Shown piece after piece: positions 1 through 64,000 of a stretch of DNA of 64,000 nucleotides (position 1 is its first letter; the number at the start of each line of letters is the position of its first letter). The notes beneath the pieces were generated by a model. The model ran no database searches. It was not told where the DNA came from and saw only the letters and a program-made list of their open reading frames with translations. The stretch lies in the NCBI RefSeq assembly GCF_017744445.1, contig NZ_JAGIBH010000002.1, positions 248,001 to 312,000 on the forward strand, given 5' to 3'. The position numbers were made by a program, and so were the translations under genes. The stretch is from Caulobacter sp. (GTDB lineage: Bacteria > Pseudomonadota > Alphaproteobacteria > Caulobacterales > Caulobacteraceae).

Positions 1-2
1 CC

Positions 3-1070
3 TGGGACTGGTGGAACGGCTCCAAGGTCGCCGGCGCGGAAGGCATGAACGACGCCACGATGAAGGGCTTCATCGACTTCGCCGCCGCCAACAAGCTGGA
101 GTACATGCTGATCGACGACGGCTGGTACGCCGGCTCGGGCCAAGCGCCGCAGGTTCTTCCGGGCACGGACGTTACCCGCGCCATCCCCGACATCCACATC
201 CAAGACCTGATCGCCTACGGCCGCGAGCGGGGCGTCGGTATCATGCTGTGGGTGCACTGGAAGGCGCTGGACGCCCAGATGGACGAGGCCTTGGCGGCCT
301 ACGAGAAATGGGGCGTGAAGGGGATCAAGGTCGACTTCATGGACCGCGACGACCAGCAGATCGTCGACTACTACCACCGCCTGCTGGAGAAGGCCGGCCA
401 GCATCACCTGATGGTCGACCTGCACGGCGCCTATCGCCCGACGGGCCTCACCCGCACCTATCCGCACTATGTGACGCAAGAGGGCGTGCTGGGGGCCGAG
501 TACAACAAGTGGAGCCGCCGCGTGACGGCCACCCACAACGTCACCCTGCCCTTCACCCGCATGCTGCTGGGGCCGATGGACTACACGCCCGGCGGCTTCC
601 GCAATGTGCGACCGCAGGACTTCAAGGACCAGTTCCTGCTGCCCACGGTGCAGACCACGCGCGGCCAGGCGCTGGCCATGTACGTGGTGTTCGACAGCCC
701 ACTGACCATGGTCAGCGACAGCCCCATCACCTACGCCGCCTCGCCCGCGGGCCTGGACTTCATCAGCACCGTCCCGACCAGCTGGGACGAGACCCGCGTG
801 CTGTCGGGCGAGATCGGCCAGTCGATCGTCATCGCCCGCCGCAAGGGCGACGACTGGTGGGTCGGGGCCATGACCAACGAGACGGAGCGGACGGTGAAGG
901 TCCCGCTGGGGTTCCTGGGGAATGGCAGCTTCAAGGCCGAGATTCGCGAGGACGGCGCCGAGCCGACGGCATTGAAGACGCGGACCCAGGCGGTGACGGG
1001 CAAGCAGAGCCTTACCCTGACGCTGGCGCCGAGTGGTGGCGGGGTGGTGAGGCTGACGCCTGCCAAATGA
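3..1070 (+). CDS. Glycoside hydrolase family 97 (alpha-galactosidase/alpha-glucosidase type), 5' end cut by window
   Basis: The reading frame is open from the first bases of the window, so the N-terminal part, including any signal peptide, lies outside. The visible 355 residues cover the (beta/alpha)8 catalytic barrel and the C-terminal beta domain. The segment IKVDFMDRDDQ (Asp near visible residue 111) fits the nucleophile strand of the retaining GH97 branch, and TQEGVLGAEYNKWS carries the conserved glutamates. Inverting SusB-type members lack that aspartate, so a retaining alpha-galactosidase is the better guess, though substrate cannot be fixed from sequence. It lies 178 bp upstream of a GH29 gene in the same orientation, separated by an inverted repeat. 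Stop is TGA at 1068-1070. Confidence 0.85.
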   Translation, partial: WDWWNGSKVAGAEGMNDATMKGFIDFAAANKLEYMLIDDGWYAGSGQAPQVLPGTDVTRAIPDIHIQDLIAYGRERGVGIMLWVHWKALDAQMDEALAAYEKWGVKGIKVDFMDRDDQQIVDYYHRLLEKAGQHHLMVDLHGAYRPTGLTRTYPHYVTQEGVLGAEYNKWSRRVTATHNVTLPFTRMLLGPMDYTPGGFRNVRPQDFKDQFLLPTVQTTRGQALAMYVVFDSPLTMVSDSPITYAASPAGLDFISTVPTSWDETRVLSGEIGQSIVIARRKGDDWWVGAMTNETERTVKVPLGFLGNGSFKAEIREDGAEPTALKTRTQAVTGKQSLTLTLAPSGGGVVRLTPAK

Positions 1071-1086
1071 GACCCAAACAAACCCC

Positions 1087-1227
1087 GCCTTCCTGGGCCT
1101 TGTGCCCAGGACCCATGCCGGAGGCAGGCTCGGCATCTGGCCAGCCTGCGGAGCGGCAAGTCCGCGATCCCCCTCCAAACTCAAGACCAGCTGAACCATG
1201 GGTCCTGGGCACAAGGCCCAGGAAGGC
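1087..1227. repeat. Long inverted repeat, family A copy 1
   Basis: Perfect 31-bp arms at 1087-1117 and 1197-1227 flank an 79-bp centre. Each arm is itself a small hairpin (CCTGGGC...GCCCAGG). A second full copy is at 61773-61910 and a degenerate one at 2846-2986. It sits between the GH97 and GH29 genes, and the right arm ends 22 bp before the GH29 start. Confidence 0.85.
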
Positions 1228-1248
1228 AAGATTTAGGGGTACTCGCTC

Positions 1249-2832
1249 GTGACCGTCACCCGACGCGACATGCTGGCGGCGACGGCCGCGCTCTCCGCCA
1301 GCCCCGCCCTCGCCGCGCCGCGTTTCCAGCCGTCTTGGGACTCGCTGGCGGCCAGCTACACGGTCCCCGACTGGTTCCGCGACGCCAAGCTCGGCATCTG
1401 GTCGCACTGGGGGCCGCAGTGCGTGCCCGAGTTCGGCGACTGGTACGGCCGGCAGATGTACCAGCAGGGCAACCGCTTCTACGAGCACCACCTGAAGACC
1501 TGGGGCCACCCGGCCGATTTCGGCTTCATGCAGTTCATCCCGCGCTGGAAGGCGGAAAACTGGGATCCCGAAGGCCTGATGAAGAAGTACGTCGCGGCCG
1601 GCGCGAAATACTTCATGTCGATGGCGAACCACCACGACAATCTCGACATGTTCGCCAGCCGCCACCACGCCTGGAACACCATGCGGGTCGGTCCGAAACG
1701 CGACATCGTCGGGACCTGGGCCAAGGTCGCGCGGGCGCATGGCCTGCGGTTCGGCGTCTCCAACCACGCCGCCCACGCCTGGCACTGGTGGCAGACGGCC
1801 TATGGCTATGACGCCGAGGGCCCGCGTCGGGGCCAGCGCTACGACGCCTTCAACCTGACCAGAGCCATGGGCAAGGGCCAGTGGTGGGAAGGCCTGGATC
1901 CGCAGGAGCTCTACACGGGGCAGAACATGGTCATCCCCGACGGGATCGACACCATCAAGGCCGCCAATGCCTGGCACGACGCCCATGACGGCGAGTGGCT
2001 GGATACCCCGCCGCCGAACAATCCGGGTTTCGTGAAGACCTGGCTCGACCGCCAGAACGATCTGGTCGACCGCTATCGGCCCGACCTGGTCTATTTCGAC
2101 AATTACGGCCTGCCGCTGGGCCAGGCGGGCCTGGACGCCACGGCGCACTACTACAACCGCCAGAGCGGCGACGTCGTGGTGACGGGCAAGAAGCTGTCGC
2201 CCCTGCAACGCCGGGCCATCGTCGAGGACGTCGAGCGCGGCTTCTCCGACCGGCTGCGGCCCGAGCCCTGGCAGACCGACACCTGCATCGGCAGCTGGCA
2301 CTACGACCGGCCGCTGTACGAGCGCGGCGGCTACAAGTCCGGGCGCGACGTCATCCAGCGGCTGATCGACGTGGTCAGCAAGAACGGCTGCCTGCTGCTG
2401 TCCATCCCCCAGCGCGGCGACGGCTCGATCGACGACAAGGAAGAGAAGGTCCTGGCCGACATGGGCGCGTGGATCGCCGTCAATGGCGAGGCGATCTACG
2501 GCTCGCGGCCCTGGCGCATGTTCGGCGAAGGCCCGACCAGGCTGGTCGAGGGCATGCAGAACGAGGGCGGCGCCAAGCCGTTCGAGGCGGCCGACATCCG
2601 CTTCACCACCAAGGCCGGCGCGCTCTACGCCCTGCCGATGGCCTGGCCCGAGGGGAGCTTGAAGATCGAGAGCTTAGCGGGCGCGCCGGGCGAGGTGCGG
2701 CGCGTGACCCTGCTGGGCGGCGATGATCCCCTGCCCTTCCGGCTCGAGGCCGGCGGGCTGGTCGTCGAGCTGCCGCAACGGCGGCCGGCGTTCACGCCGG
2801 TTCTCAAAATAGAAGGACCAGGCCTGACCTAG
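1249..2832 (+). CDS. Alpha-L-fucosidase family protein (GH29), Tat-exported
   Basis: 527 residues beginning at a GTG. The first 23 residues (TRRDML then a hydrophobic stretch to ALAAP) look like a twin-arginine signal, so the enzyme should act in the periplasm. The GH29 signature is seen in the N-terminal HWGP segment (residues 53-56), the NHHDNLDMF segment (127-135) and the strand VYFDNYG, whose Asp284 aligns with the catalytic nucleophile. The segment after strand 5 reads GVSNHAAHAWHWW instead of the usual tyrosine/serine-rich form, so this is a divergent subfamily and the sugar specificity is uncertain. Role inferred: removal of alpha-linked fucose or a related sugar from plant oligosaccharides, together with the upstream GH97. 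Confidence 0.85.
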   Translation: MTVTRRDMLAATAALSASPALAAPRFQPSWDSLAASYTVPDWFRDAKLGIWSHWGPQCVPEFGDWYGRQMYQQGNRFYEHHLKTWGHPADFGFMQFIPRWKAENWDPEGLMKKYVAAGAKYFMSMANHHDNLDMFASRHHAWNTMRVGPKRDIVGTWAKVARAHGLRFGVSNHAAHAWHWWQTAYGYDAEGPRRGQRYDAFNLTRAMGKGQWWEGLDPQELYTGQNMVIPDGIDTIKAANAWHDAHDGEWLDTPPPNNPGFVKTWLDRQNDLVDRYRPDLVYFDNYGLPLGQAGLDATAHYYNRQSGDVVVTGKKLSPLQRRAIVEDVERGFSDRLRPEPWQTDTCIGSWHYDRPLYERGGYKSGRDVIQRLIDVVSKNGCLLLSIPQRGDGSIDDKEEKVLADMGAWIAVNGEAIYGSRPWRMFGEGPTRLVEGMQNEGGAKPFEAADIRFTTKAGALYALPMAWPEGSLKIESLAGAPGEVRRVTLLGGDDPLPFRLEAGGLVVELPQRRPAFTPVLKIEGPGLT

Positions 2833-2845
2833 ATCCCCCTTCATT

Positions 2846-2986
2846 GCCTCCCTAGGCCTTGTGCCTAGGGCCCATGGTTCAGCCGCCGCTTTCTTGAACC
2901 CGTGTGCGCCCGCACCGGCGGAGAGCTCCGTCCCTCGCCGAGCCCAGCCGCACCAGGGGTCCTCGCCACATGGGCGAGGAAGGCGA
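2846..2986. repeat. Inverted repeat, family A copy 2 (degenerate)
   Basis: The left arm at 2846-2876 matches the family A arm with CCTAGG replacing CCTGGG. The right arm (about 2954-2986) has decayed and keeps only its outer part and GAGGAAGGC end. It lies in the convergent gap between the GH29 gene and the minus-strand flagellin. Nothing coding is evident in 2833-3004. Confidence 0.6.
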
Positions 2987-3004
2987 AATTTTGGAGCAAC
3001 CAAG

Positions 3005-3033
3005 AAAAAGGGGCGAGCCTCGCGGCTCGCCCC
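3005..3033 (-). terminator. Rho-independent terminator of flagellin 1
   Basis: Read on the minus strand: a perfect 10-bp GC stem (3010-3019 with 3024-3033), a GCGA tetraloop and then five T residues. It lies 45 bp after the flagellin stop codon. Confidence 0.9.
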
Positions 3034-3077
3034 CAGCCTTTCCAGGCGACCTTTACGCGGTCGCCAGGGAACCTCTC

Positions 3078-3905
3078 TTAGCGGAACAGGCTCAGGATCG
3101 ACGAACTGGATTGGTTCGCGATCGATAGGGCCTGGATGCCCAGCTGCTGCTTGGTCTGCAGCGACTGCAGCTTGGCGCTTTCCTTGGCCAGGTCGGCATC
3201 CACCAGGTTGCCGACACCGGCGTCCAGGCTGTCTTGCAGCTTGCCGACGAAGGTCAGGTGGGTGTCCAGACCGGTCGAGGCGGTGCCCAACGAAGCCAGC
3301 TTGTTGGTGGCGGTGCCGATGGCCTTGTCGATGGTGCTGATCATCGTCTTGGCGTCGCTGGCGTTGGCGAAGGTCGGGACCGTGGTCTTGTCGATGCCCA
3401 GGCCTTCCAGGGTCAGGGACTGCGCCTTGACCGTGAAGGTCGAACCGTCGGTGTTGGCCAGGAACATCAGGTTGGCGGTCTTGCCGTCGGCGATGCTGAT
3501 GCCGTTGAACTTGGCATTCGTGGCGGCCTTCTCGACCTGCTCGCGCAGCGAGTTGAAGTCCGACACCAGGGCGTTGAACGACGACGTGTTCAGCGAGGTG
3601 TCGGAAGCGGCCAGGGCCTTTTCCTTCATCTTGCCCAGCAGGTCGGTGATGGTGTCGCCAGCCGCCAGAGCCACATCGATGGTCGATTGACCGCGTTGCA
3701 GCGAGTCCTTGACCGCGTTCAGCGACGAGGCGGTGGCCGACTGGTTCTTGGCCATGGCCCAGATCGCGCCGTTGTCCTTGGCGTTACCGACCTTCTTGCC
3801 GGTGTTGATGCGCTGCTGGACGGTTTGCAGCTCGCTGTTGGTCGAGTTCAGGTTTTGCAGGGCGATCATGGCCCCGCTGTTCGTGTTGATGCTGTTCAGC
3901 GCCAT
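3078..3905 (-). CDS. Flagellin 1 (alpha-flagellin type)
   Basis: 275 residues, a short flagellin as in Caulobacter, with the D0/D1 domains conserved at both ends ([13 protein letters not shown] at the N-terminus, [15 protein letters not shown] at the C-terminus) and only a small central variable region. It is exported by the flagellar type III apparatus and polymerises into the filament. It differs from the neighbouring paralogue (4188-5015) at 24 of 275 positions, nearly all between residues 105 and 200. A strong AGGAGA ribosome site precedes the ATG. The leader carries two hairpins also found in the paralogue, which suggests post-transcriptional control of the FlbT kind known for Caulobacter fljK. 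Which of fljK/M/N/O it corresponds to cannot be decided here. Confidence 0.95.
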
Positions 3906-3932
3906 AACGAAACATCTCCTATTCGAGGTGTT

Positions 3933-3971
3933 CCGGTGTCTTTTTGACGACCGGTGGGCATTTTACCCACC
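3933..3971 (-). promoter_or_regulatory. Flagellin 1 leader with two tandem hairpins
   Basis: Hairpin I (3933-3954) pairs CCGGT/ACCGG and GTC/GAC around a T5 loop. Hairpin II (3953-3971) pairs GGTGGG/CCCACC. They lie 28-66 nt upstream of the start codon, with hairpin II at the 5' side of the transcript. The same two structures occur in flagellin 2 with compensatory base changes. Candidate binding region for the flagellin translation regulator FlbT (inference). Confidence 0.6.
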
Positions 3972-4060
3972 GCGACATTATGACGCCGACCTTTCGATAC
4001 CCTTTATGAGTTGTAGTTACTTCCTTAACAACCAAACTAATCCGTTAAATACTTTTAACT

Positions 4061-4104
4061 GTGAGTCTAACTAGACTCACGAATGAGTCTGATCAGACTC
4101 ATTC
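4061..4104. promoter_or_regulatory. Double palindrome with four phased GANTC sites
   Basis: A 20-bp near-perfect palindrome (4061-4080) abuts a perfect 24-bp palindrome (4081-4104). Together they place the 7-mer TGAGTCT or its complement at 4062, 4073, 4084 and 4095, an exact 11-bp period. Each 7-mer contains a GANTC CcrM methylation target. The element lies between the terminator of flagellin 2 and the start of flagellin 1, 156-199 bp upstream of the latter. Confidence 0.6.
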
Positions 4105-4129
4105 CTCCTGACGAATACTGGCCCCATAG

Positions 4130-4156
4130 AAAAAGGGCGGACCCGAAGGCCCGCCC
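4130..4156 (-). terminator. Rho-independent terminator of flagellin 2
   Basis: On the minus strand: a 9-bp stem with one G-U pair (4135-4143 with 4148-4156), a TTCG tetraloop, then a T5 tract at 4134-4130. It lies 31 bp beyond the stop codon and separates the two flagellin transcripts. Confidence 0.9.
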
Positions 4157-4187
4157 CTCTCGACGACCAAAATCGCCGAAGTCAGCT

Positions 4188-5015
4188 TTAGCGGAACAGG
4201 CTGAGGATCGACGAACTGGATTGGTTCGCGATCGACAACGCCTGGATGCCCAACTGCTGCTTGGTCTGCAGCGACTGCAGCTTGGCGCTTTCCTTGGCCA
4301 GGTCGGCATCCACCAGGTTGCCCACGCCGGCTTCCAGGCTGTCTTGCAGCTTGCCGACGAAGGTCAGGTGGGTGTCGAGACCGGTCGAGGCCGTGCCCAG
4401 CGACGCCAGCTTGTTGGTGGCGGTGCCGATGGCCTTGTCGATGGTCGTGATCATCGTCTTGGCCGCGCTGGCCGTGGCGAAGGTCGGCGACGCGGTCGGA
4501 TTGATCCCCAGACCGGCCAGGCTCAGGGACTGCGCCTTCACGGTGAAGACCGAGCCGTCCGTGTTGGCCAGGAAGGTCAGGTTGGCGGTGCTACCGTCAG
4601 CCACGCTGGCGCCGTTGAACTTGGCGTTCGTGGCGGCCTTCGAGATCTGGTCGCGCAGCGAGTTGAAGTCCGACACCAGGGCGTTGAACGAGGCGGTGTT
4701 CAGCGAGGTGTCGGAAGCGGCCAGGGCCTTTTCCTTCATCTTGCCGAGCAGGTCGGTGATGGTGTCACCAGCCGCCAGAGCCACATCGATGGTCGATTGA
4801 CCACGTTGCAGCGAGTCCTTCACCGCGTTCAGCGACGAGGCGGTGGCCGATTGGCTCTTGGCCATGGCCCAGATCGCGCCGTTGTCCTTGGCGCTGCCCA
4901 CCTTCTTGCCGGTGTTGATGCGCTGTTGGGTGACTTGCAGCTCGTTGTTGGTCGAGTTCAGGTTTTGCAGGGCGATCATGGCCCCGCTGTTCGTGTTGAT
5001 GCTGTTCAGCGCCAT
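4188..5015 (-). CDS. Flagellin 2 (alpha-flagellin type)
   Basis: 275 residues, about 91 percent identical to flagellin 1 by direct comparison (24 differences), with the last 95 residues almost unchanged. The near identity at both ends suggests recent duplication or gene conversion. Same AGGAGA ribosome site and same leader architecture as flagellin 1. It has its own terminator, so the two genes are separate transcripts rather than an operon. C. crescentus carries three alpha-flagellin genes at its comparable locus; only two are present here. Filament structural protein, secreted through the flagellar export apparatus. Confidence 0.95.
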
Positions 5016-5042
5016 AACGAAACATCTCCTATTCGAGGTGTT

Positions 5043-5081
5043 CCGGCGTCGTTTTGACGGCCGGTGAGCGTTTTGCTCACG
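5043..5081 (-). promoter_or_regulatory. Flagellin 2 leader with two tandem hairpins
   Basis: Hairpin I (5043-5064) pairs CCGGC/GCCGG and GTC/GAC. Hairpin II (5064-5080) pairs GTGAGC/GCTCAC. Compared with flagellin 1, one T-A pair in hairpin I has become C-G and one G-C pair in hairpin II has become A-T, both on the two sides of the stem together. An AT-rich element (TATTATGT on the minus strand, 5091-5098) lies just upstream and resembles a similarly placed CATAATGT in flagellin 1; it may be part of the promoter. The rest of 5082-5254 is AT-rich with no gene seen. Confidence 0.6.
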
Positions 5082-5254
5082 TGCATCCTCACATAATAGG
5101 ACTAAGCGTTCGTTGAGATTTCAGTATTCTACAATTAAGATTTTGGATTATTTTGTTAATTATTAAATGAAGACTACTTCTATGCCTGTATCAAAATGGC
5201 ACAACCTCAACTCAACTTGGGTACATCTTAAAGTATAGAACCGCTACCTTAGGG

Positions 5255-5371
5255 TCAGCGATCGGCCAGGTAGAGGCGGGGCGAACGATAGTGCTTGGCG
5301 ATCGCCCGGATGGTGATCACGAAGACGAACCCTTTCCACAGGTCGGCGAAAAAGCTGCCGCGACGACGCAT
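5255..5371 (-). CDS. Small basic protein of 38 residues, unknown
   Basis: Starts MRRRGSFFADLWKGFVF and ends in YLADR. A good ribosome site, AAGGAG, lies 8 nt before the ATG, which is the main reason to believe it. It contains one hydrophobic segment (residues 12-25, rich in F, V and I) that could sit at or in the membrane, followed by a basic tail. It is downstream of wrbA on the same strand but separated from it by a terminator-like hairpin. I do not recognise the family; conservation in other Caulobacter genomes would settle whether it is real. Confidence 0.5.
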   Translation of the reverse strand: MRRRGSFFADLWKGFVFVITIRAIAKHYRSPRLYLADR

Positions 5372-5401
5372 GACGAGACTCCTTGTTTTGAGGTGGAACG
5401 A

Positions 5402-5447
5402 AGAAAAGGCCGACCGGCTCCCTGGGAGGGGAGAGAGCCGGCCGGCC
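5402..5447 (-). terminator. Terminator of wrbA
   Basis: Minus-strand hairpin with 13-nt arms (5435-5447 and 5408-5420, one mismatch) followed by TTTTCTT. Located 50-100 bp after the wrbA stop codon. Confidence 0.8.
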
Positions 5448-5499
5448 TCTTACGACCGGTCGCTGGGGGAGAGGCGACCGGTTACGACCTCAAGCGCGA

Positions 5500-6099
5500 T
5501 CAGCCGTGCAGCTTGATCGCGGTCTCGGCGATGCGGCGACCCTGATAGCGGGCGCCGTCCAGCTCGTTGGCGCTGGGCTGACGCGAACCGTCGCCGCCGG
5601 CGATGGTGGTGGCCCCGTACGGGCTGCCGCCGGTCACTTCGTCCAGGGTCATCTGGCCGGCATGGCCATAGTCCAGGCCTACGATCGTCGTGCCGAAATG
5701 CAGCAGGTTAGTGATGATCGAGAACAGGGTGGTTTCCTGGCCGCCGTGCTGGGTCGCCGTCGAAGTGAAGGCGCCGGCCACCTTGCCGTGCAGGGCGCCG
5801 CGAGCCCACAGGCCGCCAGCCGCGTCGAAGAAGGCCGCGACCTGCGAGGCCATGCGGCCAAAACGGGTCGGAGCGCCGACGATGATGGCGTCGTAGTTGG
5901 CCAAGTCTTCCACGGCCGCGACCGGGGCCTCCTGGTCCAGCTTGAAGTGGGCGCCCTTGGCGATTTCGAGCGGCACGGTTTCCGGCACGCGCTTGATGTC
6001 GACGGTCGCGCCGGCTTCGCGGGCGCCCTCGGCGACGGCCTTGGCCATCGTTTCCAGGTGACCGTAGGACGAATAGTAGAGAACCAGAACCTTGGCCAT
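5500..6099 (-). CDS. wrbA: NAD(P)H:quinone oxidoreductase, WrbA type
   Basis: 199 residues, the usual WrbA length. The N-terminal flavodoxin-like FMN loop reads [12 protein letters not shown] (residues 8-19), followed by the WrbA segments [12 protein letters not shown] (about 75-86) and [14 protein letters not shown] (112-125). It is expected to be a cytosolic FMN enzyme that reduces quinones by two electrons and so limits redox cycling. It is transcribed divergently from a LysR regulator with a 127-bp gap that contains an inverted repeat, so quinone- or redox-responsive control by that regulator is likely. Ends in a clear terminator. Confidence 0.95.
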
Positions 6100-6189
6100 G
6101 ACGGCTAATCCCTTGCCTTGATGCTTTGGCGAGAGCAGCTCGCCCCCGTCGTTGGCGGAGGTTTTGGCGCCGCTTAGGCTTGCGCGGTA

Positions 6190-6227
6190 TCCGAATAAAA
6201 TCGTCTATGACGTTCGATATTTTCGAA
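6190..6227. promoter_or_regulatory. Candidate LysR operator between wrbA and the regulator
   Basis: An imperfect inverted repeat, TCCGAATAAAATCG (6190-6203) and CGATATTTTCGAA (6215-6227), lies in the divergent gap and touches the likely regulator start. Size and place fit a LysR-type regulatory site. Confidence 0.4.
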
Positions 6228-7141
6228 TGACGAGAAAGAACGTGAGAGAGCCTGGCGCGCCCACCCTGGACCAGCTGACCGTGTTCCTGACCATCGTCGA
6301 GGAAGGCGGCTTCGCCGCCGCCGCCCGGCGGCTGAACCGGGCCAACTCGGTGATCAGCTACGCCATCGCCAATCTGGAGGCCCAGCTGGGCCTGGCCCTG
6401 TTCGACCGCGACGCCGCCAAGAGCCCGGTGCTGACCGAGGCCGGCAAGGCGATGCTGGCCCGCGCCCGGGTGATCGCCGGCGACGTCGCCGCCCTGCGGG
6501 CACAGGCCAAGGGCCTGCTGCAGGGCCTTGAGGCCGAGGTGCATCTGGTGCTTGACGTCATGCTGCCGAGCGCACGGGTGGTCGACGCCTTGCGCGCCTT
6601 CCAGGCGGCCTTCCCGACCGTGACCCTGCGCCTGCATGTCGAGGGCCTGGGGGCCGTGACCCAGATGGTGCTGGACCGCCGCGCCACCCTGGGGATCGCC
6701 GGACCGCTGGACGTCGTCCACGGCGGCGACGAGCTGGACTACATCGCCGTCGGCGCGACCTTGCTGATCCCGGTGGCGGCCCCGGACCATCCGCTGGCGA
6801 AAGGTCCCAACGCCCCCGGCGCGGGCCGCGACCACACCCAGCTGGTGCTGACCGACCGCTCACACCTGACCGAAGGCCGCGACTTCGCCGTCGCCAGCGC
6901 CCACACCTGGCGGCTGGCGGACCTGGGCGCCAAGCACATCCTGCTGAAGGAGGGCCTGGGCTGGGGCAACATGCCCGAGCCGATGGTGCGCGAGGATCTG
7001 GAGGCCGGCCGTCTGGTTCGGCTGGACATGGCCGAGATGAACGGCGCGCACTACACGCTGCACGCGGTGCATCGCAGCGATACGCCGCCGGGGCCGGCGA
7101 CGGCGTTTCTGATCGAGCGGTTCAAGGGGCAGACGGACTAA
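6227..7141 (+). CDS. LysR-family transcriptional regulator
   Basis: About 304 residues from the ATG at 6227; an upstream in-frame ATG at 6152 would add 25 unlike residues and run through the divergent promoter, so I prefer the later start. The N-terminal winged HTH is seen in LDQLTVFLTIVEEGGFAAAARRL and SVISYAIANLEAQLG, followed by a periplasmic-binding-like effector domain from about residue 95. Its divergent placement next to wrbA is the classic arrangement for a LysR regulator of a quinone reductase. No effector can be named from sequence. Confidence 0.9.
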   Translation: MTRKNVREPGAPTLDQLTVFLTIVEEGGFAAAARRLNRANSVISYAIANLEAQLGLALFDRDAAKSPVLTEAGKAMLARARVIAGDVAALRAQAKGLLQGLEAEVHLVLDVMLPSARVVDALRAFQAAFPTVTLRLHVEGLGAVTQMVLDRRATLGIAGPLDVVHGGDELDYIAVGATLLIPVAAPDHPLAKGPNAPGAGRDHTQLVLTDRSHLTEGRDFAVASAHTWRLADLGAKHILLKEGLGWGNMPEPMVREDLEAGRLVRLDMAEMNGAHYTLHAVHRSDTPPGPATAFLIERFKGQTD

Positions 7142-7143
7142 AG

Positions 7144-7264
7144 CCCTCTCCCCTTGCGGGAGAGGGTGGCCCGCGAAGCGGGTCGGGTGAGGGGTCGCGC
7201 GGCGGCGCCGAGAAACCCCTCATCCGTCAGCTTCGCTGACACCTTCTCCCGCAAGGGGAGAAGG
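7144..7264. repeat. Inverted repeat, family F
   Basis: Left part CCCTCTCCCCTTGCGGGAG and right part CTTCTCCCGCAAGGGGAG form an intergenic inverted repeat in the convergent gap between the LysR gene and the GH31 gene; the right arm ends at the GH31 stop. It may terminate both transcripts. Confidence 0.7.
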
Positions 7265-7267
7265 AAG

Positions 7268-10102
7268 CTACTTCCGCGTCACCACCACCGCGTCGCCGGC
7301 ATACTCCACCGTCGCGTCGGCCGTCGCCGCGAAGTCCGCCGGCTTGGCGCCAGCCCCGATGAACCGCACCTTGAACGTCCGCTTGTCCACCATCCCGTCG
7401 AACTTGCCCGACCGCGCCCCGATCACCACCCGCCCGGTGGCGTTGTCGTAGCTGATCGGGATGCGGCTGTAGGCCCCGCGCTGGTAGGCCATGGTCAGGC
7501 CGTCGTCTTCATAGAGCTCGTACTTCCCGTCCCTGCCCGTGTAGATGACGAGCGTGATCGGCAGGTCGGGCTTTTCGCCGACATATTGCTGGACCTCGGT
7601 GGTCGGCACGATCGCGCCGGCCTTCACGAACAGCGGCATGCGGCCCAGCGGGGCGTCGGCCTTGATCGACTGGCCGCCGGCGTGGGCCTTGCCGGTCTCG
7701 AAGTCGTACCAAGTGGTCCCGGCCGGCAGGTACACCGACCGCGAGCGCGCCTTGAACTCGGTCACCGGGGCGACCAGGAACGCCGAGCCGTACAGGTACT
7801 CGTCATCGACGTTCCGGGCCTTCAGGTCATTGGGATAGTCCATGACCAAGCCGCGCATGATGCTGCCATCGCGGTGATAGGTCTCGCCCGCCAGGGTCAG
7901 GGTGTAGGGCATCAGCCGGTAACGCAGCTGGTCGTACCAGACGAGGCTGTTGTAGACCTCGGTCCCCTCGTCGGCGAGGTTCCAGATCTCGCGGAAGGGC
8001 TCCTCGCCGTGGCTGCGGAACAGCGGCGAGAAGGCGCCGAACTGGAACCAGCGCAGGGTCAGCTCCTGCCACTCGGCCCAGTGCTTAGGATCGCGCTTCT
8101 CATAACGCTCCTCGACCGAGAAGCCGCCGATGTCGGTGGTCCAGTTGGGGATGCCCGACATCGACAGATTCACCCCGGCCGAGATCTGGTCCCGGAAGTC
8201 GTCCCAGCGGGCCACGACGTCGCCGCTCCACAGCGCCACGCCCTGGCGCTGGATGCCGCCAAAGCCCGAGCGCGAGAAGATGTACGAGCGCTTGTTCGGA
8301 TCCCGCTGATGCTCGCCGTCGAACACCGCCTGGGTGTGCAGCAGCGGGTAGGAGTTGAAGAACTCCGCGCCTGGCCCCTTGGTGGTCGGCCCCATGCGCA
8401 GGGTGCGCTCGGGAATGTCGAGATTGGAGTGCATGTCCGGCTCGTCCGAGTCCATCCACCAGGCGTCGATGCCGATGCCGCCCAGGTTCTCCTTGACCTG
8501 GCGCCAGTAGATGTCGCGCGCTTCCTGGGTATAGGGGTCGTAGAACGAGTTCAGGTAACCCGGCCCCACCCAGTCCAGCGCGCCCTGCTCGACGTTGCGG
8601 CGGTACATGTACTCTTTGGCGTCCAGCTCCTTGTAGTTCTTGGTCGTCGGATAGAACTTGGGCCAGATCGAGATCATGAAGTGGGCGTTCTCGTCGTGAA
8701 CGTCCTTCAGCATCTTTTTGGGATCGGGGAAGCGGGTCTTGTCGAACTCGTGGCTGCCCCAGCTGTCGTCCTTCCAGTAGCGCCAGTCGAGGACGATGTT
8801 GTCCAGCGGGACCTGGCGCTTGCGGTACTCCTTGACGACTCCGACCAGCTCGTCCTGGGTGTTGTAGCGCTGGCGGCTCTGCCAGAAGCCATACGACCAG
8901 CGCGGCAGGGCCTGGGCCTTGCCGGTCAGCTCACGATAGCCGCTGACGACCTGGTCCAGGTTGTCGCCCGAGACGAAGTAGTAGTCGATCGTGTGCGCGA
9001 CCTCGGACGTCAGGGTCAGTGACTTCTGCTGCGCGACCGGGATCGGGTCGTTGTGCAGCAGGGCGAGGTAGCCGTCGTTGGGATCCCACTCGACGCGCAC
9101 CTTGTGCTTCGTTCCGGCCTTCATCGGGACGGTGAAATTGTGGAACCACGGGTTCCAGTTCTGCCGCCAGCGGTCGATCTTCAGCTGCCCGTCGACCCAG
9201 ATCTTGGCGTAGCTGGACGAGTACAGCTTGAACTTCTGCACGCCGCCGGCCTTGGGCTCGACGTAGCCCTCCCAGACCACGGTCACGCCCTTGACCGGCT
9301 TCTTGTCGGCGGTCTGTAGCTCGGCCGGCCAATTGGGCAGGTCGTCCAGGTACTGGTAGTCGATGTCCTTCTCGGTCCGGGTCAGCTTCAGCTGCCCCCC
9401 GACATAGTACTTGGCGGTGAAGCCGCCGGGCTTGCCGCTGGCGTCAGTGATCTTCAGGTCGCGCGAGGCCAGGGCGTAGGGCGTCGGATCGCCGAAGCGG
9501 GTGATGCTGTTGTTGTCCCACAGGACGCCGTAGTTGCGCGTGGACAGCACGAACGGCACGGCGATGTCGCGATTATACTGGGCCAGCTCGACGTCCTGGC
9601 CGTTGTAGTTCATCTGGCCGTTCTGGTGCTGACCCAGGCCGTAGAAGCCTTCGTCCGTGGACGGATTGAAACGCTGCGAGATACCGTAGAAGCTCTTGCC
9701 GTCGATCGTCACCGGCTTGAACGCCGCCCGCCCCTGCTCGGCCAGGACGGTCTTGCCGGCCGCGTCCTTGAACGAGACCGCACCGTCTTTCAGCGTCACC
9801 TCGGCGGTGGCCTTGCCGGCCTTCAGCACGACCTTGCCGGCCGCTTCGGACACCGTGAAGCCGGAGGTCTTGGGCTGCGCGATCACCATCAGGCTCTGGG
9901 GCGCGTCGATGCTGTCGGTCGGCGAGGCGGTGACGCGGATGGTCCGGTCGTTCATCACCTGCAGCCGGACCTTCTTGGCCGGGCCGGAGGCGGGGGTGAC
10001 GACGACGCCGTCGGCGGTCTTCTCGAAGCCGCCGTCGAGAGCGAAGGCGGACGTCGAGGCCATGAGCGCGAGGCTGAAGGCGGAGAGAACAAGAGTGCGC
10101 AT
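7268..10102 (-). CDS. Alpha-xylosidase, GH31 with PA14 insert, periplasmic or outer membrane
   Basis: 944 residues from the ATG at 10102, which is followed by a signal peptide (residues 1-22, cut near AFA-LDG). Domain order: N-terminal beta domain to about 225, a PA14-like insert at about 226-365 (GFTAKYYVGGQL to WDPNDGYLALLH), the GH31 barrel at about 395-760 and C-terminal beta domains. The nucleophile is Asp551 in WWMDSDEPD and the acid/base Asp628 in WSGDVV. A PA14 insert at this place is known from Cellvibrio japonicus Xyl31A, which removes alpha-xylose from xyloglucan oligosaccharides. The start lies 11 bp after the GH35 stop, so the two are cotranscribed. Role inferred: removing non-reducing-end xylose from imported oligosaccharides. 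Confidence 0.92.
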   Translation of the reverse strand: MRTLVLSAFSLALMASTSAFALDGGFEKTADGVVVTPASGPAKKVRLQVMNDRTIRVTASPTDSIDAPQSLMVIAQPKTSGFTVSEAAGKVVLKAGKATAEVTLKDGAVSFKDAAGKTVLAEQGRAAFKPVTIDGKSFYGISQRFNPSTDEGFYGLGQHQNGQMNYNGQDVELAQYNRDIAVPFVLSTRNYGVLWDNNSITRFGDPTPYALASRDLKITDASGKPGGFTAKYYVGGQLKLTRTEKDIDYQYLDDLPNWPAELQTADKKPVKGVTVVWEGYVEPKAGGVQKFKLYSSSYAKIWVDGQLKIDRWRQNWNPWFHNFTVPMKAGTKHKVRVEWDPNDGYLALLHNDPIPVAQQKSLTLTSEVAHTIDYYFVSGDNLDQVVSGYRELTGKAQALPRWSYGFWQSRQRYNTQDELVGVVKEYRKRQVPLDNIVLDWRYWKDDSWGSHEFDKTRFPDPKKMLKDVHDENAHFMISIWPKFYPTTKNYKELDAKEYMYRRNVEQGALDWVGPGYLNSFYDPYTQEARDIYWRQVKENLGGIGIDAWWMDSDEPDMHSNLDIPERTLRMGPTTKGPGAEFFNSYPLLHTQAVFDGEHQRDPNKRSYIFSRSGFGGIQRQGVALWSGDVVARWDDFRDQISAGVNLSMSGIPNWTTDIGGFSVEERYEKRDPKHWAEWQELTLRWFQFGAFSPLFRSHGEEPFREIWNLADEGTEVYNSLVWYDQLRYRLMPYTLTLAGETYHRDGSIMRGLVMDYPNDLKARNVDDEYLYGSAFLVAPVTEFKARSRSVYLPAGTTWYDFETGKAHAGGQSIKADAPLGRMPLFVKAGAIVPTTEVQQYVGEKPDLPITLVIYTGRDGKYELYEDDGLTMAYQRGAYSRIPISYDNATGRVVIGARSGKFDGMVDKRTFKVRFIGAGAKPADFAATADATVEYAGDAVVVTRK

Positions 10103-10113
10103 GGCTGATCCCG

Positions 10114-11736
10114 TCAGTAGGTGGCGAGCTTGACCCGCAGGATCTGCGCGCCGCCGGTGAAGTTGAGGCCGTAGTCGGTCTGGTCGCCGTTCCACAGGCG
10201 GTCGAAGACCCATTGGCCGCTCTCGAAATGACCCTCTTCCACGCGGGCCATCAGCATCGGCTTGTTGTCCTTGAGGGCGCGGCCGAACTCGAAGCGGACA
10301 TTGCGGCCGGTGACCAGGAATTCGTCGGGCGACAGCTGGGCGACGATGCCGCCACCGTCTGGGCCTTGCGGGCCAGGCGGGCGATCCTTCAGCCAGGCCC
10401 AGTCCGACGCCCCGAACTGCCACTTGCCGTAGCGCAGGGTGACGGTCCAGGCGCCCATGGTCGTCGTCTGGGGCGCGCGGTCGTCGGGCTCGGAGCCGCC
10501 GAAGACCTTGTTCTCGAACGAGAGCTTGGCCCACTCACGCGCCATGGGCCCGAGCAGGCGGTAGTTGGCCGCGAAGGCCTCGATCGTCGCCTCGTCCAGC
10601 TTGGCCGCGCCCAGCGGGAAGTTGGCGTAGCCGGTATAGTCCATGCCGAACGGCGAGAAGCCGATGCCCTGTCGGCCCAGGGTGTCGAACACGTAGCGCG
10701 CATAGACCGGATCGTTGCCGGTCTCGGCCACGAACAGGGCATTGCCGGGCCGCTTGTAGTGGGCCAGGGCGGCCGAGTACTTGACCGACTCCTTCATGTA
10801 GATGTCAGGCGCGATCAGGTCGACGGAGGGCGCGGCGGCCTTCCAGACCCCGATGACGTTGTCGGTCGGGCCGCCGGCCGAATAGCTCTTGGGCTCGCCC
10901 GGCTTGATGGGATCGCGCAGGGCGGCGTTGACGTACATCGGCAGCGGATAGACGGCCTTGCCGGCCGCCGTGACCTGGTCGACGAAGCGACCGATGTGCC
11001 AGGCGTGGAAGAATTCATCCGCGTCCTTGCCGAAGGCCTGGCTCCACGTACCGGGCTTAGCCCCGACGGCCTTGACCAGCGCGGCGGGCGCCGGGCCGTC
11101 GAACACCTTCTGGGCGGCGGGACCGAAGTCGCGGACCGTGCCGTAGGTGCCGGTCTCGTTCTCGACCTGGACCATGATGACCGTGCGCTCGGCCGCGTCC
11201 TTGGCCTTCAGGTGGGTCATCAGGGCGACGAAGGCCTTGCGGTCCGCATCGAGCGTCGATTGGGCCAGCGGCGACATTGAATACGAGCGCTGGCCGTCCT
11301 CCTTCTTCAGGCGCGGGAAGCGCTTGTCGTCCAGCTTGACCCACTCGGGGGCGTAGGACGGCGAGCTGTTCTTCCAGGTGCCGAACCACAGCAGGACGAG
11401 GCGCACATTGTGCTCGCGAGCCTGGGTCAGCAGCAGATCCAGGTACGAGAAGTCGAACTTGCCCTCGACCGGCTCGATCTGCTCCCAGGCGATCGGGACC
11501 TGGACGGTGTTGGCGCCCATCCTGGCGACGGCCGGCCAGACCTTGGCCATCTGCGAGGGCCAGGCGGACGAGTTGTTGACCTGGGCGCCCAGGATCAGGA
11601 ACGGCGCGCCGTCGACCATCAGGGCGTGACGGCCGTCCTTCTCGACCAGGCGCGGAATGTCGGCCGCGAGGGCGCTGCCAGCCAGGCCCAGGGCCAGCGC
11701 CGAAACCAGACCCGCCGTGAAGCGTGAAAACCCCAT
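10114..11736 (-). CDS. GH35-type beta-galactosidase (DUF5597 C-terminal domain)
   Basis: 540 residues from the ATG at 11736, preceded by a GGAGGAGG ribosome site; residues 1-25 are a signal peptide. The clan A barrel starts with the GAQVNNSSAWP and WEQIEPVEGKFDF motifs. The acid/base is Glu194 in VENETG and the nucleophile Glu338 in FVAETGND. The C-terminal part beyond about residue 400 matches the DUF5597 extension seen in bacterial members of this group. It is expected to remove beta-galactose in the periplasm. It is the first gene of a pair with the alpha-xylosidase, and has its own upstream region with a XylR-like operator 30 bp before the start codon. Confidence 0.9.
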   Translation of the reverse strand: MGFSRFTAGLVSALALGLAGSALAADIPRLVEKDGRHALMVDGAPFLILGAQVNNSSAWPSQMAKVWPAVARMGANTVQVPIAWEQIEPVEGKFDFSYLDLLLTQAREHNVRLVLLWFGTWKNSSPSYAPEWVKLDDKRFPRLKKEDGQRSYSMSPLAQSTLDADRKAFVALMTHLKAKDAAERTVIMVQVENETGTYGTVRDFGPAAQKVFDGPAPAALVKAVGAKPGTWSQAFGKDADEFFHAWHIGRFVDQVTAAGKAVYPLPMYVNAALRDPIKPGEPKSYSAGGPTDNVIGVWKAAAPSVDLIAPDIYMKESVKYSAALAHYKRPGNALFVAETGNDPVYARYVFDTLGRQGIGFSPFGMDYTGYANFPLGAAKLDEATIEAFAANYRLLGPMAREWAKLSFENKVFGGSEPDDRAPQTTTMGAWTVTLRYGKWQFGASDWAWLKDRPPGPQGPDGGGIVAQLSPDEFLVTGRNVRFEFGRALKDNKPMLMARVEEGHFESGQWVFDRLWNGDQTDYGLNFTGGAQILRVKLATY

Positions 11737-11765
11737 CCGCCTCCTCCGTCCGCAGCGCCAAATCG

Positions 11766-11783
11766 ATGTTAGCGCTATCAATT
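11766..11783 (-). promoter_or_regulatory. XylR/LacI-type operator upstream of GH35
   Basis: ATGTTAGCGCTATCAATT, centred on AGCGCT. It differs at two positions from the inverted repeat I remember for XylR in the Caulobacter xylX promoter. It lies 30-47 bp before the GH35 start, a location suited to repression. Confidence 0.6.
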
Positions 11784-11964
11784 TTATGGTCGGATCGTTG
11801 CCCCGCCGGAGGGCGCGAGCAAGTCCGCTTGGCTCAAAAAAATCCGCGCACCGCCGCAGGTGACGATGCGCGGGGAAAGACGTCGCGCGACCTCGGGGAG
11901 AGGTGTCGCGCGAGGTGTAAGCCGAGGCCATGAAACCCCTCGCCACGCCGCCTAAGCTAGCCAG

Positions 11965-12014
11965 ACTATAGTCGTATAATTCAGACCAACAAGCCGTTTT
12001 GATAGCGTTGTCAT
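11965..12014 (-). promoter_or_regulatory. Promoter and second operator of the GH35-GH31 unit
   Basis: On the minus strand TTGTTG (11992-11987) and TATAGT (11970-11965) are separated by 16 bp. Just upstream is the palindrome-like TTGATAGCGTTGTCAT (11999-12014). The whole module lines up with the one upstream of the TonB receptor (16904-16956), including the shared word TCGTATAATT. Confidence 0.5.
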
Positions 12015-12052
12015 GCCCTTTTGACAGGACATGCTGTCGACCAAACCCAACA

Positions 12053-12160
12053 CCGATCATCCCCGCGAAAGCGGGGATCCAAGCCGAGCTCGCGGAAGAA
12101 TTCACGGCCGAACCACACCCTGAAAGTCAGCTTGGGTCCCCGCTTTCGCGGGGATAGTCG
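12053..12160. repeat. Inverted repeat, family C copy 1
   Basis: Arms CCCCGCGAAAGCGGGGATCC and its near complement at 12129-12160 enclose a non-conserved centre. It lies 31 bp after the halogenase stop. A second copy is at 24030-24138. Confidence 0.75.
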
Positions 12161-12190
12161 GATGAGGGGGAGCTTGGCCAGACACCATCC

Positions 12191-13708
12191 CTAATCCGCC
12201 ACCGCATCCGCCCGGCACGCCGCCGCGATGAACGCGTCATGCGTCGGCAGCCGCGCGACAATCTCGGCGTTCATCCGGCCGATCCGCAGCAGCGCGCCGG
12301 CCACCTCGTCATAGGCCGCCACATCCGCCAGGCGGTCGTAGTCGCGCGGCGTGATCCCCTGCCCCAGGAACACCGCCAGCCAGCTGGGCTCGGCGAACAG
12401 CTGCTCGTCGAAGCGAGCGATCTTGGCGCGGCTTTGGAAGAGCTCGATCTTGTGGGCCAGGCTGTCGGGCACGGCCATGTCGCGGCAGTAGCGCCACAGC
12501 TCGGCGTCGTCGCGTTCGGTAGCCTTGTAGTGCAGGACGATGAAGTCGCGGATCTGCTCGTATTCGATCTCCGTCAACCGGTTGAACTCGACCTCGGCCG
12601 CCGGGTCGTAGCCGCCGATCGGCAGCAGCGACAGCAGGCGCATGGCCCCGGTCTGGATCAGGTGGATGCTGGTCGACTCCAGCGGCTCCATGAAGCCGCC
12701 GGCCAGGCCCAGGGCCACCACGTTCTTGCTCCAGCTCTTCTTGCGGCGCCCGGCGGTGAAGCGCAGCGGGCGCGGATCGGCCAGGGCCTTGCCGTCGAGG
12801 TTGGCCAGCAGAGTCTGGGCCGCCGCGTCGTCGCTGATATGGCTGCTGCAATAGACATAGCCATTGCCGGTGCGGTGCTGCAGTGGGATCCGCCACTGCC
12901 AGCCCGCCTTGCGCGCGGTCGAGCGGGTGTAGGGCGTCAGCGGATAGGCGTTCTCGCACGGCACGGCCAGGGCGCGGTCGCAGGGCAGCCAGTGCGACCA
13001 GTCCTCGTAGCCGGCCTCCAGCGCCTGCTCGATCAGGAGACCCCGAAACCCCGAACAGTCGACGAAGAAGTCGCCCTCGACCCGGCGGCCGTCGGTCAGG
13101 GTCAGCCCCGTGACGAAGCCGCTCTGCGCGTCCTGCTCGACCTTGGCGATCTTGCCCTCGGTGCGCTTGACGCCGCGCTGCTCCGCATAGGCCCGCAGGT
13201 ACTTGGCATAGAGCCCGGCGTCAAAGTGGTAGGCATAGCCCAGCCCCGGCACGCCCGGCGGCAGATCCTTGGGCGGCAGGGCGAACTTGCCGGCCTTGGC
13301 GGCTACGGTGGACAGGGCGTAGCTGTCCAGGCTGCCGCCCTCGCCCTGCTCGCGCAGGCGCAGCCAGTAGTGATGGAAACCGACCCCGTCGATCGGCTGG
13401 CCATAGACGCCGAAGGGATGGAAGTACTCCGCCCCCAGCTTGGCCCAGTCGCGAAACTGGATGCCCAGCTTGAAGGTCGCTTGGGTCTTCCGGATGAAGT
13501 CGATCTCGTCGATGCCCAAGAGGCCGTTCAGGAACTGGATCGGCGGGATGGTGGCCTCGCCGACGCCGACCGTGCCGATCTCGTCGGACTCGATCAGCTC
13601 GACCTCGCCGACCTTGCCCTTCATGGCCTGGATCAGGGTCGCCGCGGCGATCCAGCCGGCCGTGCCGCCGCCGACCACCACGAACTTGCGATAGGGGAGA
13701 TCGGTCAT
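12191..13708 (-). CDS. Flavin-dependent tryptophan-halogenase-like protein
   Basis: 505 residues. The FAD-binding loop is VVGGGTAGW (residues 11-19). The active-site lysine that carries halide chemistry in PrnA is matched by Lys80 in TFKLGIQF, and the diagnostic WxWxIP motif is present at 270-275 (WQWRIP). Members of this family are common beside TonB receptors of carbohydrate loci in Caulobacter, Xanthomonas and sphingomonads, where the natural substrate is unknown. Here it lies between the TonB receptor (160-bp gap with a family D repeat) and the GH35 gene on the same strand. Whether it halogenates a sugar-linked aromatic, a signal or something else cannot be read from sequence. Confidence 0.9.
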   Translation of the reverse strand: MTDLPYRKFVVVGGGTAGWIAAATLIQAMKGKVGEVELIESDEIGTVGVGEATIPPIQFLNGLLGIDEIDFIRKTQATFKLGIQFRDWAKLGAEYFHPFGVYGQPIDGVGFHHYWLRLREQGEGGSLDSYALSTVAAKAGKFALPPKDLPPGVPGLGYAYHFDAGLYAKYLRAYAEQRGVKRTEGKIAKVEQDAQSGFVTGLTLTDGRRVEGDFFVDCSGFRGLLIEQALEAGYEDWSHWLPCDRALAVPCENAYPLTPYTRSTARKAGWQWRIPLQHRTGNGYVYCSSHISDDAAAQTLLANLDGKALADPRPLRFTAGRRKKSWSKNVVALGLAGGFMEPLESTSIHLIQTGAMRLLSLLPIGGYDPAAEVEFNRLTEIEYEQIRDFIVLHYKATERDDAELWRYCRDMAVPDSLAHKIELFQSRAKIARFDEQLFAEPSWLAVFLGQGITPRDYDRLADVAAYDEVAGALLRIGRMNAEIVARLPTHDAFIAAACRADAVAD

Positions 13709-13734
13709 GAAGCCTGCTTCTCAAAAACAAGGTC

Positions 13735-13840
13735 GTCATCCCGGCCGCACCCCGGCGAAAGCCGGGGGAAGAGCCGGGACCCAGGGCAACCGCACTGCGC
13801 CCGCCCCTGGGTCCCGGGTCGGCTACGCCGCCCGGGATGA
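13735..13840. repeat. Inverted repeat, family D copy 1
   Basis: Outer arms GTCATCCCGG and CCGGGATGAC with inner GGGACCCAGG/CCTGGGTCCC arms around a GCAACCGCACTGC-containing centre. That centre recurs in copy 2 (49222-49322). Lies between the TonB receptor and the halogenase gene. Confidence 0.75.
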
Positions 13841-13868
13841 CGAGGTTAGGTGTGCGTAGAGCAGGACG

Positions 13869-16811
13869 CTAGAACGTCCCCCGCAGCACCACCGAGTAGC
13901 GGCGATCGGCCACCACCCAGTTGTGACCCGTCAGGCCTTCTTCCGGACGGCCAGGATAGCTGACCAGGATCTTGGTCTTGGTGTTGGTCAGGTTCACGGC
14001 CTGGAAGCCGACCTTCAGCTTGTCGTTGAGGGTGTAGAACACCGAGCCGTCCAGCTGGCCGTAGTCGTCGTACCAGGCGGGGATGTTGATGTTGGCCGCC
14101 GTGGTGGTCAGCAGGTAGCGCTCACGCCAGTTGTAGGCCAGGCGGGCCGACACCTTGCCCAGGTCGTACAGGGCCGCGAGGTTGTAGCTCTTCTTCGACA
14201 GGCCCTCGAGCGGCATCTCGTCGCCGTGGGTCGTGATGTTGGTCAGCTGGCTGTTGTCGTACGGGTTGGAGGCGGCGTTGCGCGTCCCCTTGCTGTCGAC
14301 ATAGGTGAAGTTGGCCTGCACGCCGAAGCCCTTCAGCAGGCCCGGCAGGAAGTCGTAGTACTGCTGGTAGGCGACCTCGAAGCCTTTGATCGTGCCGTGG
14401 CCGCCGTTGTAGGTCTGGACCACCTGGACGTTGCGCGTCACCCCGTTGTTCGTGAACGACAGGTTCCGCGAGCCGTTGGTGATGAAGTTGTAGATGTCCT
14501 TGTAGAACACCGTCGCCGTGACGCTGCCGGTCGGGGCGAAGTACCATTCCCAGGCCAGGTCGTACTGGGTGGAGCGGGTCGGCTTCAGGTCCGGGTTCCC
14601 GGCATTGGCCGTGTACTGATAGACGCAGTTGGCCTGCGCGCCGCCGGGGATGGTGCTGGAGCAGGTCCCGCCGCTCAGATAGCCGTTGGTCGGCGCGATG
14701 GTGTAGTTCGGCTGCAGCTGGGCGAAGTCGGGTCGCACGATCGCCTTGGCGGCGGCGAAGCGGACGAACATCTCCGGCGTCACCTTCAGGCGCACGTTCA
14801 GGCTGGGCAGGACGTTGACATAGTCGCGGCCGCCGACGAACGGGCGCCGCGCGCCGTTGGCGAAGGCTAGGTCCGCCGCCGGGATCAGCGGCGCCGGGTT
14901 CGAGGCCTCCGAGTTCAGGCTGTAGCCCTGGACGCCCTGGCTGGTGGTCTCGGTCTTGACGACCCGCAGGCCCAGATTGCCGTCCAGCTCGCGTTCCTCG
15001 CCGCCGATCGACACGTCGTGGCCAAAGCGCAGCATGGCGTACGCCGCCAGGGTCTTTTCCTTCTGGTGGTTGGTGCTGCCCTTGCCGCCGGTCTGGGCCT
15101 GGCTTTCGAAGTCGCCCGCGAACGGACGCCAGCCGCCGTCATTGGCCGCCGCGATCTTGCCGATGATCTGGGAGAAGCTGGCGTAGTCGTGCACGAAGTC
15201 GGCGTTCGGCATGACGAAGGTCGCCGGCAGATTCACCGCGCCACGGAAATAGTTCTCGAACGGATAGAGCCCGTAGTGGCCCTGATAGCCATCCAGGGTG
15301 GCGATCGGCTTGACCGTTCCGCCCAGGCCCCAGCTGGGGGCCACGGTATCCCAGCGATAGGCCGTCTCGCGCGTCGTCGTCTGGCGATAGGTGCTGCGGA
15401 CGCCGAACTTCAGCGACTTCAGCCAGCCGCCGTCGTCGAACTCATAGGCGCCGTCCAGTCGCGTGGCCAGCTCGCTGCCCTCGTTGCGGTCGTGATGGTC
15501 CATCACGGCCTGCAGGTAGTAGCTGGCCGGGTTCGAGGTGAACGCCTTGTCGTTGTTCATCGTGATGGTCGGCAGGTCGCTGGTCAGGTCCAGGCTGGCC
15601 GGCGAGGCGTCGGCGCTGAGCGCGTTGAACGCGGTCGTGTCGACGGTCTTGGTCTTGGCGTAGATGTACTGGACGTCGCCGCTGAACGACCACTTGTCGC
15701 TCGGATTGTACTTCAGGTTCAGCGAGTAGTCCGAGGTGACCGAGCTGCGCTCTGCATAGCGGGTGTCGATGGTCGACGAGCCCAGGCTGGTTCCGCCCGG
15801 CGTCTGGGCCAGCGTGCCCTTGGTGAAGTGGCCGCCGTTGTCGTAGGCGAAGGTCGTGCCGGCGGCCGGACCGTTGCTGGAGCCGACATTGAAGCCCACC
15901 GCGTGCTCGGACGAGGCCATCAGGGCCGACGAGCGCAGGAACTGCAGGGTCGCTTCCCACTGGTCGTTCGGGCGCCATTGCGCGACGGCGTCGATGCCCT
16001 TGCGCTCGCGATCGAAGTCCAGGCTGCGATAGCCGAAACCGCCGGGGACATAGACCGTCTTGCCAGGAACGAGATCCGTGCGGACGAAGAAGGGGTCGAC
16101 CGAGATGGTGTCGGTGCGGCTCTTCAGCTTGGAGTCCGACAGGTCGATCAGGAAGCCGACCTCGCCGATGCCCGTCTGGAAGCGGTCGCTGTAGAGGATC
16201 GAGCCCGAGGGCTTCCACTTTTTGGCGAGGTCGCCGTACGAGCCGTCGATCGAATAGGCGATGATGCGCTTGGCGCTGTCGAACGGCAGGCGGGTGCGCA
16301 GGTTGACCGTGCCGCCGACGCCGCCCTCGATGATGTCGGCCGAGGGGTTCTTGTAGACGTCCACGCCAGCCATCAGCTCGGGCGGGATGTCCTCGAAGCT
16401 CAGGGTGCGGCCGCTCTTGGCCGAGAAGCTGTCGCGGCCGTTCAGTTCGCCGCGCACCCAGCTGAGGCCGCGGACCTGCACGCCCGAGCCTTCGACCGAC
16501 AGGCGGTCGGCGTCGCGGCCGTCCGAGGTGCGGCCGATGGTGACGCCGGCGACCCGTTGCAGGGCCTCGGTGACCGAGCGGTCCGGCAGGGCGCCGATGT
16601 CGGTGGCGGTGATCGAGTCGACCAGCTGCTCGGCGTTCTGCTTCAGTTTCTGGGCCGACTGGATGGCGGCGCGCTGGCCGGTGACGACGATCTCGTCGAC
16701 GGCCGTGCTCTCGACCTGCTGGGCGAAGGCCGCGGGCGCGGCGGCGCACAGGACCAGGGCCGAAGCGCTGGCCAGCATGATGTTACGACGTGACGAAGCG
16801 AGGCGCTGCAT
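13869..16811 (-). CDS. TonB-dependent outer membrane receptor, carbohydrate-locus type
   Basis: 980 residues. Residues 1-30 are a signal peptide (cut near AFA-QQV), followed by a TonB-box-like VDEIVVTGQRA and the plug domain with the DIGALPDRSVTEALQRV and VRGLSWVRGELNGRD motifs (about 70-130). The rest is the 22-strand barrel, ending in the terminal aromatic VVLRGTF typical of Omp85-inserted porin-like barrels. It should import oligosaccharides too large for porins, energised by TonB/ExbBD. It leads a minus-strand run with the halogenase, GH35 and GH31 genes, so a xyloglucan-like oligosaccharide is the likely ligand (inference from neighbours). A perfect 20-bp operator lies upstream. Confidence 0.95.
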   Translation of the reverse strand: MQRLASSRRNIMLASASALVLCAAAPAAFAQQVESTAVDEIVVTGQRAAIQSAQKLKQNAEQLVDSITATDIGALPDRSVTEALQRVAGVTIGRTSDGRDADRLSVEGSGVQVRGLSWVRGELNGRDSFSAKSGRTLSFEDIPPELMAGVDVYKNPSADIIEGGVGGTVNLRTRLPFDSAKRIIAYSIDGSYGDLAKKWKPSGSILYSDRFQTGIGEVGFLIDLSDSKLKSRTDTISVDPFFVRTDLVPGKTVYVPGGFGYRSLDFDRERKGIDAVAQWRPNDQWEATLQFLRSSALMASSEHAVGFNVGSSNGPAAGTTFAYDNGGHFTKGTLAQTPGGTSLGSSTIDTRYAERSSVTSDYSLNLKYNPSDKWSFSGDVQYIYAKTKTVDTTAFNALSADASPASLDLTSDLPTITMNNDKAFTSNPASYYLQAVMDHHDRNEGSELATRLDGAYEFDDGGWLKSLKFGVRSTYRQTTTRETAYRWDTVAPSWGLGGTVKPIATLDGYQGHYGLYPFENYFRGAVNLPATFVMPNADFVHDYASFSQIIGKIAAANDGGWRPFAGDFESQAQTGGKGSTNHQKEKTLAAYAMLRFGHDVSIGGEERELDGNLGLRVVKTETTSQGVQGYSLNSEASNPAPLIPAADLAFANGARRPFVGGRDYVNVLPSLNVRLKVTPEMFVRFAAAKAIVRPDFAQLQPNYTIAPTNGYLSGGTCSSTIPGGAQANCVYQYTANAGNPDLKPTRSTQYDLAWEWYFAPTGSVTATVFYKDIYNFITNGSRNLSFTNNGVTRNVQVVQTYNGGHGTIKGFEVAYQQYYDFLPGLLKGFGVQANFTYVDSKGTRNAASNPYDNSQLTNITTHGDEMPLEGLSKKSYNLAALYDLGKVSARLAYNWRERYLLTTTAANINIPAWYDDYGQLDGSVFYTLNDKLKVGFQAVNLTNTKTKILVSYPGRPEEGLTGHNWVVADRRYSVVLRGTF

Positions 16812-16903
16812 GCGCGGTTTCCTTCCCCTTTTGGGAGCCGTCCCGGCACGTTCTTGAGCGTCCGGTGACGTGCGGCCGACAGGTCGCGCGCTCCATGTCG
16901 GTA

Positions 16904-16931
16904 GCTATAATCGTATAATTGATACCTTCAA
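16904..16931 (-). promoter_or_regulatory. Promoter of the TonB receptor gene
   Basis: Minus-strand -35 TTGAAG (16931-16926) and -10 TATAGC (16909-16904) with 16-bp spacing, giving a leader of about 85 nt. It aligns with the promoter at 11965-11992. Confidence 0.5.
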
Positions 16932-16936
16932 GCCGA

Positions 16937-16956
16937 AATTGATAGCGCTATCAATT
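16937..16956. promoter_or_regulatory. Perfect 20-bp LacI/XylR-type operator
   Basis: AATTGATAGCGCTATCAATT is a perfect palindrome centred on GCGC, six bases upstream of the receptor -35 element. It shares the core AGCGCT with the site at 11766-11783. Confidence 0.7.
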
Positions 16957-17023
16957 CTGAGATGACAGCGTTGTTTCAGCCACACCAAAGGTGATGACAC
17001 CGCGATCAATGGCGGCGGATAGG

Positions 17024-17035
17024 GGAAGCGCTTCC
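17024..17035. promoter_or_regulatory. LacI-family-type palindrome upstream of the dehydratase operon
   Basis: GGAAGCGCTTCC, a 12-bp palindrome with the central CG typical of LacI-family operators, 104 bp before the dehydratase start. Confidence 0.4.
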
Positions 17036-17069
17036 AAAGCTGGGCTGTTCGGCCAGCCGATTGCCTCGA

Positions 17070-17090
17070 TCATTATTATATTATAAATGA
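17070..17090. promoter_or_regulatory. AT-rich imperfect palindrome, possible GntR operator
   Basis: TCATT and AATGA arms separated by 11 AT-rich bases, 49 bp before the dehydratase start codon. It could be the site of the GntR/FCD regulator at 22187-22915; no experiment or comparison supports this. Confidence 0.3.
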
Positions 17091-17138
17091 CCCCATAATT
17101 CTGGGAGGCCGGGCCAGTAGCCCGCGTTAGGGACGGAC

Positions 17139-18874
<1,736 letters not shown>

Positions 18875-18875
<1 letters not shown>

Positions 18876-19786
18876 TGGACCAGGACATCGTCATCGTCGG
18901 CGACTGGGGCACCTCGCGCCTGCGCCTCTGGCTGCGCCAGGGCAAGAGCGTGATCCACCGCCGCGATGGCCCGGGCGTCTCGGCCCTGACCGACACCCCG
19001 GAGAAGACCTTCCTGGACCTGGTCGGCGACTGGCGCGAGGCCAACCCAGTCGGTGCCCTGATGTGCGGCATGGTCGGCTCGCGCATCGGCTGGAAGGAAG
19101 CGCCCTACGCCGCCTGCCCCGCCGGTCCGGCCGACGTCGCCGCGAAGGCCCTGCGGTTCGAGGCCGACGGCCTGCCGGTGACCCTGGTTCCCGGCCTGTC
19201 CTGCGCCAACCCGCTGGGCGGTCCCGACGTGATGCGCGGCGAGGAGACGCAAGTCTTCGGCGCGCTGGCGCTGGACGGGACCTTGCGCACCGGCCGCCAC
19301 CCGCTCGTTTTGCCCGGCACCCATAACAAGTGGACCGTGGTCGAGGACGGCCAGATCATGGGCTTCGTCACCGCCCCGGTTGGCGAGACCTTCGCCCTGC
19401 TCAAGCAGCACTCGACCCTGGCGGCCGGCGGCGGTTCGCAGGCAGACGGTTCGGCGGAAGGCTTCGCCCTGGGCCTCTCGCGGATCGCCGAGCACGGCGC
19501 CGCCCGCCTGCCCCACCTGATGTTCGAGACCCGCAGCCGCCAGCTTCTGGACGGCATGAGCCCGGCCGACGCCATGGGCTACCTGTCGGGCCTGCTGGTC
19601 GCCGCCGACGTCGCCGCCGCGCGCGACTGGTTCGGCCCGATGGACGCCGTGACCGTGATCGGGGCCGGCGCCCTCAGCGACCTCTACGTCCAGGCCCTGG
19701 CCAAGGTCGGGACCTCCGCCGCCGTCGTCGAAGGCGACGCGGCCGTTCTCGCCGGGCTCGCGGCGATCTCCAGAGTTCAAGGATAA
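18875..19786 (+). CDS. dgoK: 2-dehydro-3-deoxygalactonokinase
   Basis: 303 residues matching the DgoK family throughout: the N-terminal GDWGTSRLRLWL phosphate loop, MCGMVGSRIGWKEAPY at about 60-75, VPGLS and MRGEETQVFGAL near 105-130, and LPGTHNKWTVVEDG near 145-158. It phosphorylates 2-keto-3-deoxygalactonate at O6 with ATP in the cytosol. The ATG overlaps the dehydratase stop (TGATG), implying translational coupling. Four bases separate its stop from dgoA. Confidence 0.95.
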
Positions 19787-19790
19787 GCTT

Positions 19791-20399
19791 ATGACCACCG
19801 CCGCTCCGCCTCCGATCGTGGCCATCCTGCGCGGCGTGAAGCCGACCGAGATCCTGGACATCGCCGCCGCTCTGGTGGCCGCCGGCATCCAGGGCATCGA
19901 GGTGCCGCTGAACTCGCCCGATCCGCTGGAGAGCATCGGCAAGCTGTGCGACGCCTTCGGCGACCAGGCCCTGTGCGGGGCCGGCACGGTCCTCAGCGCC
20001 CAGGCCGTCGACGACGTCGCCAAGGTCGGCGGCAAGCTGATCGTCACGCCCAACACCGATCCCGAGGTCATCGCCCGCGCGGTCGAGCTGAACCTCACCG
20101 CCATGCCAGGCTTCGCCACGCCGTCGGAGGCCTTTGCCGCCGTCAAAGCAGGCGCGAAAGCCCTGAAGCTGTTCCCGGCCGGCACCTTCGGTCCGGGCCA
20201 CATCAAGGCGATCAAGGACGTGCTGCCCAAGGACATCGCCGTCTACGCCGTGGGCGGCGTCGGCGCGGCCAATCTCGAGCCCTGGCGCGCGGCCGGCGTG
20301 GCCGGCATCGGCGTCGGCGGGGAGCTCTACAAGCCGGGCTATACGGCCGCGGAGGTCGGCGAACGCGCCGCCGCCCTGGTCGCGGCCTGGAACGCCTAA
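19791..20399 (+). CDS. dgoA: 2-dehydro-3-deoxy-6-phosphogalactonate aldolase
   Basis: 202 residues, the normal length for a KDPG/KDPGal aldolase. The Schiff-base lysine is in ALKLFPAG (about residue 126), the catalytic glutamate in GIEVPLNSP (residue 38) and the phosphate-binding VGGVGAAN near 150. The IEVPLNSPDP form, rather than the IEVTLRT form of Eda, is typical of DgoA. It splits KDPGal into pyruvate and glyceraldehyde-3-phosphate, ending the DeLey-Doudoroff route. Confidence 0.93.
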   Translation: MTTAAPPPIVAILRGVKPTEILDIAAALVAAGIQGIEVPLNSPDPLESIGKLCDAFGDQALCGAGTVLSAQAVDDVAKVGGKLIVTPNTDPEVIARAVELNLTAMPGFATPSEAFAAVKAGAKALKLFPAGTFGPGHIKAIKDVLPKDIAVYAVGGVGAANLEPWRAAGVAGIGVGGELYKPGYTAAEVGERAAALVAAWNA

Positions 20400-20426
20400 C
20401 GACAACAAGAACGAAGGGGGAGGACC

Positions 20427-21998
20427 ATGAACCTAGCCACGATCGATATCGCGGTGCTGGCGATCTACGCCGTCGCCATCTTCGGCCTGGCCCAGTGGGT
20501 CAGTCGCGACAAGGGCGGCCATCAGAAGGACTCGACCGACTACTTCCTGGCCGGCAAGGCCCTGCCCTGGTGGGCCATCGGCGCCTCGCTGATCGCCGCC
20601 AACATCTCGGCCGAGCAGATCATCGGCATGAGCGGTTCGGGCTACGCCATCGGCCTGGCCATCGCCTCTTACGAGTGGATGGCGGCGCTGACCCTGCTGA
20701 TCGTCGGGAAATACTTCCTGCCGGTGTTCCTGAAGAACGGCGTCTACACCATGCCGCAGTTCCTGGAGCAGCGGTACGGCCCCAGCGTGCGCACGCTGAT
20801 GGCCGTGTTCTGGCTGGGCCTGTACATCTTCGTGAACCTGACCTCGATCCTGTGGCTGGGCTCGATCGCCATCCACACCGTCACGGGCCTGGACCAGATG
20901 TGGGCCCTGGCCGCCATCGGCGCCTTCGCCCTGGCCTATCAGATCTGGGGCGGGCTGAAGGCGGTGGCGCTGACCGACATCGTCCAAGTGGCCTTGCTGG
21001 TCACCGGCGGCCTGATCATCGCCTGGCTGTCGCTGGGCAAGATCGGCAACGGCGACGTCGTGGCGGGCTTCCACCACCTGACGACCCAGTTCCCCGAGAA
21101 GTTCGACATGATCCTCGCCAAGGACAACCCGCACTACAAGGACCTGCCCGGCATCGCGGTGCTGGTCGGCGGCCTGTGGATCATGAACATCAGCTACTGG
21201 GGCTTCAACCAGTACATCATCCAGCGCGCCCTGGGGGCCAAGGACCTGAAGGAAGCCCAGAAGGGCATCGCCATGGCGGCCTATCTGAAGCTCTTGATGC
21301 CGGTGATCGTGGTGCTGCCGGGCATCGCCGCTCTTGTCCTAGCCCCGCAAGGCATCAAGCCCGACCAGGCCTATCCGGAGATGATGAAGCTGCTGCCGCC
21401 CGGCCTGCTGGGCCTGGTGTTCGCGGCGCTGGTTGCGGCGATCGTCGCGTCGCTGGCGGCCAAGATCAACTCGATCGCCACGATCTTCACCCTGGACGTC
21501 TACGCCAAGGCGCGCCCCGGCCAGAGCGAGAAGCAGCTGGTCACGATCGGCCGCCTGACCGCCGTGATCGCGGTGATCATCGGCGTCCTGGCCGCCAAGC
21601 CGTTGCTGGGCGGCGCCGAGCAGGCCTTCCAGTTCATCCAGGAGTTCACCGGCTTCTTCACGCCGGGCATCGTGGTGATCTTCATCCTGGGCATGTTCTG
21701 GAAGAAGGCCACCACCGCCGGGGCCCTGACCGCCGCCATCGGCTCGGCCGTGCTGTCGGCGTTGTTCTGGTGGCTTCAAGAACAGGCGATCTATGCGATG
21801 CCCTTCATGAACCGCGTGGGCGTCGTCTTCCTGCTGTCTCTGGCTGGGGCCGTACTGGTCTCGCTGGTCGCGCCGCAGAAGAAAGAGGTCAGCGTCGTCA
21901 CCCTGGAGGGGGTCAGCTACAGGACCTCGACCGGCTTCAACATCGCCGGGATCGGGGTCATCCTGATCCTGATCGCGCTGTACGCCACCTGGTGGTGA
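20427..21998 (+). CDS. Sodium/solute symporter (SSF), probable galactose or sugar transporter
   Basis: 523 residues with about 14 predicted membrane helices. The SSF sugar branch is recognised by TDYFLAGKALPWWAIGASLIAANISAEQIIGMSGSGYAIG (split here over residues 33-75) and WWLQEQ and TGFFTPGIVVIFILGMFWKK later. The ribosome site is GGGGGAGGACC before the ATG. As the last gene of the dgo operon it likely brings galactose or a related hexose across the inner membrane with sodium. A hairpin terminator follows directly. Confidence 0.92.
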   Translation: MNLATIDIAVLAIYAVAIFGLAQWVSRDKGGHQKDSTDYFLAGKALPWWAIGASLIAANISAEQIIGMSGSGYAIGLAIASYEWMAALTLLIVGKYFLPVFLKNGVYTMPQFLEQRYGPSVRTLMAVFWLGLYIFVNLTSILWLGSIAIHTVTGLDQMWALAAIGAFALAYQIWGGLKAVALTDIVQVALLVTGGLIIAWLSLGKIGNGDVVAGFHHLTTQFPEKFDMILAKDNPHYKDLPGIAVLVGGLWIMNISYWGFNQYIIQRALGAKDLKEAQKGIAMAAYLKLLMPVIVVLPGIAALVLAPQGIKPDQAYPEMMKLLPPGLLGLVFAALVAAIVASLAAKINSIATIFTLDVYAKARPGQSEKQLVTIGRLTAVIAVIIGVLAAKPLLGGAEQAFQFIQEFTGFFTPGIVVIFILGMFWKKATTAGALTAAIGSAVLSALFWWLQEQAIYAMPFMNRVGVVFLLSLAGAVLVSLVAPQKKEVSVVTLEGVSYRTSTGFNIAGIGVILILIALYATWW

Positions 21999-22004
21999 GA
22001 CGAG

Positions 22005-22035
22005 ATGGGCGGCTCTCCGGAGTCGCCCATTTTTT
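22005..22035 (+). terminator. Terminator of the dgo-symporter operon
   Basis: ATGGGCG (22005-22011) pairs with CGCCCAT (22024-22030), with an inner CTCC/GGAG stem, followed by TTTTT. It starts 7 bp after the symporter stop. Confidence 0.9.
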
Positions 22036-22186
22036 CGTTTTGGTCAGACCTCCAGCCTGAACGCTCTTGCCGAACGCTCCCGGCGCGGCTGTATTCAGCG
22101 CAACCGCTCCATTCGCGAGCGGAGCAAATCAAGTTAGACAGCGGCGACCGCGTTTTTCGTCCCGCCGCAGGAAAGAAGATCCGCCG

Positions 22187-22915
22187 ATGCGCACCCAGCC
22201 CGGCCTGAGTTTGACCTACGGTCTGGTGGAGCAACTGGGTCAGGCCATCGTGACCGGCGAATACGCCGAGGTGGGCTTCCCGACCGAGGGCGAACTCTCC
22301 AAGCAGTTCGGCGCCAGCCGCACCGTCACCCGCGAGGCGGTCAAGATGCTGACCGCCAAGGGCCTGCTCAGCGCCCGCCCGCGCCACGGCACCGTGGTCG
22401 AGCCGGAAGCCGAGTGGAACATGCTCGATCCGGACGTGCTGCGCTGGCTGCTGGAGCGAAAGTTCAGCCTTCGCCTGCTGGCCGACTTCACCGAGATGCG
22501 GCTGGGCATCGAGCCGGCCGCCGCGGCCCTGGCCGCCCGCAACGCCGACGAGGCGGGCCTTGAGGAGATCCGCAAGGGCCTGCGCCGGATGAAGGCCGCC
22601 GCCCAGGGCGAGGATGATCCTCTCACCGCCGACATCGCCTTCCACATCGCCATTCTCAGCGCGACAAAGAACCCGTTCTATCGCGAGCTGCACGAGCTGG
22701 TGAACACGGCCCTGCGCATCTCGATCCGCTTTACCAACCGCATCAAGGGCCGCACCGCCTCGATCCCCTCGCACGAGGACGTGGCCGAGGCGATCATCGC
22801 CCGCGACGCCGACAAGGCCTCGGCGGCCATGCGCGAGATCATCGTCGACGTGCTGGAGCTGATCCGCGCCGCCTCGCCGTCCACCGAAAGCGAAGCGGCG
22901 CGACGCGAAGCCTGA
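22187..22915 (+). CDS. GntR-family regulator with FCD domain, DgoR-like
   Basis: 242 residues from the ATG at 22187, preceded by GGAAAGAAG; an upstream in-frame start (22067) would add 40 unlike residues. The winged HTH is seen in FPTEGELSKQFGASRTVTREAVKMLTAKGLL (in pieces, residues 30-60). The C-terminal FCD effector domain has the metal-ligand type positions in EMRLGIEP, DIAFHIAIL and HEDVAEAI. It follows the dgo operon, so it most likely represses galactonate use and responds to galactonate or its keto-deoxy product (inference). Confidence 0.9.
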   Translation: MRTQPGLSLTYGLVEQLGQAIVTGEYAEVGFPTEGELSKQFGASRTVTREAVKMLTAKGLLSARPRHGTVVEPEAEWNMLDPDVLRWLLERKFSLRLLADFTEMRLGIEPAAAALAARNADEAGLEEIRKGLRRMKAAAQGEDDPLTADIAFHIAILSATKNPFYRELHELVNTALRISIRFTNRIKGRTASIPSHEDVAEAIIARDADKASAAMREIIVDVLELIRAASPSTESEAARREA

Positions 22916-22943
22916 CGCTCGGCGCTTGCTTTTCGGGCGAAGA

Positions 22944-22959
22944 TTGACAACGTTGTCAA
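22944..22959. promoter_or_regulatory. Perfect 16-bp operator upstream of the GH5 gene
   Basis: TTGACAACGTTGTCAA, a perfect palindrome centred on AACGTT, 35 bp before the GH5 start. It belongs to the same TTGA-N8-TCAA framework as the sites at 11999 and 16937 but with a different core. Confidence 0.65.
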
Positions 22960-22994
22960 ACAACGGCCGTCAGAGCCGTCTCTGGGAGCTCGCC

Positions 22995-23996
22995 ATGGTC
23001 TCGATCCGCAAAATCCTCGCCATGGGCGCGCTCGCCGCCGCCCTCCTCGCCCTGCCGGCCGCCGCCCGCGAGATCTCGCCCGAGGCGCAGGTCGCGGCCA
23101 TGAAGCGCGGCGTCAACATCATCGGCTACGACCCGCTGTGGAAGGATCCCGCCAAGGCCCGCTTCCAGCTGGACCGCCACTTCAAGACCATCAAGGTCGG
23201 CGGCTTCGACACCGTGCGGGTCAACCTGCAGGCCTTCGCGCACATGGACGCCGAGGGCCGCCTGGACCCGCAGTGGCTGGCGACCCTGGACAAGGTGGTC
23301 AAGGAAGCCCTCGCCGCCAAGCTGACCGTGATCCTCGACGAGCACGACTTCGACGTCTGCGAGAAGGATCCCGCCGCCTGCAAGCCGAAGCTGACCGCCT
23401 TCTGGAAGCAGATCGCCGAGCGCTACAGGACCGCCCCCGATGGGGTGGTATTCGAGCTGCTGAACGAGCCCAGCCGCCAGCTGGACCCGCTGTGGAACGA
23501 CTGGGTCGTCGACCTGCTGGCCACCGTCCGGGCCAGCAACCCGACCCGTAACGTCATCGTCGGCCCGCCGCAGTGGAACAGCTTCCGCCGCCTGGCCGAC
23601 CTGAAGCTGCCCAAGGCCGATCGCCACCTGATCGTGACCTTCCACTACTACGATCCGTTCCCGTTCACCCACCAGGGCGCGTCGTGGGCCAGCCCGGTTC
23701 CGCCGGTCGGCGTCAGCTGGGGCACGGTGGAAGAGCATGCTCGCATCGACAAGGATTTCGACACGGTCGTCGCCTGGGCCAAGGCCGAGGGCCGCCCGGT
23801 GCTGCTGGGCGAGTTCGGGGCCTACGACAAGGGTCCAATCGACTCCCGCATCGCCTATACGCAAGCTGTCGCCCGCTCGGCCGAGCGCCACGGCTTCGCC
23901 TGGGCCTACTGGCAGTTCGACAGCGACTTCGTCGTCTACGACATCAAGGCCGACGCCTGGAACGCCCCCATCCACGACGCTCTGATTTCTCAATAG
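22995..23996 (+). CDS. GH5 endo-glucanase (cellulase superfamily), secreted
   Basis: 333 residues with a signal peptide (1-24, cut near AAA-REI). The GH5 barrel shows the conserved RVN (residues 75-77), the acid/base Glu158 in FELLNEPS, HYY (217-219) and the nucleophile Glu273 in LLGEFGAYDKG. It probably cuts a beta-glucan or xyloglucan backbone outside the inner membrane, supplying oligosaccharides to the TonB receptor and side-chain glycosidases described above; the exact polymer is unknown. It has its own operator-like palindrome and no close operon partner. Confidence 0.9.
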   Translation: MVSIRKILAMGALAAALLALPAAAREISPEAQVAAMKRGVNIIGYDPLWKDPAKARFQLDRHFKTIKVGGFDTVRVNLQAFAHMDAEGRLDPQWLATLDKVVKEALAAKLTVILDEHDFDVCEKDPAACKPKLTAFWKQIAERYRTAPDGVVFELLNEPSRQLDPLWNDWVVDLLATVRASNPTRNVIVGPPQWNSFRRLADLKLPKADRHLIVTFHYYDPFPFTHQGASWASPVPPVGVSWGTVEEHARIDKDFDTVVAWAKAEGRPVLLGEFGAYDKGPIDSRIAYTQAVARSAERHGFAWAYWQFDSDFVVYDIKADAWNAPIHDALISQ

Positions 23997-24029
23997 ACCA
24001 GATGACCTTCAGCTAGGGCTTTCCCAAAA

Positions 24030-24138
24030 CCGATCATCCCCGCGAAAGCGGGGACCCAAGCTGCCTCTCAGTCCGTGACATCGGTTGGAAGCAGCTTTCG
24101 AACACCGCTTGGATCCCCGCTTCCGCGGGGATAGGCGG
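24030..24138. repeat. Inverted repeat, family C copy 2
   Basis: Same arms as copy 1 (CCCCGCGAAAGCGGGGA and its complement), different centre. It lies between the GH5 gene and the aldo/keto reductase gene. Confidence 0.75.
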
Positions 24139-24193
24139 AGATAAGAATGGGCGACGGTGTTAGCTGTCGCCTCCGATTAAGAGGACCTCTCCC

Positions 24194-25246
24194 GTGCAAG
24201 CTCCCTACGTCGCCGCCGCCGACCGCTACAAGTCGATGCCCTATCGCCGCACGGGCCGCAGCGGCCTCGATTTGCCGGCGATCTCGCTGGGCCTGTGGCA
24301 GAACTTCGGCGGCGCCGACGTGTTCGAGACCGGCCGCGCCATCCTGCGCCGAGCCTTCGACCTGGGGGTCACCCACTTCGATCTCGCCAACAACTACGGC
24401 CCGCCCTACGGCTCGGCGGAAGAGAACTTCGGCAAGGTGCTGAACGACGACTTCAAGGCCCATCGCGACGAGCTCGTGATCTCGACCAAGGCCGGCTGGG
24501 ACATGTGGCCGGGTCCCTATGGCGGCATCGGCGGCTCGCGCAAGTACCTGATCGCCAGCTGCGACCAGAGCCTGAAACGCATGGGCGTCGACTATGTCGA
24601 CATCTTCTACTCGCACCGCGTCGACCCGACGACGCCGCTGGAAGAGACCATGGGCGCGCTGGCCCACCTGCACCGGCAGGGCAAGGCGCTGTACGTCGGG
24701 ATCTCGTCCTACTCGCCCGAGCTGACCCGTCAGGCCCACGCCATCCTCAAGAGCGAGGGCGTGCCGCTGCTGATCCACCAGCCGTCCTATTCGATGGTCA
24801 ATCGCTGGATCGAGGACGAGCTCTTGGACACTCTGGAGACCCTGGGCGTCGGCTGCATCGCCTTCTCGCCGCTGGCCCAGGGCATGCTGACCAGCAAGTA
24901 CCTGAACGGCGCGCCGGCCGACTCCCGCGCGGCCAAGGGCGGCTCGTTCGGCGGCCACCTGCTGACCGAGGACAACCTCGCCCGCATCCGCGCTCTGGAC
25001 GCCATCGCCAAGCGCCGCGGTCAGACCCTGGCCCAGCTGGCCCTGTCGTGGGTGCTGCGTGATCCGCGCGTCACCTCGGCCCTGATCGGCGCCCGCACGG
25101 TGGCCCAGCTTGAGGACAGCCTGGCCGCGCTGAAGACCCTGTCGTTTACCGCTGAAGAGTTGGCGCAGATCGACACCCATGCCTCAGAAGGCGGCGTTGA
25201 TCTGTGGAAGGTGTCGTCGGAACTCGCAACTGGCGACCTGCCGTAA
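24194..25246 (+). CDS. Aldo/keto reductase, YghZ (L-glyceraldehyde-3-phosphate reductase) type
   Basis: 350 residues from a GTG with AGAGGA 7 nt upstream. The AKR barrel shows the catalytic Asp and Tyr in FDLANNYGPPYGSAEENFG, the Lys in ISTKAGWDMWPGPYGG and the His in DIFYSHRVD; the GSRKYLIASCDQSLKRMG segment is typical of the YghZ/AKR14 group. NADPH-dependent cytosolic reductase of small aldehydes; a link to the sugar genes is only positional. Confidence 0.9.
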   Translation: MQAPYVAAADRYKSMPYRRTGRSGLDLPAISLGLWQNFGGADVFETGRAILRRAFDLGVTHFDLANNYGPPYGSAEENFGKVLNDDFKAHRDELVISTKAGWDMWPGPYGGIGGSRKYLIASCDQSLKRMGVDYVDIFYSHRVDPTTPLEETMGALAHLHRQGKALYVGISSYSPELTRQAHAILKSEGVPLLIHQPSYSMVNRWIEDELLDTLETLGVGCIAFSPLAQGMLTSKYLNGAPADSRAAKGGSFGGHLLTEDNLARIRALDAIAKRRGQTLAQLALSWVLRDPRVTSALIGARTVAQLEDSLAALKTLSFTAEELAQIDTHASEGGVDLWKVSSELATGDLP

Positions 25247-25314
25247 CCATAATAGCAAAGGTTTAATGTTCCGGCGGCTTGTCGGCGGCGCGCGTTCGCA
25301 TAAGGTTCTGCGCC

Positions 25315-26118
25315 ATGGATAAGGGCGATCCTACCCTGTCTGACGAGGCCGTCGGCCTCGACCGCCTCACCGAGCGTGAGCGCGAATGCCTTCGCCTCGT
25401 CGATCGTCACATGAGCTCCAAGGAGATCGCCCGCGAGCTGGGCCTCTCCAAGCACACCGTCGACTGGCACCTGGACAAGGCCCGCCGCCGCCTCGGCGCG
25501 GCGGACCGCTACGACGCCGCGCGGCGGGTCTTCGACAGGGGGGCTGCCCCCCCTCCGACGCCCGCTCCCCCCCCTCCGATCGCGTCGGGGTCCGACACGG
25601 CCCGGCTAGGCGAACACCCCTCCTCACGGTCAGCTGACCTCATTGAGGAAGGAGTTCCCAGTGAACGAGTTGACCCCCCATCAGAAGGACGCGATCGGCC
25701 GAGCCGCGCATCTGCGCCAGGAAGTGTCGAGCTTCCAGGACATGTGGCCCCGGCTGAATTCGGCCGAGCTTATGCCCCCGATCACGTGGAGCGAGCTCGA
25801 GCGCCAGCTCATGAGCCTGGCGGTCACCCCGACCGCGGCCTCGATGGTGCCGGACCTGGTGGCCGCCACGCGCAAGCAGGCTTCGTTCAAGCCGACCGAA
25901 CTGGTGATGCGCGAGATCCTGTGTATCGCCAGCGCGGTGATGGACGAGACGTTCCTGTCGGACTCCTCCTCTTTGGACTCGGAGGAGGACGACCTAATCA
26001 CCTGAGCCTTCCCCTCCGACTGGCCTTCATCGCGGCCGTGATGATCGTGACCGCCCTTGCGTTCGGTTCGATCCTGGCGGGTCTCCACGCGCTGGAAAGC
26101 CTGTTCCCGCTCCCCTAG
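25315..26118 (+). CDS. LuxR-type HTH protein with C-terminal membrane helix
   Basis: 268 residues in one open frame. Residues 15-75 form a LuxR/GerE HTH (RLTERERECLRLV, SSKEIARELGLSKHTVDWHL, RRRLGAADRY). Residues 232-260 form one membrane helix (LAFIAAVMIVTALAFGSILAGLHAL). From memory, HTH proteins with this kind of C-terminal helix, preceded by a GG-N-LS segment, form a family of about 180 residues in sphingomonads and Caulobacterales, so both ends look genuine and in frame. The linker is about 90 residues longer than usual and is Pro/Gly/Arg/Asp-rich, because it shares DNA with another gene (25661-26005). G6 and C7-C8 runs at 25538-25577 are a possible site of sequence error. If the linker is not translated, the helix could be a separate 38-residue protein starting at CTG 26002. 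Confidence 0.6.
   Translation: MDKGDPTLSDEAVGLDRLTERERECLRLVDRHMSSKEIARELGLSKHTVDWHLDKARRRLGAADRYDAARRVFDRGAAPPPTPAPPPPIASGSDTARLGEHPSSRSADLIEEGVPSERVDPPSEGRDRPSRASAPGSVELPGHVAPAEFGRAYAPDHVERARAPAHEPGGHPDRGLDGAGPGGRHAQAGFVQADRTGDARDPVYRQRGDGRDVPVGLLLFGLGGGRPNHLSLPLRLAFIAAVMIVTALAFGSILAGLHALESLFPLP
25661..26005 (+). CDS. Unknown 114-residue protein nested in another frame of the HTH gene
   Basis: GTG start with a good AAGGAG ribosome site 8 nt upstream. The product (NELTPHQKDAIGRAAHLRQ...) has a balanced, helix-forming composition with few of the Arg/Gly/Pro runs seen in shadow frames of this genome, and ends in an acidic serine-rich tail (SDSSSLDSEEDDLIT). It has no Cys-rich, membrane or signal features. 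I recognise no family. It is entirely inside the linker-coding part of the HTH-membrane gene, which is either true overlapping coding or a small gene whose surrounding frame is open by chance. Confidence 0.6.
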   Translation: MNELTPHQKDAIGRAAHLRQEVSSFQDMWPRLNSAELMPPITWSELERQLMSLAVTPTAASMVPDLVAATRKQASFKPTELVMREILCIASAVMDETFLSDSSSLDSEEDDLIT

Positions 26119-26240
26119 AGCGGCCAGCTTAAGACCGACTAGCCTGTAAGAACGGCAAGCCCGCGGAGCCGGGCGCCCCATTCCCCACCTCATCAACATC
26201 TGGCAACGCGCCGACACCGTCGGCGCGAGGGAGACTTCGT

Positions 26241-26585
26241 ATGCTCAAGCAACGCCGTGAAGCCGCCGAGACCGTCGCCGAAGCCCTGTTCGCCGCGGAA
26301 AAGGCCATCGACGCCGCCATCGCCACCACCGCCACCCTGGCGGCCCTGATGCCCACCAGCCGCCAGGCCGCCCGCGTCTCGGCCCTGATCGGCCAGGACG
26401 CCATCATGTCGGCCATCAACACCATGCAGGCCCTAGGCGTGGCCCGCGAAGGCATCGTCACCACCCACAAGCACCTGTCGGTCGCCCAGCACGACGTCGG
26501 TCTGTCGGCCGTGTCGTTCGGCGAACCCGCCGTGAAGCCGGGCGACGAAATCCCCAAGACCGGCCGCCTGACCGTCGCCGCCTAA
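26241..26585 (+). CDS. Conserved-looking alanine-rich hypothetical protein
   Basis: 114 residues with a good ribosome site (GAGGGAGA). The first 75 residues are predicted to be helical and rich in Ala and Thr (MLKQRREAAETVAEALFAAEKAIDAAIATTATLAALM), and no signal or membrane helix is convincing. The C-terminal third contains GDEIPKTGRLTVAA. I do not recognise the family. A terminator follows, so it is transcribed alone or as the last gene after the HTH region. Confidence 0.7.
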   Translation: MLKQRREAAETVAEALFAAEKAIDAAIATTATLAALMPTSRQAARVSALIGQDAIMSAINTMQALGVAREGIVTTHKHLSVAQHDVGLSAVSFGEPAVKPGDEIPKTGRLTVAA

Positions 26586-26627
26586 GGACGGCCACCATCC
26601 TTCCCCTGGCGCTCCCGCGCCGCGCGA

Positions 26628-26657
26628 CCCTCGTCGGTTTTGGCCGGCGAGGGTTTT
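26628..26657 (+). terminator. Terminator after the 114-residue hypothetical gene
   Basis: CCCTCGTCGG pairs with CCGGCGAGGG around a TTTTGG loop and is followed by TTTTG. Confidence 0.75.
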
Positions 26658-26706
26658 GCCGATCCGGGGTCGTTGCAATCTGAAAGAATGGCGCCACCCT
26701 GAGGTG

Positions 26707-27153
26707 ATGATCTTCCTGTATCAATGGGCCAGCCTCGCCGCGCTGCTGATCTCCAGCGGCACGGCCCTGTGGCGTGGCGGATGGCCCGAGCGCCTGGCCG
26801 CGATGGCCATGATCCTGGCCTGGCTGGCCACCGGCCTGTTCTACAAGACCCAGCTGTGGTTCGGCCCGCAGACGGCGGTGTTCTTCGTCGACCTGGCCCT
26901 GCTGCTGGTGCTGCTGTTCATCGCCCTGCGGTCGGACCGCTGGTGGCCGATGTGGGCCAGCGGCTTCCATGCCCTGACCCTGATCCTGATGCTGGCTACC
27001 CTGCTCGACACCCGGATCTCCAATCGCGCCGGCTACATCGCCGGCGGCGGCGTCTTCAGCTACATGGTGATGGCCGCCCTGTTCTTCGGCGCCCTGCACC
27101 GGCGACGTTCGCCAACCCCGCTGAGCCCTGACGCCGCGTCACCGCTGACATAG
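26707..27153 (+). CDS. Small integral membrane protein, unknown
   Basis: 148 residues from the ATG at 26707, with the adjacent GTG at 26704 as alternative. The longer frame from a TTG at 26656 would run through the terminator and is unlikely. Four hydrophobic helices are visible (about residues 1-18, 24-45, 50-65, 75-95) plus a fifth weaker one near 105-128, and the C-terminus is a short basic/proline tail. No family recognised. It stands alone, 44 bp before the thiolase gene. Confidence 0.75.
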   Translation: MIFLYQWASLAALLISSGTALWRGGWPERLAAMAMILAWLATGLFYKTQLWFGPQTAVFFVDLALLLVLLFIALRSDRWWPMWASGFHALTLILMLATLLDTRISNRAGYIAGGGVFSYMVMAALFFGALHRRRSPTPLSPDAASPLT

Positions 27154-27196
27154 CCTCGAACGCCTGTTTCACTCTTCTGAACAAGAGGAGGAACCG

Positions 27197-28369
27197 ATGG
27201 GTGAAGCCTATATCGTGGCGGCCGCGCGGACGGCCGGCGGGCGCAAGGGCGGCAAGGTCTCGGGCTGGCATCCGGCCGATCTGGGCGGGGCGGTGCTGGA
27301 CGCCCTGGCCGCGCGCACCGGCGCCGACCCGGCCCTGATCGAGGACGTGATCATGGGCTGCGTGGGCCAGGTCGGCGAGCAGGGCCTGAACATCGCCCGC
27401 AACGCCATCCTCGCCTCCAGCCTGCCCGAGAGCGTGCCAGGCACCTCGGTCGACCGCCAGTGCGGCTCGTCGCAGCAGGCCATCCACTTCGCCGCCGCCA
27501 CCGTGATGTCGGGGGCCATGGACATCGTCATCGCCGCCGGCGTCGAGAGCATGAGCCGCGTGCCGATGGGGCTGTCGTCGCAGCTGCCTTACAAGAACGG
27601 CTTCGGGACCTACAAGAGCCCGCGCATCGAGGACCGCTATCCCGGCATCCAGTTCAGCCAGTTCACCGGCGCCGAGATGCTGGCCAAGAAGTACGACCTG
27701 TCGCGGGCCGAACTCGACGCCTACGCGCTGAAGAGCCACCAGCGCGCCATGGCCGCGACCAAGGGCGGCAAGTTCGCCGCCGAGATCGTGCCGATCGACG
27801 TGACGCTGGAAGACGGGACCACCGTCCGCCACGACGCTGACGAAGGCATCCGCTGGGACGCTACCCTGGAGTCGATCGGCGCGGTGAAACTGCTGGCCGA
27901 GGATGGCCGCATCACCGCCGCCACCTCCAGCCAGATCTGCGACGGCGCGGCGGGCGTGATGATCGTCAACGAGCGAGGGCTTAAAGCTTTGGGTGTCTCG
28001 CCGCTGGCTCGAATCCACAGCATGACCGTGATCGGCCACGACCCGGTGATCATGCTGGAGGCCCCGATCCCGGCCACCCTGAAGGCCCTGGATCGGGCCG
28101 GCATGAAGATCGGCGACATCGATCTCTACGAGGTCAACGAGGCCTTCGCCTCGGTGCCGACCGCCTGGCTGAAAGTCACCGGCGGCGATCCCGACAAGCT
28201 GAACGTCAACGGTGGCGCGATCGCGCTGGGGCACCCGCTGGGCGGGTCGGGGGCGAAGCTGATGACGACCCTGGTGCACGCGATGCAGGACCGCGGCGCG
28301 CGGTATGGGCTGCAGACCATGTGCGAGGGCGGTGGGCTGGCGAACGTGACGATCGTGGAGCGGCTGTAG
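27197..28369 (+). CDS. Acetyl-CoA C-acyltransferase (thiolase)
   Basis: 390 residues with the three thiolase signatures: the nucleophile Cys89 in VDRQCGSSQQA, the NVNGGAIALGHPLGGSGAK block with the catalytic His near residue 345, and the second Cys in TMCEGGGLANV near 376. It joins or cleaves acyl-CoA units in fatty-acid or ketoacid metabolism; the DRQCGSSQQAIHFAA form is common in alphaproteobacterial degradative thiolases. No operon partner; AGAGGAGG precedes the ATG. Confidence 0.93.
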   Translation: MGEAYIVAAARTAGGRKGGKVSGWHPADLGGAVLDALAARTGADPALIEDVIMGCVGQVGEQGLNIARNAILASSLPESVPGTSVDRQCGSSQQAIHFAAATVMSGAMDIVIAAGVESMSRVPMGLSSQLPYKNGFGTYKSPRIEDRYPGIQFSQFTGAEMLAKKYDLSRAELDAYALKSHQRAMAATKGGKFAAEIVPIDVTLEDGTTVRHDADEGIRWDATLESIGAVKLLAEDGRITAATSSQICDGAAGVMIVNERGLKALGVSPLARIHSMTVIGHDPVIMLEAPIPATLKALDRAGMKIGDIDLYEVNEAFASVPTAWLKVTGGDPDKLNVNGGAIALGHPLGGSGAKLMTTLVHAMQDRGARYGLQTMCEGGGLANVTIVERL

Positions 28370-28381
28370 GATTCAGCACTT

Positions 28382-28487
28382 GCCCCCTCCGGATGCTGCG
28401 CATCCTCCTCCCCCGGAGGGGGAAGAAGGGCGCGGCGTCATCTTCTTCCCCCTCCGGGGGAGGAGCGCCGCAGGCGCGGAGGGGGCC
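28382..28487. repeat. Inverted repeat, family G copy 1
   Basis: Arms begin GCCCCCTCCGG and end GGAGGGGGC, with inner CCTCCCCCGGAGGGGGAAG arms. Follows the thiolase gene; a second copy is at 40565-40643. The remaining 115 bp before the efflux operon shows no clear promoter. Confidence 0.75.
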
Positions 28488-28602
28488 AGTAACGCCCTAG
28501 CAGCCCTTCGAACCATTTTATCGTCTTACGGCAAATTAACTCAGCGACCTCCGGTTTGTCGGCTAGAACCCCGTCGGGCTCTAACTGTCGCTGGGGATTA
28601 TC

Positions 28603-29706
28603 GTGCTTTACCGGATCAATGGGCGCCGCCCGACTTTGAGCGCGCTGGTCTTGGTCCTGGGCGTGAGCGCGATCGCTCTGTCAGGCTGCGGCGACAAGAA
28701 GCCGAAGAAGGCCAAGGCCTCGCCCTCCGCATCGGCGACCGTCAGCGTCGTCACGGTGACCAGCCAGCCGATCGCCCGCCAGATCAACGCCACCGGCACG
28801 ATCTCGCCCTGGGAAGAGGTGCCCGTGGGCGCCGAGACCGGCGGCCTCACCGCTGTCTCGGTCAATGCCGAGGAAGGCCAGGTCGTCCAGGCGGGCCAGG
28901 TGCTGGTCCAGCTGAACAGCGCCGTGCTGGCCGCCCAGTTGCGCCAGCAGGACGCCAGCGTCGCCAGCGCCAAGGCCACCCTCGCTGAAGCCAGCGCCGC
29001 CCTGAACCGCTCCCGCGAGCTGAACGCCAAGGGCTACCTGTCCCAGGCCGGTCTCGACACCGCCACCGCCCGCCAGGGCACGGCCGCCGCCAACCTGGCC
29101 GCCGCCGAGGCCGCCCGGGGCGAGACCGCCGCGCGCGTGGCCCAGACCTCGGTCCGCGCCCCCGTCGGCGGCCTGATCAGCCGCCGCAGCGTCACCAAGG
29201 GCCAGATCGTCTCGGCGGGCTCGGAGCTCTTCCGCATCGTCCGCGACAGCCGCCTGGAGCTGGACGCGGACATCCCCGAGACCGACCTGGCGGCCGTGAA
29301 GGCCGGCATGCCGGCCAAGATCTATTCCGAGAAGCTGGGCGAGGCCACCGGCCGCGTCCGCATCGTCACCTCGGAGGTCAACGCCCAGACCCGCATCGGC
29401 ACGGCGCGCATCGCCCTGTCGTCGATGGGCGGCTTCCGTCCGGGCATGTTCGCCCGCGCCACGATCGACGCCGGCGACCAGCCCGCCCTGGTCGTGCCGT
29501 CGGCCTCGGTGCTGTACCGCGAGAACCGCCCCGGCGTGTTCGTGGTCGACGCCGCCAAGAAGGTTCACTTCCGCCGCATCGCCATCGTGGCCAACACCGG
29601 CGACCGCGTCGCCGCCACCGGCCTGACCGCCGGCGACAGCGTGGTGGTGGACGGCGCGGGCTTCCTGGGCGAAGGCGACCTGGTTCGCATCGCCGCCAAG
29701 CGCTGA
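28603..29706 (+). CDS. RND efflux periplasmic adaptor (membrane fusion lipoprotein)
   Basis: 367 residues from a GTG. A lipoprotein signal ends at the lipobox IALSGC (Cys29). The body follows the HlyD/AcrA layout: barrel-sandwich half (about 45-90), an alpha hairpin rich in Ala (about 95-165), second half of the lipoyl domain, and a beta-barrel with GMFARATIDAG near 280. It links the inner membrane pump encoded next (10 bp downstream) to an outer membrane channel that is not encoded here. Confidence 0.93.
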   Translation: MLYRINGRRPTLSALVLVLGVSAIALSGCGDKKPKKAKASPSASATVSVVTVTSQPIARQINATGTISPWEEVPVGAETGGLTAVSVNAEEGQVVQAGQVLVQLNSAVLAAQLRQQDASVASAKATLAEASAALNRSRELNAKGYLSQAGLDTATARQGTAAANLAAAEAARGETAARVAQTSVRAPVGGLISRRSVTKGQIVSAGSELFRIVRDSRLELDADIPETDLAAVKAGMPAKIYSEKLGEATGRVRIVTSEVNAQTRIGTARIALSSMGGFRPGMFARATIDAGDQPALVVPSASVLYRENRPGVFVVDAAKKVHFRRIAIVANTGDRVAATGLTAGDSVVVDGAGFLGEGDLVRIAAKR

Positions 29707-29716
29707 GGACCGGCCG

Positions 29717-32700
29717 ATGCGCAACATCTCGTCCTGGGCGATCAAGAACCCGATCCCCGTCATCCTGCTGTTCGTCCTGCTGTGCTTCTCGGGCCTGGTC
29801 GCCTTCAAGGGCATGCGGATCAACAACAATCCCGACGTCGACCTGCCGCTGGTCGTGGTTACGGCCGTGCGCCCCGGCGCCGCGCCCAGCGAGCTTGAGA
29901 CCCAGGTCACCCGCCTGATCGAGGACTCGATCGCGGGCCTAGGCCAGGTGCGCCACATCAACTCCACCGTCGTCGACGGCGCCTCGACCACGGTCATCGA
30001 GTTCGAGCTGGGCGTCGACCACGAGCGCGTCACCAATGACGTCCGCAACGCCATGTCCAACCTGCGGGGCGACCTGCCCCAGGACATGCAGGAGCCGACC
30101 GTCACCCGCGTCGACATCTCGGGCGACGATCTGATCACCTATGTGGTCAAGGCTCCGACCCTGACGCCCGAGCAGCGCAGCTGGTTCGTCGACAACGACG
30201 TTTCCCGCACCCTGCTGGCCATCCGCGGCATCGGCGAGGTCAACCGCCGGGGCGGCGTCAGCCGCGAGATCGAGGTCGCCCTGGATCCCGACCGCCTGGC
30301 CGCGCGGGGCGTCACCGCCGCCGCCGTCAGCCAGGCCCTGGTCAGCTCCAACGCCGACCTGCCCGGCGGCCGCGTGACCATCTCGGGCGCCGAGCGCGCC
30401 ATCCGCACCCTGGGCGCGGCCGGCTCGGTCGAGCAGCTGCGCGAGACCCGCGTGCCCGTCACCGGCGGCGGCACCGTGCGCCTGGCCGACCTGGGCGCGG
30501 TCACCGACCACTGGGCCGAGCCCCGCTCGCGCGCCCGCTATGACGGCCAGGAAGTCGTGACCTTCTCGATGATCCGCTCGCGCGGCGCCTCGGAAGTGCA
30601 GACCGCCGAGAAGGTCCGCAAGGCGGTCGAGAAGCTCGACAAGGAGCACCCCGAGGTCCAGATCGAAGAGATCACCTCGAACGTGAAATATATCGAGGAG
30701 AGCTATCTGGCCTCGATGGAAGCCCTGGTCATCGGCGCGGTCCTGGCCGTGCTGGTGGTGCTGCTGTTCCTGCGCGACTGGCGCGCCACCCTGCTGGCCG
30801 CCGTGGCCATCCCGATGTCGCTGTTCCCGACCTTCGCGGTGCTGGCGCCGATGGGCCAGTCGCTGAACGGCATCACCCTGCTGGCCCTGTCGCTGACCGT
30901 CGGCATCCTGGTCGACGACGCCATCGTCGAGATCGAGAACATCGTCCGCCACATGCGCGGCGGCAAAAGCCCCTATGCGGCGGCCATGGAGGCGGCCGAC
31001 GAGATCGGCCTGGCGGTCGTGGCCACCACCTTCACCATCGTGGCGGTGTTCGCGCCGGTAGGCTTCATGCCCGGCATCGTCGGCCAGTTCTTCAAGGCCT
31101 TCGCCCTGGCGGCCTGCGTCTCGGTGCTGTTCTCGCTGGTGGTCGCCCGCCTGCTGACGCCGCTGATGGGCGCCTACATGCTCAAGGCCGACAGCAAGCA
31201 CGAAGACAAGGACCCGCCGTGGATGGGTCCCTATCTGAAGAGCCTGAGCTGGGGCCTGCGCAACCGCTGGAAGGTCCTCTTGATGGGCATTCCGATGTTC
31301 ATCGTCTCGATCCTGCTGGCCATGGCCCTGCCGTTCGAGTTCCAGCCGCAGGTCGATCGCGGCCGGGCCCAGTTCTCGGTCGAGCTGCCCCCCGGCGCGA
31401 CCCTGGACGAGACCGACGCGGTGCTGCAGCGCGTGACCCGCGAGCTGCTCGCCCGAAAGGAAGTCCTCGCCGTCTACAGCTCGGTCGGCAGCAACAACGC
31501 CGTCAACAAGGGCTCGGTGACCGCCGACCTGACCGACAAGGGCCAGCGGATCAGCCAGAAGGTGTTCAGCCGCCAGATGGTCGACCAGTTCGCCCAGATC
31601 CCGGGCGCGCGGATCGGCATCGGCGGCAACAACGGCGGCGGCCCCTCGGACGGCAGCGGCTACACCCTGAGCCTGGTCAGCGACAACGGCCCGGCCCTGG
31701 AAGCGGCCGCCCGCAAGGTCGAGGCCGAGATGCGCGCGGTCCCGGGCCTGGCGCACGTGGTCAACACCGCCTCGATCGCCCGTCCCGAGATCGTCGTCAC
31801 GCCCAAGCCCGACCAGGCCGCCCGCGCCGGCGTCTCGGCCGGCGCCATCAGCCAGGCCGTGCGCGTGGCCACCATCGGCGACGTCGACCAGAACCTGCCC
31901 AAGTACAATCTGGGCGACCGCCAGGTGCCGATCCGCCTGCGCCTGAACGACGACGCGCGCGGCGACATCGCCGTGCTGCAGACCCTGCAGGTGCCGTCGG
32001 CCAACGGCCCCGTGCCGCTGAGCGCGGTGGCCGACATCCGCTTCGGCGCCGGCCCCTCGCAGGTCGACCGCCGCGACCGCTCGCGCGTGGCCACCATCAC
32101 CGCCGAGCTGGACGGCATCGTCGTCGGCGAGGCCGCCAAGCGCGTGCACGCCCTGCCCTCGGTCAAGAACCTGCCGACCGGCGTCAAGGAAGTGGCGGCC
32201 GGCGACGCCGAGTTCATCCAGGAGATGGTCACCGGCTTCCTGGGCGCACTGATCACCGGCATCCTCCTGATGTACGTCGTGCTGGTGCTGCTGTTCCGCA
32301 GCTTCGCCCACCCGATCACCATCATGGTGGCTCTGCCGCTGGCCATCGGCGGCGCCTTCGGTCTCTTGGTGCTGGCCAAGTCCAGCTTCTCGATCTCGAC
32401 CCTGATCGGCATCCTGATGCTGATGGGCATCGCGGCCAAGAACTCGATCCTGCTGGTCGAGTACGCGATCATGGCCATGAAGGAACACGGCATGGACAAG
32501 CGCACGGCCATCATGGACGCCGCCCACAAGCGGGCGCGGCCGATCCTGATGACCACCGTGGCCATGGGCGCGGGCATGCTGCCCACCGCCGTCGGCCTTG
32601 GCGCCGAGGTCGAGTTCCGCGCCCCGATGGCCATCGCGGTCATCGGCGGCCTGATCACCTCGACCCTGCTGTCGCTGCTCTACATTCCGGTGGTGTTCAT

Positions 32701-32797
32701 CCTGATGGACGGCCTGTCGGTGCGGACCGGCAAGCTGATGCACCGCATCTTTGGCGGCCAGCACCACGTGGCGGCGAAGAAGCCGATTATCGAGTAA
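29717..32797 (+). CDS. RND-family efflux transporter (HAE1/AcrB type)
   Basis: 1026 residues, normal for the family, with 12 membrane helices and two large periplasmic loops. The proton-relay pair is in [15 protein letters not shown] (residues near 400), and the second half repeats it as [17 protein letters not shown]. Paired with the adaptor gene just upstream, so the unit exports hydrophobic or toxic compounds by proton antiport. No local regulator is present, and substrate is unknown. A family B repeat begins 14 bp after the stop. Confidence 0.95.
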
Positions 32798-32810
32798 GCT
32801 TTCCCACCAT

Positions 32811-32938
32811 CCGATTTCCCGGCGAAAGCCGGGACCCAGATCGAACCCGGAGCGCCCTTCGTCGACCCTCGGCGGAGGGCGCTTTCACATCTGACGCACA
32901 GGATGAATCTGGGCCCCGGCCTTCGCCGGGGAAACGGG
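32811..32938. repeat. 130-bp inverted repeat, family B copy 1
   Basis: Outer arms TTCCCGGCGAAAGCCGGGA and CCCGGCCTTCGCCGGGGAAA; the centre shares the words GATCGAACCC and GATGAATCTGGG with other copies but differs elsewhere. Lies between the convergent RND pump and esterase genes. Confidence 0.8.
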
Positions 32939-32953
32939 GGCTATTTAGGCGCG

Positions 32954-33634
32954 CTATGCCTTCAGCGCCTGCGCGACCACCGGCGCCAGCCGATCAGCGA
33001 TGATCCGCGCGCCCTCGGCATTGGGGTGGATCCCATCCCGCTGCATGTAGCGCGACACCCCGATCACGCCGGTGAAGAAGTCCGGCGCGTAGAACACCCC
33101 CTGCTCCTTGGCCAGCTCCGGATACAGCGCCGTGAAGCGCCGGGCATAGGCCACGCCCAGCAGCGCCGGCGCGGTCACCCCGGCCAGCACCACGCGGACA
33201 TTGCGGTTCTTCAGGTGCTGGATGATGGCCCGCAGGTTGGCCTTGGTCATCGATGGGTCCAGGCCTAGCAAGAGATCGTTGCCGCCCAGGGCGATCACGC
33301 AGACGGTCGTCTCGGCCGGCACGCGGTCGACGCGGGCCAGGCCGTTGGCGCTGGTGTCGCCCAGCACGCCGAAACCCTGCACCCGCGACTTGATGCTCAT
33401 CCGGTCCAGCGCCGCTTGCAGCCGCGCAGGCATGGCCATGTCGCTCTTGAGCCCCAGCCCCGCCGTGATCGAGTCGCCCAGCACCGTCACCAAGGGCGGC
33501 GGAGGCGGAGGGAGCGGCGGCTTGGGCGCGGCCTTCTTGCGCGTGGCGGCGAACGCGCCGCCCGGCAAGGCCAGGGCGAGCAGGCCCGCCAGCAGGCGGC
33601 GACGTTGGGGAACGCTGGACTGGAACTTCACCAT
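32954..33634 (-). CDS. SGNH-hydrolase, arylesterase/TesA type, exported
   Basis: 226 residues. A twin-arginine-like start (PQRRRLLAGLLALALPGGAFA) is followed by a Lys/Pro-rich linker (residues 31-48). The SGNH blocks are VLGDSITAGLGL (Ser55), the Gly of block II, ALGGNDLLLG (block III) and DGIHPNAEG (block V with catalytic Asp and His). Expected to be a periplasmic esterase, thioesterase or lysophospholipase; such enzymes are often broad. It is divergent from the lipoprotein gene at 33709. Confidence 0.9.
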   Translation of the reverse strand: MVKFQSSVPQRRRLLAGLLALALPGGAFAATRKKAAPKPPLPPPPPPLVTVLGDSITAGLGLKSDMAMPARLQAALDRMSIKSRVQGFGVLGDTSANGLARVDRVPAETTVCVIALGGNDLLLGLDPSMTKANLRAIIQHLKNRNVRVVLAGVTAPALLGVAYARRFTALYPELAKEQGVFYAPDFFTGVIGVSRYMQRDGIHPNAEGARIIADRLAPVVAQALKA

Positions 33635-33708
33635 GGTCGAACCGTATCAATCTCCAGAACAGATATAAGTCCATGCGCGTTGAACACAGGGTGAAGGGAG
33701 AACCGCCG

Positions 33709-35034
33709 ATGCATCGCCGAGTTCGCGAAATCTTGGTCGTCGGCGGCGCGCTCATGGCGCTCGCGGCCTGCGGCAAGAGCAACAGCCAGCAGAACAGCTC
33801 GGTCGGCTATGGCCCCAATCCCGCCTTGCCCGAACCAACCCGCACCCTGATCCCGACCGTGAAGGTCTCCGAGGTCGTCGGCTGGCCGGCGGGCGTCACG
33901 CCCCGCGCCCCGGCCGGCTTCCGCGTGCAGCCGTTCGCGACGGGGCTGGACCATCCGCGCTGGCTGCTCGTCCTGCCCAACGGCGACGTGCTGGTCGCCG
34001 AGAGCAACGCCCCGCCCAAGAAGGAGCCGCCCAAGGGCATCAAGGGCTTCTTCGAGGCCAAGCTGATGAAGAAGGCCGGGGCGGGCGTGAAGAGCGCTGA
34101 CCGCATTACCTTGCTGCGCGACGCCGACCACGATGGCATCGCCGAGGTGAAGACGCCTTTCCTGACCGGCCTCTATTCGCCGTTCGGCATGGCCCTGGTC
34201 GGCGACACGCTGTACGTCGCCAACGCCGACGCCATCGTCGCCTTCCCGTACCTGGCCGGCGAGACCCGGATCACCGCCGCGCCGCGCAAGGTCACGGACC
34301 TGCCGGGCGGGCCGATCAACCACCACTGGACCAAGAACATCATCGCCAGCCCGGACGGGACCAAGCTCTATGCCACCGTCGGCTCCAACAGCAATGTCGG
34401 CGAGAACGGCATGGCCAACGAGGTCGACCGCGCCGCGATCCTGGAGGTCGACCTGGCCACCGGGAGCAAGCGTGTGTTCGCCGGCGGCCTGCGCAATCCC
34501 AACGGCATGGGCTGGAACCCGGTGGGCGGCCAGTTGTGGACCACGGTCAACGAGCGCGACGAGCTGGGCAACGACCTGGTGCCCGACTACATGACCTCGG
34601 TGCATGAGGGCGGCTTCTACGGCTGGCCCTACAGCTGGTTCGGCCGCCATGTCGACAAGCGGGTCAAGGACGCCGACCGCCGCCCCGACATGGTCGAGCG
34701 CGCCATGGTCCCCGACTACGCCCTGGGCGCCCACACCGCCTCGCTGGGCCTGACATTCTATACCGGCGCCAGCTTCCCGGCCCACTACAAGGACGGGGTG
34801 TTTATCGGCCAGCACGGGTCGTGGAACCGCAAGCCGCAGGCGGGGTACAAGGTGATCTTCGTACCGTTCGCCGGGGGCAAGCCGGCCGGCGGGGTGGAGG
34901 ATTTCCTGACCGGGTTCCTGGACGCGGACGGCAAGGCCCAGGGCCGGCCGGTCGGCGTGACCGTGGACGGCGCGGGGGCGCTGCTGGTGGCGGACGATGT
35001 GGGGAATGTGGTGTGGAAGGTCAGCAAGCAATGA
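33709..35034 (+). CDS. Sorbosone-dehydrogenase-like beta-propeller lipoprotein
   Basis: 441 residues from the ATG at 33709 (GGGAG upstream). A lipoprotein signal ends at ALAAC (Cys21). The rest is a six-bladed propeller of the soluble PQQ-glucose/sorbosone dehydrogenase family: FATGLDHPRWLLVLPNGDVLVAESN, DHDGIAEVK, NHHWTKNIIASPDGTKLY (in parts), GLRNPNGMGWNP, GGFYGWPYSWFG and FIGQHGSWNRKP. It likely oxidises an aldose or similar compound at the membrane with PQQ, but many family members are untested. Confidence 0.88.
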   Translation: MHRRVREILVVGGALMALAACGKSNSQQNSSVGYGPNPALPEPTRTLIPTVKVSEVVGWPAGVTPRAPAGFRVQPFATGLDHPRWLLVLPNGDVLVAESNAPPKKEPPKGIKGFFEAKLMKKAGAGVKSADRITLLRDADHDGIAEVKTPFLTGLYSPFGMALVGDTLYVANADAIVAFPYLAGETRITAAPRKVTDLPGGPINHHWTKNIIASPDGTKLYATVGSNSNVGENGMANEVDRAAILEVDLATGSKRVFAGGLRNPNGMGWNPVGGQLWTTVNERDELGNDLVPDYMTSVHEGGFYGWPYSWFGRHVDKRVKDADRRPDMVERAMVPDYALGAHTASLGLTFYTGASFPAHYKDGVFIGQHGSWNRKPQAGYKVIFVPFAGGKPAGGVEDFLTGFLDADGKAQGRPVGVTVDGAGALLVADDVGNVVWKVSKQ

Positions 35035-35041
35035 CCGAGCT

Positions 35042-35176
35042 CCCTCTCTCTTAGAGAGAGGGTTGGGGTGAGAGGTTACGGCGCCCGACGGAGTGCCGGC
35101 ACGCCGTCAAACCTCGTAACCACTCACCCTCCCACCGCTTCGCGGCGGGCCCCTCCCTCTCTCTAAGAGAGAGGGG
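35042..35176. repeat. Inverted repeat, family H
   Basis: Left CCCTCTCTCTTAGAGAGAGGG and right CTCTCTCTAAGAGAGAGG arms, each self-complementary, enclose a centre with CTCACCCTCCC words. The right arm runs into the last codons of the TetR gene, so the repeat supplies the regulator's stop codon. Confidence 0.75.
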
Positions 35177-35786
35177 TTTTGAGCTCCGCCTCAGCGCCCT
35201 TCACGATCAACTCCAACCCCCGCTCGAACAGCCCCTCGTGGTCGCTCCGGCGGTAGTAGGCGATCGCCTCCGCCAGGGCCGGATAGGCCCGCGCCGCCTC
35301 GTCCAGCCGCGCCTGCTCGGCCGAGCCGGTGATGGGCGAGGCCTGTTCCTCCAGCACGCAGCCGACGATGTAGCGGCTGATCGCCACGAACAGCTGCAGC
35401 GCTTCGCCCGGCGAAAACCCCGCCGCTGTCAGATGGCGGATCTGGATCTCGACATGGTCCAGGTCGTCGGGCGCGGCCTCGGTGCCGGCATGCACACGCG
35501 CGCCGTCGCGATAGGACAGCAGAGCGGCGCGGAAGCCGCGGGCGTTGCGGCGCAGGAAGGCCTGCCAGGTCTCGTCCGGCCGCGGCGTGCGCGCGTCGGC
35601 GGCCCGCGCCAGGATCTCGCCGTTGATGGCGTCCAGCAGGGCCTGCTTGTTCTTGAAGTGCCAGTAGAGGGCCGGCTGCTGCACGCCCAGGCGCTGGGCG
35701 ATGGCGCGCGTCGACAGGGCGTCGATCCCGACCTCGTTCAGGACCTCCAGGGCTGTGTCCAGGATGCGCTGGCGGTCGACCTTCAT
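35163..35786 (-). CDS. TetR-type repressor of the divergent MFS pump
   Basis: 207 residues. The N-terminal HTH (ILDTALEVLNEVGIDALSTRAIAQRLGVQQPALYWHFKNK, residues about 8-47) has the LGVQQPALYWHFKNKQALLDA form of the true tetracycline-repressor subgroup, and the C-terminal half resembles the TetR_C domain with its ligand pocket. It diverges from a TetA-like transporter with a 78-bp gap that contains two tetO-like palindromes, so it should repress both genes until a drug-like ligand binds. The last residues (TPLS) are encoded inside a family H repeat. Confidence 0.93.
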   Translation of the reverse strand: MKVDRQRILDTALEVLNEVGIDALSTRAIAQRLGVQQPALYWHFKNKQALLDAINGEILARAADARTPRPDETWQAFLRRNARGFRAALLSYRDGARVHAGTEAAPDDLDHVEIQIRHLTAAGFSPGEALQLFVAISRYIVGCVLEEQASPITGSAEQARLDEAARAYPALAEAIAYYRRSDHEGLFERGLELIVKGAEAELKTPLS

Positions 35787-35837
35787 TCGATTTTCCAGAG
35801 CCCCATATGAATCGCTTGACCTCGCGGCCGATATGAA

Positions 35838-35872
35838 CTTTATCGCCGATAAAGGAATTTATCGATGATAAA
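35838..35872. promoter_or_regulatory. Tandem tetO-like operators
   Basis: Operator 1 is CTTTATCGCCGATAAAG (35838-35854), a perfect 8-bp inverted repeat about one base. Operator 2 is TTTATCGATGATAAA (35858-35872). Their centres are 19 bp apart. The ATG of the pump gene (35865-35867) is inside operator 2 and its ribosome site (AAGGAA) lies between the two. Confidence 0.75.
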
Positions 35873-37070
35873 GTTTGACCGCTCGAAAGCCGCCTTCGGC
35901 TTGATCCTGACCACCGTGGCCCTGGACGCCGTCGGCATCGGCCTGGTCATGCCGATCATCCCGCGCCTGCTGCGCGAAGTCGGCCACACCGGGGACCTCG
36001 GCTGGCGGTTCGGCGCGTTCCTGGGCCTGTACGCTCTGATGCAGTTCCTGTGCGCCCCGGTGCTGGGGGCGATCAGCGACAAGGTCGGCCGGCGGCCGGT
36101 GCTGCTGGTCTCGCTGGCCGGGGCGGCGATCGACTATGTGTTCATGGCCCTGGCGCCGTCGCTGTGGTGGCTGTTCGTCGGCCGCGCCATCGCCGGGGTC
36201 ACCGGGGCCAACATGGCCGTGGCCCAGGCCTATATCGCCGACATCACCCCCGAGGCGCAGCGCACCCGCCGCTTTGGCCTGTTCAGCGCCATGTTCGGGG
36301 TGGGCTTCATCCTGGGCCCGGTGATGGGCGGGTTCCTGGGCGAGGTCTGGACCCGCGCGCCGTTCCTGGCCGCCGCCGCGCTGAACGCCGTCAACTTCCT
36401 GCTGGCCGTGTTCGTACTGCCGGAGTCGCATGAGAAGCGCGGCGGGACCATCGACCACGCCGCCTTCAACCCGTTCGCCTCGCTGCGCTGGGCCACGGCC
36501 TTTCCCGCCCTGCTGCCGCTGATGGCCGCCTTCACGATCCTGGCCATCGTCGGCGAGGTCGGCGGCACCATTTGGGTGCTGTATGGCGAGGACAAGTTCG
36601 CCTGGGACCCGTGGACGATCGGCTTCTCGCTGGCCGGCTTCGGCGTCTTCACCGCCCTGGCCCAGGCCTTTGTGGCGGGCCCCGTCGCCGAGCGGTTCGG
36701 CGAGCGCAAGACCCTGGCCATGGCCATCGTCTGCGACGCTTTCGCGTACGGAGCTATCGCCCTGGCGACCAAGGGCTGGATGGCGTTCGCCCTGCTGCCG
36801 TTCTTCTGCCTGGGCGGCATCGGCCACGCGGCCATCGCCTCGCTGCTGTCGGCCCAGGTCGGCGAGGACCAGCAGGGCCGCCTGCAAGGCGTGATGGCCA
36901 GCCTGGCGAGCCTGGCCTCGGTCATCGGCCCGGTGGTCATCGCCCAGGTCTATTTCGCCAGCCGCGGCGTCTTCCCGGGTCTGGTCTGGGCGGTCGGCGC
37001 GGGGCTGGGCCTGCTGTGCCTGCCCATCTTGCTGAGCGGACGTCAGGGGAAGCTTGCACAACAGGACTGA
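35865..37070 (+). CDS. MFS drug efflux pump, TetA (DHA1) type
   Basis: 401 residues, 12 membrane helices. Shows the DHA1 motifs: DAVGIGLVMPIIPRLL in helix 1, the loop 2-3 motif A (GAISDKVGRRPVLLVSL) and motif C in helix 5 (GVGFILGPVMGGFLG). Length and the adjacent TetR fit the tetracycline-type efflux family, but many such pumps in environmental bacteria do not confer tetracycline resistance, so the substrate is open. The start codon is embedded in an operator. Confidence 0.92.
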   Translation: MIKFDRSKAAFGLILTTVALDAVGIGLVMPIIPRLLREVGHTGDLGWRFGAFLGLYALMQFLCAPVLGAISDKVGRRPVLLVSLAGAAIDYVFMALAPSLWWLFVGRAIAGVTGANMAVAQAYIADITPEAQRTRRFGLFSAMFGVGFILGPVMGGFLGEVWTRAPFLAAAALNAVNFLLAVFVLPESHEKRGGTIDHAAFNPFASLRWATAFPALLPLMAAFTILAIVGEVGGTIWVLYGEDKFAWDPWTIGFSLAGFGVFTALAQAFVAGPVAERFGERKTLAMAIVCDAFAYGAIALATKGWMAFALLPFFCLGGIGHAAIASLLSAQVGEDQQGRLQGVMASLASLASVIGPVVIAQVYFASRGVFPGLVWAVGAGLGLLCLPILLSGRQGKLAQQD

Positions 37071-37107
37071 CTGGACTTAGGGTTGCCTCCAAAGCGGAGG
37101 AAGCCCC

Positions 37108-38559
37108 ATGAAAGTCGATCGCCTGCCCAAGGTGCGGACCTCGCTGTCGCCGACCAACCACCCGTACATGACCGGCGCCTGGACGCCGCTGCACGAGGAG
37201 GTCAACGCCTGGGACCTGGAGGTGCTGGAGGGCGCGATCCCCGCCGACCTGGACGGCGTCTATCTGCGCAACACCGAGAACCCCGTCCACGACCCGGTCG
37301 GGCGCTACCACCCGTTCGACGGCGACGGCATGGTGCATGCGATCGAATTCAAGGGCGGTGAGGCGACCTATCGCAACCGCTTCATCCGCACCCGCTGCTT
37401 CGAGGCCGAGCAGGAAGCCGGCGAGGGCCTCTGGGGCGGGCTGATGGACGGTCCGGGCACGTCCAAGCTGCCCGGCTTCGGCGCCCACGGCTCTCTGAAG
37501 GACACCGCCAGCACCGACATCGTCGTCCACAACGGCGAGGCCATCGCCACCTTCTACCAGTGCGGCGAGGCCTATCGCCTGGATCCCCTGACCCTGGAGA
37601 ACCTGGGCGTGGCGGCCTGGGCCCCGCTGGAGGGCGTCTCGGCCCACCCCAAGGTCGACGAGGCGACCGGGGAGCTGATGTTCTTCAACTACTCCAAGAC
37701 CTGGCCCTACATGCACTACGGCGTGGTCGATCAGAGCGGCAAGCGCAGCGTCTACCAGGGCGTGCCCCTGCCCGGCCCGCGCCTGCCGCACGACATGGCC
37801 TTCTCGTCGAAATACGCGATCCTCAACGACTTGCCGGTGTTCTGGGACCAGGACCTGATGGCGCGGAACATCCATGCCGTGCGCCTGCACAAGGGCCTGC
37901 CGTCACGCTTTGCCCTGGTCCCCCGCGAGGGCGGCGAGCCGCGCTGGTTCGAGGCCGCGCCGACCTATGTGTTGCACTGGCTCAATGCGTATGAGGACGG
38001 CGACGAGGTGGTGCTGGACGGCTACTTCCAGGAAAACCCCATCCCCCGCCCGCTGGAGACCGCGCCCGAGGGTCACAGCCACCTGATGGCCTATCTGGAC
38101 GAGCACAGCTTCCGTTCGAAACTGCACCGCTGGCGCTTCAACCTGGCCACCGGCGAGACCACCGAGCGCCACCTGGACGACCGGGTGCTGGAGTTCGGCA
38201 TGTTCAACCAGAAATACGCCGGCAAGCCGTACCGCTACGCCTATTCCACCACGAGCAAGCCGGGCTGGTTTCTGTTCAACGGCTTCGTGAAGCACGACCT
38301 GGAGACGGGCGAGAGCTGGGAGATTCAGCTGCCCGAGGGTGTGTATGCGAGTGAAGCCCCGTTCGCGCCGAAAGTCGGGGCGGTGGACGAGGACGACGGG
38401 TATCTGGTCAGCTTCCTGATCGACGAGAACCGCGGAACGTCGGAGTGCGCGATCGTGGATGCGAAGAGCTTCCAGATCGTGTGTAGGGTGGCGTTGCCGC
38501 ACAAGCTCAGCAGCGGGACGCACTCGGTGTGGGCGGGGCGGGAGATGCTCACCAAATAG
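37108..38559 (+). CDS. Carotenoid-cleavage-family dioxygenase
   Basis: 483 residues of the RPE65/CCD/lignostilbene dioxygenase fold. Four histidines for non-haem iron are visible: His180 (EGVSAHPK), His228 (RLPHDMAF), His290 (YVLHWLNAYEDGD) and His472 (SGTHSVW). N-terminal LRNTENPVHDPVGRYHPFDGDGMVHAIEF is typical. It cleaves a carbon-carbon double bond in an apocarotenoid or stilbene-like aromatic. It lies 37 bp after the MFS gene, but function seems closer to the monooxygenase genes further right. Confidence 0.93.
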   Translation: MKVDRLPKVRTSLSPTNHPYMTGAWTPLHEEVNAWDLEVLEGAIPADLDGVYLRNTENPVHDPVGRYHPFDGDGMVHAIEFKGGEATYRNRFIRTRCFEAEQEAGEGLWGGLMDGPGTSKLPGFGAHGSLKDTASTDIVVHNGEAIATFYQCGEAYRLDPLTLENLGVAAWAPLEGVSAHPKVDEATGELMFFNYSKTWPYMHYGVVDQSGKRSVYQGVPLPGPRLPHDMAFSSKYAILNDLPVFWDQDLMARNIHAVRLHKGLPSRFALVPREGGEPRWFEAAPTYVLHWLNAYEDGDEVVLDGYFQENPIPRPLETAPEGHSHLMAYLDEHSFRSKLHRWRFNLATGETTERHLDDRVLEFGMFNQKYAGKPYRYAYSTTSKPGWFLFNGFVKHDLETGESWEIQLPEGVYASEAPFAPKVGAVDEDDGYLVSFLIDENRGTSECAIVDAKSFQIVCRVALPHKLSSGTHSVWAGREMLTK

Positions 38560-38570
38560 CCCACAAACAA

Positions 38571-38701
38571 CCCGTTTCCCCGGCGAAAGCCGGGGCCCAG
38601 ATCGAACCCAAAGCGTCTGATAGGCGGACGGGGCGCATCTCGGATCACCCCAAACCCGCTCAGGCTTAATCTGGGCCCCGGCTTTCGCCGGGGAAACGGG
38701 G
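38571..38701. repeat. 130-bp inverted repeat, family B copy 2
   Basis: Arms CCGTTTCCCCGGCGAAAGCC and its complement at 38673-38701, with the conserved centre containing GATCGAACCC and CTCGGATCA. Confidence 0.85.
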
Positions 38702-38762
38702 TTTTGGATGTGGGATTTATGGTTAATCGGGTTTTTACCCTACCACCCTACCCTCCCGGGCC

Positions 38763-39089
38763 ATGCGCCGCGCCCTGCTCGCCCTGCTGATCTTGACCAC
38801 CGCCGGCCCTGCCTTGGCGCAGAAGGTCGCCGCCAAGGCGCCGCCCAAGCCCGTGGCCATGGCCTCGCAGGCGCCGGTCGACACCCAGAACTACGTCCTG
38901 CCGCCGATGATCCCGCTGGCCTCGCAGCGCCCCGGCGGCGACGCCGGCCAATGCCGGGCCTCGTGCGCCAAGCAGCTCTATTTCTGCGGCGTCGACAGCG
39001 ACGACGGCACGTGCGGCAGCCTCTACGCCCAGTGCGCGGCCTCGTGTAAGGCCACCTACGCCGCGCCCCGCTTCAACGGCGCGCGCTGA
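38763..39089 (+). CDS. Small secreted cysteine-rich protein
   Basis: 108 residues with a signal peptide (RRALLALLILTTAGPALA, cut after residue 19). The mature protein starts with a Lys/Pro/Ala-rich stretch and ends in a domain with six cysteines in the order CRASCAKQLYFC then CGSLYAQC then CKATY, probably forming disulphides in the periplasm. The pattern CxxxC-x6-C is regular, but I do not recognise a named family. It precedes the first monooxygenase gene by 70 bp on the same strand. Confidence 0.75.
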   Translation: MRRALLALLILTTAGPALAQKVAAKAPPKPVAMASQAPVDTQNYVLPPMIPLASQRPGGDAGQCRASCAKQLYFCGVDSDDGTCGSLYAQCAASCKATYAAPRFNGAR

Positions 39090-39158
39090 CCTAAGGTCCG
39101 CTTGCCCGCTCGCATAACGCCGATACAGTCCTGAACAACGATAAGTCAGGAGGGCGCG

Positions 39159-40544
39159 ATGACGACCAGGCTCCCCAAGGCATGCGTCATCGGCGCGGGC
39201 TGCAGCGGCTTCACCACGATCAAGCGGCTGAAGGACTTCGGCGTCCCCTACGACTGCTTCGAGATGTCCGACGAGGTCGGCGGCAACTGGTACTTCAAGA
39301 ACCCCAACGGGATGTCGGCCTGCTACGAGAGCCTGCACATCGACACGTCCAAGTGGCGGCTGGCGTTCGAGGACTTCCCGGTGCCGAAGGACTGGCCGGA
39401 CTTTCCGCACCACGCGCAGCTGTTCCAGTACTTCAAGGACTATGTCGACCACTTTGGCCTGCGCGAGACCATCACCTTCAACACCCGGGTCGAGAGCGCC
39501 AGACGCACCGACGAGGGGCTGTGGTCGGTGACGCTCTCCACCGGCGAGACGCGGCTCTACGACGTGCTGTTCGTCTGCAACGGCCACCACTGGGACCCAC
39601 GTATCCCCGAATATCCGGGCGAGTTCGACGGGCCGGCCTTCCACGCTCATGCGTACAGCGACCCGTTCGAGCCGGTCGACATGCGCGGCAAGAACGTCGT
39701 GGTCGTCGGCATGGGCAACTCGGCCATGGACATCGCCAGCGAGCTCTCGCAGCGGCCGATCGCCAAGAACCTCTGGGTCTCGGCCCGGCGCGGGGTGTGG
39801 GTGTTTCCCAAGTACCTGAACGGCAAGCCCGCCGATAAGAGCGCCATGCCCGCCTGGATGCCCAAGGCGCTGGGCCTGAAGCTGGCCCGCTCGGTGATCA
39901 AGAAGACCATCGGCAAGATGGAGAACTACGGCCTCCCGAAACCCGACCACGAGCCGCTGGAGGCCCATCCGTCGGTCTCGGGCGAGTTCCTGACCCGCGC
40001 CGGCTGCGGCGACATCAAGTTCAAGCCGGCGATCAAGGCGCTGGAGGGCAGGCGCGTGCGCTTCGCCGACGACACCGTCGAGGACGTCGACGCCATCGTC
40101 TTCGCGACGGGGTACAAAATCAGCTTCCCGTTCTTCGACGACCCGGCCCTGCTGCCGGACGCCGACCACCGCCTGCCGCTGTTCAAGCGGATGATGAAGC
40201 CGGGGGTGCCCAACCTCTTCTTCATGGGCCTGGCCCAGCCGCTGCCGACCTTGGTGAACTTCGCCGAGCAGCAGGCCAAGCTGGCGGCGGCCTATCTGGC
40301 GGGGCGGTACGCGCCGCCGCCGGAAGCCGAGATGGTGCGGATCATGGCCAAGGACGAAGAGCGCCACACGGGGCAGTTCTATGACTCCGCGCGGCATACG
40401 ATCCAGGTCGACTTCAACGTCTACTGCGCGGATCTCAAGAAGGAGATCGCCAAGGGCGAGGCGCGGGCGCGGAGCGCTGGCGGGAAACTCCCCGTGGCGG
40501 CGCTGGCGGAGATCAAGACCGAACCGCTGCTGGCCCCCACCTGA
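39159..40544 (+). CDS. Flavin-containing (Baeyer-Villiger-like) monooxygenase 1
   Basis: 461 residues. FAD loop VIGAGCSGFTT (residues 10-20), NADPH loop VVGMGNSAMD near 180-190, and the FMO/BVMO fingerprint in FDGPAFHAHAY (FxGxxxHxxxY form), followed later by DAIVFATGYK. It uses NADPH, O2 and FAD to oxygenate a ketone, amine or sulphur compound. AGGAGG precedes the ATG. A clear paralogue lies at 41202-42626; the two share gene order with a small DUF2164 gene between. Confidence 0.9.
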   Translation: MTTRLPKACVIGAGCSGFTTIKRLKDFGVPYDCFEMSDEVGGNWYFKNPNGMSACYESLHIDTSKWRLAFEDFPVPKDWPDFPHHAQLFQYFKDYVDHFGLRETITFNTRVESARRTDEGLWSVTLSTGETRLYDVLFVCNGHHWDPRIPEYPGEFDGPAFHAHAYSDPFEPVDMRGKNVVVVGMGNSAMDIASELSQRPIAKNLWVSARRGVWVFPKYLNGKPADKSAMPAWMPKALGLKLARSVIKKTIGKMENYGLPKPDHEPLEAHPSVSGEFLTRAGCGDIKFKPAIKALEGRRVRFADDTVEDVDAIVFATGYKISFPFFDDPALLPDADHRLPLFKRMMKPGVPNLFFMGLAQPLPTLVNFAEQQAKLAAAYLAGRYAPPPEAEMVRIMAKDEERHTGQFYDSARHTIQVDFNVYCADLKKEIAKGEARARSAGGKLPVAALAEIKTEPLLAPT

Positions 40545-40564
40545 CCACGCTCCGCGTGGTCGTC

Positions 40565-40643
40565 CGCCCCCGGAGGGGGCAGAAGGTGCGCTGTCGTCCT
40601 TCTTCCCCCTCTGGGGGAGGAGCGCCGTAGGCGCGGAGGGGGC
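40565..40643. repeat. Inverted repeat, family G copy 2
   Basis: CCCCCGGAGGGGGCAGAAG and CTTCTTCCCCCTCTGGGGGAG-type arms with the end GCGGAGGGGGC, as in copy 1. Confidence 0.7.
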
Positions 40644-40676
40644 AAGTGCGCTACCTCTCCCGCCAAAGGAGCCCCC

Positions 40677-40928
40677 ATGCCCAAGATCACCTTCGACAAG
40701 GCCACCCGCGCCAAGCTTGCGGGCGCGCTGTCCGACTACATGCGGACCGAGCTGGACCTGGAGGTGAAGGGCTTCGACGCCGAGTTCCTGCTGGACTTCA
40801 TCAGCGAGACCCTGGGCCCGCACTACTACAACCAGGGCCTCCAGGACGCCCAGGAGCTGTTCCGCACCAAGTTCGAGGCGGTGCTGGAGGCGGTCTACGA
40901 GATCGAGCAGCCGGTGAAGGGGCTCTGA
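40677..40928 (+). CDS. DUF2164 family protein
   Basis: 83 residues. The signature is LSDYMRTELDLEVKGFDAEFLLDFISETLGPHYYNQGLQDA (in pieces, residues 18-58), which matches the DUF2164 family in length and in the acidic, aromatic centre. Function of the family is unknown. AAAGGAG lies before the ATG. Cytosolic, no signal. Confidence 0.88.
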   Translation: MPKITFDKATRAKLAGALSDYMRTELDLEVKGFDAEFLLDFISETLGPHYYNQGLQDAQELFRTKFEAVLEAVYEIEQPVKGL

Positions 40929-40953
40929 GCCAATCCCAAACCCAAACCCCAAT

Positions 40954-41079
40954 CCCGTCTCCCCGGCGAAAGCCGGGGCCCAGATGGAAGAGCGCTGGGG
41001 TGGGTTCTAGGAACTCCGAGCTTTTCCAATCAGCCCCAGCGCCTTGAGATCTGGGCCCCGGCTTTCGCCGGGGAGACGG
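40954..41079. repeat. 130-bp inverted repeat, family B copy 3
   Basis: Arms CCGTCTCCCCGGCGAAAGCC and its complement with AGACGG, i.e. a T-to-C change on one arm matched by A-to-G on the other relative to copy 2. The centre differs from most copies. Confidence 0.85.
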
Positions 41080-41201
41080 ATGTGGGGAGATCGGGCGGTG
41101 GATGATCTTCCCCTCGCGTAAACATTGACGCCCACCGCCAGCGGCGCATGCTTCCTGAACAACGATAAGTCGCTCATCCCAGAGCGACGGGAGGAAGCTC
41201 G

Positions 41202-42626
41202 ATGGCCGACGGCTCCGCCGCCTTCGCCCTGCCCCGCGTCTGCGTCATCGGCGCGGGCAGCTCGGGCATCGCGACCTGCAAGCAGCTGCATGCGGCGGGC
41301 ATCCCGTTCGACTGCTTCGAGGCCTCGGATCGGGTCGGCGGCAACTGGGTGTTCCAGAACCGCAACGGCATGAGCAGCGCCTATCGCTCGCTGCACATCA
41401 ACACCAGCCGGGACAAGATGGCCTATTCGGACTTTCCGATGCCGGCCGACTATCCGGACTATCCGCACCACAGCCACATCGCGGCGTACTTCGACAGCTA
41501 CGTCGACCACTTCGGCTTCCGCGACCGGATCACCTTCCAGTGCGCGGTGACCTGGGCCAAGCGCCGCGAAGACGGCCTGTGGGAGATCACGCTGGAGACC
41601 GGCGAGAAGCGGCTCTACGACGCCCTGTGCGTCGCCAACGGCCACCACTGGGATCCCCGCTGGCCCGAGCCCAAGCCGCCGGGCCAGTTCACCGGGCTGG
41701 AGATGCACAGCCACTATTATATCGACCCCGCCACGCCCCACGACCTGCGCGGCAAGAAGGTCGTCATCGTCGGCTTCGGCAACTCGGCCCTGGATCTGGC
41801 CTGTGAGCTGGGCCGGCGGGAGAACACCGACGGGGTCTATCTATCGGTGCGGCGCGGCTACTGGGTGGTGCCGCGCTATTTCGGCAACGAGGTGCTGGAC
41901 CACTTCAACAATCACCCTAGCGAAGACCCCCCGCTGCTGGCCCGCCTCCTGCCCGGCAGGATGGTCGCCAAGATGCTGGAGAAGAAGATCGCCACCGTGC
42001 ACGGCCGGCCCGAGGACCACGGCCTCCCCAAGCCCGACCACGACTTCGGCGCCAGCCACCCGGCCATCAGCCACGAGCTCTACAACCGCATCGGCTCGGG
42101 CGACGTGACCATCAAGCCCGATATCGAGCGGTTCGACGGCAAACAGGTGTTCTTCAAGGATGGGACGTCGGTCGAGGCCGACGCGGTGATCTGGTGCACC
42201 GGCTACAAGATCACCTTCCCGTTCTTCGACAGCCTGGTCATCGACGCGCCCGACAACGACATCGCCCTGTGGAAGCGGATGGTCGATCCGCGCTTCGACA
42301 ACCTCTTCATGGTCGCCCTGGTCCAGCCGCTGTGCGCCATGATGCCGATCGCCGAGGAGCAGTCGAAACTGATCGCCGCCTACCTGACCGGCCACTACGC
42401 CATGCCCGATGCGGCGACCATGGCCCGCGAGCGCGACGCGATGCACCAGGCGGTCAAGTCGCACTATGTCGCCTCGGCCCGGCACACGATCCAGATCAAT
42501 TGCGGGGAGTACGCCTATGACCTGCGCAAGGAGCTGAAGCGCGGGATCAAGCGCGCGAAATCCAAAGGTAATCCCCTGCCGATTCAACCGAGAGCCGTGA
42601 AGGTCTTGCGTGTTGCCGCAGAGTAA
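41202..42626 (+). CDS. Flavin-containing (Baeyer-Villiger-like) monooxygenase 2
   Basis: 474 residues, clearly paralogous to the protein at 39159. FAD loop VIGAGSSGIAT (residues 13-23), NADPH loop IVGFGNSALD, fingerprint FTGLEMHSHYY, and DAVIWCTGYK. Two homologous monooxygenases about 650 bp apart suggest duplication with divergence of substrate. The upstream stretch AACGATAAGTC (41159-41170) also occurs before the first monooxygenase (39138-39148), so they may share a promoter element. Next gene is a TetR regulator. Confidence 0.9.
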   Translation: MADGSAAFALPRVCVIGAGSSGIATCKQLHAAGIPFDCFEASDRVGGNWVFQNRNGMSSAYRSLHINTSRDKMAYSDFPMPADYPDYPHHSHIAAYFDSYVDHFGFRDRITFQCAVTWAKRREDGLWEITLETGEKRLYDALCVANGHHWDPRWPEPKPPGQFTGLEMHSHYYIDPATPHDLRGKKVVIVGFGNSALDLACELGRRENTDGVYLSVRRGYWVVPRYFGNEVLDHFNNHPSEDPPLLARLLPGRMVAKMLEKKIATVHGRPEDHGLPKPDHDFGASHPAISHELYNRIGSGDVTIKPDIERFDGKQVFFKDGTSVEADAVIWCTGYKITFPFFDSLVIDAPDNDIALWKRMVDPRFDNLFMVALVQPLCAMMPIAEEQSKLIAAYLTGHYAMPDAATMARERDAMHQAVKSHYVASARHTIQINCGEYAYDLRKELKRGIKRAKSKGNPLPIQPRAVKVLRVAAE

Positions 42627-42638
42627 GGCTGTGATCAT

Positions 42639-42663
42639 GACGGGGCGTCACGATCGTCCCGTC
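42639..42663. promoter_or_regulatory. Possible operator of the TetR regulator
   Basis: GACGGG (42639-42644) and CCCGTC (42658-42663) arms around 13 bp, 16 bp before the likely TetR start, consistent with autoregulation. Confidence 0.35.
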
Positions 42664-42678
42664 CTTGAGTCGCGGTCC

Positions 42679-43314
42679 ATGTCGAATATCGCCTACTTCC
42701 CCAAGCCCCACGTCGACCAGCGACCGGGCAAGCGGGAACGCACCAAGACCGCCAACCGCCAGGCCATCCTGGACGCCGCCCGCGAGGTGTTCGGCGAGCT
42801 GGGCTACGACGCCGCCACCGTGCGCGACATCATCCGCCGCACCGGCCTCGCCTCGGGCACCTTCTATAACTACTACAAGTCCAAGGAGGAGGTGTTCGAC
42901 GCCCTGGCCGACGACGGCGCTCGCCGCTTCCGGCCGCTGCTGCGCGAACAGTCCGAGAAGGCGACCGACTTCGAGAGCTTCGTGCGCGGGGCGATCCTGG
43001 CCTATTTCAACTTCGTGGCCACCGAGCAGGAGGCCTGGCGGATCAACCGGCCGCCGGGCGAGCAGATCCCGCATGCCCGTCCCACGCCCGAGGTCACCGC
43101 CGTGTTCGACGAGGTGCGCGAGGCCTTCGCCCGGGTGCTGGAACACACCCATGCGCCGCCCGTGGACCTGGACTACCTGACCACGGCCTGCATCGCGGTG
43201 GCCCGCGAGATCGGCGACAAGATGCTGGAGCGGCGGCCCGTCGACACCGAGGGCGCGACTGACTTCGCCGTCAAGCTGATCCTGGGCGGGCTGCCGGCTC
43301 TGCCGAGGTTGTAG
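42679..43314 (+). CDS. TetR/AcrR-family regulator
   Basis: 211 residues from the ATG at 42679; in-frame ATG 42637 is an alternative but would place a palindrome inside the gene. The HTH (ILDAAREVFGELGYDAATVRDIIRRTGLASGTFYNYYKSKEEVFDAL, about residues 31-77) has the FYNYYKSKEEV form of regulators of lipid and xenobiotic genes. The C-terminal ligand domain is unspecific. It follows monooxygenase 2 by 52 bp and probably controls the monooxygenase/esterase cluster. Confidence 0.9.
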   Translation: MSNIAYFPKPHVDQRPGKRERTKTANRQAILDAAREVFGELGYDAATVRDIIRRTGLASGTFYNYYKSKEEVFDALADDGARRFRPLLREQSEKATDFESFVRGAILAYFNFVATEQEAWRINRPPGEQIPHARPTPEVTAVFDEVREAFARVLEHTHAPPVDLDYLTTACIAVAREIGDKMLERRPVDTEGATDFAVKLILGGLPALPRL

Positions 43315-43340
43315 GCTTTGACCGCTATGTCCCCTCTCTC

Positions 43341-43469
43341 CGTTCTTCCCGGCGAAAGCCGGGACCCAGATCGAACCCAGAGCGCCCGACGCGCCGATCT
43401 GGGCGTATTTCGGATCATCCCCAGACGCTCAGGCTGAATCTGGGCCCCGGCCTTCGCCGGGGAAACGGG
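43341..43469. repeat. 130-bp inverted repeat, family B copy 4
   Basis: Arms CTTCCCGGCGAAAGCCGGGA and CCCGGCCTTCGCCGGGGAA; the centre contains TTCGGATCATCCCC and GAATCTGGG as in copies 2, 5 and 6. Confidence 0.85.
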
Positions 43470-43504
43470 CTTGGGTAATAATCAAAAAGACATTGGGAGC
43501 ACAC

Positions 43505-44554
43505 ATGGCCTCCGACGCCGCCCAGAAGACCATCCTGAAGCTGATCCTGTCGCTGCCCAGCCCGGTCCTGCGGGCCATGTCGGGCGGCGGGGTCGTGTAC
43601 AAGGGCGGTCGCACCCTGGACCCCCGCTTCCAGTTCTTCGCCCACGCCGCCAAGAAGATGCCGCCGATGAGCAGCGTCTCGCCCGCCGAGGCCGTCGCCG
43701 GCAGCGCCAAGGGCCTGGCGGCCGTGCAAGGCCCGCTGGAGCCGGGCGTGCGCACCGAGAGCGTGTCGATCGAGGGGCCCAACGGCGCGATCCCGGCCCG
43801 CGCCTATCGCCCAGAGAGCCAGGACGCGACCGCGCCGCTGATCGTCTACGCCCACATGGGCGGCGGGGTGATCGGGGACCTGGAGACCTGCCACGCCTTC
43901 TGTTCGATCCTGGCGCGGATCGTGCGCACGGCGGTGATCTCGGTCGACTACCGCCTGGCCCCGGACCACAAGTTCCCGGCCGGACTGGAGGATGTGCTGG
44001 CCGCCTATCGCTGGGCGCGCGACAACGCGGTGCGCTTCGGCGCGGCGGCGGTCCCGCCGGCTATCGGCGGCGACAGCATGGGCGGCAACTTCGCCGCCAT
44101 CATCGCCCAGGAGATGGCCCGCAAGGGCGAGCCGCAACCGGCCGCCCAGATCCTGATCTATCCCGCCGTGGACGTGGCCAGCGAGACGGCGTCCATGACC
44201 ACCTATGCCGACGCCTATCCCCTGACCCGCGCGACCATGGACTGGTTCATGGGCCACTATATGGGCACCGACGCCGACCCAGCCGACCCGCGCCTGTCGC
44301 CGGACAAGACCGCGGATTTGACCGGCCTGGCTCCGGCTGTAATCGCCACCGCCGGCTTCGATCCCTTGGTCGACCAGGGCGAGGCCTACGCCAAGCGCCT
44401 GCAGGCCGCCGGCGTGCCGGTGCTGTACCGCTGCTACGACAGCCTGGCGCATGGATTCACGGCGTTCACGGGGGCGATCCCGGCGGCGGACGGAGCGTGT
44501 CGCGAGATCGCGGGGCTGGTGCGCCAGACGTTTGACGCTTGGGCTACTCAATAG
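43505..44554 (+). CDS. Alpha/beta hydrolase, hormone-sensitive-lipase type
   Basis: 349 residues from the ATG at 43505 (GGGAG upstream). The oxyanion-hole block is HMGGG at 117-121 rather than the usual HGGG, the nucleophile is Ser191 in GGDSMGG, the acid Asp is in GFDPLVDQG and the His in LAHGFTAF. Cytosolic esterase for short acyl esters or lactones. A BVMO makes esters or lactones from ketones, so this enzyme could act just after the nearby monooxygenases (inference). Confidence 0.9.
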   Translation: MASDAAQKTILKLILSLPSPVLRAMSGGGVVYKGGRTLDPRFQFFAHAAKKMPPMSSVSPAEAVAGSAKGLAAVQGPLEPGVRTESVSIEGPNGAIPARAYRPESQDATAPLIVYAHMGGGVIGDLETCHAFCSILARIVRTAVISVDYRLAPDHKFPAGLEDVLAAYRWARDNAVRFGAAAVPPAIGGDSMGGNFAAIIAQEMARKGEPQPAAQILIYPAVDVASETASMTTYADAYPLTRATMDWFMGHYMGTDADPADPRLSPDKTADLTGLAPAVIATAGFDPLVDQGEAYAKRLQAAGVPVLYRCYDSLAHGFTAFTGAIPAADGACREIAGLVRQTFDAWATQ

Positions 44555-44555
44555 G

Positions 44556-44683
44556 CCCGTATTCCCGGCGAAAGCCGGGACCCAGATCGAACCAGAAGCG
44601 CCCGACAAGCTGACAGGGCGCATCTCGGATCATCCCAAACCGCTCAGGCTGGATCTGGGCCCCGGCTTTCGCCGGGGAAACGG
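44556..44683. repeat. 130-bp inverted repeat, family B copy 5
   Basis: Same arms; the centre carries CATCTCGGATCATCCCAAAC. It begins two bases after the esterase stop codon. Confidence 0.85.
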
Positions 44684-44713
44684 AGGGGGAGAGGAAAGGC
44701 CTTGAGTTCCACC

Positions 44714-45691
44714 ATGCGCGCCCTGGTCGTCGAGGATCTGGCTCCGGATTTTGCCGGTTGCGCCATCCGTGACGTCCCGACGCCCGCCCCAGGCCCCGGC
44801 GAGGTCCTCGTCCGCGTCCGCGCCGCCAGCGTCAACTTCCCCGACCTCCTGATGACGCGCGGCGAATACCAGTTCAAACCGCCCCTACCCTTCACGCCTG
44901 GCCTGGATATCGCCGGCGAGGTCGCGGCGCTGGGCGAGGGCGTCAGCGGCTTGAGCATCGGCGACGCTGTGGTCGGCGGGGCGCGGCTGGGCGGCTTCGC
45001 GGAATATGCCGTGCTCTCCGCGGACGCTCTGAAGCCCAAGCCTGCGCGGCTGTCTTATCCCGAGGCGGCCGCCTATGGCGCGGCCTACCTCACCGCCTAT
45101 GTCGCCCTGGTCCGCCGCGCGCGGCTGGAGCCGGGCGAGTGGGTGCTGGTCCACGGCGCGGCCGGCGGGGTGGGTCTGGCGGCGGTCGACCTGGCCAAGG
45201 CCCTGGGCGCGCGGGTGATCGCCGCCTCGGCCTCCGACGACAAGTTGGCCCAGGTGCAGGCGCTCTACGCCCCTGACGCGGTCGTCAACGTCACCGGCGG
45301 CTTCCGCGAGTGCGTGAAAGAGATCACCGGCGGCCACGGCGCCGACGTCATCTACGACCCGGTCGGCGGCGACGTGTTCGACGAAAGCGTCCGCTGCATC
45401 GCCTTCGACGGCCGGCTGCTGGTGATCGGCTTCACCTCGGGGCGGATCCCGACGGTCTCGGTCAACATGCCGCTGATCAAGGGCTTCTCGGTCATGGGCG
45501 TCCGGGCGGGCGAATACGGCCGGCAGTTTCCCGAGAAAGGCCGCGAGAACGGCGAGGCGATCTGGCGAATGGCGGATGAGGGGACGATCCGGCCGCATGT
45601 GCATGCGGAGTTGCCGTTGGATCGCTGGCGGGAGGCGTTTGAGCTGCTGAGCGAGCGCAAGGTGGTGGGCAAGGCGGTGCTCACGCCCTGA
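44714..45691 (+). CDS. Zinc-independent quinone oxidoreductase (MDR superfamily)
   Basis: 325 residues from ATG 44714; a TTG at 44702 has the better ribosome-site spacing (GGAAAGG) and would add four residues. The fold is the medium-chain reductase with PGLDIAGEVAALGEGV near residue 60 and the NADPH loop VHGAAGGVGLAAVDLAKALGA (in parts, about 145-165). Zinc ligands are absent, as in QOR-type enzymes. It reduces quinones or enoyl compounds with NADPH. It follows the esterase on the same strand. Confidence 0.88.
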   Translation: MRALVVEDLAPDFAGCAIRDVPTPAPGPGEVLVRVRAASVNFPDLLMTRGEYQFKPPLPFTPGLDIAGEVAALGEGVSGLSIGDAVVGGARLGGFAEYAVLSADALKPKPARLSYPEAAAYGAAYLTAYVALVRRARLEPGEWVLVHGAAGGVGLAAVDLAKALGARVIAASASDDKLAQVQALYAPDAVVNVTGGFRECVKEITGGHGADVIYDPVGGDVFDESVRCIAFDGRLLVIGFTSGRIPTVSVNMPLIKGFSVMGVRAGEYGRQFPEKGRENGEAIWRMADEGTIRPHVHAELPLDRWREAFELLSERKVVGKAVLTP

Positions 45692-45702
45692 CACCGCTCC
45701 TA

Positions 45703-45833
45703 CCCCGTCTCCCCGGCGAAAGCCGGGGTCCAGATCGAACCCACGGGCGCTGGGCGGGCGGACAGGACGTATCCCGGATCATCCCCAACCGCTCCGGATG
45801 AATCTGGGCCCCGGCTTTCGCCGGGGAAACGGG
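45703..45833. repeat. 130-bp inverted repeat, family B copy 6
   Basis: Arms CCGTCTCCCCGGCGAAAGCC and CTTTCGCCGGGGAAACGG; the centre matches copies 2, 4 and 5. Last full copy in the window. Confidence 0.85.
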
Positions 45834-45894
45834 TATAGAGGGAAGTGGATGAAGGGAGCGGACCAAGAACCGTAACCCTCTGAACCGACTCAGG

Positions 45895-45923
45895 TTGACA
45901 TCCCGCGCCCGTTCTTTTATCCA
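45895..45923 (+). promoter_or_regulatory. Promoter of rpmH
   Basis: TTGACA (45895-45900), 17-bp spacer, TATCCA (45918-45923), giving a leader of about 55 nt before the rpmH GTG. Confidence 0.6.
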
Positions 45924-45986
45924 CCGCCCCTCACTCGCGGAGCCCTTGGCCTCGCGTCCAACGTTTATGCATTTCGGAGCCACGTC

Positions 45987-46121
45987 GTGAAGCGCACCTT
46001 CCAGCCGTCGAAGCTCGTGCGTGCTCGCCGTCACGGCTACCGCGCGCGTATGGCCACCAAGAACGGTCAAAAGATCGTCGCGCGTCGCCGCGCCAAGGGC
46101 CGCAAGCGCCTGACCGCCTAA
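45987..46121 (+). CDS. rpmH: Ribosomal protein L34
   Basis: 44 residues starting at a GTG ([20 protein letters not shown]) and ending GRKRLTA, a standard bL34. GGAGC lies 6 nt upstream. Component of the large ribosomal subunit. Its position just before rnpA is nearly universal in bacteria. A strong hairpin with a T tract separates the two genes here. Confidence 0.97.
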
Positions 46122-46156
46122 TTTCTCTTCCTCCCCCGGGAGGCAAGACGATGATC

Positions 46157-46213
46157 AAAGCCGCCTTTTCCACAGACCTGGTTTCAGGTTCTCGCCGGAA
46201 AGGCGGCTTTTTT
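46157..46213 (+). terminator. Terminator/attenuator between rpmH and rnpA
   Basis: AAAGCCGCCTTTTCC (46157-46171) pairs with GGAAAGGCGGCTTT (46197-46210), followed by TTT. The 3' arm contains the only ribosome-site-like sequence of rnpA, and the T tract ends one base before its ATG. Confidence 0.8.
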
Positions 46214-46214
46214 C

Positions 46215-46661
46215 ATGCCTGAGACTCAAGCTTTGAAGTTCGAGCGCCTCAGAAAGCGCCCCGACTTCCTGCTGGCGGCCAAGGCCCCGGCCCTGTCGCG
46301 CGGCGCGGTCTTCATCCAGATGCGCAAGCGGCCCGACGAAGACCCCACGGTGCGGGTCGGCTTCACCGCCACCAAGAAGATCGGCGGGGCCGTCGACCGA
46401 AATCGCGCCAAACGCCGCCTCCGGGAGGCCGCGAGGCTGGTGCTACCCCTTCATGCGCGGCCTTCGCACGACTATGTGTTCATCGCGCGCGGCGGAACCA
46501 CCGCCCGCGAATGGGGGCGTTTGCTTGACGACGTCAAAACCGCGCTGATAAGCCTCGCCGCCGAGTACGATCGCGGAGGAGCCAAGGTTCCCCAACGTCG
46601 CCACGGCCAGACATCTGAAGCCGCCTCTTCCCAATCACCCGATCCCAAAGTTTCCGGTTAA
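46215..46661 (+). CDS. rnpA: Ribonuclease P protein component
   Basis: 148 residues. The RNR motif is [19 protein letters not shown] (residues about 57-75), preceded by the [10 protein letters not shown] strand. It assists the RNA subunit in 5' maturation of tRNAs. The C-terminal 30 residues are a polar extension ([19 protein letters not shown]). The ATG at 46215 directly follows a terminator hairpin; an in-frame TTG at 46233 would still keep the conserved region, so the start is less certain than the gene. 7 bp from yidC. Confidence 0.93.
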
Positions 46662-46668
46662 GCGCTCC

Positions 46669-48525
46669 ATGCAGAACGACAACAAAAACACGCTGATGTT
46701 CATCGTCAGCGCGTTCGCGATCCTGATCGGGTACCAGTTCTTCGTCCTGGGTCCGCAACAGCGCAAGGCCGAGGCCGAGGCGCGCGCCAAGAAGGCCGCC
46801 GCCGTGCAGATGGCCGCGACCCAGCCCGGCGTGACCCTGGACGCCAACGGCAACCCCGCCCCGCTGCGCCTGTCGCGCGAGACGGCCAAGGCCGCCAGCC
46901 CGCGCGTTCCCGTCGACACCCCGGCCCTGTCGGGCTCGATCGCCCTGAAGGGCGGCCGCATCGACGACCTGTTCCTGCGCAAGTACGCCGAGACCACCGA
47001 CAAGAACTCGCCGCCGGTCGAGCTCTTCCGTCCGGAAGGCGCCGAGCACGCCTGGTTCGCCGATTTCGGCTGGGCCGGCGCCAACCTGCCGGGCCTGCCC
47101 GACAGCCGCACCGTCTGGACCGCCGCGCCGGGCCAGGTGCTGCGCCCCAACTCGCCTGTCACCCTGACCTTCGACAACGGCCAGGGCCTGCTGTTCACCC
47201 GCGTGATCGCCGTCGACGCCGACGCGATGTTCACCATCACCGACAGCGTCAAGAACAATGGCGCCAACGCCTTCCAGCTGGCCCCCTACGCCACCGTCCA
47301 GCGCCAGGGCATCACCGACCACCTGGGCAAGACCCAGATCGTCCACGAAGGCGCCATCGGCGTGCTGGGCTCGGGCAAGGACCAGAAGCTGGAGCTGAAC
47401 AAGTACGGCAAGTGGAAGAAGGACAAGCCGCTCACGACCTTCGACTCGGTCGGCGGCTGGGCCGGCATCACCGACAAGTACTGGCTGGCGGCCCTGGTCC
47501 CGAACCAGGACCAGACCATCAAGGCCCAGTACCGCATGACCAATGTCGGCGGCACCGATGTCTATGACGTCAACATCGTCGGCCCGACCCAGGCCCTGAA
47601 CCCGGGCGCGACCCTGACCCAGGCCACCCGCCTGTTCGCCGGCGCCAAGACGGTGCCGCTGCTGCGCAAGTACGAGTACAATGGCCAGGCGCCCGAGTGG
47701 TGGAAGTTCTGGGACAGCCGCAAGGCCGAGATCCCGCGCTTCGACTGGGCCGTGGACTGGGGCATGTTCTCCATGTTCACCCGTCCGATCTTCAACATCC
47801 TGGAGATCTTCTATCGTCTGGTCGGCAACTTCGGCCTGGCCATCATGCTGCTGACCGTCGTGCTCAAGCTCGTCCTCTATCCGATGGCGGACAAGAGCTA
47901 TGAGAGCATGGCCAAGATCAAGAAGATCCAGCCCGAGGTCGAGAAGCTCAAGGCCAAGCACAAGGACGATCCGACCAAGCAGCAGCAGGAAATGATGCAG
48001 CTGTATGCGAAGGAGAAGATCAACCCGATGATGGGCTGCCTGCCCATGCTGGTGCAGATCCCGGTCTTCTACTCGCTGTACAAGGTGCTGACCGTCACCA
48101 TCGAAATGCGCCACGCGCCGTTCTTCGGCTGGATCCAGGACCTGTCGGCCCGCGACCCGTCGACGATCTTCAACCTGTTCGGCGCGATCCCCTGGGATCC
48201 GGCGACGGCCCCGCTGATCGGCTCGTTCCTGGGCGGTCCGCTGCACATCGGCGTCTGGCCGCTGCTGTACGGCTTCACCATGTGGCTGACGACGGCGATG
48301 AACCCGCCCGCCGGCGACCCCATCCAGCAGAAGATCTTCCAGCTGTTCCCGATCATCTTCACCTTCACCCTGTCGCAGTTCGCGGTGGGCCTGGTGATCT
48401 ACTGGTGCTGGTCGAACGTCCTGACCATCATCCAGCAGTACATCATCATGCGCCGCTACAAGGTCGAGAACCCGATCGACAAGATCATCGCTCGACTGCA
48501 GGGCAAGACCGCAAACGCGACCTGA
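46669..48525 (+). CDS. yidC: Membrane protein insertase YidC
   Basis: 618 residues. N-terminal membrane anchor (residues 8-24), a large periplasmic beta domain (about 60-350), and the conserved five-helix insertase core from about residue 360 ([50 protein letters not shown], in parts). It inserts inner membrane proteins alone or with SecYEG. The stop overlaps the engB start by one base. Confidence 0.97.
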
Positions 48526-49202
48526 TGACCGACGAACCGACCATCCAGCCCGACTTCTCCGATAAGTCGGAGTTCACCGAGGAGCAGATCGAGACGGCGC
48601 GGGTCTTCTTCGCCCAACCCGTCTCGTTCGTGATGGGCGCTGTCCGCATGGACACGATGCCCTCCACGGACCTGCCGGAAGTGGCCTTCGCGGGCCGCTC
48701 CAACGTCGGCAAGTCCAGCCTGATCAACGGGCTGGTGGGGCAGAAGTACCTGGCCCGCGCCTCGAACGAGCCGGGCCGCACGCGGGAGATCAACTTCTTC
48801 CTGCTGGCCGAGAAGATGCGCCTGGTCGACTTGCCCGGCTACGGCTTCGCCCGCGCCTCGCGCTCGATCGTCGACAAGTTCCAGGACCTGGGTCGCGCCT
48901 ATCTGCGCGGCCGTCCGAACCTGAAGCGCGTCTATGTCCTGATCGACGCCCGCCACGGCCTCAAGAAGGTCGACCTGGAGGCGCTGGACGCCCTGGACGT
49001 GGCCGCCGTCAGCTACCAGATCGTCCTGACCAAGGCCGACAAGATCAAGCCGCACGAAGTCGACAAGGTCGTGGCCGAGACCCTCAAGGCCATCGCCAAA
49101 CGCCCCGCCGCCTTCCCCCGCGTGCTGGCCACCTCGTCCGAGAAGGGCCTGGGCATGCCGGAGCTGCGGGCCGAGATCGTGCGGCTCTGCATCGACGAGT
49201 GA
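48525..49202 (+). CDS. engB: Ribosome biogenesis GTPase EngB/YihA
   Basis: 225 residues. G1 loop [14 protein letters not shown], switch I with [10 protein letters not shown]3 [11 protein letters not shown]4 LTKADK and G5 ATSSEKGLG are all present. It is a TrmE-type GTPase needed for large-subunit assembly. The start at 48525 is fixed by the ATG overlapping the yidC stop; the N-terminal 40 residues before the GTPase domain are acidic. Confidence 0.95.
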
Positions 49203-49221
49203 CCTAGATCCGCCCGAGGGT

Positions 49222-49322
49222 GTCATCCCGGAAGCCTCGCAGAGGCTATCCGGGACCCAGGGGCAACCGCACTGCATTGGCCCCTGGGTCCCGGCTCTCC
49301 GCTTCGCTGCGGCCGGGATGAC
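49222..49322. repeat. Inverted repeat, family D copy 2
   Basis: GTCATCCCGG and CCGGGATGAC outer arms, with GGGACCCAGGGGCAACCGC inside, as in copy 1. It follows engB by 19 bp. Confidence 0.75.
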
Positions 49323-49442
49323 ACACTTGGGGGCATTGGCTTTGAGGGCTATCCACAGCCCTATTGTCGTCCATTAACCCTGCGCTAGGTTCCCTCCGCC
49401 AGAACCGCCCGCTTTCCGTTTTTCTAGAAAAGTCCGCCCGCC

Positions 49443-49922
49443 ATGACCCGCCACGAACTCAAGACCTGGCCCAAATATTTCGCCGCCGTCCGCTCGGGCC
49501 AGAAGCGCTTCGAGATCCGTCGCAACGACCGCGACTTCAAGGTCGGCGACATCCTGGTGCTGTCGGAGTTCGATCCGGAAACCGACAGCTACACCGGCCA
49601 GGCCGAGGAGCGGCAGGTGACCTTCCTGCTGTCGGAAGAAGACTATGGCGGCGTGATCCACGGCTTCGTGGCCATCGGCTTCGGTGAAGTCGCCCCGCAC
49701 CCGGACGCCGCGGCCGAGGTCACCGCAGAGCAGCTGGCGACCTGGCACGAGACCGCCGCCTCCAACGCCGCCCTGCGCGCCCAGGAGGCCCGCAAGGTCT
49801 CGGAAAGCTACGCCGCCAGCAACATGGGCGTGGCCCGCGACCGCCACGGCGCCGTGGCCGACCTGGCCGAAGCCGAGGCCGGCTTCCACGCCGCCGCGGC
49901 CCGGATCGTCCGCAAGGGCTGA
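49443..49922 (+). CDS. DUF3850 (ASCH/PUA-like) protein
   Basis: 159 residues. The first 85 residues match DUF3850: HELKTWPKYFAAVRSGQKRFEIRRNDRDFKVGDILVLSEFD (in parts) and GFVAIGF near 78, a PUA-like fold expected to bind RNA or nucleotides. The second half is a helical Ala/Glu-rich region (AEVTAEQLATWHETAASNAAL and later) likely to be a coiled coil, which is not part of the basic domain. Role unknown. Ends at a bidirectional terminator. Confidence 0.85.
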   Translation: MTRHELKTWPKYFAAVRSGQKRFEIRRNDRDFKVGDILVLSEFDPETDSYTGQAEERQVTFLLSEEDYGGVIHGFVAIGFGEVAPHPDAAAEVTAEQLATWHETAASNAALRAQEARKVSESYAASNMGVARDRHGAVADLAEAEAGFHAAAARIVRKG

Positions 49923-49943
49923 CCTGCGCGCAGCGCGCAAAGA

Positions 49944-49979
49944 AAAGGCCGCCGGGGGCAACCCCGGCGGCCTTTCTCT
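49944..49979. terminator. Bidirectional terminator between DUF3850 gene and cheW
   Basis: Perfect 14-bp stem AAAGGCCGCCGGGG/CCCCGGCGGCCTTT with a GCAA tetraloop and T-rich ends both ways; it serves the two convergent genes. Confidence 0.92.
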
Positions 49980-49997
49980 TACCTGGATGGAAGCGAC

Positions 49998-50450
49998 TTA
50001 AGCCGCTTCGCTGACCTGGGCCGGGAAAACGTCGTCCATGCGCAGATAGGTGATCAGGCGGTTTTCCATCGAGATGATGGCCTGGATGTAGCGCAGCTCT
50101 TCCACGCCGACGTCCGGGGCCGGCTGCAGGCTGTCGCGCGGCACGGTGAAGGTTTCCGACACGGCGTCGACCAGGATGCCGGCCAGGCGGTCCTGGCACT
50201 CGACGACCACGATCACGTGGCGGGTCTCGGGGATGGTGACGCCCAGGCCCAGGCGGTTGCGCAGGTCGATGACCGGCATGATCGCGCCGCGCAGGTTGAT
50301 GACGCCGCGCATATAGGCCGGAGCGTGCGGGATCGGGGTGGCCGGGGTCCAGCCGCGGATTTCGCGGACCGTCTTCACGTCGATGCAGAATTCCTGCTCG
50401 CCGATGCAGAACGAGATCAGTTCCAGCGCGGGCGCGGTGTTGTCGGTCAT
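49998..50450 (-). CDS. cheW: CheW-like chemotaxis coupling protein
   Basis: 150 residues, a single CheW domain: ELISFCIGEQEFCIDVKTVREI (in parts, residues 10-32), PHAPAYMRGVINLRGAIMPVIDLR (about 40-64) and the SVSETFTVP region near 110. It links receptors to CheA. It stands alone here, away from a che cluster, so it may be an accessory CheW. A family D repeat lies upstream. Confidence 0.93.
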   Translation of the reverse strand: MTDNTAPALELISFCIGEQEFCIDVKTVREIRGWTPATPIPHAPAYMRGVINLRGAIMPVIDLRNRLGLGVTIPETRHVIVVVECQDRLAGILVDAVSETFTVPRDSLQPAPDVGVEELRYIQAIISMENRLITYLRMDDVFPAQVSEAA

Positions 50451-50596
50451 GGCAGTCCCCAGGTCGAATGTGTGCCCGGAGCGGCGCGTTCGGCGCGCTC
50501 CCGTGGCTGGATGCCAGAAGAGCCCGAAGCGCCTTTAACAACGGTTAAGGCTGACGGCGAAGGGGCGCGGTGCAATGTCGCGGGCCGAAAAAACCT

Positions 50597-50694
50597 GTCA
50601 TCCCGGCCGCAGCGCAGCGGAGAGCCGGGACCGCGGAAAGCTCGGCGCTTCCGGCGGTCCCGGCTCGGCGTGCTTCGCACTTGGCCGGGATGAC
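50597..50694. repeat. Inverted repeat, family D copy 3
   Basis: GTCATCCCGGCCGC and GGCCGGGATGAC arms, inner CCGGGACCGC/GCGGTCCCGG. Lies between cheW and cydX, 5 bp past the cydX stop, and may end the cyd transcript. Confidence 0.75.
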
Positions 50695-50699
50695 AGTTT

Positions 50700-50819
50700 T
50701 TAAGGCGCGTCCAGCCCTTCATCCCCCTCGTCGGACAGGTTGAACTCGTACCAGATGCCGTTCAGCACGCCGAAGCCGACGGCGAGGCCCAGGCCCAGGA
50801 TCCAGGTGAAGTACCACAT
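50700..50819 (-). CDS. cydX: Cytochrome bd small subunit CydX
   Basis: 39 residues: MWYFTWILGLGLAVGFGVLNGIWYEFN then an acidic tail. The MWYFTWILG start and single membrane helix are the CydX/YbgT signature. It stabilises the haem sites of the CydAB oxidase. The start is 12 bp beyond the cydB stop on the same strand, with a GAGG site in between. Confidence 0.95.
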   Translation of the reverse strand: MWYFTWILGLGLAVGFGVLNGIWYEFNLSDEGDEGLDAP

Positions 50820-50831
50820 GCTGAGGCCTCC

Positions 50832-51983
50832 TCAGTACAGGTCGGGGTTGGTGACGAGGGCGCCGGTGGTGCTCTTGCCCCACAGGACTTTGTAGACCCA
50901 CGCGGTGTACAGCAGGATCAGCGGCAGGAAGACCGCCGTGACGATCATCATCACGAACAGCGTCAGGTGGGTCGACGAGGCGTTCCAAACCGTCAGGCTC
51001 GAGCGCGGATCGTAGCTGCTGGGCAGGATGAACGGGAACATCGACACGCCCACCGTCGCCACGATCCCGAAGGTCGAGGCCGACGAGCCGCCGAACGCCG
51101 CCCAGGCCTTGTTGAAGCGCATGCCGTAGAGGGCCAGCGCCGCGCCCAGGAAGCCCAGCACCGGGGCGATGATCATCCAGCCGTGGCGACCATAGTTGTC
51201 CAGCCACGCGCCCGGCGCCCGCACGGCGGCGGCGCCACGCAGCGGGTTCGAGGGTCCAGCCGCATCGGCCAAGCCTTCGATCCGGAAGCCCATGCCGCCG
51301 AACGCCACCCAGAAGCCGCCGGCCGCGAACAGCACGATGCTGGCCAGGCCGGCGATCTCGCCGATGCGGCGGGCGCGCTCGGTGACCGGACCGTCCTCGG
51401 CCTTGACCGTCAGCCACGCCGCGCCGTGCAGCACCAGCATAGAGACCGACAGCAGGCCGCACAGCAGGGCGAACGGCGAGAAGAGGCCAATGAAGCTGCC
51501 CTCATAGAAGGCGCGCAGGTCGGTATCCAGGCGGAAGGGCGCGCCTTGCAGCACGTTGCCCAGGGCCACGCCGAAGCACAGCACCGGCACGAAGCCGCCG
51601 ACAAACAGGCCCCAGTCCCAGAACGACCGCCACTTGGCGTTCGGACGCTTGGACCGGTACTTGAAGCTGACCGGCCGCAGGATCATCGCCGACAGCACCA
51701 CGAACAGGGCCAGATAGAACCCCGAGAAGGTGATGGCGTAGACGAACGGCCAGGCCGCGAAGATCGCGCCGCCGCCCAGGATGAACCACACCTGGTTGCC
51801 TTCCCAGGTCGGGCCGACGGTGTTGATGACCATGCGCCGCTCGGCGTCGTCCTTGGCCACGAAGGGCAGAAGGGTCCCGACGCCCATGTCGAAGCCGTCG
51901 GTGAGGGCGAAGCCGATCAGGAGGATGCCCACCAGGGCCCACCAGATGACCCGCAGGGTGGCGTAGTCGATAGGGAGTTCCAT
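50832..51983 (-). CDS. cydB: Cytochrome bd ubiquinol oxidase subunit II
   Basis: 383 residues, with nine or so membrane helices. Typical N-terminus LRVIWWALVGILLIGFALTDGFDMGVG (in parts) and VGPTWEGNQVWFILGGGAIFAAWP (in parts). Forms the heterodimeric high-affinity oxidase with CydA in the inner membrane. 14 bp after cydA, same strand. Confidence 0.97.
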   Translation of the reverse strand: MELPIDYATLRVIWWALVGILLIGFALTDGFDMGVGTLLPFVAKDDAERRMVINTVGPTWEGNQVWFILGGGAIFAAWPFVYAITFSGFYLALFVVLSAMILRPVSFKYRSKRPNAKWRSFWDWGLFVGGFVPVLCFGVALGNVLQGAPFRLDTDLRAFYEGSFIGLFSPFALLCGLLSVSMLVLHGAAWLTVKAEDGPVTERARRIGEIAGLASIVLFAAGGFWVAFGGMGFRIEGLADAAGPSNPLRGAAAVRAPGAWLDNYGRHGWMIIAPVLGFLGAALALYGMRFNKAWAAFGGSSASTFGIVATVGVSMFPFILPSSYDPRSSLTVWNASSTHLTLFVMMIVTAVFLPLILLYTAWVYKVLWGKSTTGALVTNPDLY

Positions 51984-51997
51984 GTTCAGGGCTCCTC

Positions 51998-53563
51998 TTA
52001 AGCGGTCAGCGGCTCGGGCTCAGCCGGTTCCCCGTCCGGGACGGGGTCGTGCTGGGCGAACGGGCCTTTCTTGATGGCGCGCAGGATCAGGCCGACCTCG
52101 ACCACGGCCAGCGCGCCGTACAGCAGGGTGAAGACCGCGATGCTGGTGATCAGCTGCGGGACGGTCAGGCTGGAGGCCGACAGGAAGGTGGGCAGCACGC
52201 CGTCCACCGCCCAGGGCTGACGCCCCACCTCGGCCAGCACCCAGCCCAGCTCGGTCGAGATCCACGGCAGCGGCAGGGCCAGCACGGCGATCCACAGGAA
52301 CCACTTGGTCTCGTGCTTGCGCATGGTCACCAGGGCGAAGGCGGTGGCGAACATCAGGATCATCAGGACCCCGATCCCCGCCATGATCCGGAAGGCCCAG
52401 AACATCACCGGCACGTTGGGCACCGCGTCCCAGGCGGTCTTCTTGATCAGCTCTGGCGTGGCCGTGCGCGGATCCTCGACATAGCGCTTGAGCAACAGGG
52501 CATAGCCCAGGTCGCGGCGGTGCTGTTCGAAGGTGGCGCGGGCGGCGACGTCATTGGGATTGTTCTTCAGCGCTTCAACGGCTCCATAGGCGACGACGCC
52601 GCTCTCGATGCGGTCCTCGGCCTTGGCGACCAGCGAGAAGATGCCTTCCACCGGCTTGTCGAAGCTACGGGTGGCGATCAGGCCCAGGACATAGGGGATC
52701 TTGATCTCGGCGTGGGTCTTGCGTTCCTTCAGGTCCGGGATGCCGAAGGCGGTCAGACCGGCCGGGGCGGGCTCGGTCTCCCACATGGCTTCCAGAGCCG
52801 CGAGCTTCATTTTCTGGTTGTCGGTCAGGGCATAGCCGCTCTCGTCGCCCAGCACGACCACCGACAGCGAGGACGCCAGGCCGAAGGCGGCGGCCACGGT
52901 CATCGACCGCTTGGCCACGCCGATGTGCTTGCCCTTCAGCAGGTACCAGGCCGACACGCCCAGCACGAACACCGAGGCGATGACATAGCCGGCGCTGACC
53001 GTGTGCACGAACTTGGCCTGGGCCACCGGGTTGAACAGCACGTCGCGGAAGCTGGAGACCTCCATGCGCATGGTCTCGGGATTGAAAGCCGCCCCGATCG
53101 GGTTCTGCATCCAGCCGTTGGCGACCAGGATCCACAGCGCCGACAGGTTGGTGCCCAGGGCGACCATGAAGGTCACGAACAGGTGGCCCACCCGGCTCAG
53201 CTTGTCCCAGCCGAAGAACATCAGCCCGACGAAGGTGGCCTCCAGGAAGAAGGCCATCAGCCCTTCGATCGCCAGCGGGGCGCCGAAGATGTCGCCGACA
53301 TAGTGCGAGTAGTAGGACCAGTTCATGCCGAACTGGAATTCCATGGTGATGCCGGTGGCCACGCCCAGGGCGAAGTTGATGCCGAACAGCACGCCCCAGA
53401 AGCGCGTGACGGTTCGCCAGATCGGGCGCTTGGTCATCACATAGACGCTCTCCATGATGACCAGCATGAAGCTGAGCCCGATGGTGAGCGGAACGAACAG
53501 GAAGTGGTACAGGGCGGTCAGCGCGAACTGGAGGCGCGACAGGTCGATGACGGCGGGGTCCAT
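51998..53563 (-). CDS. cydA: Cytochrome bd ubiquinol oxidase subunit I
   Basis: 521 residues. The haem ligand His is in LTALYHFLFVPLTIG (near residue 18), and the quinol loop shows NQKMKLAALEAMWETE (about 252-268), the usual K and E positions. It oxidises ubiquinol and reduces oxygen at low tension. The start is 80 bp from an FNR/FixK box shared with the divergent cydD gene; a box at -41.5 would give a leader of about 45 nt. Confidence 0.97.
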   Translation of the reverse strand: MDPAVIDLSRLQFALTALYHFLFVPLTIGLSFMLVIMESVYVMTKRPIWRTVTRFWGVLFGINFALGVATGITMEFQFGMNWSYYSHYVGDIFGAPLAIEGLMAFFLEATFVGLMFFGWDKLSRVGHLFVTFMVALGTNLSALWILVANGWMQNPIGAAFNPETMRMEVSSFRDVLFNPVAQAKFVHTVSAGYVIASVFVLGVSAWYLLKGKHIGVAKRSMTVAAAFGLASSLSVVVLGDESGYALTDNQKMKLAALEAMWETEPAPAGLTAFGIPDLKERKTHAEIKIPYVLGLIATRSFDKPVEGIFSLVAKAEDRIESGVVAYGAVEALKNNPNDVAARATFEQHRRDLGYALLLKRYVEDPRTATPELIKKTAWDAVPNVPVMFWAFRIMAGIGVLMILMFATAFALVTMRKHETKWFLWIAVLALPLPWISTELGWVLAEVGRQPWAVDGVLPTFLSASSLTVPQLITSIAVFTLLYGALAVVEVGLILRAIKKGPFAQHDPVPDGEPAEPEPLTA

Positions 53564-53642
53564 GGACAGCTCCGAGACGAACGGCCGAAGATCACGCCGA
53601 TCGATGAGCCAAAGCTCCTAGACCGCCGCGACCGCCCGGTCC

Positions 53643-53656
53643 TTGATCGGGATCAA
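53643..53656. promoter_or_regulatory. FNR/FixK box between cydA and cydD
   Basis: TTGATCGGGATCAA, a perfect TTGAT-N4-ATCAA. For cydD a start 41.5 bp away fits a TACACT -10 element (53678-53683) and the ATG at 53720. Confidence 0.85.
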
Positions 53657-53719
53657 GGCTTCCGGATGAACCCAACCTACACTCAACCCATGGGCGCCCG
53701 CATAGTACAGATTGATCAT

Positions 53720-55291
53720 ATGTCCGAGGCGCCCAAGGCAGTGCTGAAACATCTGGAGCGCTCGGCAAGTCCGGCGGGGCAGCGCGCGCGGCTGCTGATG
53801 GCGCTGGACGGCCTGGCCGCGATCGCCTTCGCGGCGGGCCTGGCATTCGGGATCGACGCCATCGCGCAGGGGCGCGGCATGGCCCCGTGGCTGGTTCTGG
53901 CGCTGGCGGCCATGACGTTTCGAGGCGTGCTGGCTCATTTGACCGGCGTCGCCGGAGCCCAGGCCGCCGCCGAGGCCAAGGCCAGCGTGCGCGCCGATCT
54001 GGCCCGGTCGATTTTCGGCGGGCCGCGTCGCGCCGCCGGTGAAGCGACCACCGCCCTGGTCGAGGGCGTCGAGGCCCTGGACGGCCATGTCGCCCGCTTC
54101 CTGCCCGCCCGCTTCTCGGCCGCCGCCCTGCCGCTGGTGATGATCGCCGTCGCCGCCATCGCCAGCCCGGTCTGCGCCGGCATTCTCCTCGCCACGCTCG
54201 TCCCGTTCATCGCCGCCATGGTCCTGGCCGGCACGGCCGCCGCCGCCGAAAGCCGGGCGCAGTTCCTGGCCCTGGAGCGCCTGTCGGGCCTGTTCCTGGA
54301 CCGCGTCCGCGCCCTGCCCGTGGTGCTGGCCTTCCAGGCCGAGGGCGCGACCACGGCAGCCCTGAAGCGCTCGGCGTCGGAGCTGGCCGAGCGCACCATC
54401 CGCGTTCTGCGCGTGGCCTTCATCTCGTCGGCGGCGCTGGAGTTCTTCGCGGCCCTGTCGGTGGCGCTGGTCGCGGTCTATTGCGGCTTCAACCTGCTGC
54501 GCCTGTTGCCTTTCCCGGTCCCTGAGCAACTGGACCTCAAGCGCGCCTTCTTCGTCCTGGCCCTGGCGCCGGAGGTCTATGCCCCGATGCGCCGCCTGGC
54601 CGCCGCCTATCACGATCGGCAGGCGGCGGAGGCGGCGAGCGCGAGCCTGTCGACGTTCGAGGCGCCGACGCCGAAGCCGGCCGCTGCGGTTGCGACTGAG
54701 GCGCCGACCATCCGCTTCGAAGGCGTCACCGTCCGCTATCCCGACGCCGACGCGCCAGCGCTGGAGAACTTCTCGCTGGTGGCCCAGGCCGGAACCATCA
54801 CCGCCCTGGTCGGCCCCAGCGGCGCGGGCAAGAGCTCGCTGCTGAACCTACTGCTGGATCTCGCGCCCCTCACCGCCGGCCGCATCGAAGCGCAGGGCGA
54901 GATCGCCTGGGCCGGCCAGTCGCCGCTGATTCTGCCCGCCTCGATCGCCGACAACATCGCCCTCTCCCGCCGCGACGCCTCGCGCGCCGAGATCGAGGCC
55001 GCCGCCCGCGCGGTGGGCCTCGTTGTCGACCGTCCCGGCGGCCTGGACTTCGTGCTCGACGAACGCGGCAGCGGCCTCTCCGGCGGCGAGCGGAGACGCC
55101 TCTCCCTGGCCCGCGCCCTGCTCAAGCCCGCCCCGATCCTGCTGCTGGACGAACCGACCGCGAACCTGGACGCGGCATCGGAAGCCGCCCTGCTGGACGC
55201 CATCCGCGAGGCGGCGAAGGGGCGCACGACCCTGATCGCGACGCACTCGGAGGCCGTGGCGGCGCTGGCGGACCAGGTGGTGAGGCTGTGA
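53720..55291 (+). CDS. cydD: ABC transporter CydD (thiol exporter, half 1)
   Basis: 523 residues from the ATG at 53720; the earlier in-frame ATG 53666 lies upstream of the predicted transcript start and is not favoured. Six-helix membrane domain (about 25-300), then the ATPase with Walker A GPSGAGKSS, signature SGGERRRLSLARALL and Walker B ILLLDEPT. With CydC it exports glutathione or cysteine to the periplasm, which is needed for bd oxidase assembly. Confidence 0.93.
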   Translation: MSEAPKAVLKHLERSASPAGQRARLLMALDGLAAIAFAAGLAFGIDAIAQGRGMAPWLVLALAAMTFRGVLAHLTGVAGAQAAAEAKASVRADLARSIFGGPRRAAGEATTALVEGVEALDGHVARFLPARFSAAALPLVMIAVAAIASPVCAGILLATLVPFIAAMVLAGTAAAAESRAQFLALERLSGLFLDRVRALPVVLAFQAEGATTAALKRSASELAERTIRVLRVAFISSAALEFFAALSVALVAVYCGFNLLRLLPFPVPEQLDLKRAFFVLALAPEVYAPMRRLAAAYHDRQAAEAASASLSTFEAPTPKPAAAVATEAPTIRFEGVTVRYPDADAPALENFSLVAQAGTITALVGPSGAGKSSLLNLLLDLAPLTAGRIEAQGEIAWAGQSPLILPASIADNIALSRRDASRAEIEAAARAVGLVVDRPGGLDFVLDERGSGLSGGERRRLSLARALLKPAPILLLDEPTANLDAASEAALLDAIREAAKGRTTLIATHSEAVAALADQVVRL

Positions 55292-55316
55292 GCTACAACC
55301 GCCATAACAAACTCCC

Positions 55317-55444
55317 GTCATTCCCGCCCTTGTGGCGGGAACCCCTCTATCCGCCGCTGGCGAAGACGGGGCGGACCGTCGGCGGTCCGCTTGCTCCGCA
55401 CTTGCGGGTTGAACCAGGGGTTCCCGCCACAAGAGCGGGAATGA
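55317..55444. repeat. Inverted repeat, family E
   Basis: CATTCCCGCCCTTGTGGCGG and CCGCCACAAGAGCGGGAATG arms with GAACCCCT/AGGGGTTC inside. It lies between cydD and cydC, so either the operon reads through or cydC has its own promoter. Confidence 0.8.
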
Positions 55445-55469
55445 CGAATGTTGAGGGGATCGTGAACTA

Positions 55470-57005
55470 ATGTCGCCCTCCCCCCTCGACCACCTCATCC
55501 GCGCCCAGAAGCGCGAGCGGGCCGGGATGCTGCGCCTCGCCATCGCCAGCGCCGTGGTGCTGGGCGCCGCGTCGACGCTGCTGATGGGCCTGTCGGGCTG
55601 GTTCATCGTGGCCAGCGCCATCGCCGGCGCGGCGGGCCTGGCGGTGGCCCATACGTTCAACGTGCTGCTGCCCAGCGCCATGATCCGGCTCCTCGCCATC
55701 GGCCGCACCGCCGCCCGCTACGGCGAGCGCCTGTCGGGCCACGCCGCCGCCCTGCGGGCGCTCGCCGCCATCCGGCCGGCGGTGTTCGCCAGCCTGGCCG
55801 CCGCGCCGCCGTCGGAGGCCCTTTCCCTATCGCGCGGCGAGGCCTCGGCCCGGCTGGTGCAGGACGTCGATGCGATCGAGACCCGGTTCGTCCGCCTCTC
55901 CGCGCCGTGGAGCGCCGTCGCGGGGCTGGGTTCGGCCATCGCCCTGGCCGCGCTCGCGGGTCCCGCGCCCGCCGTCGTGATCCTGGTCGCGGCGCTCGCG
56001 GCGATCCTCTCCGCCCGCGCTCTCGCCAAGCGGTTCTCCACCCCCGCCCGCGCCGCCATCCAGGCCAAGGTCGGCGCGCTGAAGGACACCGCCGCCGCCC
56101 TGGTCGCCGCCAGCGCCGAGCTGCGCGCCTACGGCCTTGAGGCCTGGGCCGGCGAGGCGCTGAACGCCAAGGCGGCCGAGCTGGACGCCGCGCGCCTGGA
56201 GGCCGCCCGCGCCCAGGGCCTGATCGTCGCCAGCCAGGCGGTGATCCTGGGCGCGGCCGTCGCCGCCGCCATCGCGACCGCCGCTCCGGCCGGTCCCGCC
56301 CTCGCCGCGCTGGCGGGCCTGGCCGCCGCCATGGGCGTCGACGCCCTGGCGAGTCTGGCCCACGCCTTCGACCAGGACGGCGCGGCGCGGGAAGCATGCG
56401 AGCGGCTGGACACGATCCTGCGCCACCAGCCGCGAGCCGCGCCGAAGCTGGAAGCCGTCCCCACGCTGACCATCCTCGGCGAGACCCTGGCTCCCGGCGA
56501 GCGCCTGGCCATCGTCGGCCCGTCCGGCTGCGGCAAGACCACCGCCATCGAGACCCTGCTGGGCTTGCGTGGAGAAAGCGCCCTGCCCCGCGCCGCCTTC
56601 GCCTGGCTCCCGCAGGACGCCGGCCTGGTCGCCGGCACGGTGCGCGAGAACCTGCGCCTGGCCGCGCCCAAGGCGACCGACGATGAGCTGTGGCAAGTGC
56701 TGGAAGACGCCGCCCTGGCCGACCGCATCCGCGCCGCGCCGCAAGGCCTGGCCGCCTATCTCGGCGATAATGGCGAACGCCTGTCCGGCGGCGAGCGCCG
56801 GCGCCTGGCGCTCGCCCGCGCCTACCTGCGCGACGCCCCGTGGCTGCTGCTGGATGAACCGACCGAAGGCCTGGACGCGGCGACCGAGGCGCTGGTGGTG
56901 GAACGGCTGGACGCCCGGCTCCAGCGCACCGGCCAGGGCCTGATCTTGGTCAGCCATCGCCCCGCCCCGGCCGCGCTGTGCGGCCGCGTCGTGCGGATGG
57001 GCTAG
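55470..57005 (+). CDS. cydC: ABC transporter CydC (thiol exporter, half 2)
   Basis: 511 residues. Membrane domain about 20-290; ATPase with Walker A GPSGCGKTT, signature SGGERRRLALARAYL and Walker B LLLDEPTEGLD. Forms a heterodimer with CydD. The stop overlaps that of the convergent membrane protein gene by three to four bases. Confidence 0.93.
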   Translation: MSPSPLDHLIRAQKRERAGMLRLAIASAVVLGAASTLLMGLSGWFIVASAIAGAAGLAVAHTFNVLLPSAMIRLLAIGRTAARYGERLSGHAAALRALAAIRPAVFASLAAAPPSEALSLSRGEASARLVQDVDAIETRFVRLSAPWSAVAGLGSAIALAALAGPAPAVVILVAALAAILSARALAKRFSTPARAAIQAKVGALKDTAAALVAASAELRAYGLEAWAGEALNAKAAELDAARLEAARAQGLIVASQAVILGAAVAAAIATAAPAGPALAALAGLAAAMGVDALASLAHAFDQDGAAREACERLDTILRHQPRAAPKLEAVPTLTILGETLAPGERLAIVGPSGCGKTTAIETLLGLRGESALPRAAFAWLPQDAGLVAGTVRENLRLAAPKATDDELWQVLEDAALADRIRAAPQGLAAYLGDNGERLSGGERRRLALARAYLRDAPWLLLDEPTEGLDAATEALVVERLDARLQRTGQGLILVSHRPAPAALCGRVVRMG

Positions 57006-57628
57006 CTGTCCTTCGGCGCCTTGCTCTGCAGGATCGTCCAGCCGCCGCCCTTCACCAGAAGCGCGGCTGACCGGGTGATGGTCTGGCCGTGATAGAGCAG
57101 CAGGATCACCAAGGCCGCGGTGACCACGCCCTTCTTCTTGGCCAGCGCCGCGATCAGCGTGAAGGTGGTGAAGATGGCCAGGCCGATCCACAGCATCGGC
57201 CGGTTGATGGCCCCGAACTCGCCCGTGCCCAGGGTCAGGGTCGTCAGCACCGCGACCATGACCAGGTTGGCCGCCAGCACGCACAGCAGCACGATGCGGC
57301 GGTTTTCCCAGAAGTGCTCGTCCAGGTGCGCGCCTTCAGGCGGGTCCTTGGCGAACACCAGGCTGGCGGCGACATAGAAGGTGATGGCCACGACCAGCCC
57401 CAGGATCAGCAGGGCGAAGTTGAACGGCGCGAACCGCAGGATCGTCCAGGCCTGGGCCCAGAAGGTGGCGATGTCGATGGCGACGAAGGCGGCCAGCAGC
57501 ACGGTCAGGTAGCCGAAACGCACCGTCCGCCGCCGCTGCACCAGCCCCGCGAATCCGCCTGCCAGCTCGGCGGCGGAAAAGCCCAGGACCAGCCCGTAGA
57601 AGCTGAAGAAGAATTCGAACGCGCTCAC
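57002..57628 (-). CDS. Multi-pass membrane protein, unknown
   Basis: 208 residues from a GTG at 57628 with GGGGGA upstream (the frame is open for 20 more codons). About six membrane helices: near 5-25, 40-60, 70-90, 115-135, 145-160 and 170-185. Starts SAFEFFFSFYGLVLGFSAAELAGG, a pattern found in small uncharacterised proteobacterial membrane proteins; no named family is recalled. It converges on cydC. Confidence 0.75.
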   Translation of the reverse strand: MSAFEFFFSFYGLVLGFSAAELAGGFAGLVQRRRTVRFGYLTVLLAAFVAIDIATFWAQAWTILRFAPFNFALLILGLVVAITFYVAASLVFAKDPPEGAHLDEHFWENRRIVLLCVLAANLVMVAVLTTLTLGTGEFGAINRPMLWIGLAIFTTFTLIAALAKKKGVVTAALVILLLYHGQTITRSAALLVKGGGWTILQSKAPKDS

Positions 57629-57692
57629 TGAAGTCCCCCGCCGTGAAGCTTCCCGGACCGGCATAGTCGAGGAGGCGGGTTTTCCCAAACCC

Positions 57693-57724
57693 GATCTCCC
57701 CGGCTTTCGCCGGGGAGACGGGGT
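57693..57724. repeat. Short hairpin related to family B arms
   Basis: GATCTCCCCGGCTTTCGCCG followed by GGGAGA, i.e. one family B arm without centre or partner, just downstream of the 33-residue peptide gene; it can act as its terminator. Confidence 0.6.
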
Positions 57725-57739
57725 TATGGAGGAGGAGTC

Positions 57740-57841
57740 CTACTTCATGTTGACCCGGATATAGGTCACGAACAGCACCACGGCGAACGCGCTGAACGCC
57801 GCGATCACCAGACCCAGATACGCCATTTGCCCGCCCGACAT
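57740..57841 (-). CDS. 33-residue single-helix membrane peptide, possibly FixK-controlled
   Basis: MSGGQMAYLGLVIAAFSAFA followed by VVLFVTYIRVNMK, one clear membrane helix (residues 7-27) with a positive end. A GGGAGA ribosome site lies 6 nt before the ATG. Divergent from fixL; a FixK-type box lies 56-69 bp upstream, placing the expected start of transcription 21 nt before the ATG. Size and control recall small subunits of respiratory oxidases, but the sequence is not CydX or CcoQ as I know them. Confidence 0.65.
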   Translation of the reverse strand: MSGGQMAYLGLVIAAFSAFAVVLFVTYIRVNMK

Positions 57842-57896
57842 CGAAATCTCCCGTGTGTTGGCAAAGACAGCATCGGACCTACGCAATGGCCCGTCC

Positions 57897-57910
57897 TTGA
57901 CCTGGCTCAA
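57897..57910. promoter_or_regulatory. FixK-type box between peptide gene and fixL
   Basis: TTGACCTGGCTCAA (TTGA-N6-TCAA). On the plus strand its TTGACC overlaps a weak -35 for a TATAAG -10 at 57922 (19-bp spacer) reading into fixL. Confidence 0.5.
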
Positions 57911-57948
57911 ACCGGCGCGGCTATAAGGACTTTCACGTTGGAGCTCCC

Positions 57949-59430
57949 ATGAAGCCGGCCCGGGGCCTGTCCTCGACCCTGTTCAGCGATCCGCACCCCA
58001 CCGCCTACCTGGCCGCCTTCGCGGCGGTGATGGCGACGGCGGTGGCGCGCCTGTACCTGCCGGAAGCCTTCACCGCGCCGTCGTCGTTCCTGCTGTTCGT
58101 GCCGGCCGTGCTGATCGCCGCCGCGCTGGGGGGCCTGGGGCCGGGCGTCTTCGCCACCACCTTCGCCTGGGGCACGGTGTGGTGGGTGACCCGGTCGATC
58201 CCGTTCAACCTGGTCAGCGGCATCTGCGCGGCGATCTTCCTGTCGGTGGGCTTTGGCATGGCCGTGGGCGGCGGCTGGTTCCACGCCGCGCGGCGGCGAG
58301 CGGCGGCGATCAACGACCACCTGCAATCGATCCTCGACACCGTGCCCGACGGGGTGGTGGTCATCGACCGCGCCGGGATCATGACCTCGTTCAGCCCCGC
58401 CGCCGAGCGCATGTTCGGCTGGAAGGCGTCCGAGGTGCTAGGCCGCAATGTCAGCATCCTGATGCCCGAGCCCAACGCCGCCGCCCACGACAGCTATATC
58501 CAGCGCTACCACCGCACCGGCGAGAAGCGGATCATCGGCGCCGGCCGCGTCGTGGTCGGCATGCGCAAGGACGGCTCGACCTTCCCCATGGAGCTGGCGG
58601 TCGGCGAGACACAAGGGCAGGTGCCCTCCTACACCGGCTTCATCCGCGACCTGACCGAGACGCAGGAGACCGAGACCCGCCTGCAGGAGCTGCAGAACGA
58701 ACTGGTCCACGTCTCGCGCCTGACGGCCATGGGCGAGATGGCCTCGACGCTGGCGCACGAGCTGAACCAGCCGCTGTCGGCCATCGCCAACCTGCTGACC
58801 GGCTCGCGCCGCCTGATCGACCGGGGCCGCGAGGCCGACCAGGCCAAGGTGCGCGACGCCATCGACAAGGCCGCCAACCAGGCCCTGCGCGCCGGCGAGG
58901 TCATCCACCGCATGCGCGACTTCGTCCGCCGCGGAGCCAGCGAGCGCGAGGCCGAGAGCCTGTCCAAGCTGATCGAGGAGGCTTCGGCCCTCGCTTTGAT
59001 CGGCGAGAAAGACCGCCAGGTCGATGTGCGCCTGTCGCTGGATCCCGCCGCCGACGCGGTGTTCGCCGATCGGGTCCAGGTGCAGCAGGTGCTGCTGAAC
59101 CTGATCCGCAACGGCATCGACGCCATGCAGGACCAGACGGCCCGCCGCCGCGCCCTCCTGATCACCACCGACGTCACCGAGGAAGGCTGGTCGCGGGTCA
59201 GCGTCGCCGACACCGGTCCGGGCATCGCCGACGCGGTGCTGGAGCGCCTGTTCCAGCCGTTCATGACCACCAAGCCCCAGGGCATGGGCGTGGGCCTGTC
59301 GATCTCGCGCTCGATCATCGAGGCCCATGGCGGCCGGATCTGGGCGGAAGCCAATCCCGGCGGCGGGGCGCTGTTCCGCTTCACCCTGCCGCCCGCCGAG
59401 CACCATCAGAAGGAATCCGCAGATGACTGA
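57949..59430 (+). CDS. fixL: Oxygen-sensing histidine kinase FixL
   Basis: 493 residues. Four-helix membrane region of the DUF4118 type (residues 15-112), a haem-PAS domain (about 122-240) with the haem ligand His180 in AAHDSYI and distal Arg200 in GAGRVV, then HisKA with phospho-acceptor His270 ([11 protein letters not shown]) and an ATPase domain with N box [11 protein letters not shown] and DTGPGI, GMGVGLS. When haem loses oxygen it phosphorylates FixJ. The gene overlaps fixJ by eight bases. Confidence 0.95.
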
Positions 59431-60028
59431 CGCAGTCGTGCACGTGGTCGACGACGACGAAAGCGCCCGCGAGTCGCTGGCCTTCCTGCTGGAGTCCGCC
59501 GACTTCGAGGTCGTGGCCTATGCCAGCGCCCCGGCCTTCCTGGACGCCCTGCCGGCCGCCAAGCCCGGCGTGATCATCAGCGACGTGCGCATGCCCGAGA
59601 TGAGCGGCCAGGAGCTGGTCGCCCGCCTGGCGGCCCAGAAGATCCGCATGCCGATCATCATGATCACCGGCCACGGCGACATCCCGATGGCGGTCGAGGC
59701 CATGCGCTCGGGCGTCGTGGATTTCATCGAAAAGCCGTTCAGCGACGCGCGCATGCTGGACGCCCTGGAGCGCGCCATGAAGGCCGCCGAGGCCTCGCCC
59801 GTCAGCGACGACCAGGCCGCCGTGCTGCACCGGCTGGAGACCCTGTCCGAACGCGAACGCCAGGTGCTGGACGGCGTCGTGGCAGGCCACGCCAACAAGG
59901 TCATCGCCCGCGAGCTGGGCATCAGCCCGCGCACGGTCGAGATCTATCGCGCCAAGCTGATGACCAAGATGCAGGCCGACAACCTGGCGGCGCTGGTCCG
60001 GATGACGCTGTCCGCGCGCGGGGGTTAG
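59423..60028 (+). CDS. fixJ: Response regulator FixJ
   Basis: 201 residues from ATG 59423, inside the fixL end. Receiver with the acidic pair in [11 protein letters not shown], phospho-acceptor Asp54 in [12 protein letters not shown] and the Lys in IEKPFSD; LuxR HTH from about residue 138 ([31 protein letters not shown]). Activates fixK under low oxygen. Confidence 0.95.
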
Positions 60029-60505
60029 TTAGGCCCTGAGGTTCAGCAGGCCGCCGGGCCGCACGCGGGACGCATCGCTGGCCTGGCCGCCGATCTTCTG
60101 CTTCAGCCAGCCGATCATGACATCGGGCGACGACGTCGTCTGGTCGCCCATGGTCGCGCTGAGCAGGCCCTTCTTCACCATTGGGTTCGAGGCCAAGTTC
60201 TCGAGCATGGCCAGCTTGGTCTTCGCCTGATCGGCCGTGTAGTGCGTGAAGTCGCCGATCGACGACGGGCGCCAGGTCTGGCGCGGGGCCTCAGTGGCGG
60301 GCGCCTGCTCGTCCGTGGGTTTCGCCTTAGCGCCAGAGGTGCGTTTCAGAGTCTCCTCGACCTCCGCCTTTTGCTGCGAAGTGAGTTCCTGCGGCTTGGG
60401 TTGGAGGGTGCGGAACGGCCCCGTCGGCGTCGACGTGGACGTCGGGAACTGGCTCTGGAGCTCGGCGCGGATCGCCATGGTCCGCTCTCTGTTCGTGATG
60501 TCCAT
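60029..60505 (-). CDS. Hypothetical protein with low-complexity N-terminus
   Basis: 158 residues from ATG 60505 (GAGGG upstream); ATG 60478 is an alternative. N-terminal 75 residues are polar and disordered (TSTSTPTGPF, KPQELTSQQKAEVEETLKR), and the C-terminal 85 residues form a small helical domain (DFTHYTADQAKTKLAMLENLASN, in parts) ending GGLLNLRA. I do not recognise it. It converges on fixJ with no gap and lies in the fix cluster. Confidence 0.7.
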   Translation of the reverse strand: MDITNRERTMAIRAELQSQFPTSTSTPTGPFRTLQPKPQELTSQQKAEVEETLKRTSGAKAKPTDEQAPATEAPRQTWRPSSIGDFTHYTADQAKTKLAMLENLASNPMVKKGLLSATMGDQTTSSPDVMIGWLKQKIGGQASDASRVRPGGLLNLRA

Positions 60506-60608
60506 GGTCGGCGCCCTCGACGGTTCACCGAAAAACATGCACAAAACACGCCAACTCAACCGAGCTTCAATCGGTTGATTTGTAAGGTAAAAAACTTCAC
60601 CTTTCGCG

Positions 60609-60944
60609 TCACCCGACGCGGGCCGGGCAAGTTTCTCCCGGCGGTATTTTCCCCAGCAGAGTCGACAGCTTTCGCTCCAGCGCGTCGTCCAGCAGCGGCT
60701 TTTCCACCACCGCCACCCCGCTGACGCCCCGGCGCATGAGCCGCTCGGCGTCGCCCGTCAGCATGATGGTCGGCAGGCCCTGGACCGGTCCGCGCCAGTC
60801 GCCCTCGTCGACCACCACCGCCGCCACCGGCCGCCCGTCCGGACGCGTGGCCACCGCGTAGCCTTCCGTCTCCAGCGAGAACCGCAGGGCCTCGCGCAAG
60901 GGCTCGTCGTCGACGAGCAGCAGGATCAGGGGGCGGTTGGACAT
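60609..60944 (-). CDS. fixT: Single-domain receiver protein, FixT candidate
   Basis: 111 residues from ATG 60944. The start LILLLVDDEPLREALRFSLE is a receiver; Asp46 (VVVDEGDW), Thr64 region (IMLTGD) and Lys82 (VVEKPL) match receiver positions, and there is no output domain. In Caulobacter the single-domain protein FixT inhibits FixL as negative feedback and is activated by FixK, which matches the gene position and the FixK box at 60979-60992. Reported FixT proteins bind an iron-sulfur cluster through several cysteines, but only one Cys (residue 106) is present here. No ribosome site is visible. Confidence 0.7.
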   Translation of the reverse strand: MSNRPLILLLVDDEPLREALRFSLETEGYAVATRPDGRPVAAVVVDEGDWRGPVQGLPTIMLTGDAERLMRRGVSGVAVVEKPLLDDALERKLSTLLGKIPPGETCPARVG

Positions 60945-60978
60945 CTTGCCATCTTGCGCGCGCGCCCGCGCCGCGGCC

Positions 60979-60992
60979 TTGATCCGCCTCAA
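60979..60992 (-). promoter_or_regulatory. FixK box upstream of the fixT candidate
   Basis: TTGATCCGCCTCAA. Its centre is exactly 41.5 bp before the A of the fixT ATG. Confidence 0.65.
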
Positions 60993-61017
60993 AAGCGGGC
61001 GCCCCCGCATCCCCGCG

Positions 61018-61033
61018 TAAGGGGGTTTCCTTA
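61018..61033. promoter_or_regulatory. Possible FixJ site upstream of fixK
   Basis: TAAGG-N6-CCTTA inverted repeat, 69-84 bp before the fixK start, the usual region for activation by FixJ; the match to a FixJ consensus was not tested. Confidence 0.35.
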
Positions 61034-61101
61034 GGCGCGGCTCCCGAATGGCCCGCCGCGAGGGAAAGGCGCAAAGACCTTAATAACAGAAGGGTCTTTC
61101 C

Positions 61102-61746
61102 ATGCTGTCTCCGCTTCGTATCGACGCCGCGCCTCTCGCCCTGGACCCGGTCCTGGCCATCCCCGGCGCCTGCCCGCTTTTCCGCCGCGACGAAGAGGTC
61201 TTCGGCGAGGGCGAAGAGGCCTCGCACGTCTATCAGGTGGTGTCGGGCGCGGTGCGCACCTACCGCATCCTGCGCGACGGCCGCCGGCAGATCGACGAGT
61301 TCCACTTCGCCGGCGACTATTTCGGCCTGGAGATGGGCGAGGCCCACCGGGTGACGGCCGAGGCCATGACCGACGCCAGCATCCGCATGATCCGGCGCGG
61401 GGCGCTCAGCGAGCTGGCCGCCCGGCGCGGCGACGCGGCCCGGGCCCTCTTCCGCCTGACCGCCGAGAACCTGCAGCGCTGCCAGGACCACGTGCTGATG
61501 CTGGGCCGCCGCTCCGCCCAGGAGCGGGTCGTGGGCCTGCTGCTCGACATCGCCGAACGCACCCATGCGACCGCCGAGCTGGACGTGCCGATGGGCCGCC
61601 AGGACATGGCCGACTATCTGGGCCTGACGATCGAGACGGTGTCGCGGACGCTGACGGCCTTGCAGGACGAGGGGCTGATCGCGCTGCCGACGGTGCGGCA
61701 CGTGGTGCTGAAGGATCGGCGGGCGCTGGAGCGGATGGTGGCTTAG
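61102..61746 (+). CDS. fixK: CRP/FNR-family regulator FixK
   Basis: 214 residues. Cyclic-nucleotide-binding-type beta roll (about 25-120) without the N-terminal cysteine cluster of FNR, dimer helix, then a winged HTH with MGRQDMADYLGLTIETVSRTLTALQDEGLI (in parts). The E-TVSR recognition helix is that of proteins reading TTGAT half-sites, matching the boxes in front of cydA/cydD and fixT. Probably activated by FixJ. Confidence 0.92.
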   Translation: MLSPLRIDAAPLALDPVLAIPGACPLFRRDEEVFGEGEEASHVYQVVSGAVRTYRILRDGRRQIDEFHFAGDYFGLEMGEAHRVTAEAMTDASIRMIRRGALSELAARRGDAARALFRLTAENLQRCQDHVLMLGRRSAQERVVGLLLDIAERTHATAELDVPMGRQDMADYLGLTIETVSRTLTALQDEGLIALPTVRHVVLKDRRALERMVA

Positions 61747-61772
61747 GGTTCACCTGCCCAATCCAAAATCCT

Positions 61773-61910
61773 GCCTTCCTAGGCCTTGTGCCTAGGACCC
61801 ATGCCGACGCTCGCACTGGCGCCGCCGGGCGCGCGACCACACCGCCGAACGCTCCCAGAATTTCAGAACCTGGCAGAACGATGGGTCCTAGGCACAAGGC
61901 CTAGGAAGGC
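61773..61910. repeat. Long inverted repeat, family A copy 3
   Basis: Perfect 30-bp arms (61773-61802 and 61881-61910) carrying CCTAGG where copy 1 has CCTGGG, changed on both arms. Lies in the convergent gap between fixK and the MFS gene. Confidence 0.85.
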
Positions 61911-61933
61911 ATGAGCTTTTGAAGCGTGAGGGG

Positions 61934-63250
61934 TCAAACGCCCCCCTCATCCGTCCGCTCCAGCCCCGCTATCGTGGCCTCCTCTCGCGCATCGCGGTCT
62001 CCCGCCGCGCGCAGCATGGCCTGGCGCAGGGCGTAGCCCAAGAGCGCCGCCAGGATCACCGCGTTCAGCACGAACGGGCCCCAGCCGATCTTCTCGTAGA
62101 GCAGTACAAATAGCGGGGCGACCACCACGTTCAGGCCGTTGATGGCGGCGATGGCCCCGGCCGCGCCGGCCTGGTCCTTGGCATCGACCGACAGCGAAGC
62201 CCCCGCCGTGAAACCCGGCCGGGCAAAGCCGTAGCCCAGGCTGGCGATGGCGTAGCCGATGGCGACAGCGGCATAGTCCGGCGCGAAGGCGACGATGATA
62301 TTCCCTAAGGCCGCGCAGCCGACGCCCCAGCGCATCAGCTCGCGCGGGCCCATCTGGAACATGCGGATCAGGCCCCACTGGGCCAGCAAACCCGCCACCG
62401 CGCCCGCCGCCATGGCCAGGGTGATGAAGCCCTGGGCCTTGACCGGCTCCAAGCCCAGCTTGTCGATGATCAGGAAGCCCAGGGTCTGGGTCTGGGCCGT
62501 CTGGCACGAGGCGACCAGGAAGCCGAAGATCAGGAAGGGCTTCAGGCGCGGGTCCTTCCACAGCGCCGCGCCCTCGCCGCGCCAGGGCAGGCCGAAACGC
62601 CGGTGGCGGGGCGGGCTGTCGCCGCGTCCGGGCTTGAAGGTCTCGGGCAGGCCGCGATGGACGACGGCCATCATCACCGCGGCGACGATGGCGAAGGCGA
62701 ACATCGGACCGGCCAGACCTACACCCGGCAGCACGAACAGCGGGGCCAGCAGCGGTCCGACCACGGTGCCCAGGCCGAACGCCCCGGCCAGGGTGGCCAT
62801 GGTCTGGGTGCGCTCTTCGCGGGTCGTGCGCTCGGCCATATAGGCCTGGGTCGCCGGATTGGCCGCCGAGCCGAAGCCGCCGAATAGCGCCCGGCACAGC
62901 AAGAAGAGCACGAAGATCACCATCGGCGGGGCCAGGTGATGCAGCCCGGCCGAAACGACCAGGGCGCACATCAGCATCGAGATGGAAAAGCCCGCCAGGC
63001 CCAGCAGGATCAGCGGCTTGCGGCCTCGGATGTCGGACTGCCGCGCCCAGATCGGCGAGGTCACCGCCCACAGCACGGCCGACAGCGAGAAGATGCCCGC
63101 CACCAGGGCGTCGGGAATGCCGATCTGGCGGCCGATCGCCGGCAGCACCGACAGCATGCCGGTGTTCCCCAGGGCGGTCGCGACCGACACGCCGAAGAGG
63201 ATGGCGAACGCGCGCCGGTGGTCCGACGCTGGCTTTATCTCTCCCGTCAT
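61934..63250 (-). CDS. MFS transporter
   Basis: 438 residues from ATG 63250; the frame is open for 22 more codons but they look non-coding. Twelve helices; motif A in the helix 2-3 loop reads SPIWARQSDIRGRKPLILLG, and the centre of helix 5 has GLGTVVGPLLAP. It fits DHA1-like multidrug or metabolite exporters. Two other MFS features (long polar loop near residue 220 with PGRGDSPPRHRRF) separate the halves. No ribosome site is obvious and no regulator adjoins. Confidence 0.85.
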   Translation of the reverse strand: MTGEIKPASDHRRAFAILFGVSVATALGNTGMLSVLPAIGRQIGIPDALVAGIFSLSAVLWAVTSPIWARQSDIRGRKPLILLGLAGFSISMLMCALVVSAGLHHLAPPMVIFVLFLLCRALFGGFGSAANPATQAYMAERTTREERTQTMATLAGAFGLGTVVGPLLAPLFVLPGVGLAGPMFAFAIVAAVMMAVVHRGLPETFKPGRGDSPPRHRRFGLPWRGEGAALWKDPRLKPFLIFGFLVASCQTAQTQTLGFLIIDKLGLEPVKAQGFITLAMAAGAVAGLLAQWGLIRMFQMGPRELMRWGVGCAALGNIIVAFAPDYAAVAIGYAIASLGYGFARPGFTAGASLSVDAKDQAGAAGAIAAINGLNVVVAPLFVLLYEKIGWGPFVLNAVILAALLGYALRQAMLRAAGDRDAREEATIAGLERTDEGGV

Positions 63251-63386
63251 CAAACAAACGTTAGAGGCCACAAGCTTCACACGCAATGTGTCGCAGGTCA
63301 CAGACCGGCTGGCCAAACGCGTGAGAACCTTGGATTAATCATTAATCGGGATGATGCGCCGTCAATCTCGGGGCCCGCCTACCACC

Positions 63387-64000
63387 ATGTTCCAGATCAT
63401 CGGCATCGTCCTGCTCTTCGGCATGGTGTTCGGCAGCTACCTGATGGGTGGCGGCAAGCTGGACGTCATCATCGAGGCGGCGCCTCACGAACTGATGGCC
63501 ATCCTGGGCGCGGCCGTGGCCGCGTTCCTGATCTCGAACTCGATGGTCGTGATCAAGGGCACGGCCGGCGGCTTCGGCAAGATCTTCAAGGGCCCCAAGT
63601 GGAAGCCGGCCGACTATCGCGACCTCTTGTCCCTGCTGTTCCTGCTGACCAAGACGATGAAGTCCAAGGGCGTCATCGCCCTGGAAAGCCACATCGAAAA
63701 GCCGCACGAGAGCACGATCTTCGCGCGCTATCCCAAGGTCACTCACGACCACTTCGCCGTCGACTTCATCTGCGACACCCTGCGGATGATGACCATGAAC
63801 CTGGAGGATCCCCACCAGGTCGAGGACGCGATGGAAAAGCAGCTCGAGAAGCACCACCACGAGGCGCTGGAGCCCGCCCACGCCCTGCAGGCCATGGCCG
63901 ACGCCCTTCCGGCGCTGGGCATCGTCGCCGCCGTGCTGGGCGTCATCAAGACCATGGGCTCGATCACCGAACCGCCGGCCGTCCTGGGCGGCATGATCGG
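63387..64000 (+). CDS. motA: Flagellar motor stator protein MotA, 3' end cut by window
   Basis: The first 204 residues are visible and the frame is open at the window edge. MFQIIGIVLLFGMVFGSYLMGGGKLDVII (in parts), then GTAGGFGKIFKGPKWKPADYRDLL, the cytoplasmic loop with charged residues that touch FliG, and PALGIVAAVLGVIKTMGSI for helix 3. With MotB it forms the proton-driven stator. TTAATCAT, close to the CtrA half-site TTAACCAT, lies at 63335-63342. Confidence 0.95.
   Translation, partial: MFQIIGIVLLFGMVFGSYLMGGGKLDVIIEAAPHELMAILGAAVAAFLISNSMVVIKGTAGGFGKIFKGPKWKPADYRDLLSLLFLLTKTMKSKGVIALESHIEKPHESTIFARYPKVTHDHFAVDFICDTLRMMTMNLEDPHQVEDAMEKQLEKHHHEALEPAHALQAMADALPALGIVAAVLGVIKTMGSITEPPAVLGGMI

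Follow-up and report, generated by a model that had tools for sequence, protein, structure and literature searches.

We have identified a conserved array of RNA hairpins in the leaders of two flagellin genes from a Caulobacter species, both lying in the 64,000-nucleotide stretch of DNA that was analysed (the window). Two tandem hairpins with a constant loop are followed by a third that pairs the Shine-Dalgarno (SD) sequence, and covariation among the leaders of relatives supports the first two as a selected RNA structure of flagellin leaders. The array is most likely a structured translational operator read by FlbT with the regulatory flagellin FljJ, a reading to which we assign a probability of about 0.7.

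Structure of the window flagellin leaders

The genes and hairpins concerned are as follows.

3078..3905, minus strand: flagellin 1, a structural flagellin of 275 aa (open reading frame; NCBIfam flagellin models match, all below cut-off)
4188..5015, minus strand: flagellin 2, a structural flagellin of 275 aa (open reading frame; NCBIfam flagellin models match, all below cut-off)
3952..3972, minus strand: flagellin 1 hairpin I (5'-most), loop AAAAT, from fold and covariation; CGGTGGGT-AAAAT-GCCCACCG
3933..3954, minus strand: flagellin 1 hairpin II, loop AAAAA, bulged C, from fold and covariation; CCGGTCGTC-AAAAA-GACACCGG
3911..3932, minus strand: flagellin 1 hairpin III, pairing the SD (AGGAG at 3916-3920), from the MFE fold; weakly conserved, three pairs
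5064..5080, minus strand: flagellin 2 hairpin I, loop AAAAC, from fold and covariation; GTGAGC-AAAAC-GCTCAC
5043..5064, minus strand: flagellin 2 hairpin II, loop AAAAC, bulged C, from fold and covariation; CCGGCCGTC-AAAAC-GACGCCGG
5021..5042, minus strand: flagellin 2 hairpin III, pairing the SD (AGGAG at 5026-5030), from the MFE fold

Flagellins 1 and 2 are 91% identical, and their 69-nt leaders fold more stably than dinucleotide shuffles (z -5.4 and -3.9, respectively). An initial sequence-only reading had described the same two tandem hairpins in both leaders, with two-sided pair swaps between the copies and identical flanking bases, and the minus-strand sequence and the fold bear this out. 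The promoter-distal hairpin exchanges a T-A pair for C-G, and the promoter-proximal hairpin a G-C pair for A-T. Flagellins 1 and 2 do not differ at any of the 27 positions that separate hairpin II from the ATG. An extra swap turns the closing T-G of the promoter-proximal hairpin of flagellin 1 into C-G in flagellin 2. Two features were absent from that reading, namely hairpin III (AACA-C-CUC..GAG-A-UGUU), which includes the SD sequence AGGAG, and the constant AAAA at the start of the loop. Its suggestion that hairpins I and II might be alternatives found no support as a general feature: the shared stem bases form optional outer pairs and, since the two stems of K-type leaders in relatives are directly adjacent and share no base, mutual exclusion is not a conserved property.

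Covariation and conservation of the hairpins

From 78 loci encoding relatives (taken from the best 80 of 175 matches), together with the loci of the own genome, we obtained 168 flagellin leaders; five flagellin open reading frames without a start were left out. Paralog types (K, L and J) were assigned by script, and the fljK and fljJ labels were drawn from sequence and neighbours. The alignment comprises 73 leaders, 71 filed as K-type and two filed as L-type (L067 and L073). Four of the 82 distinct K-type leaders lie outside it (the near-duplicates L032, L039 and L047 and the misfiled J-type L079), as do the other 38 L-type leaders, and four rows missed by the hairpin filter were restored by hand.

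Across this alignment, 97.1% of the 870 cells of hairpins I and II are paired; with slid partners the figure is 26-45%. Double-changed cells number 62 against 18.9 in shuffled alignments, and the covariation score of 0.279 (0.169 shuffled) was reached in none of 500 shuffles. Pairs changed on both sides (5 against 2.6, reached in 6 of 500 shuffles) and further pair types (16 against 13.9, 18 of 500) are moderately above shuffles. When all three helices are taken together, 93.3% of 1118 cells are paired, with 73 double-changed cells (24.1 shuffled) and a covariation score of 0.239 (0.151 shuffled, 0 of 500); two-sided changed pairs (7 against 5.0) and pair types (24 against 21.7) were reached in 52 and 44 of 500 shuffles, respectively. 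Hairpin III is the least conserved helix, with 79.9% of its cells paired, and hardly covaries; RNAalifold recovered the cores of hairpins I and II from the same alignment and did not recover hairpin III.

Parsimony on a tree built from 71 coding sequences (two of the 73 leaders have none) gives at least 16 switches of Watson-Crick type for the pair at columns 15/25 and at least 11 for the pair at columns 35/43. Summed over hairpins I and II there are at least 47, a total that gene conversion between paralogs may inflate. G-U cells far outnumber A-C cells (56 against 5), which indicates that the sense RNA, rather than a DNA dyad, is under selection. Two young copies are weak evidence, and the firmness of this result comes from the 73-leader alignment, over which covariation, a check set beforehand, is present. 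The sequence-only reading had further proposed that this is the RNA structure through which flagellin is controlled; a selected leader RNA structure stands, on the covariation and the G-U bias, and FlbT as its reader is what we infer.

Loop motif and flagellin type

Loop letters 1-4 are AAAA in 72 of the 73 leaders, in hairpin I and in hairpin II alike. The loops read AAAAT, AAAAC or AAAAA, with AAAAG twice in hairpin II and AGAAT once in each hairpin, and they are closed by a C-G or U-G pair. The promoter-distal hairpin (II) has one bulged base throughout these leaders, which may be C, A, G or T.

Pentaloop hairpins of the form A(A/G)AAN on stems of at least three pairs were found in 110 of 116 distinct structural-flagellin leaders, in 5 of 40 J-type leaders and in 13 of 235 control genes, these being other genes on those sequences. 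The control genes were taken from their first ATG, so that a few of them may be flagellin genes that begin further upstream. Two or more A(A/G)AA hairpins (loops of 4-7 nt, stem of at least three pairs) are present in 122 of 125 structural-flagellin leaders, duplicates included; with pentaloops only, the count is 103 of the 116 distinct leaders. L-type leaders have up to three A(A/G)AA hairpins. As judged by eye in 36 of them, the last hairpin mostly bears an AAAAY or AGAAY loop directly before the SD, and the second hairpin often has another loop.

With loops of 4-7 nt, 39 of 42 J-type leaders have at most one A(A/G)AA hairpin and the other three have two at stems of at least three pairs; at stems of at least four pairs, a tandem pair occurs in none of 40. 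The notion that J-type leaders lack the motif was rejected, as 26 of 40 have one hairpin at loops of 4-7 nt against 4.2 in shuffled sequences (maximum 9). FljJ is thus not exempt, and this regulatory flagellin may be subject to a similar, weaker control. Since J-type leaders usually have at most one hairpin and structural ones at least two, it is the tandem array and not the single hairpin that marks structural flagellins. The single hairpin (stem of at least four pairs) ends 12-14 nt before the start codon in 21 of 40 distinct J-type leaders. The J-type leader at L003:2940-2986 has an A(A/G)AA hairpin with a three-pair stem.

Proposed function of the array

In the available text of the sources, Caulobacter FlbT is a repressor that binds the 5' UTRs of flagellins, and Brucella FlbT is a proposed activator (PMC4347634, PMC3930126). 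FljJ is the sole partner with which FlbT interacts, and repression is relieved once FljJ is secreted (PMC7591256, available text). A 2015 review lists the mechanism of FlbT as unresolved and, in its available text, gives no binding motif (PMC4347634).

In the mechanism that we propose, the mRNA would start at, or a few bases from, hairpin I. Both hairpin I and hairpin II would display an A(A/G)AAN loop closed by a C-G or, in some cases, a U-G pair, and hairpin III would pair the SD. FlbT, together with FljJ, would bind the hairpin array and, once bound, would keep hairpin III closed, block the 30S subunit or speed decay; export of FljJ by the hook-basal body would then allow the flagellins to be translated. 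A repeated loop would suit a protein with possibly several binding sites, and the SD hairpin would be there for FlbT to hold. We infer FlbT as the ligand, the loop as the contact, SD closure as the mechanism and the transcript starts in the window.

Distribution of the array and of FlbT

The covariance model of the leader array (R1) matches four of the five flagellins of the own genome, missing the J type alone, and the own K-type (fljK-like) gene at L003 has the same array as the window leaders (E 4.7e-22). Two other matches in this genome (C82 and C170) lie in or beside unrelated coding sequence and were taken as chance. The genome also encodes FlbT (PF07378, E 4.1e-44).

Within Caulobacteraceae, R1 matches at E<=0.01 in 178 of 199 genomes (six of them between 1e-3 and 1e-2), and FlbT is present in 181 of 199. 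At E<=1e-3, crossing the two lists places 171 genomes with both, one with R1 alone (G209), ten with FlbT alone and 17 with neither, one R1-negative genome (G288) having been deduced; this co-occurrence is confounded with having flagella at all. Five of the ten FlbT-only genomes were viewed near flbT and a flagellin start was found in two; both leaders carry, by eye, A(A/G)AA hairpins that R1 missed. At L064, from 122, the flbT of an Asticcacaulis MAG consists of two overlapping frames, reflecting a frameshift in the gene or in the assembly.

Among 142 alphaproteobacterial genomes, 35 match R1 at E<=0.01, two of which are Caulobacteraceae. For the 33 outside the family, 28 loci (L122-L149) were searched for flagellin, the other five genomes having no locus. 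Flagellin was found at L122, L124 and L128 only, all three from FlbT genomes, and there the array stands, by eye, just after a sigma54-like box.

Flagellin matches occur in 63 genomes of other families, and we gathered 100 leaders from 47 of these, chosen among the matches listed and mostly from matches starting near residue 1. Two gave no start and 98 were scored; a few wrong starts (e.g. L238, L239 and L244) add noise. Pentaloops in the 70 leaders from FlbT genomes most often begin with AGAA (21, 1.65 expected) or AAAA (10, 3.35 expected), and those in the 28 leaders from genomes without full FlbT with AGGA (6, 0.75 expected) or AGAA (6, 0.7 expected). A(A/G)AA loops of 4-7 nt on stems of at least four pairs occur in 41 of 71 leaders from FlbT genomes against 12.6 expected (counting G046, with a sub-threshold FlbT, as FlbT), and in 4 of 13 leaders from CsrA genomes against 1.6 expected (maximum 4). 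GGA loops in leaders of CsrA genomes were not above shuffles (6 of 13 against 3.9, maximum 7). Pentaloop hairpins at stems of at least four pairs were found outside the family in 21 of 70 leaders in FlbT genomes and in 7 of 28 in the others; by genome the counts are 16 of 33 and 5 of 14, with no clear difference, and the expectation that FlbT presence predicts hairpins outside the family failed. The A(A/G)AA loop motif is thus common in flagellin leaders across Alphaproteobacteria, FlbT detection does not separate the genomes, and the array shrinks outside Caulobacteraceae.

These observations bear on a reading in which the array is real and its reader is another factor, such as a ribosomal or cold-shock protein, a small RNA or some other alphaproteobacterial factor. 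In genomes without detected FlbT or CsrA, 10 of 13 leaders have A(A/G)AA loops (2.0 expected), and motility confounds the link between FlbT and the array. FlbT is nevertheless the one factor with reported activity on flagellin UTRs in Caulobacter, in the available text of PMC4347634, PMC3930126 and PMC7591256, and the R1 matches upstream of flagellin outside the family are all in FlbT genomes. We consider another reader unlikely, although credible, and prefer FlbT.

Promoter and transcript start

Both a recognised sigma54 box and a first hairpin are present in 77 leaders, and in 74 of these 16-18 nt separate the -12 TTGC from the first base of the loop. Sigma54 transcripts usually start about 12 nt downstream of the -12 box, so that the mRNA would begin at the bottom of the hairpin I stem. 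Of 122 leaders, 45 are missing a recognised sigma54 box or a first hairpin, both window leaders among them, and a scan of the latter (3906-4000 and 5016-5110) found no sigma54 box, unlike in most K and L paralogs. According to the available text of PMC3930126, all six flagellin genes of C. crescentus are RpoN dependent, which suggests that the scan misses a degenerate box or that the window genes differ. A weak -10-like pattern is seen in 39 box-less K-type leaders, of which, with positions numbered from the loop, 32 have A at -15 and 34 have T at -11, and the window flagellins share a promoter-like pattern with other box-less leaders at the same distance from hairpin I. Judging from these letters, the start of box-less K-type genes, the window pair included, may lie at about the same place.

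Upstream of flagellin 1, tandem palindromes TGAGTCTN4AGACTCA lie at window positions 4062-4079 and 4084-4101, each with a pair of GANTC (CcrM) sites. Elsewhere in the own assembly there is a single exact copy (C55:31156-31173, L352), which lies between a ribonuclease HII gene and ccrM, standing in front of ccrM (names by NCBIfam; CcrM E 1.1e-193, below the curated cut-off). The palindrome may possibly act as a methylation-sensitive switch common to ccrM and flagellin 1.

A hairpin at the very 5' end could also be a stability cap that keeps RppH and RNase E off an abundant flagellin mRNA, its loops unread; the 5' stem-loop of ompA is an mRNA stabiliser of this sort. Where a paralog has a sigma54 box, the beginning of hairpin I does fall near the expected transcript start, and the spacing is constant in 74 of 77 leaders. 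The loop of a cap would be free to vary, yet each of the two hairpins retains AAAA in 72 of 73 leaders even as its stem pairs change, a second like hairpin and the SD hairpin follow hairpin I, and J-type leaders have no tandem pair at stems of at least four pairs (0 of 40). We regard a cap as quite improbable. That the inverted repeats are instead DNA operators, dyad sites for a transcription factor near the start site, is very hard to credit: they lie near the promoter and A-tract centres are common in DNA sites, but the G-U excess (56 against 5 A-C) points to a stem kept in the sense strand only, the spacing between array and start codon is maintained, and hairpin III includes the SD. A translational operator read by FlbT remains our preferred reading.

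FlbT and CsrA

By eye, the N-terminus of FlbT is CsrA-like (LKLSLKPGEKFVLNGAV...VLREKDI). In an hhalign comparison chosen after this likeness had been noticed, 58 FlbT sequences against 27 alphaproteobacterial CsrA sequences gave a probability of 70%, P 4e-5 and a score of 30.1. FlbT columns 4-42 align co-linearly with CsrA 2-46 over 39 columns, within the first 45 FlbT residues. Without gap columns the score was 30.0, against at most 24.2 in 150 column permutations and 12.6 for reversed columns. With 38 FlbT sequences from outside Caulobacteraceae it was 23.8 (probability 36%, P 3.7e-4), under the best permutation, and smaller first alignments had given probabilities of 36.6, 26.6 and 2.5%. 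A Pfam scan of FlbT at E<=10 returned FlbT and DUF3067 (0.14) only, with no match to the CsrA profile, and HMMER gave no FlbT-CsrA link. A PDB sequence search with one FlbT gave no matches, and with the A3 profile it gave eight (best E 0.39), none of them CsrA.

In the AlphaFold model of full-length FlbT, the helical part alone is confident and the N-terminus is of low confidence; a Foldseek search with this model had a best E of 1.6, with no CsrA among the matches listed (50 of 83). A low-confidence monomer model of the FlbT fragment (pLDDT 67-74 over residues 1-30) has strands at 2-6, 11-14, 17-20 and 26-30 and a helix at 39-42, an order that we take to be that of CsrA. The CsrA fold is an intertwined five-strand dimer. 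Foldseek with the fragment model gave 11 matches with no CsrA among them. The CsrA family (PF02599) is without the C-terminal helical domain that FlbT has.

The two proteins nearly exclude each other. In the 142 alphaproteobacterial genomes (G000-G141), FlbT was detected in 49 and CsrA in 28, with both in G087 only; among the 65 that bear flagellin, 43 have FlbT only, 14 CsrA only, one both and seven neither (Fisher 2.5e-8, kinship ignored). CsrA (PF02599) had no match in the own genome, whose assembly is 95.9% complete. We tentatively suggest, as a possibility somewhat short of even odds, that FlbT could be a diverged CsrA-type RNA-binding protein that replaced CsrA in most flagellated Alphaproteobacteria. 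Its N-terminal CsrA-like domain would read A(A/G)AAY rather than ANGGA, and its C-terminal helical domain would take the export signal from a flagellin (FljJ) rather than from FliW. The leader loop motif would have switched, and the multi-hairpin layout, with the last hairpin over the SD, would have been kept.

Comparison with known systems

FlbT has reportedly been known since 2000 as a post-transcriptional flagellin regulator of Caulobacter. The gene studied with FlbT by Anderson and Gober in 2000 is said to be fljK, and co-repression by FljJ was reportedly described by Ardissone et al. in 2020. The leaders described here resemble the FlbT-controlled flagellin leader of C. crescentus in that they are likewise leaders of structural flagellins, with FlbT in the genome and an FljJ-type paralog apart. 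Our analysis describes the consensus array, the constant loop, the covariation, the SD hairpin, the conservation and the 5'-end position. Titles and the beginnings of abstracts in the literature yielded neither the array nor a relation of FlbT to CsrA, and the primary FlbT papers may already describe part of the structure.

An Rfam scan of the window gave no matches at gathering score, and the 12 matches from a permissive scan of 3900-5300 were all under cut-offs, with none on the hairpins. The flg-Rhizobiales RNA (RF01736), which we take to be the Rfam family of Rhizobiales flagellin leaders, was considered and rejected as the identity of the array, with no match in the window and a single sub-cut-off match in the 142 alphaproteobacterial genomes. 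GGA loops, which mark CsrA-type flagellin leaders such as those of C. jejuni flaA and Bacillus subtilis hag, are present in 39 of 116 leaders against 29.9 in shuffled sequences (maximum 41); the loops of the array start with AAAA instead.

Among worked-out systems, the flaA leader of Campylobacter jejuni with CsrA is the closest parallel. In the available text of PMC4894983, that leader has two stem-loops, the second over the ribosome-binding site, which are read by CsrA, an action relieved by FliW; there are compensatory changes, as in the leaders described here, and repression is coupled to flagellar assembly, as is proposed for them. Its loops are ANGGA (PMC4894983, available text), whereas the leaders here have AAAAY or AGAAY. 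The same text suggests that an 'analogous system' with FlaF and FlbT might have evolved in Caulobacter, and in that part no homology is claimed (PMC4894983). With an array of constant loop, a covariance model and a possible tie to CsrA that can be put to the test, the FlbT mechanism becomes open to direct experiments, which could ask which loop bases and how many hairpins matter, and whether the same protein fold underlies both of these flagellin checkpoints, so far described as analogous.
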